Below, piece by piece: positions 1-64,000 of a stretch of 64,000 bases of DNA; the first letter of the stretch is position 1, and every line of letters begins with the position of its first letter. The stretch is taken from the NCBI GenBank assembly GCA_019096195.1, contig JAGTXK010000267.1, positions 62,001 through 126,000 of the forward strand. The letters run 5' to 3'. The notes beneath the pieces are model-generated. The model made no database searches. It saw nothing but the letters and a program-made list of their open reading frames with translations, and was not told the DNA's origin. This DNA is from Boletus sp. NGJ (taxonomy: Eukaryota; Basidiomycota; Agaricomycetes; Boletales; Boletaceae). The translations under genes and the position numbers were made by a program.

Positions 1-430
1 AAAAGCGATCAATCCCATACATGTCCCGACCGTATACATATCCATATATACACATACACATACACTCCCACTTTCTGTCTCTTTTTTTTTTTTCATCGCT
101 CTCTCACTCATCTGTCATTCATATGCAATAACAAGTTCAAAGTCTATCCATGCCCTCCCCTTTTTTTCGTTGTCGTTGCGGTGTTGGTTCCCTCTTTCAC
201 GACGACGCGGGCCTATTTCGTTCATAAGGCGTTCCCGAGTCGTCGGGTCAAAATACGTATTATGCCAATGAGGGGGTCACACGTGTCAAGTTGCTTGCCG
301 AGTATGCTTACGCTTTGAAGTTGGTGACGCGTGCTACATACTTTATGATCAGGTGCAAGGGTTCGCGAGGTCCGAGGCACGCCGGTGGACGATGATGCTG
401 TTATGAAGCGGGCGACTCTACGCCTCCTAC
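1..430. other. Gene-free left edge, 3' flank of the RdRp-helicase gene
   Basis: No convincing gene is seen. The stretch holds short T-rich and dinucleotide tracts near 70-95 and 160-170. The part next to 430 should be the 3' untranslated region of the minus-strand RdRp-helicase gene, whose stop codon is at 431-433. Short reading frames here have no recognisable protein signature. Confidence 0.5.
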
Positions 431-3400
431 TTACGACTCTCCCCCCACCACGGGCGTCGGAAGCACAACCTCGGTGCACGACCCAATAGCCCGTCTCCAT
501 AGCGCATTCATCTCCGTCATCGTAGCCCGGTCACCAACGACGATCAAGCCCAACTTGGCGCGCGTCCACATGACGTTCAACCGCCTCGGATCGTCCACGA
601 ACCCGATCTCGCGCGTCGCATTGCATCGCACGGTGGAGAACACGACCACGTCGCTCTCTCGTCCCTGGAAAGAGTCGATCGTCGCACAGGTGACCGAGGA
701 TGGGAGGGCGACTTTGAGAAGCGCGATTTGTTTCGCGTATGGGGAGAGCGCGGCGATGGTCAGTTTGGTTTCGGTCGTGGGCCGTGGGTCGTCCTCGGCG
801 CCGCGGTGGACGTCTTGGGCCGCCGAGTGGACGGCGGAAGGGGACTGGAGGAGAGAGATGATGCGTGCGGCGAGTTCGACTTGGCCTTCGTTGCCTTTGG
901 AAGCCGCGCCCGTCGTCTCTTCAGAATCACACTGAACGAACACGGTAGGCACGAGTCGTTGCTCTCTGCCCACCCTTGGCCACGGAAAGGCAGTGGCGGC
1001 TAATCGAGCGAGGACGGGTGCGCTGTCCTGGATGTAGGATCGGAGTTCTCCCTCGTAAAACTCTGTCGACGGGAAGTGAGCAAGCTCGCTCGGGAATCGG
1101 TATTGTACCTGGCGGTTTATATTGTCTTGTCGAGCGTACTCGAAATCAAATTGAAGCCACTCACGTTGAGCATGGTCTTTACAGTGCCTGGATGGGCGTT
1201 GGATGTATACAGTCTCTCCAGGAGAGAAACATCATACTCGAGCGCCTTTCCCATGGGTTTCACTGTGGGTCGTAGTTGCACACTAAACAAGGACGAGCGT
1301 CATCTCGTCGAAAATGAAACCGGTACGATACTACTCACTGGTCTCCAACCAACACTGCCCTTTGACACCCTTTGACGAGTGGGATGAGGGCGCAAGGTTC
1401 TGTGATCTGAGACGCCTCGTCGATCAAGACCGTATCGAACTCGATCTTGCGCAACGTTCCCAGTCCAGCACCCGCGCACGTCGTGTACACGATGCGCGCT
1501 GCGTTGACGCGTTGTTGAGCCTGTCGATGCAAGCGGTTGTTTTCATGCAGATCTCCGCCAACCCGCGCGTCGATCGTGTAGCTTTGGAGCGCTTTGTTGA
1601 CTTTAGAGTGGTCAGTGGCGACACGGAGGATGAGTTCGTCGGGGAGGAGCCGATGTTCTTTGTTTAACGCAAGGAAGCGCTCCAGGACGTTGTCAACGGC
1701 TAATCGAACGGCTACAGATCCGCTCTCTCTGACATCGGAGTCGTAAAGAACGTACCATTGTGGGTGGAGGCCGTCATGAGAATCTTACACTCCGGAAACT
1801 TGCGCAAGAGATAACGAAGTATCTGGACGACGACCGTCGTCTTTCCAGTTCCTGCACGCAACAGATGTCAGTGATCGATTCTGGCTCACGAGTGCAGCAA
1901 CGTGCCTGGTGGTCCCCAGATTAACGATAAAGGGGCCAAGCTAGATCTGATCGCGGTTATTTGGCTCGGGTTCATCGATTCCGTTCCAGTCAGCTCTTCT
2001 TCCTCCTGAGAATGGCCAGCGACGGCTTCCGACTCCGTTCGAGGTGGCATGACAATCGTGTCATAGATGCTACAACATTCGTAAGAGTCTTCCCACAACT
2101 TTGTCACTGCGTCCATCATCGCCTTTGACGTTGCTTATCAAAAGCCGGTGTCAGACCACCTTCGTCACGCAAACAGACCACAATGAGGACATACCGAGAC
2201 TCCCAGCATCGAATATCCTCCATTGCATCGCCGCAAACTCAGGTGGAAGCAGATGGAAAAGCTCAACCGTGATTTCTCCTCGAGCAGCCTTGGTCACCAC
2301 ACCATCCACAACAGCGCGGTCAACGAATGCATTATCGGGGTCTGACACACACTGTAGTCGAACGTGTGAGTGGAGCCGGATCGGCACAGATAAATCGACT
2401 CTGAAATGCACGTCGACGTGTCCCTCATCCGAGTCCTCAGCCTGAACGAGCCTCAAAACCGGGTAGGATGACTTTGCATTCCGAGGTCTCCCTGTATCGT
2501 CACAGGGACACACGTCTGCTGCCTCCTCTGCGCAGTCGAACGCAATGGCAAGCGTATGTTTGTGGAGGTAGGCTGTAGCAGGGGATCCCTCTCGGGATGC
2601 CAATGTCGATTCGTGCAGCACGAGGAGCGTCTCTTGCAAGAGCGTCTTTGGCCGGATGCTCAGCGCCGCGAGCATGAGCAAATCGACATACACGCTCGTT
2701 TCCATGTCGTTGATCGACTTTGCAATCTTTTCCAACGCGACAAGGGTGGCTACTCCCAATGTGTTCGCTGCGCGGAGGATGGCTCGGAGGATGGGCACCT
2801 TGAGATCCACCAGTTGTTCAGGGAGCAGCTGAGTCTCGGTCGGAGGGTATGCTTTCAATAACACGAAAACTAGGGGTGGGCTTTTGTGAAGACAGGTGCT
2901 GATCATGTCCACCATGAGTGGCTGCAGCGTGACGACAAAGTCGAAGGTCCAGTAGAGCTCGTTGTCTGCACGATGCTGGAGAGCAAAGGTCATCAGGGTC
3001 TGTAATTGCTCATGTTGGAGGTCAGTCACGAGCTGTTTGAACATCGTCTCCGAGACCCTGGGCACGAAAACTTCCTTGATCCATTCGGGGTGAGCCAACC
3101 AATCCACGTCCCGGATGGACTTGACACTGTATGAAGTCAACTCTCGGGCAAAACGACCGACGTACTCCTCGGTCTGCACGCTAAATATACATTCCATCAA
3201 TAAGTGTGTCAAAGGTACACACGTCTCACTACTCACTGCTCCAAATACATGTCAAATAATTGGTGGGCTACCCTGTCTCGATTGGAAATAACATGTATCT
3301 CGATCGAGGTCACTGGCGCCTTGTTCAATCGTCCTAGTTGCTACGAGAAGTTTTAGGACATTATGCGCGATTCAGCCCTAAGCGTCACATACCTGCCCAA

Positions 3401-6323
3401 CCCGTTTGGATATCTTTTGCAAGGCAATGCTTGTAATGACATCTTGACCGGTTTCGCGAGAGCGTGCGATGAAGATGAACGTATCGGCCTGATTCTTGTT
3501 GTAAAGTTGCAAATTGCCGTCACTGCAATGAAGCCTGTATCCGGCGGAGCAAGGACGGTAGACAGACATGGATTCAGTCGCTTTGGGCATGAATGAGCAC
3601 ACGACGACGTTTTCATCCACTTCTGGATCTTCGTCCCAGAGGGTCACTCCTTTAATGAAAATTCCGACTGCAAATCGGTCGTCTGTCTAACAAAATCAAA
3701 GTTGTTGACGATGGGTAGATGTTCACGCTCTAGAAAACGTACTTGGAGGATGAGCAACTTTCGCGTAAACTGCTCGAATGCTATCCGTAGATATTGGAAA
3801 AAAGTCGCGGTTGATTTCTCTTTTGAAGAGTACAGCCGCTGCATCGACAAGGGGCGATTGAGTTGACGCTGCTGAATGTCGCGTATCGAGAGAATATCGG
3901 ATGTCAAGAGAGAGTTCCACATTCGCCGGTGTTCAGTCGGAGAAAGCTCCAACGTAGTGCTGATAACGTGCTTTTCATGGGCAGCCAGGGCACCAAAGTC
4001 AAGGTGGGCTATGTAAGGCTTCAGCTCGTACAAATTGATGGAGAACTTTCGGGCGAAAGCGACTGCCATGTTGAATAACTCGTATTCGGAGACGGCTTTT
4101 GGTTTACTTTTGAAAAGCTGACCAAGGACGTCCTCTGCGTCTTCTGGGGGGGTCGTATCAGGGTCAAGATTGGTCGCGACTTGATCAGTGCCGGTGAAGC
4201 GAGTACGAAACGCTGCTGCAGCATCTGCGAGGACATCCAAAACAAATATGCCCTCCGCAGCTGGGGGCTTGCGCAACCTCTCTGGGGTTTTGACCCTCGC
4301 TCCGTCTACTGATTGCGAATGGAGTGCATTGAGCTCTTGGCATTCGGGGCTCATCGCACCCTTCGGGCTACACCGAATCCATTGCTGGTGTAGTTTGGTA
4401 ATTTGGGCGAGACCAACACTATTGCTCGATCGTCAGAGGATACTATACGGTAACATCACAACGAGGTCACTCACTTGTTGTACATGGCAAAGTGTGTGGC
4501 GAGATCTTGCCGCGTCACATTCCCACCTGGACGTTCCTTATTTGGCGGGTAGTCGTATGACTAGATGACATGTAATACATTTTATATTGCGTTCCTCATG
4601 CCAATCAGACAACTTGTACTCACCTCGTGAACCCGAGGAGGGACAATATCCGGGTCCCAGCATACGAAGAACTTGTCACCTGAGACGAACATTAACTTCG
4701 AGGCGCTGATGGATATCAAGCTGTGTGAACATACCGTCCAGGTCACCCCCGCTGCTCATTGCTGGCGCAGCCTGGTGTTTTGGTTTTGCAACAGAAGCGA
4801 AAACGATGCAGTCAACGAGATGTTCCAACTTAGGATGTGCAACGGCGCGGAGCTTTAGACAATCACCTGGAAAGCATTCAGGTAGATATTTCATGATAGA
4901 TTCGTGTAAGCATGCCTGGGTGAAGACACGGGTTCCTGACCACGAGAACATCGCCATTGATCGGCGTCGTGGCACCTTTTTGCGAAGTTATTCGAATATG
5001 GACTTGGCCCTCCTTGAGAACGGTGAAAGGATCACAAACGCCGAAGAGGAGACGTGATTTGTGGATGATCATTCTCGCCCTAGGTTTTTCGTTCTTCAAG
5101 AACTGCGATACTTCTGCCATCTGTGCTTTTCGGATTTGAGCACTGACGGTGCGATCATCCAGACCGTTCAGAAGGACGCGTTCTGCAAGGTCATATTGTT
5201 CAAGACAAGAGGCGAAATCGATCGCCTTTGTCACATCAGTGGATGCCTCCTCAATCCACCGAAAGTACGTGTCTTGTTTCGCCACCAGCTTTTCGTTGGT
5301 AACGCCGAGACTTGAGAGGAGAACGATGATGTCGTTGTTCAAGCGCCCAAAAGCATACGGTTTTGAATATCCTACGACGGAAAATGAATGATCTTGCATT
5401 GTCGTGAATTTCTTCATGCTCTTCCGAAACTTGGCAAGGTACTTTTTCTCCTTGTCCATCTCCGGATGCATCATAAGGACTCCCTTGTATCCCAAGTAAC
5501 TAGAAAGGGAAGGCTCAGATGTATATCTCCGTTTTGAGGAAAATGTATACCGAATTTGGAGGACACATGGGACATAACGTTGGTTGCGAAATATGATCCG
5601 TTTCGTCTTGCTGACTTGGATAGCCCAATGCTTTGTCATAAGTCCACAGCCATCAGAGAACATAGTGTCGGCATTCTCAATGTCATCAATGTCGGTTATC
5701 CATTTGGGATCCAACTGGATATCAAGCTCTGCAGCAGAGAACAGGAGACCAATACGTTTGGCCCCTAAATGTGGGTGGTCAAATATAATGGATTATCCGA
5801 GGCAACGAAAGGGTCACGTTTCGCCGCATTCATTATCCTTCCAAAATCGCCTAATGCATAGATCCTGTGATCGAGCTCGGCATCATTGTTTGCTTCGCGC
5901 ATGAAACATGTCCGGCTCCGCTGTCGAAACCATGAGGGATCTACAATGTCAAACAGGGAATTGTCTGCCACTCACTAGCTGACTGTTACTGTGGTGGTAA
6001 AATCGATACTGGACACCATTGATGAATACGCCAGCTTTCATCATTCGAGTGATATAGTCTGCAGTAGCTCGCAGACCACCATCCGGAAAACGCAGTTTCT
6101 CGAAAGAGACGAGAAGGAATTTCGCTGGATCATCGCTTCGGAGGATGCGGTTACTCGGAAACTGTGAAACTTCAAGAGTAATCGCATCCGCAGCGAACTT
6201 GATGAACTTTCCATAAATGTTTTTTTCGTTTCGCCTTCTTGGTAGGGCAAGATGGTTGTTTGGGACAGTGAACTTCCAAGACTCCTGATCTTGAGGGGGA
6301 TTTTGAAATATTGTGTATGGCAT
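431..6323 (-). CDS. RNA-dependent RNA polymerase fused to UPF1-like SF1 helicase
   Basis: Predicted 16-exon gene of 1,691 residues; the exon sum (5,076 nt) is a multiple of three and all phases agree. Exons, 5' to 3': 6323-5976, 5920-5818, 5764-5551, 5499-4916, 4866-4735, 4679-4624, 4560-4475, 4418-3743, 3686-3393, 3340-3237, 3180-2195, 2133-1906, 1851-1756, 1711-1339, 1282-1165, 1108-431. Residues about 40-550 form a cellular RdRP domain (RNA silencing type): SNSQLRSRTCF near 113, FSDGCG at 186-191 and the metal-binding DLDGD at 458-462. Residues about 700-1200 form a middle region typical of mushroom homologues. Residues about 1240-1691 are an SF1 helicase: GPPGTGKTT from 1268, DEAS at 1400-1403, VGDHVQLRPTV, NVQYRFPSEL, DSFQGRESD and NVMWTRAK. 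No stop or promoter-sized gap separates the halves. Expected role: making dsRNA from aberrant or repeat transcripts for RNAi. The N-terminus is short compared with QDE-1. All catalytic motifs look intact. Domain calls are strong; the single-transcript structure is inferred from splice sites. Confidence 0.85.
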
Positions 6324-6511
6324 GGAGGGCGGAAAGCTTGAGTCGTGGGGGAGGTGGCTGAGGTTCGATAGATAGACAGAGAAGTCGAGTTATTGAAACG
6401 GTTCTAGGCTGCCTAGGCCTGCACAGCGCATTTAGGAAGGCGCCAAGCAGTAAATGCAGGCTGCTGGCGTTCCCACCTGCCGAGATACACAACTCTACAC
6501 CACTCGCAGAG
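6324..6511. promoter_or_regulatory. Shared divergent promoter region
   Basis: Only 188 bases separate the start codon of the RdRp-helicase gene (minus, 6323) from that of the P-loop gene (plus, 6512), so one short region must serve both. No clear TATA box is seen; there is a pyrimidine-rich stretch (C/T on the minus strand) just upstream of the RdRp start. This is inferred from spacing alone. Confidence 0.45.
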
Positions 6512-7135
6512 ATGACCGACCACCAACACCCGCTCACTGAGTTGTACGTCGTCGGACCATCCTCTACTGGAAAGACGACGCTCTGTAATGCAGTTGCAGA
6601 GTCCCTGAAACTACGCTCGTGGTGCTACATCACCGAAGTCGCACGTCAAATCATGAAAAGGCGAGGTTTTACAAGGGCAGACGTGGGTAAAATAGAGATG
6701 CAGAGGGCGATCATGCTGGCACAACTGGATAGAGAGGCGGAAACTTGCGAGAGGGCAAGAAGCATGGGCGAGACCATGATTCTCAGCGATAGGTCTGGCG
6801 TAGACCCTATCGTATACGCGGTCCTGACAGCGAAAGACGAGCATCAGGCACTGCAGAGGAAGAAGATCTTGGTAAAACATCCCACCTTTCAAAACACGCT
6901 GAAACGATATCGAAAGGCCAAATTCCTACTCCTTGCACCGGTACCGGAATGGCTGGTCGATGATGGGGTGCGCAGCCTGGAGCACCATGCACGCTCTTTC
7001 CACGTCTATCGCGCGGTGCTTGCAGAGCTTGGGATCCCGTACCATGAGATTGGGGAAGAGGTGAAGGACTTGTCGGAGCGGGCGAATTGGGTCAAGGGAT
7101 GGGTAACGACGAATTCGGCTCGTTCTAACCTTTGA
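6512..7135 (+). CDS. AAA_28-type P-loop NTPase/kinase, NadR-like
   Basis: Intronless 207-residue protein. A textbook P-loop GPSSTGKTTL lies at residues 14-23. A second acidic motif, DRSGVDPIVYA, sits near residues 92-102 and fits the Walker B-like segment of the NadR/Ttd14-like AAA_28 family. The Arg-rich segment around residues 125-150 could be a lid. Such proteins bind ATP or GTP and may phosphorylate a small molecule; no substrate can be named from the sequence. No signal peptide or membrane segment is visible, so it is probably cytosolic. It is divergent from the RdRp-helicase gene, but this shared spacing is not evidence of shared function. Confidence 0.8.
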   Translation: MTDHQHPLTELYVVGPSSTGKTTLCNAVAESLKLRSWCYITEVARQIMKRRGFTRADVGKIEMQRAIMLAQLDREAETCERARSMGETMILSDRSGVDPIVYAVLTAKDEHQALQRKKILVKHPTFQNTLKRYRKAKFLLLAPVPEWLVDDGVRSLEHHARSFHVYRAVLAELGIPYHEIGEEVKDLSERANWVKGWVTTNSARSNL

Positions 7136-7867
7136 ACCGTACGGGAAGATCGAAGGCTAACTGCGAATTCATGTATGTAGGCGCAGTCGCTAAGTTGACG
7201 AGCTCTCAGCCTCTGACATGATTTCGTAGGGTCTGACTGCCATTTGACACCTGAACATCTGCGTCCTCCATACAGCCTCAAAGACTAACAGCTGCAGAAC
7301 GACTCTTAGGGAATGCTTCACGCTGTGGTGTACAGTAGAAAACGTCATAATGCATGACTTTTGAGGTCAAAATCCATTTCATACGAAGTGGGGGACATGT
7401 TGCAGGTGAATTGCTCAGTGCGAACCAGATTTTGCAGTCCCAAACGTATTGCATTATGGCCTTTTCAACTGTGACAAACAGCCCGAGAAACATACCTTGG
7501 CGATTGGAATCGCAACCGCGCAAGACATGACAACGGCAGAAAGCCTAAGAATGCAACATAAACAAAGTGTTTAAATGGGACAAGAGTACGGGATTGATCA
7601 CGATTGATGTTCTGTAGTTTAGGTGAAGGTGAGTGTGTTGAAGTGATGACCCAGATTTGAGTCGTGACAGATATTGAGACTCAGCGAAAGTCCATCATCC
7701 AGAATGCCCTTGAAGTTCGTAATTGGCGGTGCGACCAAGATTTTGTCAGTCCTAGAATTGATTTTGGCCGGTTAGTTGACTGAAATGATTGCGAGTGGTT
7801 GCAAAACAAGACTGGCATCATATAGAAAAAGGAGTTTCCTCCGATTTTTGAAGTGTTATGTAAGGGT
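7136..7867. other. Gene-free spacer before the first repeat island
   Basis: No gene recognised. Short reading frames on both strands (for example the minus frame at 7278-7523) show no family signature. The right end abuts the outer end of a Copia LTR at 7868. The stretch next to 7135 is the presumed 3' untranslated region of the P-loop gene. Confidence 0.4.
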
Positions 7868-8096
7868 GTAGTAGTATCGGTAGATACGAATAGGATAAGA
7901 TGGTTCCCACGATTAGGACTGAGTTCGCACGAATGGGATGTGAGGAACGAAGGGCGCAGAACTCTTATTAGTCCCCTCTGGTAGCCTTCGTACTTATACT
8001 AGTGTATTCTATTGATTTTCTAAGCTATTTACTCGTCTGCAATATGAGGGGACATGCCCTTGATATTTTGGTGTTGTGCCCCTTGCTGCCATACTA

Positions 8097-11000
8097 CAGT
8101 TGTGGACAGATAAAGACAACAAATTGGGTACTGGCTGCAAATGATTTTTTTGTGACACACCGATGCCAGATCTTGACCTAGCAGGTGAAAATATGTTGAT
8201 TTACCATGTTCCCATATTTTTCCCACAAGGTTTTGGATTGGCCAAAAATTTGGGGTATTTTAGTGAATATGTATATGGTAATTGTGACCATCTAATTGTT
8301 GAGAACTGCTTCGATTGACATCATCGCCCTTTGTGAAACCTGATGATGTTGTTTCTGCTGCTTAACAGCCCATTCCGCAGCTTTCCCAGTAAGACCCATT
8401 CTGTATGCAGCCACAAAGTGCCATAACTGGTTGAAAAACTGTTGAATGGCCTCAGTTGGACAAGCATTCAACTGTTGCACAGCACATTGCTTTGCTGCCT
8501 CAAATGTACCTTTTGCAACTTCACAATAGCGATACTTGCACCAGCCCCAGTACTGTAAAGTAAATCAGCAGCAAAATCAAATAATAATGAATTACAGACC
8601 ATCTCAATGGGATTCAATTCACAATGGAATTTTGGAAGAAAGAGACACTCATGGCCTGCCTCATTGATGAGAGTCTCAAGCATAGATAATTGGTTGGTAA
8701 AGTCATCCTGTTTACTCAGGAGGTGAGCCATGCAATAATCCTCATTTCTCCATGGGCAAACAGGGCTGCATTTTGTGTGCAATTTACAAACATTGAAACC
8801 ATGCTCCTTGAGTACTTGTTGAAGACCTTTAGGCTGGCCATTAGGTAATGTCATATGTTGTGGCTTTCCACGAAGTTCAATAGTAGAGTTGGTGTCCGGA
8901 ATCACAGTATCCCGTTGCTTGCGCTGTTTGCCACCATTTGACTTGTTCATTTCGAAGGCCCTCAATGCATCTGGTGGCAAAGAAGCATGAGCAGTTGACT
9001 GATCAAAGATCAACAATCCAACACAATCTGGGTGTGCAGTCTTGAAGATATAGATTACACACTTGACCTGTTTCAGCAGCTGCTCGGTGTCCCACCATGC
9101 ATCAGCATTTGCACCAGGGTAAATAATTTCCTGTGCTTCTTCAATAATATCACCACTTTCATTTCAGAGCACAAGTCGTCCATCTTCTGCATTGATAAAT
9201 CCTAAGACATGAATAATCCTGCCCTTTCCCTTTTTTTGTATGATTTGCTGGCTAGGTAATAAACTAATATAAGAATGTGCCAGTGAGTACAGAATCAAAT
9301 AGAAATGGTTGGCGCTCATTAAGCATGTGTCTTGAAATCATTACCATGAAAACAACATTCATCATGGAAATTCACGATGATTTTTTTTTTCACCAGGTGC
9401 CAGCTTAGGTTCGATACAATACAGCTCTGGCCCCTCAAAATGCACCATCCGGCACTCAAACACAGCCATTGCAGGTAAGAAAATATCCTGACGATACTTC
9501 TTAACATCATCTTACTTATGTCCATCCATATAGACACTCTTCTTCAGCCGTGTATGTCACCATCCCAACTTCAGCAACCAGCATCGTGCAGTCCGTTCAC
9601 AGAGTGGTTTTGCAAGGTTGATATTCAAGGAGGGAAGAATGGTATTATTGAGTGCATGACGGAATTGCTGTGGAGTGATTTGTCCAATGTCCTGTATGGT
9701 TAGCCACTCACATGCAGCAAGCTGGAGTCATTCATCTTTTAGTGGGCTGAGAGCATTTTCCTGACCTCCACATTGTTCAATAGGAAGCTGTTTGAAGACC
9801 TGATAATGTCGGGCAAGAGCCCTAACTCTGTGGGCAAAATGGACTCCTTCTCCCTCATGCCACTGACAAGCAATTTGAAGACTAGCCTCAATGCGGCCAC
9901 AACCTTTGAGCTGAAGGGTGGCAAAGTTACGAATGAGCAAGAGCTGATTGATTTGAGATAGTGGTAAGGTCTTTGCTCCTTTTGCAAGGTCGTCCTTGAG
10001 CTGAGCTTGCAGCTCTTCCCAACTTCTAACCTCAACTCCTCCTCTCTTTTGTTCTTTAAGTTCATCTTCCCATGCCTCTGAGTCTATATCCTCTGACTTG
10101 GAGTTGAGATCTACTGTCCCATCTGCTCGTAATCCACTAGCATGGTCAGTGGTGCTTCCTGGACTTGGTGCTCGGGTGTCACGGACCAACTGACAGTGGT
10201 GATGGCAGTCTGGTACATTAGTGTTGTTATTTGAGTCATACATGACATCAGAATGGCTGGTGATTGTATTCGAAGACACTAGAGGAGGGGTTGTATCTTT
10301 TTCACTACTGAACATAGTGTGCGAGACAGCAAGACTGATGGAGGGCACAGTACTAGGGACTGTCTGTGCCAGTGGAGCCATAGACAGTGGAGTCCGTGTG
10401 AAACCAAGACTGGTGAGTGCCATTTGGTTGGATAGGAGTTTTTTGTAGCGTCGTTGTGTGCGTGCTGACTTACTCCCAACATCAAGGCCCTTCTTGTATT
10501 CTTTAGGTTGCCCACTGTGAGCCATTCATTGCACAGCACATCTTGCCTCTCTGGGAGGGAGCCAATCTTCATCCATAGGATTGTCACCAGCACTGATTGC
10601 AAGGTCAACAAGCCACATGCAAAATTCATTGTCATCTATGTCTGCAAACATCATGTCTGAGCTGGCCTCTGACTCGTCATCAGGATCATCCCAATCTGCA
10701 ATGAACTTGAGGCCATTGAAGACAGTCCGATGTTCCCAATCAAGATCTGAGTCCAAATCCGAGTTGACTTGAAAATTGATTTGAGTTCCTGGCTCAGATG
10801 TGTGAGAACAAGTCCTTACTCATTTTGACTGCTGACCTTCACCATCAGATGTGCTTGGGGATGACAAGGATTCCATGTCAGCAATACTGATGATCTTTTT
10901 GTTTCATAGACCATTTGTATTGTGTGTTACTGCATGTTTTCGAGGGCACCTGCGTGGCATTTTGGCTTTATGTGAGTTGCACCCTGGTTCAAATGTCAGA

Positions 11001-11300
11001 CTTGCTCATTTTTTCACACTCCTCACAGTCCGACATATCATATTCCAACAACACGAACCTGTCATGTGTGGCAATCCCTACTGATTCCGCATTGTCTAGC
11101 ATTTTTAACTTTTTTTTTGGGGGGTGGCCAAATTTTGGGGGTCAAATTTTTGAAATTTTAATCTTTTATAATTTGGCTTGTGCAGCTTGTACTATTGGGT
11201 TCTAAATATGCTCATTATATAGTTTGTAGCCTTTTAAAATGTTGTGATGAATATGTAAAATTTGACAACTGAAATTGTCGTCTTTGTCTGTCCGCAACTG
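8097..11300 (-). mobile_element. Tc1/mariner-superfamily DNA transposon with TA target duplication
   Basis: 3,204 bp element. Terminal inverted repeats begin CAGTTGTGGACAGA (left) and CAGTTGCGGACAGA (inverse of the right end), matching over about 25 bp with three mismatches. It is flanked by TA at 8095-8096 and 11301-11302. The related LTR at 16614-16905 lacks the insert and has one TA at the same place, so it serves as an empty site. The minus-strand transposase runs from about 10756 to 8292 and shows the DDE pattern: HDEC near 9350-9370, FDQSTAH near 9005, and LPKFHCELNPIEM near 8600-8640. It is decayed: an in-frame stop lies at 10526-10528 and further frame breaks separate the pieces. Confidence 0.85.
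8292..10756 (-). pseudogene. Decayed DDE transposase of the 8097-11300 element
   Basis: Pieces in order on the minus strand: an acidic N-terminal piece (10756-10526) ending in a stop; a Ser/Thr-rich linker and helical region (10525-9728) with the family-typical run RVRALARHYQVFKQLP; a segment ending in the first catalytic block HDECCFHGND (around 9340-9380); and the second and third catalytic blocks FDQSTAH and ELNPIE with a conserved cysteine-rich stretch between them (9016-8468). This order fits the long basidiomycete DDE transposases whose third acidic residue lies in the NPIE block. At least one stop and several frame changes mean no active enzyme is expected. Confidence 0.75.
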
Positions 11301-12235
11301 TATATGCTTGGCCAGATGTAGCTTGTACCCCACATTTGGTGTATAGCTTACTTAAGCTCAACACTCCCCCTCAAGCCTAATGTAGGCCGAGAATGAGAAT
11401 GAGTTGATGATGTCTGGCTCTTGGTAGAGCCTTTGTCAATATATCTGCTACCATTGTGTCTGTAGGACAATAGTCTAGTCTTATCCACCCTTCTCAGATT
11501 TTATCTCAGAGGTGTAGACTTTTGAGATCAAAATGTTTAGATCGCTTATGAAATTGGGCATTAGTGCCTATCGCAAGTGCAGATTTATTGTCTCCATATA
11601 ATAATGTAGATTCACATGGCATGAACCCAAGTTCTATATATAGATTGCATAGCCATATTACCTCTTGTCCTGCATCAGCCATTGACATGAATTCAGCTTT
11701 GGCAGTCAACAAGGTTGGTGCGTTTCCCTTTTTGGAATGCCATGTGATGGCATCTCCACTTAGGATGAAGACGTTACCATTTATGAAACTAAGGTCGGGG
11801 TTACTTGCAAAGCTCACATCTGCATAACTGTGGAACCCACTGATTTTTGTGTTTTGTGCATATGTGAGACTCAGATCTTTGGTTTCTTTTAGATACCATA
11901 GTACTCTCTTTGCTGCAGTCCAATGCTCCATATCTGGATTGCTATTGAACAAGCACAGCTTATTTACTACATATGCTATATCAGGACAAGTACTGATTGC
12001 AGCATACATCAAAAATCTGGTTAACAACGTATAATTCCCATTTTGGGTATGTGTATCATTTATTTCCGCTCATGATTGCAACTTCACATTTGGATTGAGT
12101 GGTGTAGATACTGGGTTCACATCCTGTATATTGTACTTTTTGAGTAGTTCCTTAATATACTTTGTCTGTCTTATGCAGATCATTCCTTTTGCTCGATCTC
12201 ATGTGATTTTGAGTCCAACAAGTTTATTCAACTTG

Positions 12236-15200
12236 GGAACTAATAAGAGTTCTGCGCCCTCATTCCCTCACATCCCATTTGTGTGAACTCAGTCCTAATC
12301 GTGGGAATCATCTTATCCTATTCGTATCTACTGCTACTACTACAGGTTATGAGCCCTGCGCTCTAGGCCTATCTGAACCCTTCACTTATCCTACCATATG
12401 TGGCAAGACATGTTGCGCTGCCATGCCCAATCGGGCCAGTCCCCTGACCATGCCATGGGCTATGCAAGGTCCATCATCTACGTCACAACCACAGCCACCC
12501 ACTACCAATGCGGCATCTGCTGCAAATGCCACCACTTCCAATTCTGGAAATCAGTCGAGTACCAGGTCGATTACCTCCGTCCCTACTCAAAGTCCTATGG
12601 TAGCTAGTGGAGGCGATAGCAATCAGTTCAACTCATCTTTGACCTTTCCAAAGATTGAGAAGCTTTCCAACGACAACTATAAGTTGTGGAAACGCTGGAT
12701 AGCGATCATCCTCCAAAAGAAGGATGTGTGGGAAGTTGCAACTGGCGAAGTTCCCACACCCACGGATCCTGCCGTGCTCAAAGATTGGAAGTGCAAGGAT
12801 ATACACGGTCAGGAAGTCATTACGACTACTATTAAAAATGACCAGATGAACAATCTTACTGATTGTTCTACTTCTGCTGAGATGTGGAAGGTGTTGAGGG
12901 ACATACATGAACCTCAAGGATATGAATCCGTTAGACAGAGGAGGCACGAGTACTATACTCAGTTAGCCAATGAAGATATGGATTTGCCGACGCATCTCAA
13001 CACTTTATGTGAATTACACAAGCTGTTAGCTGATGTCAGACATCCAATTGAGAAGAAAGATTTCAAATATTCAATGATCTGCTTGCTTCCCAATTGCTGG
13101 AGCTCGTTCATCAGTTTCTATCTAGGTGCTAGGAGTGGCTCTAGGGATAATGAGTGACTCGCATTCATAATGGTCAACAACCTTGTCTCCATGATCCATG
13201 AGGAGGACTGCCACCATTTCCAAGCAAATAGATCGGATGACATTGTCTACACTTCCAAAAACAGCAAGCCACATAAATGTGCTATATGCAGATGCAACAA
13301 CCATGTCACCGCCAATTGCCACTTCAAGGGGAAGCCCAAATGCAGTATATGTGACAGATTTGGTCACAAAGGTGCCAAGTGTTGGAAGAATCCTGCCAAT
13401 AAGGGCAAGGGAAAGGCAACTAATGGGCAGGACAAAAAGAAGTCCATCCCAAAGGGAAAAGAGTGTGCTAAGATTGTCAATAAGGATGAGAGCAAAGATA
13501 GTGATAGCAAACTTGGGAAAAGTTTCAATGCTCATGTAACCATAGATAACAATGCAAGCAAGGCTGATGAGGTCGAATTTTCTACTTATTCGTGGATCGC
13601 GGACTCTAGTGCTATGACACACATATGCGCTCAATGAAAGCATTTGTTGACTATCAGACATTAATGGCTAAGACAGTTACTGGATTGGATAACAAGCCAG
13701 TTACCATATATGGTAAAGGCACCATCATTCTCATTACATGAATCAAGAAACAACTCATTCAAACTAATTAAATAATGTACTACATATACCTGATACACAA
13801 GAAAATCTACTGTCACTTGGGCGAATTGATGCCAAGGGTGGACGATCAGTGTGTGCACGAGGAACATTAGAAATCTATGATGACAAGGAAACAACTAATT
13901 ATAGTTGGTCATCTAAAAAGGAAGCTATACTATCTTGATATAGTAAGTGACACATGCGATGCCATACATGTGGCAATAAAGATTAAGAATGCATATATCT
14001 GAACTGAGTGGCATCGTCATCTCAGACACATAGGTATTAGTGGATTGAGAAAACTACATGGTAAAAATCTAGTCAATGGACTATCTATCAGTGAGAGTCT
14101 GCAAGATTTCAATTGCACTGTGTGCATCCAATTCAAGATCACACGATAGCCAATGCCCAAAACAGGAAGCCAGCGGGAATCCTTATCAGGTGAATTAATT
14201 CACACAGATATGTGGAGACTGGCACAAATCCCATCACTCAAGGGGTATAGGTACTACGTATCATTTATTGACAATGTGACATGATATATTACAATCTTGT
14301 TCATGACAACTAAGGATGAGACTGCTAGCAAGGTAAAACAATATTTAAATTATCTTGAATGACACAAGCAGGTACTACCAAAGGTGATACGTGCTGATAA
14401 TGGACATGAATACATCAACCATGACCTAATCACATGGTGTCTTGATAAGGGAATCGAGGTACAAACAACCACATCTTACATGCCAGAGCAGAATGGCATG
14501 GTGGAATGATGGAATAGAACCATTGTAGAGTTAGGACATGCCATACTTTCTGGCCAAAATATGCCACAGAAGCTCTGGTCTGAAGCAATGAGACATGCAA
14601 CATATATTAGGAATCACACGTTTATCCGATCAGTACCTGATATGATGCCCTACCAAAAATGGCATGGTAGCCAACCAGATATTTCCCACATTCAGGAATT
14701 CAGTTGGAAGGTGTGGATTCTTGACGAATCACTCAATTTATCTAAGTTAGCACCCCATGTCAAAGAATACAATTTTGTAGAACATAAGGATGGCCCAAAG
14801 AGCATCAAATACTATGATGCAGAACATTGCATACTGAAGGTCACATGGAATTATAGATTCCTGATGACAAATCTTCCCATGCCAGTGATGGACCCATGGT
14901 CCAAGGGAGAGGATATCAAGTGTAAACATGTAGATAACAAGGCATTACAAAATGCTAATAAGAAATAGAAATTAGATGACTCAGTAATGAAATCATTGTC
15001 AGAAAATCCAGGCGATCACACAGATGAGTCTAGGATTACTATGGCAGAAACTATCTACATGGCATTCAGTGAAATGGCACTTGGGAATAAAGACCCAAAG
15101 AATCTAGCCAAAGTCAAATGATCATCTGAATGGCCAAAATGGGAAAAGGCCATTAAGACAGAGTTGGAAACATTACATAAGATGGATACCTGGGAATTAA

Positions 15201-16905
15201 CTGAGGCACCCAAAAATAGAAAACCCATATCCAACAAATGGGTATTTGTCAGAAAATATGACAAATATAGAAATACAAGGCACGACTCATTGCCAGAGGA
15301 TATAGCCAAATCTCTGGCATGGATTATAATGAAACATTCTCACCAGTCATATGTCTAGAAACCATATGATCCATTCTCACACTAGCAGTAGTAGAGGACT
15401 GGGAAATACAACAAATGGATGTCTAAAAGAGGAAATATACATGAGTCAGCCTGATGGTTACCATGATGGCATGTCACAGCTATGTCAACTAATAAAGACC
15501 ATATATGGACTAAAGCAGTCTGGTCAAGAATGGAACGAAGAGTTTGATACAAAAATGAAAACCATATGATTCAGACAATTGTACTCTGATCCATGCATCT
15601 ACATAAGATGAGAGGGAGATATGATCAAGATTATCACAGTATGGGTCGACAACCTACTACTACTGTATTTACGAGTGATAAAAATCATATGAGTAATCTC
15701 AAAAGGGAACTAAATGAACTATTTGAGATCACTGAGCTAGACAAGCCAAATAAACTTGTTGGACTCAAAATCACATGAGATCGAGCAAAAGGAATGATCT
15801 GCATAAGACAGACAAAGTATATTAAGGAACTACTCAAAAAGTACAATATGCAGGACGTGAACCCAGTATCTACACCACTCAATCCAAATGTGAAGTTGCA
15901 ACCACGAGCGGAAACAAATGATACACATACCCAAAATGGGAATTATACGTTGTTGACCAGATTTTTGATGTATGCTGCAATCAGTACTTGTCCTGATATA
16001 GCATATGCAGTAAATAAGCTGTGCTTGTTCAATAGCAATCCGGATATGGAGCATTGGACTGCAGCAAAGAGAGTACTATGGTACCTAAAAGGAACCAAAG
16101 ATCTGAGTCTCACATATGCACGAAACACAGAAATCAGTGGGTTCCACAGTTATGCAGATGTGAGCTTTGCAAGTAACCCCGACCTTAGTTTCATAAATGG
16201 TAACGTCTTCATCCTAAGTGGAGATGCCATCACATGGCATTCCAAAAAGGGAAACGCACCAACCTTGTCGACTGCCGAAGCTGAATTCATGTCAATGGCT
16301 GATGCAGGACAAGAGGTGATATGGCTATGCAATCTATATATAGAACTTGGGTTCATGCCATGTGAACCTACATTATTATATGGAGACAATAAATCTGCAC
16401 TTGCGATAGGCACTAATGCCCAATTTCATAAGCGATCTAAACATTTTGACCTCAAAAGTCTACACCTCTGAGATAAAATCTGAGAAGGGTGGATAAGACT
16501 AGACTATTGTCCTACAGACACAATGGTAGCAGATATATTGACAAAGGCTCTACCGAGAGCCAGACATCATCACCTCATTCTCATTCTCGGCCTACATTAG
16601 GCTTGAGGGGGAGTGTTGAGCTTAAGTAAGCTATACACCAAATGTGGGGTACAAGCTACATCCGGCCGAGCATATAGTATGGCGGCAAGGGGCACAACAC
16701 CAAAATATCGAGGGCATGTCCCCTCATATTGCAGACGAGTAAATAGCTTAGAAAATCAATAGAATACACTAGTGTAAGTACGAAGGCTACCAGAGGGGAC
16801 TAATAAGAGTTCTGCGCCCTTCGTTCCTCACATCCCATTCGTGCGAACTCAGTCCTAATCGTGGGAATCATCTTATCCTATTCGTATCTACCGATACTAC
16901 TACAA
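12236..16905 (+). mobile_element. Ty1/Copia LTR retrotransposon fossil, nearly full length
   Basis: Plus-strand element. 12236-12345 is the last ~110 bases of a 5' LTR; the rest of that LTR is missing where the copy meets the inverted partner. A tRNA-primer-like site follows immediately (GGTTATGAGCCC near 12345). Gag spans about 12430-13640 with two CCHC knuckles (CAICRCNNHVTANCH type, about 13280-13385), then protease and integrase (about 13590-14960), reverse transcriptase (about 15130-15790) and RNase H (to about 16560). A polypurine tract (GAGGGGGAG) ends just before the 3' LTR at 16614-16905 (TG...CA, 292 bp). It is broken by more than ten disruptions. The LTR ends differ at roughly 7 of 105 comparable bases, so it is not a young insertion. 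Confidence 0.88.
16614..16905 (+). repeat. Copia 3' LTR, uninterrupted copy
   Basis: The 292 bp LTR begins TGTTGAGCTTAAG and ends TACTACTACA. Three relatives lie in the window: the split minus-strand LTR (7868-8096 with 11301-11363) and the partial 5' LTR (12236-12345). It is the empty-site reference for the DNA transposon insertion at 8097-11300. Confidence 0.85.
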
Positions 16906-17043
16906 CTTCCAATTTCAAATTCAACTACCACGTAACGCTCCTGTTGGATACACTACATTACTTGCTATCATATATGTATGGCCAAATGAGCCAACCTACG
17001 ACTTCCAGTGGGAGTATAGTACTATAGTTAGTATATGTACTAC

Positions 17044-19059
17044 TCAGATACTCTGATAGATCTTCATCTTCCCCGCTCCACCGCGCACGACCGTCTCCCT
17101 CCCCCCTCTCAACCCCTTCCATGCCTTGTACGCATTCCTCCGACGTTCTACACTTATTCGGTAACACGCCGGCAACCACTCGTTTACAGTCTGCCCCACT
17201 CCGTAGCGTCCCTCGGCTGCCACGCCCCTGGCGTTGTCAAGCCCCAGTACCATCAACGCGAGCGCCCGCGCACATAACCACGCATGAACCATCCCCTCGC
17301 CAGAGTATCCCGCCGCAACCCACTCTCCAGGATCTACCGCCCTCGCCCTCTGTCCCCTCTCCGGTACCCTCACTCCTGGTGTAGGCGACCGCCGGCCTGA
17401 GATAGCGCTTGGGATTCGGCCCACCCAGGGGAACTCATCGACCGAGACACTCAGTATGCCACTCCAGAGCGCTTTGACTCTTCCAGCAGCCCATGGATCT
17501 CCATTCTGCCTGTGAGCGTCCACGTACGCGTCGTCACCCACCGGAGATTCAGCGGTGGAGATCCCCTCAGCTCCCCAATTAGTGGCCCCAAAATAGACAG
17601 GGAGCGCCCCCGATACATGTGCCGCGCTATGCACGTCATACATACCTCTCGATGCCCGTCTGCACACTCCATTCTTGGAATCGGTATCAGGAGGCGCCTC
17701 GCGACCCCCACCAAACATGAGTTCATGCTCTCCGTCCGGAAGTTGTGTGAGGTAGTCAAAGCCCTTCTTTGCGGGGCTATCATAAAATATATAGGACCGT
17801 CGCCCGTGTTTCTTCTGTGCGTTATTGGTTCCAATCCCTCGAAACTGGAGAGCCGTCCCGGGTCGTTGTGCGCTCATCGTCTCTCGAATTCTGTACACCA
17901 CATCTGCAAGGCCGGGAACAAGCATTCCGACGTATGCATTTGTGAGATGGACGACGTGAGAGGTAGTCAATTTTCCACGAGGTGTGGCCAAGGAAAAATA
18001 TGGGTTTGTGGTCGAGGGTTCGGTGATGGATGTGCATGGCGCGTGTGTGAAAAGTTGAAAGCTACACGGTGTTAGTCAAACAAGTGTCGGTGAGCCAGAT
18101 AACCAGAAACACGTTTGGAAAGACACCCACTGTTTGGGGTATTCCTCCAGGAGCCGCAAAAGAATGTCTGTGACGAAACGATAGGGTTGTACCGCACCCG
18201 CGCGCGTTGTGATGCACCCGGTGGCTAGCGACGACAGGTTATATCTCTAGCAACAACATCGCTTAGAACGGGCACACGCCCCGACATACAAGTAACCCAC
18301 GCACCCTTCGAGCATCTTCACCTTCCCAAATACGAAACGTGTTGGCTTCTTGAGGCATATCTGCCTTGTAGACGCTCAGTTTTCGCTTTGCCTCCGAAAA
18401 AACCTTCTCATCAAAGAAAACGTCCACGGAATGCACTTCCCGGCAGTCAGCATCGTCAGCCTCAGCCTCCGCGACCGCTGGTAATACCTCCAGGTGCGCA
18501 AGTCGGAAGCGCATGACCTGCTGCGCAGCAACCTTGCCAAGACTCCGTTTCAAGTCCTCATAATCGTGGTATAGTGGCGGGTTGATGTGTCCTCCATTCC
18601 TGAATTACAGCGCCCTTGCTTTCAGCGTGGCCGCACGATCAATAGTCATACCCTAACCCACCTCCCCGTCGCCCCGGAACATGTCTCCTGCGCCTCCAAC
18701 ATGACGACGCTCAACGGCTCACTGTTGTTATCTTGTTCTTGGTCAATGTCAAGCAAGGTCCTTGCAAATGATGCGCCAGATATTCCAGAACCAATGATAA
18801 CTATGAGGTGGCGCATGAGCGAGCCTGAATACAGCAACGTTTTAAGATAAAGACACTCACCAACGTCTGCGTGAGGAGGGAATTTGTCATTGGAGGTATG
18901 GGTGGAAATGGGAGACGGTGGAAACGTCCAGAATGACTGTGTTGGTTCTTGGATAGGGAATGCAGGGCACGAAGGAAGCTCCGAAGCAACACCACGTTTC
19001 TCGGATTGGCCTTCACCGGTACTCTGAAGTAGTTGGAGACGTGAAACGCAGTTGCCCAT
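17044..19059 (-). CDS. FAD-dependent oxidoreductase, DAO family
   Basis: Minus-strand gene of five exons. The first exon starts at ATG 19059 (the frame is open to 19074, but there it has only a TTG). It carries a fungal N-terminal leader with EPTQSFW, then intron 1, then the FAD-binding Rossmann motif VVIIGSGISGASFARTLL. After intron 2 follows GRNGGHINP, the hallmark of the fungal DAO subgroup, then a helical region (18553-18290) and AVQPYRFVTDILLRLLEEYP in a short exon near 18230-18130. The last exons hold the substrate domain and the C-terminal FAD contact WVAAGYSGEGM near 17320. These enzymes oxidise amines, amino acids or glycine-like substrates; the actual substrate is unknown. No secretion signal is obvious. 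The C-terminal part has low-complexity GR-rich stretches. It ends at a stop at 17044. Confidence 0.85.
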
Positions 19060-19450
19060 AGTGCAATTGTCCAAGTCGCTGAAAGAAGGGGATCAACTTG
19101 AATGACAGAGCTGGAAGGGATAGTTCAGGAGAGAAAGCACGTAGAGGGCGAGCCGCCCATTTCACGGGGTAGATATGGTTAGGTCGAGCCACCCAATTGG
19201 GATGGGTCTACGGCCACGCTAGATATGAGCTATGAGCCGAGATCTATAAATGTGGCAGTCTGAGCACTGGAACAGCAGAGGTGATAGTGGATATTTGATG
19301 CCGTATTCCTCGGATGTTCTTATCGCCCTTGCGTGTGATAACGATGAAACCGTCCTGGCCCAGGCTCCGTCCGGTGAAGCGGAAAATAATCATAATAATA
19401 ATTGCAAACACTGATTAGTGTGGGAGAACTAAGAGGGGAATTTGAATTGA
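19060..19450. other. Intergenic, MSH4 3' flank and FAD oxidoreductase promoter
   Basis: No convincing gene. A short minus-strand frame (about 19390-19290) can be read but has no identifiable family and no start. The spacer should hold the MSH4 3' end and the promoter of the downstream minus-strand oxidoreductase gene. Confidence 0.4.
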
Positions 19451-22400
19451 TCAAACAGAAGTCTCGTGGAAAACTTGGATAAGGTCCTTTTGAAACCGAG
19501 CAAGATACGTCACTAATTCCTCCTCAGGGAGGGTGGAGTAGTCCAAAGCTTGTATGAGTTGGGAGCGGAGCTTGAGTGAGCCACCAAACAATGACAATGA
19601 TTGGTTTGGAAACAAGGGATAACAGGTGCAAGACGCACCTTGACGACAGCTCGACGGCGCGTCGCCATGATAGTCGTTTGACTTTCTTCTTCGCTTCGGG
19701 CATGTAGGTCTGCCAGCGCGTTTGCTACCCTCCTACCTTCTCCTATAACATCGCTGGGCAAATCGGCAAGTCGAGCAAGTTCGAGACCTAACGGGTTATT
19801 ATTGTAGTAGCAACTCGTCCTTCATGACCGAGAGCCAACCATAGTGATCCAGATCTTCCGGGAGACCGTCCATTATCCTATATCGAGTTGGATTTGATAC
19901 ATTCGGAAACTTGCGCGGAGGTTACCTACTTGTACCTGAATACCATGCCTAGGCTAGACGCCGATTTCCGCGTATGCTAACAGAGGATTCCTCTCGTGAC
20001 GGCAGTTTGGAAAGTCACAGTTACTTACCTGGACCGAAAGATGTAGACTAGAAAAAAACTCAGATAATTATGCAATGCCGTATCTAAGATCAGGTCTTAC
20101 TTCACCACCGAGGGTTGCCGGGATAGTGTTGTCGACAACTCATGAAAGTGGCTAAGGGGAAGTGTGAAACGACAATGGATATGAAGAAAGGAAGAACGAA
20201 CGTTGCGAACAACACAAAGCACTAAACACGAGAAGTCAGCAAAGTCGATTGCCAACCCCACACCCACCTTGATCTTGATCAACTCTTCTGCAATGGCGTG
20301 CGCAATTCCAACGCCCTCGCAAGGAGAAGTTCCACGACCCAACTCGTCCACTATGACAAGTGTTCTAGGCGTTGCGAGGCCTATTCCAAGGTGAGTACAA
20401 ATTCTCGCGGAACAAGGGGACTTTCCTAGTATCATCGCTGAGGAAGTCATCTCATTTGCAAATGTGCTCAGGCTTTTCTCCATGTCATCGTCATTGGACA
20501 AACGAGACAAGAGGGCATCGTGAATGCTGAAAATATGGATGACTCTGGAAACCATGCGTGAGTTTAAATCGGAGAACCCACCGAAAGCTTGCATAGTCAG
20601 CGGGAACAAAGCAACCACACATTGCCATGATGACCAAGAGGCCCGTCTGACGAAGATACGTACTCTTCCCTGAATACATATGAGGAAGGTGTTTCCATTG
20701 CCGATTATTAGCGTACCGGACATACTAGTGGCAAAACACTGAGTTATCCGCTCTCAGAGAAAGTGATACACTCACTTCGGGCCTTGAATGATTTGGAAGT
20801 GAGATGCATCACAACAGTAGACGTCATTCGCAACCAATGTCCCAGCAGCATTGACAGTTTCAAGAATCGGGTGCCGACCCGATTTGACCGCAAGAGTACC
20901 TGTAAACTCTGGGCGGACTGCACAATTATACAACGTAATTTGTCCATAATACTCGCAATAGTGGCACAAAAATCACCATAGTTTCTCACTGCAACGAGGA
21001 TTAGCACTGACTCGTGCATTGTAAGTCGATACTCACTTATAGAAGCATGCGCAAACGACCAAAGAAGGTCAATCAAAGCCACCTGTCAAAGTGAGGAATC
21101 GCCGAGATGATGGGGGGGAAGTATATACCGCTTCAGACGCAGTGTAGAGAGCACCAGAGTGCGATAATACTTCATCTACCAACTCTTGGATAACCCTGGT
21201 GGCGTCATTCAGTGCATTGATACTAAGGCAGGTAAATACTTACTTGTCACTGAGAATTAAAGTCTCGTCCAGCGCGTCCTTCATCCGCGCATTCATCTTT
21301 TTCTGAAAATAGCTAGCGTGCAAGTTATCTTCGAAGCAAGCCGAGTTTACACACCAATTCCATGCTCGAAAATACCCATCTTCCTTTTTGTGCAGACACG
21401 TTCAAAAAACTTTTGGGAAGCTCTCCTTCCAAATCATCTTTCTTCAGTGCAAAGATAAAACCACTTCCTTGGTAGACCAATGTCATCGGTAATCCGTGCT
21501 TCTCTGATAATGCGGTATTCAACTGATATATATCGCCAACATTTTCTTTGAATGTTTCTCGCGCCACGTCAAGGAGACGGTTACGGTTAGCCTGGAATAA
21601 GGATGTCGGGAATTCGTTGAGCCCAAGCATGGAACATCTTACCTTTACCGCATATACTCTAGCATTGACGGCCGCGAGACCACCCTGAATGTGATAACAA
21701 AGTCAGGGAGCGGAGCGGCACTCTACGTAGTTCAAACCTTGTTGAGACCGACTCCGTCATTCAAATGATCCGTTATAAGGTCTGCGATAAGCGCAAGACG
21801 GTTGTCCGAAATCATCTAAAAGATTCATTAAATGGTGTGTGTGTATCGGCTAGCTGTACATACCTCATGTATGATTTGTAAGAGTTGAGATTTGCAATTT
21901 GCCAATGCTCTTTGAAGGAAAGGGAGGCTTCGAATGACACTCTGAAGAGCGAGCATCTGGGAAACCCGAGCAGACGCAGACTTGGCGGAATTTGATGGGC
22001 GAACTTCAAATGTTGCAAGCTAACCGAGTAGGGGTGTGAACTACTGCCAGAAGTAGGGGCTGGGGCCTCTGACCGATGATATTAACTTGTCGAAGTCCAG
22101 CTTGTTGAGATACCTGAGCGCGTTCCGTATCTCAGAGAACCGATCTTCGTTCTGCACTAGCTCTGTATGATGAATAAGGATAGAAACGCAGGATATCGGA
22201 ACGTTAAATTGCCTGTCACAACATCAAGGCGGGCATTGATAGCCTCAATACCTGTAAAGTTGAGTGTTTCATTGGGAGCTGATGGTCACGGCAGCTCAAG
22301 TGGGAATTCAGGTACCTGTTACTGGAGCCAAGATATTCGTCCGCAATAAGCGAGAAGCCATCGCAGTATACGTGTAATTGAGAACTCTGCTCTCATAAAT

Positions 22401-23346
22401 TCAATCAGTAAAGCACCAGAAAGAGTGTCTCACCCAAAGAGCGTGTGTGAGGATTTCTTGCGCATAACATTCTTGACGAGTTCAAGATTTTTTGCTGTTT
22501 CGGGGTCAATCAGCATCGTGCCTTCAACGGATGTGTAGTGTATGCGAAGTGAACTGGCTGAAAAACGGGTATTCAAGCGGTTTTCAGCGTACTTGAACAA
22601 TGCGCACGCAGCAGAAAGTGCGTAGTACCTATCAACGCGTCGATTTCAGCGCAGGGCACAAACCTGAGATGCATATAGGCTGCACTTGTCTGAGACGGAA
22701 ACGAGCGTGGCAGCCCGTTCGTCATTATCGACGCATAATTGCGTGATGAAGTCCATCCCTGCAGCAAGTTACGACCGGACAGCCGCTAACGCGCGATGGA
22801 CATACCTGCCCCGTCGTTCCAATACTTCCTTGCGACGGGCTCTACGGGTATGTTAGGAAACTCCTCCATAATAAACTGGACAAGTAAGGACGTGGTTGGT
22901 GGCTTCTTCCCCGCAGACGTCAATGTCGCATCCGTAGCAGCGATGAATGTATCAGGGACAAGAACAAGCGAGGGATAATGGATGTGCATCTGATGCAGCG
23001 TCTTGACGTACGTCGGACAATCTGCCAGCTTCAGATAGAAAGACTCAGCGCATAACCCAGATCAGACAATGAAGAAACGATTGCTCTTGGTGAGGTATAG
23101 CTTCAACCCTACCTGGACGAGCATGACGCGTCCCGTGTCTTTATCCATTGCCGCGATGCCCACTTCGTGTGCGACTCCACGACTTTCGAGGAGAGCAATT
23201 ACATAGCTGCCTTCATGTCTTATTGACGCGGCGGTCTGCGGGCGAGCAGTTCCTGGACGCGTCGTTCCCGAACGTGACTGCCCAGTCCATGGACGCGTTG
23301 TGTTAGTACACCCCGAGCCTAAAGGACGAGATGGTGTAGAAGACAT
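19451..23346 (-). CDS. MSH4: MutS homologue 4, meiotic crossover factor
   Basis: Minus-strand gene with many short introns; stop at 19451-19453. The start is ATG 23346, because the open frame above it (to 23415) has no ATG. It lacks the mismatch-recognition domain I, as expected for MSH4: after a Ser/Thr/Arg-rich leader the protein goes straight into the domain II-like run [20 protein letters not shown]. Lever and clamp regions follow (about 22990-21320). The ATPase has Walker [14 protein letters not shown], built from three exons including an 8-nt exon at 20717-20724, and [13 protein letters not shown] near 20340. MSH4 pairs with MSH5 as a sliding clamp on meiotic recombination intermediates in the nucleus. 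The C-terminus ends in a short helical tail. Family assignment is firm; several internal exon borders were not checked one by one. Confidence 0.92.
20717..20724 (-). other. MSH4: 8-nt microexon inside the MSH4 Walker A motif
   Basis: Read on the minus strand, acceptor CACTAG is followed by TATGTCCG and then donor GTACGC. Joining the neighbours (GGCCCGAA before, GGAAGAGTACG after) gives G-P-N-M-S-G-K-S-T, the exact Walker A of MutS proteins. No other combination of nearby sites gives this motif in frame. Confidence 0.8.
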
Positions 23347-23695
23347 TTCTATGGACAATATCTGTGGAGGAAGTGATGGTATAGCGATAGTGGGCAGTGG
23401 GCACAGCGCAGACAATTAATGAGATTCATTTCACACGCAAATGCAAATCTAGCTCGTGTACTAAAAATGTGTGCTTATTCTACATGGAAATGCTGGACAT
23501 GGAAAAAGGGCGACAAAAACATAAAGACGATGAAAGACGACAAAGGTGAGGCAAGACGAGGTGTTAACTAGATACCGTGACATCTCAACTGCCCGCACGT
23601 CAACTGCCGCATCTTCGGCAATGACGACGGTCACATGACACACGAACAAAATGAGGGACCCCACAGGGGATCAACAAGAGGTGAGTGCAGGAAAC
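23347..23695. other. Intergenic between RPB1 stop and MSH4 start
   Basis: About 350 bases between two minus-strand genes. It should contain the RPB1 3' untranslated region and the MSH4 promoter. No ATG-initiated gene with a recognisable product is seen; a short frame at 23461-23664 is not convincing. Confidence 0.5.
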
Positions 23696-30347
<6,652 letters not shown>

Positions 30348-30955
30348 GACTAGGAGGGATAGAAATTAAACGCGCGTCTGAATCAGACAGTGGGGAAGTG
30401 TATTATAAGGGAGGGGAAAGAAGGTCCAAAACGTGAATTAACGCGAATCGGGGGTCGTAAAGGTCTTTTCCAGGAGGAACGTCGAGTATTTGCGACTTTT
30501 TGGGCCTTGATGTAGGACCGTTGGAGTGGCTGAGGAGGCGGAAAAAAGACGAACAAAACCGTGGAAAAACGGGTAAATGAGATTCCTTTGGTGTTGTATA
30601 ATGACAGGGGCTCGAAAGGACACCTTGCAGGGATCGTTGAGGTGCACGACGAGGAGCGCTGTTTGACCCGGTCTCGAGAGACGATGGCCGTTTGGGAACA
30701 ACCTGTGAATGAGTCGCACGTTCCAACTCCGCCACAATTCACAAGCGTGCCGGCTCCGAGTGACTCCTGTGACTCCTGTCACACAAAGTAACAAAAAAGG
30801 CAGAACACCGGCAACAATGGGGGTAGATTGGAGAGCCGCCTTGATCGGCATAGCTGTGACTTTTGCGTCGGAGCTTGAATATCGCCCCACAGCTGAGGCG
30901 GCAGGCTGCGGCTGTGCGCTCAGCAGTTATTGAGGCGTACAACCACCAGAACAAG
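30348..30955. promoter_or_regulatory. Divergent RPB1 / VPS27 promoter region
   Basis: 608 bases between two divergent start codons (RPB1 at 30347, VPS27 at 30956). The short frames seen on both strands lack family signatures. An AT-rich patch lies near 30585-30610. No specific factor site can be claimed. Confidence 0.45.
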
Positions 30956-33586
30956 ATGACATCGTTGACCAGCTGGCTCTGGGGAGCGTCTCAGATCGAC
31001 GAGGCCGTCGGTGAGCACCGTCCTAGTTATCTGCCGATGTCGAGAGCATGCTTGACACTGACCTGCCTTAGACAAGGCGACCTCCGAGCTCATTCCAGCT
31101 GGCGGTGAGAACGTCGCACTCAATCTTGAAATATGCGACCAGATCCGCTCAAAGTCGGCCTCCGCAAAGGAGGCCATGCGCGCGCTCAAGCGCCGTCTCA
31201 ACCATAAGAACCCAAACGTACAAATCCTTGCCCTTGGCGTGAGTATCCTTCCCGTTCTTCAACACGCGTCTCTCATCTGCGCCTCCAGCTCACAGATATA
31301 TGCGTCAAGAATGGGGGTGATCACTTCTTGACTGAAATAGCTTCCAGAGAGTTTATCGACAACCTTGTTTCCATCCTGAAGATCCCCGGTCTGAACCATA
31401 CTGTAAAGTCTGATATACTGAAGTACATCCAGAACTGGGCTCTTGCATTTGAAGGAAAACCTTCTTTGAGCTATGTGGGTCAGGTTTACAAGACACTCAA
31501 GAATGAAGGTATGCTAGCCGCTCTTCTTCATCACCCGTGGCACTCAGGGCACCCAGGGTATGATTTCCCCCCGAAGGACCTCGCCCTCGCCAACTCAGCC
31601 ATGGTGGACACCTCTACCGCCCCAGAATGGATTGACTCCGATGTCTGTCTCCGCTGTCGAACTCCCTTCACGTTCACAAACCGGAAACACCACTGCCGCA
31701 ACTGTGGCCAAGTTTTTGACCACCAGTGCTCATCCAAGTCGATTCCCCTTCCCCACTTTGGCATAACTCAGCCCGTCAGAGTTTGCGACAGCTGCCACTC
31801 AAAACTTTCGCACAAAAATGAGCGGACGTGCGTGTATGATATTTTCCTCCTCGTTGTTCATACTTAGCCTATGCAGCGACAAAGGCCATCGTCAGTCCGC
31901 GAGTATGTACAGCCCACGAAACAACAACGCCCGTGACCTCTTCGACGCTGAGCTCCAACGTGCGATTCAACTCTCCCTCCAGGAAGTCGGTGCATCTTCT
32001 GCATCCACCAAACGTCCTGGGTATGTCCCCTACCAACCACAGCCGTATTCCCAGCCCTCGGAACCACCTGTTGTCGACCGGGCGACCTACCCTGATAAAG
32101 ACAGACGAAGATCGGCACCACCCGCAGCCGCAATTGCTGATGACGAGGACGATCCAGAGTTGAGAGCTGCGATTGAGGCAAGTTTGAGAGAGGCAAACAT
32201 GCCGAAGGCAAGTGCGCCGACGGAAATGCCGTCCACTGAAGACGTGTGCTACCCTTCTTCCTATCCACCAACTGTCACTCCTACTCCATCTGTGCCCAAG
32301 ATCCCGAGCTATGATTTGGAGCCTCTTGAATCAGATGTCATCCTCACGTTCAGCCAGACCATCGAGCAGGTACAATCCCAGGGCGGAAGAGACATGTCGC
32401 GGTATCCCGCCGTTAGCGAACTATTTGACAAGGCGAACGGGCTGAGACCCAAACTCGCTATGAGTTTGGATGATACAGGAAGAAAAGAACGTAGGTGTTC
32501 TTTCCATCCATCAATGATTGATCCACCCGAACTCGTTCTCGTTGTTTTCGAATTGTAGAACTCTTGTCCGAGATGCACGAGAAACTGTCGCAGGCGGTCA
32601 AACTCTACGACAAATTACTCACAGATCAGCTCTCCCACCCGACTTGGCATCGTGCCTCTCCGGAACAGGCTCGTGCCCCGACGCTTCCTACTGGACCAGC
32701 GTATATCCCAAATGGGTATGCCCAGTCCCAAGGACCAAATGGATACAACCAATGGGTCCCTTCGTCCCCTTCATACGCACCACTCCGAGGGAATGCTGCT
32801 TCGTCCCAAGTCCCGCAATCGCCCACTGCGCAGACTTCTTTCCAGCCATCGTACGCCCCACCTCCGCCTCCGCTGTCGAGCACGTCGGGGCCCTCGTACT
32901 CCCAATTTTCGTATCCCTACAACCCTTCCACAATCGAGCAAGAGCCACCACGCCAAATGACGTCACCACCTGTGCTTCCTGTTTCCTCGCCACCGCTGCA
33001 GCCCCTCCTCTCCGGTGCGCAAGCAACGCAGGGCTATCAGCCTGTGTCCATCCTTCAGGTGGTCCCCCCAGCTCCCCTCCCAGACAACCTAGGTGGAGTA
33101 GAGAGCCAAGGACAGGGACTCGGGGCAAAGACTGCGCTCCCTCCTCCCCCTGAGTCTCTCTCGCAACCTGTCGCACACCCCGCACCGACTGCGTCAGCAC
33201 CTGCTCTTCCCCCAGCTTTTTCCGTCAACACTTCTCCGGGCAGAAGCACCGTTGCGCGCGCTCACACGATCTCGTCTCGTCTGTCCATCGCTTCCCCCCC
33301 TCCGTTTGCACAGCCACACCAGCCACACTCACCGCTTGCTCGCTCGTCCACGGTGTCCCACGTTCCACCTAACCACTCCCGTATGCAGTCCCATTCTCGC
33401 GTACAGCCCGTGCACACTCTCCAACACCCATCCCATCTGCCGCCTCCACACCCTCAGCTGAACCCGTCGCTTCCCGCCTTTCCGACCGTCCCGACGAGCA
33501 CACCGCAAGTGTTTGACCTGTATACGTCATCCGTGCCGTCTGCACCCCCGCAGGAGCGGAGGGAGGAGATGTTGATCGAGCTCTAG
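30956..33586 (+). CDS. VPS27: ESCRT-0 subunit Vps27 (Hrs)
   Basis: Six exons: 30956-31010, 31072-31238, 31289-31508, 31557-31827, 31868-32490, 32559-33586, giving 787 residues (2,364 nt, in phase). Domains in order: VHS (about 10-150), FYVE zinc finger (about 170-235; [16 protein letters not shown] and RVCDSC match the PI3P-binding signature), two ubiquitin-interacting motifs ([12 protein letters not shown] about 264-278 and [13 protein letters not shown] about 330-346), a helical ESCRT-0 core (about 430-470) and a long Pro/Ser-rich tail. The last residues hold PSAP, which fits the ESCRT-I recruiting motif, and the final LIEL is a clathrin box at the extreme C-terminus. The protein sorts ubiquitinated cargo on endosomes. 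All key parts look intact, so this is a functional gene. Confidence 0.94.
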
Positions 33587-34280
33587 TCTCCTAATAGATG
33601 GCACTGTTGAATTTGCTACTGTGTTTACCTGCTACGGTCTGAGCTAGTAAAGTACATATAATGGTTGTGAAACCCTTTCTGCCAACCAACTGAACGCGCA
33701 GGGGACCATGCCATGGATACTTGAATTTGTCAGTAAGACGACTCCGTCGATTGTCGCGCATCCGATAAAACCTAAGACCACCATATTCCGATCGACTAAC
33801 TCGCACTATCGGGTTTGAAGGTTGAACCCCACCGGACCGTCGCGGTGATTGGAGACGTGGGGGTCATCGTAAGCACCAGAAAACGAAAAGGTCGACTCGG
33901 ACATTTTGTTCAACATCGGTCTTCCGGCCGTTCGGTGGGTGATTTTCGTTTTATTTTCGTGTTTGCCATGTGGGTGTCTGTACTGGTACTAATAAAACTG
34001 ACATCCGTCTCCTTACTTACTGTAAGCTTCATCCTTGGTCATTATTCAACGGAGCCCGCTCGGTCCGTACGTGTCCCATCTCAGCACAGGCCGCCAAATA
34101 TCGCGATTCAAGCTCGAGGAAAAAACGTTCCGTTTGCCAGCATGGGTCCGTACAATGTAGATAAACAGGAAGTCTTACAATACATATCCGCGAACAAACC
34201 GGGGAAAAAGTAGAGAATGTACGCTGCCACGTGAACCAGGAATGGTCATTCGAATTCGACAAATCTGGCTCTTTAATTCT
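33587..34280. other. Convergent intergenic spacer
   Basis: Between the ends of VPS27 (plus) and the TPR gene (minus). A plus frame at 33815-34213 encodes 132 residues with one hydrophobic stretch but no recognised family and no clear intron structure. I treat this region as the two 3' flanks. Confidence 0.4.
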
Positions 34281-37200
34281 CTAGCCATGATACGAGTCAC
34301 GCGGTGAGCGAGGTCCGAATAATCCTGGACTTCCACGGTCCGGAACCCAAAGGTCGGGCTCAACTTCCGGTGGGGTGGGGGCTGGGGGTGAGTGAGACCC
34401 TCGCTTTCGAATGCGACGTCGTCGTGGTACATCGCGCCACGCTGGCCGAGCTGGGTGAATTAGATCCTCTGTTGGTGGTGGTAGTGGTATTATTGGTGGG
34501 ATCAGTCCTTTTAAAAATAGGGTATAATAAAAGCGTGTTGCCGCGGCAAAGCACAAGGATGTTAGGAGCACTGGTGATACGTGTACACAATAAACGACAG
34601 CCGACGCACCATTCCACGCAGCCTGAGCCTGTAACAAGGCTAGCCCTGGATTCGAGGCTGGCCTTGGCGGGAGCGACGGCAAGGTTGATACCGGCGATGG
34701 CGTTTCGCGGGAATGGTTCGACCCGGGCGACGGAGCGCGTTTACCATTCCCTTCTGACGCGCCAGGTGGTTGTGAGATGCCTGGCGCCCCGGATTCACGC
34801 ACGATGGGCACTAGTGGGATAGGGCCCAGCTGCATCATGGTCGGCTGGGCCATAATGGTGGGTACCGACATGGGAGGGGGAATAATTATGATGGGGGCAG
34901 TGTGCTATAAAGTTCCGTCGGTATTACGTCCAAGAGGGGGGTTGAATACCTACATCGCCTTCTTCAATTCCGGAGAAGTCGCTCGAACGATAGCGCCTTT
35001 GTGGTGTGTTAACTGTATCAGCGGACACATCATTGCTGTCGGAGCTGCTGCTTGTTTGTTCTTGGCGCTCACGCCGACGCCTAGGGGAGAGATGGCGGGG
35101 AAGCTCGTAACGTGGCCTATCATCTGTAGAGACATCACTGTCTCTACGGCGCTCACGCCGACGTCTAGGGGAGAGATGGCGGGAAAGCTCGTAACGTGGC
35201 CTATCTGTATAGACATCACTGTCTCTACGGCGCTCACGCCGATGCCTAGAGGGGAGATGGCGGGGAAGCTCGTAACGTGGCCTATCATCTGTAGAGACAT
35301 CACTGTCTCTGCAGCGCTCACTGGCACGCCGGTGCCCAGGGGAGAGATGGCGGGAAAGTTCGTAACGTGGGCTATCTGTAGAGACATCACTGTCTCTACG
35401 ACGCTCACGCCGACGCCTAGGGGAGAGATGGCGGGAAAGCTCGTAACGTGGGCTATCTGTATAGACATCACTGTCTCTGCGGCGCTCACGCCGGTGCCCA
35501 GGGGAGAGATGGCGGGAAAGCTCGTAACGTGGGCTATCTGTAGAGACATCACTGTCTCTACGACGCTCACGCCGACGCCTAGGGGAGAGATGGCGGGGAA
35601 ACTCGTAATGTGGCCTATCATCTGTAGAGACATCACTGTCTCTGCGGCGCTCACTCCGGTGCCCAGGGGAGAGATGGCGGGAAAGCTCGTAACGTGGGCT
35701 ATCTGTAGAGACATCACTGTCTCTGCGGCGCTCGCAACTGGGCACCTCTACAGTAGTGGGCAAACGGACAGGCTGGGGAATGACCGGGGAGGTATGTATC
35801 GGAGAGTATCTCCTAACTTCCGACGGTGTTATCAGGGCTCCCAGCAGCTCCTGACGAGGGATAGACTCTGGTATGCTTTCAACAACTACGTGTGATGGTT
35901 GCGGGCGTGCATACAGAGGTGCTACTATGAGTTCAGCACCACCGCAGGGTTCAGTCTTTACCATCCACTTACCGGGCATACTTCCTGTGGCTTGACTTCG
36001 ATTGTCTTTTCGCGGTGTCGCCACTCCCTCATGCGGAAGGGGCAATATCGTATTCAGGGCATCTGTCAATGGATTGCGCAGATCGCCTTCCGCAGTGGTC
36101 ACATCCGAGTACGGTTGCTCTCGGAGGGCAGTAATTTGTGCAATGAATTCTCCGAGTTGATTTCCGTGCTGCTGTTCAAGATGTTGTACAGGGAGATTAT
36201 GGGCCCGAACCGCCTCTTCACTTTCCAACCGAACGGTATCCATCACATCGGAAGCATGTTTACTTGGAGTTTGTGAGGCAGCAGCCATTGGGTTACTGAC
36301 CAAGTTGTGATGGTGACTGTGGCGCGGCAGATGATCAAGGGTCAACGTGGAAGAGTTTGTGATCGCTGGGATCGACTGTAAAAGATTGCTAAAATATGAA
36401 CGAAGATCTGCCAAAGCATATAAACCTATGTGATTTTATCAGATAAAAACACAAACTCACCTTGTTTCTGTGGGTTAGTGGAGAGCTCGAGAATAGAACG
36501 CATGCCGTTAAAAGTTCGGACTGCCTCGTCGTGTCGACCCATGCCCTGTAGCACTCCATGTTTTCTTTCATACCCCACAGGGGAAAGTGGGTTCAGGTTG
36601 ATTACCTCGACAAACCACATCGTTGAACACAAGCTGATGCAATGTAAACAGTAGTTGGCGTACCTCGTCCGCGTCCTTCAGAGCGTCGTCCCACATATGC
36701 AATGCTGCGTATGCCTTGCTCCGCTTAATCAGAATGCCTTCCCGCGATACCGGACCCATGCTCAAAGCCGTTGAATAACGGACGACGGCCTCGGTATAGC
36801 TCTGAGACGCAATCGCATTGTCACCGAGACTTTCCAGTGACCTCAGGTATTGTTGTGTAAAAGCTAAGTAGGGTTATTGTATCAAGTAAGTCAACACCGA
36901 CGCGAGTGGGGTTGCTCACTAATGATCCACTCGGTGTTGTCCTTTCTCGTCGTTCTATCCTCCCCAAGGTCGTGCCCCATCGTCCGGAGTGATTCCAGCG
37001 CCTCGTTGGTACGACCAGCGGCAAACAAAATTTCACAGTTTTGCCGATGAATGGTAAACTGCAGATTATTGAACCTCCAACCGCATATCTAACATCATCA
37101 ACAAACGTAGTAATGCCAGTTGACTCCCACCTACCAAAGAAATAATATTTAGGTCTGGATCCACACAGAATGGTCCAAGCGATTGCGCCCGTGACAGGGA

Positions 37201-39533
37201 TCGTAGCGCCATATCATAGTCCCCTTTCTTGGTTGCCAATGTCGCAAGCCGAATATACATTTCTGTCTGCAGACAGCATCAGATGATATTTCTACAGTCG
37301 GCCTTCAAAAAACCTTGCCTGAACAGAGGAACATGTCGACTTGACCCCAGCCGGACAGTGCTCCATCAGGTCAGCGATACCTGCCATGCTTTCAGCATGA
37401 TACCCGACCTCAAACAACACGATAGACTGACAATAAACGAGATATAAGCAAACAGTCATATATGGATGTGTAGCTCACTTTGATTAACAAAACAATATCT
37501 CTATCATGGACGTCGCACTCTCGGAGAGCGATATTAAAGGCTGCGACTGCATATTCATACTTTTCCTGCCCGAACAGTGCAAACCCCTTCGCGACACGAG
37601 CAACCACCGACGGCTGGATGTCAATCGACTGTGCGTGTAACGGAGTCACATTGAAGGCATTGTAAAAAAAGAAAGAAAGGATACAAAACTGACCGTTTCA
37701 GCATCCCTCAGCGCCGCATCCCAATGTTGTAAACGTGCTCGGATAAGCGCTCGATTGGCAAACAAGGAATGACTAGCGCCTGTGTGATGGATAAGATGCC
37801 TTGACAGTATTTCTTCAGCATCATCTAATTTGTCTTTCTTCCACGCTTCACGGACGGCATCACCAATATCCGTCAGCCGTATGGACGAGTCCCTGTCCAC
37901 CGTGAAGCACATGGTCAGCATCATTCCACGAGAGCAATTCAAAAGGAGAAACAACATGCCAGATGGTTTGCAAGCATGCAGCGCCTTGAACCAAATGAGT
38001 TGTGTGCAGCAGCTCAACAATAGAGGACCCACCCTCTTGCGAGATTAGACGATAGTTCTCAGACACGATCCTTTCTAGCCGGCCATCATGATTAAGGTCT
38101 TCTGGCTTCAATAGTCCCTGACATAACCAAAGGATCAGATCATTGAATCGAACAAACACGCTTCACAAGATACCTTTTCAAACAGGATACTCCATTGACT
38201 ATCGTGAGTAATAGCAACCCTTGCAGAAGGTTCCTAGACGATTGACGTGGTCGACAAACCTCGTCAATTCATAAGAATCTTGCAATACACACCTTGCTTA
38301 GTAAATATCGGTTGACGGCGTCGGAGGGGTGAAGGCTCTAGATACCGCTGTCAGTATCGATGAATGGCTCGTGGGTATATCGTCCGCTGACCTGCAGAGG
38401 TTGTGGTACATGATTGATCACAACGTGCCCGGTGGCGCCTGTATCATCAGATTGCGATGACGAGAGAGTTGTTCTTGGCTCCTTGGTTGAACGACTCGCT
38501 GGCAAAGTCTGCTCAGCCGATTTCTTACCTCCGCTACCACCTCTAGGCATAAGTCTCCTCCAAAGATTCGCGGACCGGGAGGGACTCGGACCGTTGCCTC
38601 CATTAGGGAACTTCACCGACCGCGACTGAGTAGACGGGGCATCTACCTCGACTTCAACCCGTTTTTTGCCAAGTATGCCCTCTCTGATCGCAATTTTGAA
38701 CCCACTGATGAACACAGATTGGTTTGGGATTCCGACGTCAATCTGTGGCCCTACACGCCAGTCCAACGCGCGCATAGTCTCCCAGGCGTAAGACATGTTA
38801 CTACCATCTCCAACTTGCGATGCTTTGAATTGTGCGGATGACTCTGCGGTACCGGTAGCCTGATGAAACGCTGCAACTGACCAGGAACTCGCTTTGTAAA
38901 ACCCAGTGATCAAATAGAGGGAATCGCGGGCGATGATGCGACCAAGGTGCTGCTCGGCGAAACTGTACCAGTTGGCTGCATTTCGAATTGCCACATCTCT
39001 AAACATCTGTCTCTTACGGAGCTTGTAGTTTTCGGCACCTTTGGGCAGAATGAGGAGGGCGCCTTCGCTGGAGGAGAGACTGAAGTCGTAGGTGAAGGGA
39101 CTGTTCTCCATGGTGTGTAGTCAGTGTAACCGGCCCGAACACTCGTTCTCTAGCCAAAGGGAGACGTGACCCACCGAGATGTAGCTTCGCCAGATGGCTC
39201 GATGGATCTAGCCGTCACTGAAGAGGTCGAAATAACCCGACCAGGGTACTCTGCATGGGGAAAAGTAGCAATGTCCCATTCATTAAGTTGGATAGGCACG
39301 AAATTATCAGGTACACCGGTGACTCGGTGCAAGGGATGTTCACGGGGGAGACATATGTTGAAGAAGACATCAAAACTGCCGTTCTCTAGATCGATGACGC
39401 CAACATCGCCAATCCGGAGTCCGTCCTGACGGCGCAGTAGGAGTTCGTGGGAGGGCTCTGGTGTCCATAGAGGGTATCCATGACCGAGGGGTAGTAAATG
39501 TTTCGCATACAACTGCGGTGGAGGATCAGCCAT
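34281..39533 (-). CDS. Large TPR protein with RS-like repeat tail
   Basis: One minus-strand gene, ATG 39533 (MADPPPQLYAKHLLPLGHG), stop 34281-34283. Exon joins keep frame: TSR to PFTYDFSL across 39111-39166; NRYLLSK to EPSARVAITHDSQW; and NPQKQ to GLYALADLRSYF across an intron near 36419-36453. That last join makes the 36414-34940 frame part of this gene rather than a separate one. N-terminal region (39533-38340) is a domain I know only as recurrent in mushroom proteins. The middle (38160-36460) has tetratricopeptide-like helical repeats (SLFANRALIRARLQHWDAAL). The tail has a coiled-coil stretch, then eight 27-28 residue repeats rich in Arg, Ser and Asp (35760-35060), then a Pro-rich and Arg-rich end. 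Probably a protein-binding scaffold. Function unknown. Confidence 0.75.
35060..35750 (-). repeat. 81-84 bp coding minisatellite, eight units
   Basis: Tandem units begin near 35064, 35148 and 35229 (spacing 84 and 81). Each encodes a variant of RERRRDSDVSTD followed by RYELSRHLSPRRR. Unit length is always a multiple of three, and two main versions alternate (one with SPGHR, one with SPRRR endings), a sign of higher-order duplication. Because the unit is a multiple of three, long open frames also appear on the other frames and strand; those are shadows. Confidence 0.85.
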
Positions 39534-39776
39534 ATCGCGACAGGGATTGAAAAGACGAGCGGTCGAGAAGAGACAGTAACGCAAGCCACGGCGCTAAGAA
39601 GGCGGTGAGAACGAGTTGGGCGTCAAGAAAATGACCCCCACTGGACAGTTGCATGGGGTTATTAGCACATAATACATCAGCAACTTGACAAGTGGCAAAA
39701 TGTGACGATAGCCCGAAGAGAGGGCTGTCTTCACTCGACGAAGAGTCTCAGTCAGAAAGAACTAGGTTAAAGCCTA
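39534..39776. promoter_or_regulatory. TPR gene upstream region
   Basis: Upstream flank of the TPR gene, up to the MITE at 39777. The open frame extends upstream of the chosen ATG to about 39584, but the first ATG matching the family start is 39533. No specific promoter element is visible. Confidence 0.4.
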
Positions 39777-40018
39777 CATCAGTAAATTTACATGCATCTT
39801 AATCTGGCTTATTCTAGCTAATTCTGCTTGTCAGATTACAAAATATATTCATCACCATGATAATGCATCCCAGAACATCAGAAACATCAACAACAACCAA
39901 GCTGATCTATTTTTCAACAAAATGAGGGTTAGAATTTGTCCCCATGTCAGATTTGGAAATGTTGTGCAAGTCAATAAGCTGAATAAGACTGAATAAGATG
40001 CATGTAAATGTACTGATG
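39777..40018. mobile_element. MITE with TA target duplication
   Basis: 242 bp, no coding capacity. Terminal inverted repeats of about 25 bp: left CATCAGTAAATTTACATGCA, right (inverted) CATCAGTACATTTACATGCA, one mismatch. Flanked by TA at 39775-39776 and 40019-40020. The terminus CATCAGTAAA is also found at the ends of the 1.15 kb element at 55920-57074. Confidence 0.85.
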
Positions 40019-40213
40019 TAGCTGAGAGAAAGGTACTGAATGAAAACTGGGGAAGTACAAGTGAGACTACTGAGTTATATATGGAAAACTTGTCAGGAGG
40101 TTCCTGGAAAATTGATGACAGTCAAGTTGAACCTGCAGTGTCATGTCATCAGGAATTTGACACCACGGTTAACTGTGCTTACAGCTGTTTACAAAGCAAT
40201 GCAGAAAACATAT

Positions 40214-40701
40214 TGTTATGATCCCTTTCGGAAACCAATCCACAAGGCTCAAACGTGTCTCGCAGGCTACACAAGTCCTGGCTTAACGAATAAGGTGGGG
40301 AGTCTTAGGCCGTGCTATTCCTAATCCTACGATGACCGATGGCCAAAGCTAATGGATTATTGGAGGAAGAGTACAAATGGATTAGACTGGGGTTTCCAGT
40401 CGTCAGAGTGCTACTTTATATACATGATGAGAATGCGCACGGACCAAGCAGTGCGTGTGATAAACTACTAGGTATAGTAAGACGGAGATTAATAGGGCTG
40501 TGTGAGAAGAGCGGAAATTAAAGAGGCGTGGATCACATGAGGTATGACGTCATATGATGTCATAGGTTCTAGACCTATCATGTGATGTGTTCCCATGGTC
40601 ATGTGCACAGTCACGTGACTTGATGAAGAAAAGAGTTGAGGGAAATGTAAAGTAAGCGTTCATTTGAAAAGTTTGAAAATTTCTTATATTACAGTATAAC
40701 A
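40214..40701. repeat. Solo LTR, 488 bp, with 5-bp target duplication
   Basis: Begins TGTTATGATCCC and ends TATAACA, within the TG...CA rule. The direct repeat CATAT flanks it at 40209-40213 and 40702-40706. It interrupts the left inverted repeat of the 40182-43680 transposon, so it is younger than that element. No internal genes remain. Ty3-type is my guess from the terminus; the family is not certain. Confidence 0.85.
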
Positions 40702-40799
40702 CATATTTGAGAATTTGACTCGTTGAAAACTGCCAGAGTAGGACCCCAGTTGTGCCTAGCCTATGTGTGTGTGATTAGCTACTTGTGACTGACTGTGAC

Positions 40800-42460
40800 C
40801 TGTACTGTATCCACTATGCTGCCACCGTCTCCAGCCTGTGAATCTGAGGAACTCCATGTATTTACAATCTCCCTTACTGTCTATTCCCTCCTCAAGAAGA
40901 AGGCATCTACTAAGGGCAAAGTGTCAACATCAAAGGAAGAGAAGTCTGTCAAAATCAAAGAACTGCAATTTTCCATCAATGACAACAACTACCTTGACTT
41001 TTTATGAAGTGTACTTGACAAGCACGGGCAAGATCAATACAAGATATTAGAGAAACTGTGGTTTCCATTCAAGTATGTGCTGCTGAAGGCAAAAGGGTAA
41101 GTTGCTCATTTTTTTCATTGCTTGACTTCAATGGTTGGTTCTACCTAGTAACTTCATTTAGCCAGTGCTCCAGTGATGCGATGGATGTTGATTATGAAGC
41201 TGATTACAAAGAAATGGTGAAGAAAATCAGAGCCAGTACTGATCCTGCTGTAACCAAGATTCTTGTTGACATGAAGGAAGTTGAGAAGCTCCCCACCTTG
41301 GCCACTGTTGAGGATGAATCAGATGGAGATGTTGGTGAGGTTTGTATATAGTACATGTTCATTGTATTGCCAAAATATATAATCTGTACTAACATCAATA
41401 GAGCCTGTCGCTTGGAGCTTCTGATCTTGAATTGCACCTTGGCCATTGGCATATCAAGCTTCAAACCCGTTACAAGAATAGCTTTGATGAGGGGCTCACA
41501 TATGTCGGTCCAATGGGAATGATTGCACTGATGCCAGCAATGATCTTGAATTGGTGTTGTGCACTGGTAGATTGCTATTTTTTTCATTGTAAGAATATCC
41601 TAGTAACCAGCTCATAGAAGGAGGGGCAGGGCACATTGAGCACTCTGCTGAACATCAAGTTGTTCAATTTCGCCAACAAAGCACCATTTCTACATCCATC
41701 ATGAAAGGTGGAGACACCTGCTTCAGCAACACCGGATATTGATGTCAACTTGTTGATGTTGGTGCTTCTTCTCCAGATGCTTATGAACTCTGGTCTATTG
41801 CAGTCTATCACTGCATCTCCATCTTCCTTGACTACCACCAACACAAATGTTGCAGTCCCTACTGTATCTCCAGTGACACCAACACGTAAACCAGTTGAAC
41901 TGCCCATTTTTCCACCTTGTCCATCATCATCTCAGCTCACATGATTTCTTAGTTATGCGGAAACTCATCTTGGTGTGCACAATGTGTCCACATACAGGTA
42001 CCCACTTGAACTACAAGGTATCAGACCAGATATTTTCATAGATGTCGACAACAATACTTTATCTGACATTGGTCTCTCAATGAGCAACATTATCTGCCTC
42101 AAAAAAGGCAGTATTGCTTGGTGGAATGGCCCTGATGCCAAATGAAAGCAGAGCAATACCTCGACATCATCAGGCACTGAGCATGGTGACAAGTTAGACC
42201 AGCCATCAAAGAAAAGGTTCATATATGAAAAGCAATACCATGATGGTGGTGGATGCTGCTTTTTGGGGCCACCAATGCAAGCTGATGGTGATATAGGCCC
42301 ATCAGGCACTGATTATGATCTATACTACAAATGTGATGCACAGAATCAGTGGTTGCCCATTCCAAAGGGCTTTGTTGTCATCAAGGATGTAGACACCAGT
42401 GAGGAGGAGGACAATCACATATTTCAACCGCTTTTTGTACAAGGTAGTAGTAGTACTTAG
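40800..42460 (+). pseudogene. Accessory gene inside the Tc1/mariner element
   Basis: Plus-strand pieces in plausible order: a Lys-rich N-terminus (40800-41030) with FSINDNNYLDFL, an acidic segment (41180-41350), a piece LGHWHIKLQTRYKNSFDEG then YVGPMGMIALMPAM (41440-41560), and a C-terminal part (41950-42460) with FLSYAETHLGVHNV (in an adjoining frame) and MSNIICLKKGSIAWWNGPDA. I have seen this layout in mushroom repeat-associated proteins of unknown role; the C-terminal part looks like a small SAM-like helical fold. Stops and frame changes suggest decay, though some may be introns. It is transcribed opposite to the transposase in the same element. Confidence 0.5.
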
Positions 42461-45400
42461 TTACATTTACTAGTACTACACTATGTATCCAGATGCTTGA
42501 AAATAACCCACTGTCTTGTCAGGGGTGATACTCTGACAAGTGCAAATGATAGCCATCATTGATGGATCTGTGTCATGCTGGTGCAAGTATGATTTGATAG
42601 TGGAAAATGCTTGCTTGATGGGATTGTAGTTGGGGGAGTATGGTGGCAAATAAATGAGTCTACACACTAAAAACTAATCAGTAAGAATAACCCACCAGAT
42701 TTTTACACTTATGATGCATATCTTTAATAAGTGCTTGAACTTCTTCACCATGGTGGATATGACAATTATCCATGATGAGAATGCTGTGAAGACCAGGGTA
42801 TGGATTGGTAAAAGGCATCTACAAGGAGTCAAACCATCAGTTGTGTTTGTTGATAGGAAAAAAAGTACACTATACATATGACATGTTCCTGTAAAAACTA
42901 TAAAAAATGTGCACCAGTGGGCCTTCAATAATGTCATATGCAATCACACCATCCAGTGTGATAACTGGGAGGATCAAGTAACATGCACCACATATGAAAT
43001 ATTGCTGGCTGTGGCAATGCTGTCCCCTGAGTGATCGCCCACATAGGCAAGAAGATGTGCATCAGTCTTTTGCAGCTTCATCTACAAAGAGAAGCATATT
43101 CGCATCTGGCACTTCTGCTGCAATATGATTCATGTAAATGGCATGCAACTCGTCACTCCACTCAGCAGCAGAGAAAGATATCATTTTTTGTGTGAGCTAG
43201 AGGCACTTCAGAGCACAGGAAAGAGTAGAGACTGTTGCATATACATTGTGCTTCTCCCACAACTGGTGTTGGAGTTCATCAAGATAAATTGTATTGTGAT
43301 GTTGAACCACATTTTGAATAAATAAAATATCTGCTGTGCTGAGGATGCGACAGCACCCGACAATGCAAGAGTATGTATGCAGGTTGTAGACGATGCCGAA
43401 TCTTCTGTAGAAGTCAAGAGTCTTGTATACAAGCATTTTCTTGATGCCAAGAAGCCCACATATCTCTTTTACAGTGTAGCCATCAAGAGAAAGGGCAGGA
43501 ATGTGTGTTTTGATGTTGTTGGGCACAGCATGGATTGGCATGATGGGGCTAGTGGTGGTCTGAGTCAGCACAGTGTGTGACAGAGCCATCTTGGCTTGAA
43601 TGAGTTCAGGGTCCTACTCTGGCAGTTTCTAATGAGTCAAATTCTCAAATGTGTTTTCTGCATTGCTTTGCAAATAGCTGTAACCAACCTTAGTCATGCT
43701 TTTTCGCAGGATAAACCAGCGTCGAGCATCCGGGATGACAAGCAGGCTAAGGACGAAACAAGCCAGATACTCAACTTAACCCATGCTTTTTATACTTGGT
43801 GTAGTTGATAAAAAGGGTGAAAGGCAAAATTTCATGGTGAGTATCATGCCTGTATCAACAAGTAGAAAAAGGGAATTAAGTGGAAGAAAAAGCACAACTG
43901 CGGAGAATGGGAAAAAAGTGATAAAAGCAAATATAGATGAGTTGATGTGTTGAAATGCACAACTGCCAGTGGATGATGGTATAGAGCTGATCCGGCTTGA
44001 CTAATGGTGATGCGATGTAGGGGGACAATGAAACAATGAATTACAAAGCTGGACAACTAAAAAGCAAGCAGTAAATTCTGGAAACATATGAAACATGTTA
44101 GGTCAGATGAAAGATCACAATTGAATGGTGAGGTCTTACACAATGAAAAGCGAGGATTGAAGGCACCAGTCTCACCTGCCAGTGCACCACTGGCAGGTTC
44201 AACCTTGATGGACTTGAGGGCATGGGCTTTAGAGAAAATTGCCTGAATGAAGGCTGGTCCTCTTCTACAGACAGACCCCCTGTAAGCAGAGGTGTCGCCA
44301 CTCCAGTTTGCTGATGAGAATTGAAATGGTGCAGCTGTCGCCTGGCCAGTTTGTTTGTTGACTACCTTTGGAAGCTTGATCTTTGTTTTTCCATTGGCAC
44401 CACTTGAAATGTCTGGCTTGAGTTCCAAATGTCCCTCAGCAATCAATGAGATTGCACGTTCCAACTAATAAATAATTCATCAGCATGATTGAAAGATACT
44501 ATGGTCAATATACTGCTGCCGCAGCTAACACAATCACTTCTTTGCCATCCTGCCCCATGGCCATTGCACTTGTGTTCCAACCAGGCACCTCAATGCATGT
44601 GGGAAGGTTGCTGAGGTGTGTTGTCACAATAAGTTTGAGTAGGAAGGGCGACCAATACATTCATCCAGCTTCCATTGACTCAAAGTCATCCTGTAAAAAG
44701 CAGTAATCTGATTGCAAATACTTTGCAATCGCATACGGGTCATCACTATTAAGATTAGAAATAAAATTCATCATCATTGCAAGGGCAGTTGAGCCAAAGC
44801 CATTCCGCCACTCACTCAGGCACTGGAGTGCCTACAAGCTTAGTGTTCAGCATGTGGTGATATCTTGATATATCAAACTTACAACTGAGAAAACTGATCC
44901 TGTCATGGTAACATGGTATTTGACATCCGGGTACATGGTATTGAAGACAAGTTGTAAGGCGACTGTGAGTTCTTTGTCCGGGATGTTCCATATATTGAGT
45001 TGGATACTGCACCAAAGTGTAACAGTAGAAATAAATGATCTCGACCAATGAAAGTCAATGGAGACAGGCAAGTCCTTGTTGTTGTATTCGTGGTGTTTCT
45101 TCACAGCATCAATGATATACCCGTCCTTGTCATAGGACTGCTCAGCTAAATGTGTGATCAGACTTGTGCTAGACTGTATCTCAGAGGGAGTCGAAGCTGT
45201 TTTTGAATTTTTTTGATGGAGGAATCGCTGGGTCCTTCAATTTGACCCCAACTGAAGTCTATAAACAATGAGCATGCATTGCCTTAAATGTGAAGAAACA
45301 AGACCTACTGATGTGGTAGCACGAGGTACCTTATCGCTGGCATTGCTCTTGCTAGTGGCTGCCTTTGGAACATCTACCACCATGATGTTGTCTTCACTCG

Positions 45401-45469
45401 CTATGCCTAGCTCACTATCAGATATAATGTCACCTTCGAACATGCACTTTGTGGCTGATGAGGCTGTGC

Positions 45470-45796
45470 ATTGTGTGAATGGCAGTCCCATCATCTCATT
45501 GTTGCTCTCTGCAGCAGCAGCAGTGACCTGAAATGTTTTTTAACAAGCCTCAAGATGTTGCCTAGTAAGAATGATAGGTTTACCTAGATGGTTTGAGTGG
45601 CGGAGGTTAAAGGCCGCTGTGTGAATGGTGGTCCCATCATCTCATCGTCACTCTTCATGGCAGCAGCAGTGACCTGTAATAATCACTTAACAAATAATCC
45701 TAAAATGCCATCTAAAAATAATGAGTTTACCTGGGTGGTTTGAGTGGCAGTGGTTGAAGATCACTGTGTAAATGGTGGTCCCATCATCTCAGGTTC
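45470..45796 (-). repeat. Tandem exon-intron duplication, ~145-152 bp period
   Basis: Units begin near 45486, 45638 and 45780 with CCCATCATCTCA, about 152 and 142 bases apart; a further diverged unit appears at 46738 beyond the solo LTR. Each unit contains an acidic coding piece plus an intron-like stretch on the minus strand, with GTGACCTG at a constant place, so whole exon-intron blocks seem to have been duplicated. Confidence 0.65.
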
Positions 45797-46732
45797 TGTT
45801 ACACCAGGTAACAAGTGACACGTTCCTGAGTAATCAACCTGTTTGATTACTGGACTAGCCAGATTTGAGGGGAAAATACCTCCCAAGGCCCAATGTTCCT
45901 TAAACTGGGGATCAATGGCTAGCTTTCACGTAGAGCCTCCCTTGGGGTTGGAGCCTACTCTATGACTCAATGGCGGAGTCTTGGACTTTGACGAGGGTGG
46001 TGCAGTCTTGGTAGAGGCACAGACCAATCGTATATGAGGGCTGGTGGCGGAGTCCCAGGCCTATGCTGGTACCAGTGGTGGAGTCCTGGATTTACTGTGC
46101 TGCCAGTGACAGAGTCCTGGGCTTACTGTAGATGGGCAGATCTCTGTCTGTGTTGGTGTTGCCATTGGCTAGGTTTGGGACCAAATGGTAACAAGGCCAC
46201 ACAAGTGCGAAGTGATAAGAAGGACGATCATGAGCACTGTGGTGATCACCTCCAGAGTGGGTGCAGGCTTCTGAGGTGAAGTGGAACTGAGAGTGAGGTA
46301 GATTACACAGGAAGTTGTGTAGATCTACATAGGTTGGGTTTATATGAAGGGCAGATGCCCATATATATAGGCCTTCCCTATTCAGGGCAGGCTTCATATC
46401 ATATATGGTAATACTGGAATATTACCATAAGAGATCATATCATCAGTCAAATGAAGAAAGTAGAATACTGGGCTGTGTGCGAGAGAACACAGCCAAGGAG
46501 GCAATGTCTATGATCAGATCAAAGGTGAAATGCATGTAAGGTGAAATAGAATGGGCTGTGTCACAGCCATAGTGGTGCATCGCCTAGAAGGGGGATTCCA
46601 GATGGAGCGATGCTTGAGTGGGTGTTGTGGGGGAATCCCAGGTAGTTGGAGGCGTCAAAGAAGAGGTCGCCCCAGAGTCCCAGAGGGGGTGAATGAAGAG
46701 AAAAAGATGTACCCCCTTCCATAACCGTAACA
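45797..46732. repeat. Solo LTR, 936 bp, with 5-bp target duplication
   Basis: Starts TGTTACACCAGGTAAC and ends CCATAACCGTAACA. The direct repeat GGTTC flanks it (45792-45796 and 46733-46737). It sits inside a duplicated coding block of the minus-strand repeat-associated gene. No internal genes remain. Its sequence is unlike the 488 bp solo LTR at 40214-40701, so it is a different family. Confidence 0.85.
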
Positions 46733-48439
46733 GGTTCACCATTACTCTCTGAGTCAGCGGTAGTGAGCTGTAACAGTATGTCAAGCTGACTTGGGGTGGG
46801 CTATACAATTGAAGGATAATGGGCTTACCTGGACAATTTGGACAGTGTTTGCACCAAATCTACTAATGGTTGCTGATTTCTCTATAGCATCATTGACAAC
46901 ATCGGCAAATATTTCACTGGAATTATTGACAAGGTCTTGATCAATGATTGACTTCGTGGCTGTACTAGGTAGAGTATCAATCAAGATTGAATAAGTATTT
47001 GGCAACTGGGAAGGAACAAATTCACCAGCCTTTGAAGTGCTGGCAGGGCTGTTTAAGTCATTGGCTTAAAACGCTTCAGTGACATTAGCTATCCAGGATT
47101 TTACTCCCCCACCAAGAGCAAATTTCTTGCTGGATTTTCTGAGGCCCAGGAAAAAAAGAGTGGATTTGGTGAGTAACAGCATGAGGAAGACGCATGAAGT
47201 GATACATGTGTAACTTATGGTTTGGAATAGTTCACTGTTTGTATCCCATTGTCAGCTACTTGCCGGCATCAAATAGTGGTACTATAGCATTACTCACCCA
47301 AATTTACCCAGTAGTTCTTCAATGCCCCTTTCAGCAAATTGGCTGACTGTGTTTGTGGCAAGAAATCATGTCATTCACTTCAGCGCTAAATGTGAACAAT
47401 CTACAAACCTTCTATTTGAAAAGGTGAGGCTGTGACATAATAGCGACTCCAAATAAGTACTTACATCTTGTGCCCTCCCCTTTTTTTGGCTTAGTTGGCT
47501 GTTTTCGCTGAGTCTTCTGCAGCAGAGGCTGAGCAATTGGGTTTAATGCCCGAATCATCCCCCTTTGATCAGCTTAAGGTGAGGCTACTACACGGTAGCG
47601 GTACAAGTACTTACTTCTTGTGCTACCCCATCCATTTCTTCCTCAACCCCATCATCTTTGGCATCTTTCTGCTTACCTTTCCCTTTTGAATTTTGTATGA
47701 GTTGAGGGCAAGGGCAAGGGCAAGGAGCAGGTTCTGACTTCTTTGACTGTGCCTCCGCCATTTTCACCTTGGCATTGACTTTCATTGATTCCAGTTGGTC
47801 AAGGCCCTCTTGCGCCATCTTCTCCTTGCTGGCCTTAGCCTCCTTGAGGCACTGGTCATTTTCTGCCTTTTGTGCCTTGGTACATTGCTTCTACAACAAA
47901 CCTAATTCAAAAAGAATCTGAGCTGGATGCTTGCTAGCATTTGAAGCATGGGTTCATTGAGGCAAGGATGATGGCTGTATTGGGGTGTTGCCTTCCATTG
48001 ATGCAAGGATGACAGATTGCAGTGATTCAGGTAGTGGGTTGTGCAAGTAGAAATGTGCAGTGGCAAGCTTAAAAATGAGCCCAGCAATGGTATTTATATT
48101 TCATGATTTAACCCTGAGTAGAATATATAACCTAACATACAGAACTCACAGAAACCTGCTCGGGTGCAAACATTTAGCCCCAGTGTGCAACCTTTGAACT
48201 ATAGCTGCTGCTACTTGGACCACTCGACACATCTCTTAATGCTTAGAGATCTTCCTGAGTGAATAATCTGCTCTGGGGCATCAGGAATTTGACACCACAG
48301 TTAACCTTACACCTCTGAGTCACTTTTCATTCACCTCACCACCCAGTCTCTAATGCTCCATTTCCAGGACCATGGTGTCCTCCAAATCCCATGTGGCCAT
48401 TTAGAATGTCTGCAATTTTTTAAAACTGAATGAGATCAC

Positions 48440-51400
48440 AAAACGTATGTTCATTCTGCTCATCCAATACTCTCTGCTCCTTGGATGCCTAGTTCCCCCA
48501 CTACTCACACTCCAACCCCTCCAATTCCTAACTCACCTGCTATTCCTGATCCACCTGCTGAGAGTGGATTATGGGACCAAGACAACACTGCTGAAAGTGT
48601 GCCATGGAATCAAGATGAAGATGGCTGGGACCAGGAGAGGTTCACATCCCCATCATCTCGCTTGCCTTCACCATTCACCCGGGATGACCATATTGACAAA
48701 AATATTCAGTTTTTTGGTCCAGGTGACAAGTACTATCAGCACTATCATCCAAAACTTACTGGTAAGCCTTTTTTTTGCCATTGTTTTTGCTTTCACCTGA
48801 TATATATTCAGCACAACCATGCAACAAGCATGGAGAATTTCTTGAAAATGGCGCACCACCACTGGCCTAGACTGATGATCCATAGAGCTGGTTTCCATAC
48901 AACAGCCAGCTTCAATTTGAAACCGCTGAGTTCCTCTATACAAAATGCCAGATGTCAGGATCAAAGATTGATGCCCTTCTGGACCTATGGGCCAGCTTGC
49001 TGTATCCACACAGTGCACAGCCACCTTTCGTCAATCACCATCAGTTGTACAACATGATAGATTCAACAAAGCTTGGATCGGACATCAAGTGGTAGTGTTT
49101 ATCAGCTTTCTATATAGGTGATGTCCCTGCTGTCAATCCACCTCAGTGGATGTTGCCCATTAGATTCTCAGAAATTCATCCCTGTCAAGCGAGATCAACC
49201 TCTGTCCATTTCAAGAATATTCCACAGACGACCAAGAACAACATTACAAGGATTTTATGTCTGGCAAATGGGCATGGGAACAAGCGGTAATTAAAAAAAT
49301 CTGTTGATTGGTTGAACTGAAACAATAGCATTGGATAGCATTGTAGAAGACCAGCACACCCACAGTGGCGCTTTTGTTCCGATTATCTTAGGGAGTGACA
49401 AGATTATGGTGTCTGTTGCTACTGGAAACAATGAATATTACCCCGTTTACATGTTGGTTAGGAATGTATGAAACAATGTTTGACATGTGCATCACGATGC
49501 ACTTGTTGTGATCACCTTCCCTGTGATTCCAAAAAGTAGGTCTTAAAGTATATGGAATAAATGTTGTGACAAACAGATTTTGCATAGCAACACAAGAACA
49601 TTCCTCAAATCCACAGTTCTGGAAGTTTCATTGACAGCTATCCCACAGCTCTCTATCAGTGATCTTTAGCTCACTCAAGCCAGCAATAACAAATCCTGAG
49701 GTTGTCAAATATGGAGATGGGCATTTCTGCTGCACAATATATAGTCTGGGTCCTTATATTGCTGATTACAAGGAGCAAGTACTCCTTGCTTGCATTGTGT
49801 GAAGATGGTATGCTCAGTAAATTTGTGCATGTATCATTTTGATTTCAACTAACATTTGATGATCATACAGATGTCAGGCCCAAAGAGACTGTTTAGATGA
49901 GGATGCTATTGATCACAGTCAAGCATTTAATGAGGTGCTCTTTGAAGTGACCTCACTCAATATTGTGTGGGAAGAGTATGGTGTTGTTGGCAACCTTGTG
50001 GTGAGTTACTATAAATCGAATCATATACTTTTTTACTACTGATAGCCCATAGCCATTCACAAATGATTTCCCCTGTGCAGACATTCATCAACTTATTGCA
50101 CCGAACATCCTTCACCAACTCATCAAGGGATGCTTCAAGGATCACCTAGTTGAGTGGGTTACAGCATACATCAAAGCTCATCACTCAAATAGGGTCGCTG
50201 CTTAGATCTTGGACAAGATCAATAGAAGGTATAGTCATTCAAGTCTGATTTTACCATGGTCTCATACTGATGCAGTCCTAGAATAGCAGCAGTTGCGCCA
50301 TTCACAGAGCTTTGTCATTTCCCTCAAGGATGGGGTTTCAAACAGTGGACCAGCAATGACTCGAAAGCACTTATGAAGGTAAGAGTGCTTGTAGTCACAT
50401 CTGCAAATATACACTTAGTTTCCAGGTATATATTCCAGCAATTGAGGGCTTTGTGTCCTCTGAGATGGTGTGCACACTGTGCGATTTTCTTGAATTTTGT
50501 TATATTGTCCATCACCATGTTATCTCCGAGTCAGCACTGGGACAGATCGAGTCAGGACTGGCATGGTTTCACCACCACCGCAAGATATTCACAGAGGGGA
50601 ACAATCCTATTGTCTCTACTTTCTCTCTACCACAGCAACATGCAGCAAAGCATCATCCATATCTCATCCATCTTTTTGGTGCCCCAAATGGTTTATGTTC
50701 ATCTATAACTGAAAACAAACACATAAAGGCAGTCAAAGAACCATGGTGCTGGTCAAATAAATATCAACCCATCGGTCAGATTCTTGTGATCAATCAACGG
50801 CTTGACAAGATAGCTGCCACTCATGTCGACTTCAAGGCTTAAAACATGTTAGACAGAACTTGTCTTTCCTTGACCATCAATGCACTAGGTTTGTTTACAA
50901 TGATCTCACCACTTATACCCTACTCAGTACTTTTATTTGTCTAGCACAAAATGCCAGCATGTGTGAGAGCACTCGCAGTAAGAACGACAGAACAAACGAT
51001 GTCAGTCATAATGCAGAAATACTGTGTACTGCAAGCATTATAGAAGACAAGGATGTCTTAGTACCCAACAATGCAGCCACTGATCTCTCTATCCATGTGA
51101 AGCTTGCACGAAACCCACATAAGTGCTAATCATTATCTATCTACCTAAATTGACACCCTAAACAACATTTTAGAGTGCTGAAGACCACATACACTAACCA
51201 CACTTGTAGAGGAACTCCAGATCCCAAATTTGGTCAACTTGACCCACCATTTTCTCTTCGAACAATGCTTTCCAGATGATCTGCGTGATGCATCTGAAAT
51301 TCTGCTCTCAGAATGCCCTTGGTTCAATGGCTCCATACATGTGTTTAACTCAGCATGCTTAAGATTCTATGCACCGAGCAACCTAAGCAGCATTGGTGGA

Positions 51401-51620
51401 ATGCAGATAGAATTTATATGGTCTACACTGCGGTGGAGAAATGAGAGTCCTCAAAAGGACTGCATTTTCATCACTACAAACTTGGGCGATCAAAAGAGCA
51501 CTGGGATGCGAGCATTTGATATAGCTTGTGTCCATGCCTTTTTCTCATTCACCAACACTAATGGTATTCATTATCCCTGTGCTGTTGTTCACTGGTTCGA
51601 CAAAGTGCACCAAAGTAACA
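48440..51620 (+). mobile_element. Plavaka-type (CACTA-like) DNA transposon, decayed
   Basis: Plus-strand remains of a Plavaka transposase, common in Agaricomycetes. Recognisable pieces in order: an N-terminal Pro/Asp-rich part (48485-48760), FPSRHHQLYNMIDST-like region near 49030-49070, DFMSGKWAWEQ near 49250, VTFINLLHR/HQLIKGCFKDHLVEWV near 50080-50160, RWCAHCAIFLNFVI-like segment, LFGAPNGLCSSITENKHIKA at 50670-50730 and VKEPWCWSNKYQPIGQILV just after, then a C-terminal domain (51230-51610) with FYAPSNLSSIGGM and YPCAVVHWFDKVH. Many stops and frame changes; inactive. Termini were not found. It breaks off where the second Copia fossil begins near 51620. Confidence 0.7.
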
Positions 51621-54600
51621 TCTTCTGACATCTATGACTGGCAGGAACATGATGACAAAACCCATGGCATCATATAGGAGCATATCTCCAATGCACTCCT
51701 ACTCAAGACTGAGTCCTGCAGTTCTGCTAAAGAACTATGGGAGAAACTCATGTCACCTGGGACAGAAACTCTGAAGTTTTAGAACACATTGCATCACTCT
51801 GGATCTCCTGAGTCCTGCCTTGCTGCCATGAAGTTTGCTGTGGATTTGAAAGTCGTGACTTTTATTCTCCTGAACTCCCTTCTAAAGACTTCAGAATGGG
51901 AACTATTCAAGTCATCCTTATCAATACCACAGAGGACAGCAAACTAACCTTCAATGTGGTAGAAACCTGGATCATTGTGGAAGACGCCCACCTACACCCA
52001 TCCAGACATTCAAAATCAGTGATGAAAGCCTCCAGTGCATGGAAACTCTCTATTCATCTTCCAAATGTGTCCGCCTGATGTGAGCACCACTTGTCCTCCA
52101 CCCACAACTCCACCAACTGCACCTCCTATAAGAAATGGATTGTGGATTTGAGGAATAGGGTGTTTAAGAAGCTGAGATGGGGAAAGGAGAAGGCAAATGC
52201 AATGGGAGGGACTCTGAATCCTCCGGACTCTGTGAATGTAGTCTGAAAAAATGTATTTCAGTCCTTAATTCAGCAGATTCATGCCTACTCATTGTCTGAG
52301 CAAACCAATAGTGGGAGAAAAACTCTAATCATTAACTCTGGAGCATCATCACATATGGTTCCCCACTGATCCTGGTTCCAAACCTATTATCTGCTAAACC
52401 TACCACATCTGGTAACCCTAGGGGATAACTCCAAAGCACATGTAATTGGAATCGGAACAGATGTCCAGAAAGACTTTTGAAATTATACCATTGAACGTCC
52501 TCCTAATTCCAGAATTCCGAATCTTACTGATCTCCATAAACCGACTTGCTTCTTCTGGACTCTCCACTACATTTCCAGTGAACTCCAGTGCATGTTACAT
52601 TCAGAAGGACTGGAAAACTGTTTTGATCGCTGGACACAGAAATGGCCTCTACCATGCGCATGTCATCTCAAATGATCAAAAGGAAGTGGCCCATGCAACA
52701 GTTGATATAAACCTCCTGCACCAGTGGATGGGACATATATCCATTGACTGGATCCAGCGCATGGTAAAGTCCAACCAACTCCAAGGAATTGACAGACTCT
52801 CTGGAGTGCCTGCATTCTGTAAGGCATGCACACTCACAAAGATGAAGAAGCTACCCTTCAGACTTCAGGACGGACCTCGAACTACTCACCTCCTAGAAAT
52901 GGTGCACATGGATGTTGGAGGTCCAATAACTCCGAGATCACATGAATATTACAGGTTCTGATTAGTCATTGTTGATGATTTCAGTCACTTTCCTTGGATC
53001 TACTTTATGAAACACAAGAGTGAAGCACTACAAATCTATAACCAATGGAAAATAAATGTCCAAACCCTCCTCCAGATGGAGGTAGGATAGGAGGATTTCT
53101 CTAAACTCTATACCAGGTTTGTCTGCAGTGACGGAGGCACAGAATATATAAACAAGGCATTCCGAAACCAACTCCAGACTGATGGCACACATTTTGAAAC
53201 CTCCACTCCATACACCTCAGAGCAAAATGGACTTGCAAAGCAGATGAATCAAACACTAGCCACATTAGCGAACACCATGCTAGAGGAATCCAAACTCCCA
53301 AAGTCCTTTTGGGCCAATGCCATGTCCACCACTGCCTATACCACTGCATGGAGCCCAACCTCTGGACTTGGAGGCAAAGTCCCCTACCAAGTATTCTTCA
53401 ATCACCAGGTTGATCTGACCTTTTTCCAACCTTTTGGATGTCTGGCATATGCACACACACCAAAGGAACAATATGGAGGAAAATTCCAGCCACATGGGAG
53501 AAAGTGCATCATGATAGGATACACTCACAGACAACAAGCCTACAAACTCCTTGATATAGAGCAGTGGAACATCATCTCCAGTCGCCATGTCATCTTCAAT
53601 GAATCCAGGAAAATCTCCAAAGCTGAATCTGCTCCATGGAACACTTCTGCAGTTGAAGGACAGTGGGAGGGCTTACTTCTGGAACATCTCCATGAACCAG
53701 AAGATAACCATGATGATGAAAATCATTGACCTCCACTCAATTCCAGACCAGTGGGAGCCATTCCTATCTCTGTGGAGGACCTCCATCCAGTCAGCCCTGG
53801 TATTGAGGAACTTGCTGAACACCTGGACCAACTCTGGATAGATGAAGCTCCTACTCCTGCTCCTACTTCAGCTCCATATCTAGGTCCTGCTCCTGCTCTA
53901 GGTCCTGCTCCAGCCCCTGCTTCTGCTCCAGGCCCTGCCCCAGGTCCTGTTCCTGCTCCGGGTCCTGCTCCTGCTCCACCTACTATGTGACAAAGCCATC
54001 ACCAATGCAAACCAGCGAACAAAAACCAAGACTATGAATGCACCATATAGGAGGAAGCAGCAAGGCGAGAAAATTGAAAGGAGAAAGCACAACCACATGT
54101 TCTAGAACCCTCAGAGGATGATCCAGAACTTCCAAAAGCATTTGCTGCCTCAATAGAGGATTTCTTATTCACCAGATCTACAAGATCATCTTCTGATGAG
54201 TCACTTTCAATAATCTTAAAGGAAGCCTACTCTAGATGGGACAAGGAGTTGTGGAAGTCTGCCATAGAAGAGGAACTCCAAAGCCTCAGCTCACACCACA
54301 TCTATGAAACTGTACTCATTCTGGAGGGAGTAACTCTGATCACCTCAAAACCAGTCTTCCAGATTAAACAAGATCAGAATGGAATTGTGAAACAGTACAA
54401 GGCCCAGATAGTCGCACGCAGCTTCACACAGAAGGAAGGTGTCAACTACCAGGAAGTTTTTGCTCCAGTAGCCAACCTGGATTCAATTCAGACTTTGATT
54501 GCCTTAGCTGCTAAGTACAATTTGGAGTTAGACCAAATGGATGTGTCCACAGCCTACCTCAACAGAGAACTAGAGGAAGACTTGTACATGTCTCCTCTAG

Positions 54601-55900
54601 AAGGTATCTCCATCCAGCCCAGATATTGTTGGAAACTCTGATGCTTATTATATGGACTTGAACAAGCTGGTCAGACTTGGAACAAGACTCTAGACCGAAA
54701 ACTCAGAGAACTCGGATTTACTTGCCTGAATGCTGAGACATGTCTCTACATGTTTCAGAAGGATACCACCAAGTCTGTTTCCTAGTTGTCTATGTCGATA
54801 ACCTACTCCTAGCAGCCACTACTCAAAGGCTCATGGATTCCACCAAGGCCAAACTCTCCACTGCTTTCAAAATGCATGATCTCAGAGAAGCCAAACACAT
54901 TCTCAGAATTGAAATCAAGCAAAATTGCCAACTCCAGACCATCTCCTTGGCCCAATCACAATACTGCCAGACAGTTCTGAACTGGACTGGCATGTCCACC
55001 TGCAAGCTGGAATGGACTCCCATGGCACATGGTTCCCACCTTTCTGCAGTCAATCTGATGAATGATCAAACTGTTCTGAAAATGATCATTGAAGGGAAAC
55101 AGGTTTCATACCTCACTGTCATAGGATCCCTAATGTACCTCATGCTTGGAACACATCTGGATCTTGCTTACATAGTAGGTGCACTTAGCCATTTCAGCAT
55201 GAAGCCAAAATTCATACACTGGGAAGCAGCAAAATATGTGCTCCAGTATGTCCAAGCCACTAAGGATATGGAGCTCCATTTTGACGGAACTGAGCTATTC
55301 ACAGACTTGGATTTCCATGGCTACTCTGATGCTGGTTGGTCACAGGATCCAGACAACTCCTGTTCCACCTCTGGTTTTGTATTCATCAGCAATTGTGGAG
55401 CCATAGTAAACAGCAAAGTATGGTGGCTCTTTCCACTACAGAACCAGAGTACATCGGACTTAGCAATGTCAGATAACACCTAGCCTGGCTCTGGACTTTC
55501 TTTGATGAAATTGGACATTTGCAGAAGGCTCCTACTGAACTCCTTTGTAACAACCAAGTGGCCATCATTCTATCCTGCAATCTACAATTTCAAACCCAGA
55601 CCAAGCACATCCAACAGAAGCATCATTTCATTCAAGATGACCTGGTTGGACAAGGAGAAGCAGTAGTCCGATATGTCTCTACCAGGGACATGGTGGCAGA
55701 CATACTCATGAAACTGCTTGTAAAAGAACAACACTGGAAGTTTGTTTGGGATACAGAATTGTAACTATGCTCGAGTGGGAGTGACAAAATACCACTAACT
55801 CCAGAAGGCATTCCAATAACTCGGACATCCAAAATAACACTTAGCAAGTGTCTGCTTTAGTCTGGAGTTTCCAGAACATCAACTCTGGAACATTGATTCT
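51620..55900 (+). mobile_element. Second Ty1/Copia fossil, 5' end missing
   Basis: Plus strand, unrelated in sequence to the first Copia pair. Parts in order: gag remnant (51620-52090), protease (near 52320-52380), pre-integrase and integrase (52446-53730), an Ala/Pro-rich linker (53840-53990), reverse transcriptase (54240-55250) and RNase H (55290-55760). A likely 3' LTR start (TGACAAAATACC) lies near 55783 but runs into the foldback element at 55920; no 5' LTR is seen. It is broken, with around ten or more disruptions, and appears old. Confidence 0.8.
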
Positions 55901-55919
55901 AAAGTGCTGTTATGTCATA

Positions 55920-57074
55920 CATCAGTAAAAACAGGACTAACTGTCCAGTACTGGACAGTACTGGACAGTAACATAGTGCTCATAGTGAGGGTCCAACTGG
56001 ATAGTGGTTTGATAGTACTATGACAGTGTCTCATAGTCTGTTCATAATGTGGCCATAGTCTGTCATAGTAATCTCAGTGTCTCATAGTATTCTCATAGTA
56101 CTTTCATAGTGGTCATAGTATTCCCATAGTATCTCATAATGTGGTCATAGTGATGCCATAGCATACATAGTGCTTCCATAGTGGCTTAGCAATTCTAATT
56201 CTCATTCTAATTCTAATCCAATTTCAAGCCAATTCTAATTTCAAATTCAATCAAATATTAATTCTACTAATCCTAATTCTAATTCTAATTCTAATTTCTA
56301 ATCCCAGTCCCAGTTCCAATCCCAATCCCAATCCTAATGATTTACAAAGTAAAGTGTTGACTTCATGTAATGAATAGAGAAGGATAAAATTAAGAAACAA
56401 GAGAGTGTGGGAAAAGCTTTTGAAGTCTGGCTTGTTTATATAAGAATGGTGGCACAAACATTGGCAAACAATGTCCGCTTTTTTAGCACTGAGTGTGGGA
56501 AAATGGACTTGGATATTTTTTGAATGTAGGTCTACACTTTTGGTACACTTTGTGACTACACTTTTACTACACTTTTGGTACACTTTGTTTGCTACACTAT
56601 ACTACACTCTGCTACACTTTTGTTTGCTTTTTTTTACTACACTTTGTTTGCTACACTTTTGCTACATTTGGTGCGCATTTTTGCTACACTGTATTACACT
56701 CTTTCCTACACTTTTTGTACAACATTTGACTACACCTTTGACTACACTTTTTGTATACTTTTGATTTAGGTTTAGGTTTAGGATTAGCTTAAAATTACTA
56801 CTATGACTATGACTACTATGGATGTACTATGAATGCTATGAAATGCTGTGGTATTATGACACTATGATACTATGAACACTATGAATATACTATGAATACT
56901 ATGAATACACTTTCAATACTATGACACTATGAACACTATGAAATGCTATGGTACTATGATACTATGATACTATGCACACTATGAATATACTATGGATACT
57001 ATGAATACTATGAGTTATCTATGAAACTACTATGGCACTATGAGCACTATGATTAAATCCTGTATTTACTGATG
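55920..57074. mobile_element. Foldback element with CATAGT/ACTATG sub-terminal arrays
   Basis: 1,155 bp. The left end CATCAGTAAAAACAGGA and the inverse of the right end CATCAGTAAATACAGGA match over 17 bases with one mismatch. A TA precedes the left end. The left quarter (55970-56180) is packed with CATAGT in one direction and the right quarter (56795-57055) with its inverse ACTATG, so the two ends can fold on each other. The centre has AATTCT-type and CTACACTTT-type tracts and no coding signature. It shares the first ten bases of its terminus with the MITE at 39777-40018. Confidence 0.7.
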
Positions 57075-57528
57075 CAGCAATGCTGACACTTGACTACAGA
57101 CAATATATCACTCAGGAATCAGTATATTAGTCAACTACATTCAGGGAGCATTTTGCACAAATCAGTGGTCATGCAAATCACCAGAATTCATTGTCAGAAC
57201 ATTGATGTTCACTGATTGCACACATGAATTTCGGGTGTGGTTGCACTTGTCATCAGCGATTTTACTTCCCACAGTGCCACTATTTTACCCAAATTCGCCC
57301 TCCTTTCCCAAATTTACCTGTTAATTAGCGCAAATTTACATGGGTCAAAATGGCACTGGCCGTTGGGTCACTTGGGTGCGTAAATTAACCAGCTAAGTTA
57401 GAGCACTTTCTTATTTTACCGCGCACTAGTACCGAATGAGATCGCCCCGGGCCAAAACAATCACTGGGAGTATGGAAGGCCGGACGAGGATTCGCGCCCC
57501 AATTTCCATACCAAACTAGGGGTCGTCG
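57075..57528. other. Spacer between the repeat island and the HNH gene
   Basis: No gene seen. The first ~150 bases may be flank of the foldback element or lost Copia LTR; the last ~250 bases should carry the promoter of the HNH gene. Base composition becomes GC-richer from about 57400, as in the host gene regions. Confidence 0.4.
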
Positions 57529-59077
57529 ATGACGACAAAGACCTCGCTTGTCTCAACGGGAAAGGAACAACAAGACGGTACTGGTGAGCACTCACCGGCA
57601 GAAACGCAACCCCCACTACGAAGTGACCCTCGGTTTAGACACGTGATCTTTTCCCATGTATTCGCGTTCAACTTTGCAAGCAACTGTAACAACTGCGACA
57701 TCGTGATGGAAGAACACGCTCTGGCAATCCTCAAACTGAACGATCTATGGAACTGGGATGATACGAAACGGATCCAAGCATCAGGAAAACAAGGTGGTCT
57801 TTTTCAGGTCGCCACTCCTAAATTTTTGTACTTCTTAATTGTGGAATCGCAAAAGTTCGGTGGGGATGTTCTAAATCACTTCTGGAAACAATTCGGGACC
57901 TGTGATGAAAAACTGAAGGAAAATAGTCAGTCAAAAACATTAATCACTCAGTCGTACAGACTCACTTTCGTTTCTCGCAGTCGAAAGGCTGAAGGTGCAG
58001 GATTTCGTGTCGGCGCAGACGTCTTTCGATGTGTTGTTTCAGGGATTAGATCCCAAAAACGTCGACTTCAAGCCTGTGTTAGGCATGGCAGCAGAGTTCT
58101 TTACTCATCTTGGTATCGCATGTGAGTACTACTGCCCAATCGCTTTGACATGTTTGACGATCATCAAGGCGGCAGTCATGAATCCAGGAGGGCGAAAATC
58201 CGGGACAAGTACTGGGTATTCCGTCAGTGAAGCCGTCAGCGAGGAGATGGACAAGCTCGTTGAGCAAGTCAATGCAGAAGGGGAATTTGGACGACGAAAG
58301 CAAGAGTGCTTAAAGGCATTGGTGCGCATATATTCATCTCCGAACCATACCACCCTCTCTATCGCCGTACCAAACAGTCATTTAGACGTGATGGGGAAAT
58401 CTGTCTGTTGACTGGCAGGAAATTCGCGCCATTCAAGAAAGGTGGAATGTTACCTGCTCTCGCGCACATCATTCCAAATTCTGTACGTGGAAAGGTTTGC
58501 ATTGAACTATTGCAATCAGCACTTGTTTCCCCACGACTTTCATTTAGCCAGACACTTTGAAGTGTATAGCTATGTTTGCCGGTGGCTCCGCAAGAGACAT
58601 CATCGTGAGCCATCTGAATAAGATCGGCAATGTCATGAATATGGAGCTAAATGCTCATACCACATATGATTTACTGAGCTGGGGAATCGAGGCAAAGGAA
58701 GAGAGTGGACAGGTGCGATTTCATTGATTCCCCCTCCTCATTACTGATCCATTGATTAGGTCAAATACTTCTTTCGAATGGTTCCCGTTGATCCTGATAT
58801 CGACACCCTCGGGATCATCACTCTGAATGAGGGCGATGAAATTCAGTTCGGAAAAGGACTTGAAGGCAAGAAGCTCAACAATGGACCTATCCCAATTCTT
58901 TGTAACCTTCAGCTGGCTGTTGCTCGAGTTCTGAAGATGAGTGGCGCCGCTGATGTTATCTTGAAGTGGAAGGATCAAGCAGATGACGATGGATGCTATG
59001 GTCTCTTCATTGCCTCCGAAGGGTACTTTGATATGTTGGATGCCAAACTCTTTCTTTCAGGCGCAGTGGTTGCATAA
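57529..59077 (+). CDS. HNH-endonuclease-domain protein
   Basis: Plus strand, ATG 57529. Exon 1 ends near 57928 and joins to RLKVQDFVSAQTSFDVLFQG after an intron ending at 57980. The middle holds an HNH_2-like nuclease domain: FRRDGEICLLTGRKF, then PALAHIIPNS (58380-58480), in which the AH-II-P block is the usual HNH signature. The C-terminal part (58570-59077) has AVARVLKMSGAADVILKW, seen in mushroom HNH proteins. Such proteins are common and often multicopy in Agaricomycetes; substrate and role are unknown, and no partner gene is next to it. The last exon could end at 59077 or splice on to a frame reaching 59201; I chose the first stop. Intron placement in 58320-58570 is not fully settled. 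Confidence 0.7.
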
Positions 59078-59331
59078 TTATCTTCGTATCAGAAAGTCCC
59101 GCCGTACGTTTACTTTTCTGGGATCCAGTAACTCACTTACATGGACGTACAGTATTATGTGGACAGAAACAAATGAGATAGACATCAAGTCAAACAAGTG
59201 ACTTCTCCAAAGTTCTCCGTCCTGGCAGGCTTCTTCTCCCCTTACTTTTTAAAGACTGTTATAGTTTGGTACCCCTGACTGGGGGAGCATCTAGAACGGC
59301 GCTGAGGCGAACGTGTGTGTGGCGAGTACTA
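59078..59331. other. Convergent 3' flanks of the HNH and SWC2 genes
   Basis: Short spacer between genes that face each other. Nothing beyond possible alternative last exons of the HNH gene (open to 59201). Confidence 0.4.
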
Positions 59332-61428
59332 TCATCCACTGGCATCTGTAATCTCAACCCTCGGCCGCTTCGTGGTTCGATCTTCCAGCTCCTCAGTGTC
59401 ATCCTCTACATTCCCATCTTCCTGCCCTTCCCCTTCAGCTTTTCCATCTAGATCCCTATGCCTCTGACTCGTCTCACCGACCCCCACATAACACCCCAAC
59501 GCACTACACCACACGTACCCCCTCCCCAACACCCTCGTCAACACGTCGTACGCACCAACGTTGGCAAATGGGACGTTTGTCCTCGGATCGCGATACTTGC
59601 CGGGTTGGCCGGTGATGAGACATGTACGAACCGGGCGGGCTAATGTCAAATGACGGCCAAGGTCAAGTGAGCAGTGGAAGGGGAGTCGTTAGCTTAGCAC
59701 CAGTACAGACACGCACAGACGAGGAAAGAAACATATATATTATATGCATAGAACGAAAGCCGAAAACTCACCCAATGGCCGCCCCTTGCCCGTAAATACC
59801 TTCACCTCATCCCACTGTACATGATCCCCAAACATGGCAGACATGGTGTCTTTCCATGTGGGGTTGGAGGAAACGGATTGAGAGAGTTCATGGATAACGT
59901 AGTTCTTGCAGACGTCTTCAGTGCGATGGGCGATGAGGGGTGCGGTGGGGACGGGTGGATAGGTGAGGAGGACTGGCAAGGGTTGGGGTTGCGCTGAGGG
60001 TTGGGGTTGCGCTGAGGGTTGGGGTTGCGCTTGAGCTGGAAGTTGTGTCCGTGGTTGCTGCTGCCATGGTAGTGCTGACGGGACGGAGGTGACGGCGCGT
60101 GCAGCGGAATCCTGGATGCTCGAGGAAGAGGCGGGTAACGGGAGTGGTGCGGAGGGTGATATAAGCGACGTCGGAGCCATCGATGGGCCTGCAGAGGACA
60201 CCTGTGGATTCCCGCTCGAATACGAGGAGGCTGTCGCTTGTACGGACGCAGACGCCTCTTGCGGTTTTGACGCCGCGCTCTGAGCCGTGAATGGCGTATA
60301 CGCATAAAACGGCATACTATATGCCTGACTCCCTACCGTACCCGCCCCTACACCAGGTGTGTACACAAAACTGTACCTGGCTGCATTCAAATTGGCACTC
60401 ATCGTTGTCGTCGTTGGGGGAGGAGGTGGCGGCGGAACTTGGACTTCCACCTGGATAGTTTCCTTCTTGCTGACCCATCGCAGAACGGGGCCTTCGATGG
60501 CTTGCTTTACTACGCGCGCCTTGGCGCGTTTCTCTTCTTCGAGACGGAGGTAGTCTCTGTGTTCTGTAATGTTTCCCTCTTCAGTGTCGAGTGCCCGTGC
60601 GATCAGTTCGTCTTGTGTCGGTAATCGAGTGGCCATCTTTGTCTTCTTTGGAATCGCAGCCTGTATGCGACGTCCCATGAGCGAGACGCAGACGCCAGCG
60701 TACGAGAAACTACTACGCACCCGCTTCTCCTCGGCATCCTTGATACGATTGACAGTCGCCGAGGTGTTCAGGATCGTATATCGCCTCTGACTGTGCCTCT
60801 TGACGCCCACCGTCCCCGCACCCCCCTCGATGACTTCTCCCGTTTCCGCATTCACGGCGACACCGAGGGAAACGCGGCGTTTGGGTTTGGGTGTTAGCTT
60901 TGATTTCAATTGCGAAGATGTCCCTTCGGGGTTGAATGTCACTCGCTGGCGTGCGTGGGCTGCTGCGGTGGCTTTTTCTACGCGCGCACGCGCGGTCTAA
61001 GCGGAAAAAGAGAGTGAACGAGACCATGTATTACTCGAAGCAACAAAAGGATGGAAAGGCGGTACGCACCTTGCGCACCATTCGTTCCTCCTCCTTTGCC
61101 GTTCTATCACCCTCATCGACGTCCTCTTGCGCCGCCTCTTCGTCCGTGCTCGCGAAATCTGATTCAAAGACGTCCTCCTCCTCTATCCAGTGGCATAATT
61201 TAAACTTACAGAGATTTGGCGTGGATAGGAAAAACGTACCCTTGTCGACGATAAAATCGATATCTTCCTCGGGGTCTTGTGGATCCTCGAATGTGAGCTC
61301 GGCCAAGGCCACCTCCATCCTAGGGATGATCGGACAACTGACAATGATAGAAAGCTCAGCAAGACACACCGATTCCCGGCTGTACTCCGCTTCGGCCTGC
61401 GTGAAACAAGACACTCTTCCTCTGCCAT
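59332..61428 (-). CDS. SWC2: SWR1 chromatin-remodelling subunit, YL1/VPS72 family
   Basis: Minus strand, ATG 61428 (MAEEECLVSRRPKRSTAGNR); intron 1 ends just before the ATG GAG codons at 61318, giving GNR-MEVALAEL. Next come an acidic region (DPQDPEEDIDFIVDKG, then EEDVFESDFASTDEE), the basic YL1 region (RARVEKATAAAHARQRVTF; KPKRRVSLGV), a Pro/Ala/Gln-rich low-complexity stretch (60480-59930) and the C-terminal YL1_C domain (ITGQPGKYRDPRTNVPFAN, 59600-59540), reached by an intron of about 130 nt. Swc2 binds H2A.Z-H2B and helps SWR1 exchange H2A.Z into nucleosomes near promoters. The order acid, basic, YL1_C matches the family. The low-complexity insert contains near-exact short repeats around 59990-60040. 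Confidence 0.9.
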
Positions 61429-61689
61429 GTTTGATTGTCGTTTCCCTTCAACGCTACGTGGTGCTCGGTTGTGAATGTCATCACCCAGGAAAGGCAAGCA
61501 AAGCCTTTTGAATTCAACACTGCCAAACAACTTCCTTTTCCTGAGCCGACTCGGACTCTAGCCTTGTAGGCTTTTACTTACGTCCATGAGCAAGTGACCG
61601 CCATTGCTGTCGTAGACTTGAACAGATTGACCATTAGCGGCTGTCGCGATTCAATCACCTTGCGGTGAATATTTCGCTGCAACCACCCA

Positions 61690-63633
61690 TGGCCAATCTC
61701 CATGGCGGAGTGGACCAACCACTTGTTCGCGAGACGACTCCGTCATCAGAAATGGATTTTCGGGCCCCGACGTCGAAGAGCCTTATATCCCTTCTCTTTG
61801 ATGTCCTCCTTCTCATCCTCCCACCAACTGCACCTGCAACTGCCACATGCCCACCTTTCCCGAGGCCGGCCACCTGCCCTCGCAGCCGGAGGATGACAGG
61901 GGATTCGACCCTTTGGTCGTTCCCGGGGAAGATATTTCTGCTCGCATCCCCATTGAGGCGGCCGCGGCCGAGATGGTCCCAGATGTTCTCCAACCACCCT
62001 TGCAGGAGAACGCTCTCTCTATTTCCCTCCTCACTCCGTCGCGCCCCGTGGCAGTTACCCGACCCCTCTCTGAGGGTTCTGAAGCAGCGAACTCGGCAGT
62101 CCACCCGAAACGGCGTCGTAAGCAAGTCTCCCCTTTTGCAACCCCCCCTATGCCCTGGGGCTTGGGGGTCACCTTAAGGATCCCAGGACGCACACATATA
62201 CCCTCCGTTTTGGAGCGCCTCGTGTCCTCCACAGCCCCTCCAGCCCCACCTCCAGTCCAGTCAATGGACGGCGCTCTTCTGTGCTCTTTTATTGAAGCAG
62301 CCCTGAAATCCGCCGACCTTCAAGGTGATCCCGCGAGGAGCGAACGCCTCACAGATGCGCTGTCCGTGCTCGCACCGGGCTGCGATCTGTTACCCAATGC
62401 TCCCCTCGGTACGTGTCCACTGCCCCCTCTGATCTTTACATCACTGTACCGCTTACCTATCTCCTCTTCCTTACTTCCCCCCAAAAAAAAAACCTGCGAG
62501 CCTCCACTTCTATTCACATACCTTACCGCATGCATTACAAGAGCCCTACAGCCCTTATACCTTACCGAACCCACTTTCACGAACCCTTACCGACCTCCCA
62601 CATCTTTACCGTGACCTTCTACCTAATCACATCTGCTTCACCTCACCCGCATATATCCACGTTTTCTCGTCGTGCTGACGTTGCCTTCATCAAGACTTAC
62701 CCGATCCCAATGCCCGATGCTTACTTCCTGGTTCCCAACTGGTTCCTGTCGCTTCTACAGTGGTTCGGTCAATCCCTTCGAACCCTGTGCTTCTCGATGG
62801 CCACGACTTGGGTTTCCCTACCACGGTCATCTCTGTCATGCAAGCAAACTGGTCCACCCACATTCCTCTTAACGTCCTGACCACTCATGCTCTGCTTGCA
62901 TCGGCCGATGACGCCTACCAAAATGTCGTCATTGGTGAAGGCGGCTGGAGAATACTTCCCCCGAAACTCAATGAGAAAGATGAGCCACTGATGACATACC
63001 AAGAGTGGTTTCATGCCCATCCACGTCTCGCCACCTGCATCCGCAAGTACCTTCCCCGTTACGGTGACGAGGTAGCGGACATGTGGGAGAAGCATTTCGC
63101 GGTCATCTTTTCCCGCATAGATTTTTTTGAGAACTTTCACCTTTACCTACAATATGACATTCTCATCCGCCGTCGATACGTCTCTGACACCTCTCTCAAT
63201 CCTGCGATTTGGCACTCGAAGGTCTGGTTGCAGATCATCAACGGTGCTACGATTTAAAGCTCTAACTCCTCCGTCCCTCTCCCCCTCCTTTCGTCCGCCT
63301 CCACTGCCACCTCTTCTGCCACCTCTGGATCTGCCTCCTGTTCCTTTCCAAATGGACCCCCCTTCCTCATCCCAGCGTGCGCCAGGTTACGCTGTCCGGG
63401 AACCCAGCAAATTTCGCTGCATTTTCTGCGGCAGCTTCTCCTGTATTAATCGCACCTGTGGAACCACCGCCACAAAATATATCTCCCTCTTCAATGGGCT
63501 GTGGCGGACAGCTACAGGTGAGCAAGTTTGTTTCCGATGGAACGGTCGCGGCTGCTCCGATTCTTCGTGTTCCAGAAAACATGCCTGCTCCCGCTGTGGA
63601 TCTGCGCACCCCGTACAGGCTTGCAGCCTTTAA
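61690..63633 (+). mobile_element. Gag-like reading frame with CCCH zinc knuckle, probably retroelement-derived
   Basis: Plus-strand coding pieces: a Pro-rich part (61847-62410), a helical part with WFHAHPRLATCIRKYLPRYG (62760-63240) and a Cys-rich end with CFRWNGRGCSDSSC then HACSRCG (63520-63620), which fits an RNA-binding zinc knuckle. In mushrooms such frames usually precede a retroelement polymerase. None is seen before the right edge, so either it lies beyond 64000 or this is a remnant. The copy looks broken. Family (DIRS-like, LINE or other) cannot be settled here. Confidence 0.45.
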
Positions 63634-63639
63634 CGGCTT

Positions 63640-64000
63640 CCTTCCGAAATTTACTCTATTTCGCTGACAGAAATGGGCATGACGAACCCAATCGGGAACA
63701 GAACTAGAAACGTCAGGTGTCTGAGCTCAAGCGTTTGTGCGTGCGTGCGTGCGTTGTGGCAAAGAGCCGTCATGGATGCTGTAGTGGAGGTCAATTTTAG
63801 TGGGCTATAGGGTTACATCCTAGTGTTGGGTTACTCGTAGCAGTACGACGACGCATTAATATTGATAAAGCGGGTTCTGGTGGTTCCCAGGGGAAAGTAT
63901 TCTTGCAAATCTGGTGCGACAACCAAAACCGACGAAGTGCGGAGAGTTGTAGAAAAAAATATGACTCTTGAATCTGGGCAGTGGGTCGAGGAACTGAGCC
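63640..64000. other. Right edge, nothing recognised
   Basis: No gene, RNA or repeat with a clear signature. A short GCGT-type run lies near 63738-63756. The stretch may continue the retroelement-like unit to the left. Confidence 0.35.

Follow-up and report, generated by a model that had tools for sequence, protein, structure and literature searches.

Results

The window, that is, the whole 64,000-nucleotide stretch of Boletus sp. NGJ DNA that was analysed, carries a predicted RdRP-SF1 helicase gene on its minus strand (431..6323). In a gene model built by hand from the sequence, a single frame runs from the ATG at 6323 to the stop at 431 over 15 exons (6323-5976, 5920-5818, 5764-4916, 4866-4735, 4679-4624, 4560-4475, 4418-3743, 3686-3393, 3340-3237, 3180-2195, 2133-1906, 1851-1756, 1699-1339, 1282-1165 and 1108-431), and the predicted product comprises 1,704 amino acids. 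The 14 introns measure 49-63 nt each, 63 nt being the longest non-coding piece within the gene; 12 are of the GT-AG and two of the GC-AG type. Once spliced, both GC-AG introns give back a recognizable motif, namely NPCLHPGD (intron 3, 4867..4915; motif compared with the plant RdRP alignment) and the Walker A motif GPPGTGKT (intron 11, 1852..1905), whereas retention of either would introduce an in-frame stop. The first-pass annotation had proposed one frame from the RdRP start to the helicase end, which our model reproduces; its 16 exons and 1,691 residues, however, differ from our counts by one exon and 13 residues (39 nt), and either version may be right. Two runs of a home-made gene finder were discarded, as the first overfilled the sequence with introns and the second, tried at three intron penalties, produced a model (944 aa, 35 exons) at just one of them. 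A search against Rfam gave no match at the gathering score.

The N-terminal half of the predicted product matches the RdRP domain PF05183 (4295..6158; aa 56-566, profile positions 15-532 of 582, E 1.7e-101) and contains the catalytic motif DLDGD (4675..4744; aa 475-479), which is split by intron 4 and aligns to the DLDGD of plant RdRPs; PF05183 together with a DxDGD motif is the signature by which we recognized a cellular RdRP. The C-terminal half harbors the helicase 1A side (1258..1975; aa about 1265-1448), where AAA_11 matches in two stretches (E 1.3e-42, the best one covering aa 1380-1448) and is overlapped by matches to AAA_30, UvrD-helicase and ResIII beginning at aa 1265, followed by the 2A side with AAA_12 (PF13087; 527..1236; aa 1456-1673, E 1.2e-39). 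In the gene model, PF05183 thereby precedes the helicase domains, PF13087 among them, within a single product. All motifs named in the first-pass annotation were found intact, with GPPGTGKTT, DEAS and VGDHVQLRP on the 1A side, QYR and WTRAK on the 2A side, and DLDGD in the polymerase; the 2A side also carries FQGRE.

Between the two matches lies a joining segment (1976..4294; aa 567-1264), and a query with aa 750-1263 against the whole genome matched no place but its own locus. The halves are joined by exon 10 (2195..3180; aa 883-1211, 986 nt), for which a single-sequence structure model of low confidence (mean pLDDT 47) gave about 12 helices followed by strands; these late strands could represent a barrel of the UPF1 1B type. 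In 3,000 samples drawn from a first-order Markov model, the frame of exon 10 never stayed open over its length, and a single sample had such an open frame in any of the six frames. Codon log-odds, with 10 of the exons as training set, placed the predicted frame ahead of the other five in each of the five exons held out (2, 8, 9, 10 and 11), though narrowly so in 2, 9 and 11.

Compared with solved structures, the RdRP part matched best chain 7w84, labelled 'RNA-dependent RNA polymerase' (7e-45), which we take to be a plant RdRP, followed by 7eu0, 'RNA-dependent RNA polymerase 2' (5e-40), versus 5e-14 for QDE-1, which is thus not its best match. Plant RDR2 is therefore the best-match kind. In the alignment with chain 7w84, residue 91 of the fused protein falls on residue 451, which means that the fused protein lacks a long N-terminal region. 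This affinity is not diagnostic, as an RdRP exon on contig C81 of the same genome also lies nearer to RDR2 than to QDE-1, if less strongly (7.6e-19 vs 3.5e-15); among the RdRPs on C81, C14 and C22, the structural comparison covered two open frames on C81 and one on C14. A tblastn search with the fusion revealed no helicase at the three 10-kb loci of the other RdRPs, a weak negative given that the RdRPs of loci L030 and L031 were also missed; the genome-wide AAA_12 search is the better helicase test, its counts being a lower bound.

The helicase half scored 162-166 bits (about 1e-47) with NAM7/UPF1, as against 90 bits (1e-24) with ZNFX1, which ranked sixth among the named helicase kinds, and among the helicase loci of its own genome it scored highest with pieces of UPF1. 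The first-pass view that its motifs are closest to UPF1/IGHMBP2-like enzymes thus held. The fusion nevertheless gave no match up to E 10 to the N-terminal zinc-binding domain of UPF1 (PF09416), which is present at a separate UPF1 locus on contig C22. Contig C94 carries a ZNFX1-like helicase with two close paralogues, of which gene L034, the one searched, matches ZNFX1 best (1.3e-39 vs 1.2e-19 for UPF1). Because neither the ZNFX1 profile nor the NF-X1 zinc finger matched there, the C94 genes are ZNFX1-like by their helicase core only; the zinc finger has a single match in the genome, on C101, and the ZNFX1 domain PF25396 matched nowhere, so its lack of a match is uninformative for the fusion and the C94 genes alike. 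A tree of AAA_12 domains, in which the fusion was set beside 10 pieces from its genome and a NAM7 piece from yeast (several rows lacking an end, C129b being about half), supported only two groups: the three C94 genes (1.00 and 100), with the fusion outside, and UPF1 with NAM7 (1.00 in FastTree, 76 in IQ-TREE). The fusion itself found no firm place and leaned, weakly, away from UPF1. Two further helicase pieces, one on C38 and one on C129, were left without assignment to a kind.

With regard to other silencing components, the genome contains 15 Piwi exon matches on five contigs, 14 of them above the cut-off, and eight RNase III matches, paired at three places; Argonaute and Dicer-like matches thus accompany the separate UPF1 and ZNFX1-like helicases.

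Discussion

The combination found here is not new, as it has already been described in Fusarium. According to papers of 2015 and 2024, Fusarium graminearum FgRdRP5 (FGSG_09076) consists of an RdRP with C-terminal DEAD-like and AAA (PF13087) domains. This answers the first-pass question of whether the architecture was catalogued, and it also removes the possibility, raised there against a fusion, that relatives always keep the two halves as separate genes. The helicase domains occupy similar positions (about 1265-1448 and 1456-1673 here, 1277-1478 and 1475-1677 in FgRdRP5), their ends lying 4 to 30 residues apart and the first domain having been drawn with different models. The FgRdRP5 polymerase is reported to lie nearer to plant RdRPs and, in a 2016 paper, to Arabidopsis RdRp2/RdRp6, and on a branch separate from the three RdRPs of N. 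crassa; a 2019 table lists it under SAD1. Because of this separate branch, N. crassa may lack the class altogether. The likeness of domain order, PF13087 and positions follows from published description rather than from sequence alignment, and FgRdRP5 is an ascomycete protein, unlike the Boletus sp. NGJ fusion. From the architecture, positions defined by different domain models, and the reported plant affinity, we infer that the two may be orthologous. A figure legend on Fusarium fujikuroi that names RdRP, DEAD and AAA domains among its RNAi proteins suggests that the same architecture is probably present there too. The Boletus sp. NGJ gene thus seems to add one more example to a family that has received little study, and not to represent a novel type of machinery.

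Two adjacent genes seem an unlikely arrangement; in that case an RdRP would end near 3300-3200 and an SF1 helicase would begin at a Met within exons 9 to 11, with an overlap or a very short spacer between the two. GC3 is indeed 0.53 over aa 1-882 but 0.66 over aa 883-1704 (Fisher p 1.3e-7), a step that could mean either two genes or a younger join, and in-frame Met codons are available at aa 879, 929, 946, 972 and 975, with seven more up to 1265. However, the same fused order is known from the Fusarium descriptions, no non-coding space exceeds 63 nt, and the frame survives introns 8 to 10. Moreover, the sense strand between 3500 and 1900 is free of all four poly(A)-like hexamers sought, which weighs little as the true 3' flank (430-1) lacks them too. 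Judged from the sequence, an RdRP-helicase fusion is likely. Hrr1 acts in a complex with Rdp1, and Hrr1, SAD-3 and RnhA are related to ZNFX1. In favor of a fused equivalent of the Rdp1-Hrr1 pair, in which an orthologue of Hrr1, SAD-3 and ZNFX1 had been joined to its polymerase partner, the literature describes S. pombe Hrr1, N. crassa SAD-3 and Mucor RnhA as RNA helicases serving RdRP-based silencing, as proposed for the fusion, and names SAD-3 and the RdRP SAD-1 as parts of a common complex. In the AAA_12 tree, the fusion and the C94 genes come together weakly (53% in IQ-TREE; 0.61 in FastTree, where the group also takes in C129), and the C94 genes, devoid of the NF-X1 zinc finger, are themselves ZNFX1-like by core alone. 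We nonetheless consider this equivalence very improbable. The fused half is not closest to ZNFX1, as a helicase of the Hrr1/SAD-3/ZNFX1 kind should be, but scores far higher with NAM7/UPF1, whereas L034 prefers ZNFX1 and the fusion stays outside the fully supported group formed by the three C94 genes. Hrr1, SAD-3 and RnhA are, in addition, described as separate genes encoding 999-1,231 aa. As UPF1 and a ZNFX1-like helicase are both encoded elsewhere in the genome, the fused half is probably something other than Hrr1/SAD-3, although the small tree gave it no firm place.

A different objection concerns function, as the gene might no longer serve mainly in RNA silencing but, for instance, in RNA surveillance or rRNA processing via its helicase half. 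Ribosome-biogenesis genes are altered in the Fgrdrp5 mutant, for which the 2024 authors suggest rRNA processing and NMD, and a 2016 paper states that FgRdRp5 may not be critical in hairpin-induced silencing. On the other hand, the motifs of both catalytic centres are intact, and FgRdRP5 deletion reportedly leads to fewer exonic siRNAs, less ascospore discharge and, according to the 2024 paper, a decrease of about 32% in 21-25-nt 5'U small RNAs. A main role outside silencing therefore appears rather unlikely, if somewhat less so than two adjacent genes.

We thus favor with good confidence one protein of the FgRdRP5 architecture, combining an RdRP nearer to plant RDR2 with a complete UPF1-like SF1 helicase that would feed template into siRNA synthesis. 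This reading builds on the frame, the domains with their intact motifs, and the Argonaute, Dicer-like, separate UPF1 and ZNFX1-like helicase matches of the genome; the single transcript and protein, the enzyme activities and the coupling of helicase and RdRP are what we infer. In our model, the helicase half would strip proteins or structure off aberrant RNA by ATP-driven movement and hand the single-stranded template over to the polymerase half, which would make dsRNA for Dicer to be processed into siRNAs. More tentatively, Fusarium and Boletus sp. NGJ may share an overlooked class of silencing polymerase with its own UPF1-derived motor, representing a second, independent pairing of SF1 helicase and RdRP beside Rdp1-Hrr1. 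Such a class, if real, could tie the recognition of aberrant mRNA straight to dsRNA synthesis within one protein. Conservation of the same fusion across distant fungi, if borne out, would make the pairing functional rather than an accident of one genome, and it would offer a single protein for testing whether helicase movement supplies template to a silencing polymerase.

In the literature, as far as available, we found the fusion only in Fusarium, and a basidiomycete member may still be in print. No helicase is described in the accessible parts of reports on the RdRPs of S. vaninii (807-1,198 aa), P. cornucopiae, C. militaris, V. nonalfalfae and C. parasitica, nor is such a fusion in those of Lax 2020 and the Mucor, Antrodia and funRNA texts, the Antrodia passage being silent on RdRPs and section 7 of funRNA dealing with accessory domains of Dicers. 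Either the class is not universal or it was overlooked in the surveys of those species. Searches of viral and prokaryote collections (fungi-free by design), one of them with 501 of the 1,704 residues, gave no relative, with 2 and 4 stretches fitting a peptide pattern. A somewhat reminiscent arrangement exists in the RdRPs of Dictyostelium and oomycetes, in which a Dicer-type SF2 helicase and an RdRP share one protein; there, however, the helicase lies on the N-terminal side, whereas the Boletus sp. NGJ fusion carries an SF1 helicase on the C-terminal side.

Results

The predicted fusion gene was rebuilt by hand from the window sequence and its stop-to-stop frames on the minus strand, where it runs from an ATG at 6323 to a stop at 431 through 15 exons separated by 14 introns (49-63 nt each), the longest non-coding stretch being 63 nt. 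Its predicted product has 1,704 residues in a single frame throughout. The first-pass annotation had likewise read one frame, and all the motifs it listed recur in the rebuilt product, but its 16 exons and 1,691 residues differ from the rebuilt model by 39 nt, and either version may be correct. In Pfam, the product carries RdRP (PF05183) at aa 56-566 (E 1.7e-101), AAA_11 in two stretches (best aa 1380-1448, E 1.3e-42) and AAA_12 (PF13087) at aa 1456-1673 (E 1.2e-39), with other P-loop helicase models from aa 1265 onward.

Two adjoining genes read as one would fit the GC3, which is higher in the second half (467/882 codons rising to 539/822, p 1.3e-7) and counts against a single gene; along window 431-6323 it is 0.52 over the RdRP domain and climbs to 0.67 over that of the helicase. 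For a single gene speak the codon log-odds, trained on ten exons with five (2, 8, 9, 10, 11) held out: the predicted frame ranked top among six in all five, by a slim margin in 2, 9 and 11, and exon 5 (18 codons) was the sole exon among the 15 to score better in another, reverse, frame. Furthermore, exon 10 stayed open in its own frame in none of 3,000 first-order Markov samples. Hence, the exons linking the two halves look coding. The model requires GC-AG introns 3 and 11, and their removal brings back NPCLHPGD, a motif shared with the plant-type RdRP, and GPPGTGKT, respectively. As a gene prediction, the RdRP-helicase fusion is well supported.

Compared with solved structures, the RdRP part matched RDR-type chains (7e-45) better than QDE-1 (5e-14), and because its residue 91 aligns to residue 451 of chain 7w84, a long N-terminal region is absent. 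This lean is not peculiar to the fusion gene, as an exon of the RdRP on contig C81 also favours RDR chains (7.6e-19 vs QDE-1 3.5e-15); one on C14 matched QDE-1 only, and weakly (7e-6).

The helicase half matched NAM7/UPF1 best (1e-47), then "5'-3' RNA helicase-like protein" entries (8ftm and kin, 9e-39), which we take to be senataxin-like, SMUBP-2 (2e-35), SEN1 (1e-34) and DNA2 (1e-27), while ZNFX1 (1e-24) and Aquarius-type factors (2e-22) scored weaker still. The initial reading of its motifs as closest to UPF1/IGHMBP2-like enzymes is thereby borne out, and likening it to Hrr1 was probably a false lead. Within its own genome it scored highest at the UPF1 locus, and the tree gave it no firm place. 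A genome search with residues 750-1263 returned nothing beyond the gene itself at E up to 1. A single-sequence structure model of exon 10 (pLDDT 47, poor) placed about 12 helices before strands, which could form the 1B barrel.

Profile searches of 32.8 Mb on 141 contigs gave 14 exon matches to PF05183, 12 of them above cut-off at four places (C81, C77 with the fusion gene, C22, C14) and two weak ones on C7 and C73; none of at least 21 AAA_12 matches lay near the RdRPs of C81, C22 or C14. A separate UPF1 gene including the zinc domain lies on C22. On C94, three related helicases (L033, L034, L035) occupy about 30 kb (about 40-70 kb) and cluster together at full support; the one searched, L034, favours ZNFX1 (1.3e-39 vs UPF1 1.2e-19), so that ZNFX1-like helicases have probably expanded locally. 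As the ZNFX1 profile matched nowhere in the genome, C94 included, and the single NF-X1 finger match lies on C101, they are ZNFX1-like by core alone. Two adjoining divergent SF1 helicase genes on C129 (about 323-327 kb) form their own long branch.

Piwi gave 15 matches, 14 above cut-off (C122, C40, C124, C10, C22), and RNase III eight, with pairs at three places (one on C22, two on C109); an RNA-silencing apparatus is therefore present. The C109 pairs, at 53090-54145 (+) and 69371-70426 (-), face each other about 15 kb apart and are probably duplicated Dicer-like genes.

Discussion

Whether this architecture was already catalogued had been asked at the outset, and it has in fact been published in Fusarium: the available text of Zeng et al. 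2024 (PMC11237814) gives FgRdRP5 a DEXDc domain at 1277-1478 and an AAA domain (PF13087) at 1475-1677, and places it on its own branch of the RdRP tree. The domain ends of the two proteins lie 4 to 30 residues apart, partly different domain models having been used, and we regard this agreement as the strongest argument for a genuine, ancient architecture. Alternatively, it may have arisen in Fusarium and Boletus by convergence. The accessible portions of RdRP surveys of S. vaninii, P. cornucopiae, C. militaris, V. nonalfalfae and C. parasitica report no such fusion, and the partly accessible literature searched yielded no basidiomycete RdRP-SF1 helicase, though one may be in print. Extracts of the F. 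fujikuroi RNAi protein legend give an AAA domain among others (PMC11130915). We favour an old architecture.

According to the same text of Zeng et al. 2024 (PMC11237814), FgRdRP5 is induced during sexual stages, and its mutant discharges ascospores at 47.6% of wild type, with 21-25-nt 5'U small RNAs down about 32%. In excerpts of a 2016 paper (PMC4870495), FgRdRp5 is close to Arabidopsis RdRp2 and RdRp6, a predicted viral siRNA target and possibly non-critical in hairpin-induced silencing, whereas a 2019 table, as excerpted (PMC6764512), puts it under SAD1 with antiviral roles, at odds with the plant-like placement.

By analogy, the tie between such a protein and siRNAs rests on the Fusarium mutant. 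We infer a coupling of helicase movement to RNA synthesis, in which the fusion protein would act as a template-feeding polymerase: its UPF1-like motor would travel on aberrant RNA, clearing proteins or structure, and hand single strands to the RdRP half, whose dsRNA would pass to Dicer. If uncleaved, the protein would fix a 1:1 helicase:RdRP ratio.

One GC-AG intron (intron 3, window 4867-4915) sits in the conserved NPCLHPGD block ahead of the catalytic aspartates and the other (intron 11, 1852-1905) within Walker A. Retaining either introduces an in-frame stop, and intron 11 retained would leave an RdRP without the helicase core; the two might serve as a splicing switch.

Head-to-head with the fusion gene lies a neighbour at 6362-7135 (+) with an AAA_28 domain (E 7.5e-22), whose first ATG (6512) is about 190 bases from that of the RdRP, so short a gap that little space remains for two distinct promoters or for extra N-terminal RdRP sequence. 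Elsewhere, the window holds a retrotransposon piece with a Copia-type gag domain at 12213-13157 (+; E 8e-19), about 6 kb from the fusion gene, a long open frame at 24225-27719 (-) that encodes domains 3-7 of an Rpb1-type RNA polymerase together with C-terminal repeats, and a YL1 nuclear protein domain at 59740-60996 (-; E 3.3e-21).
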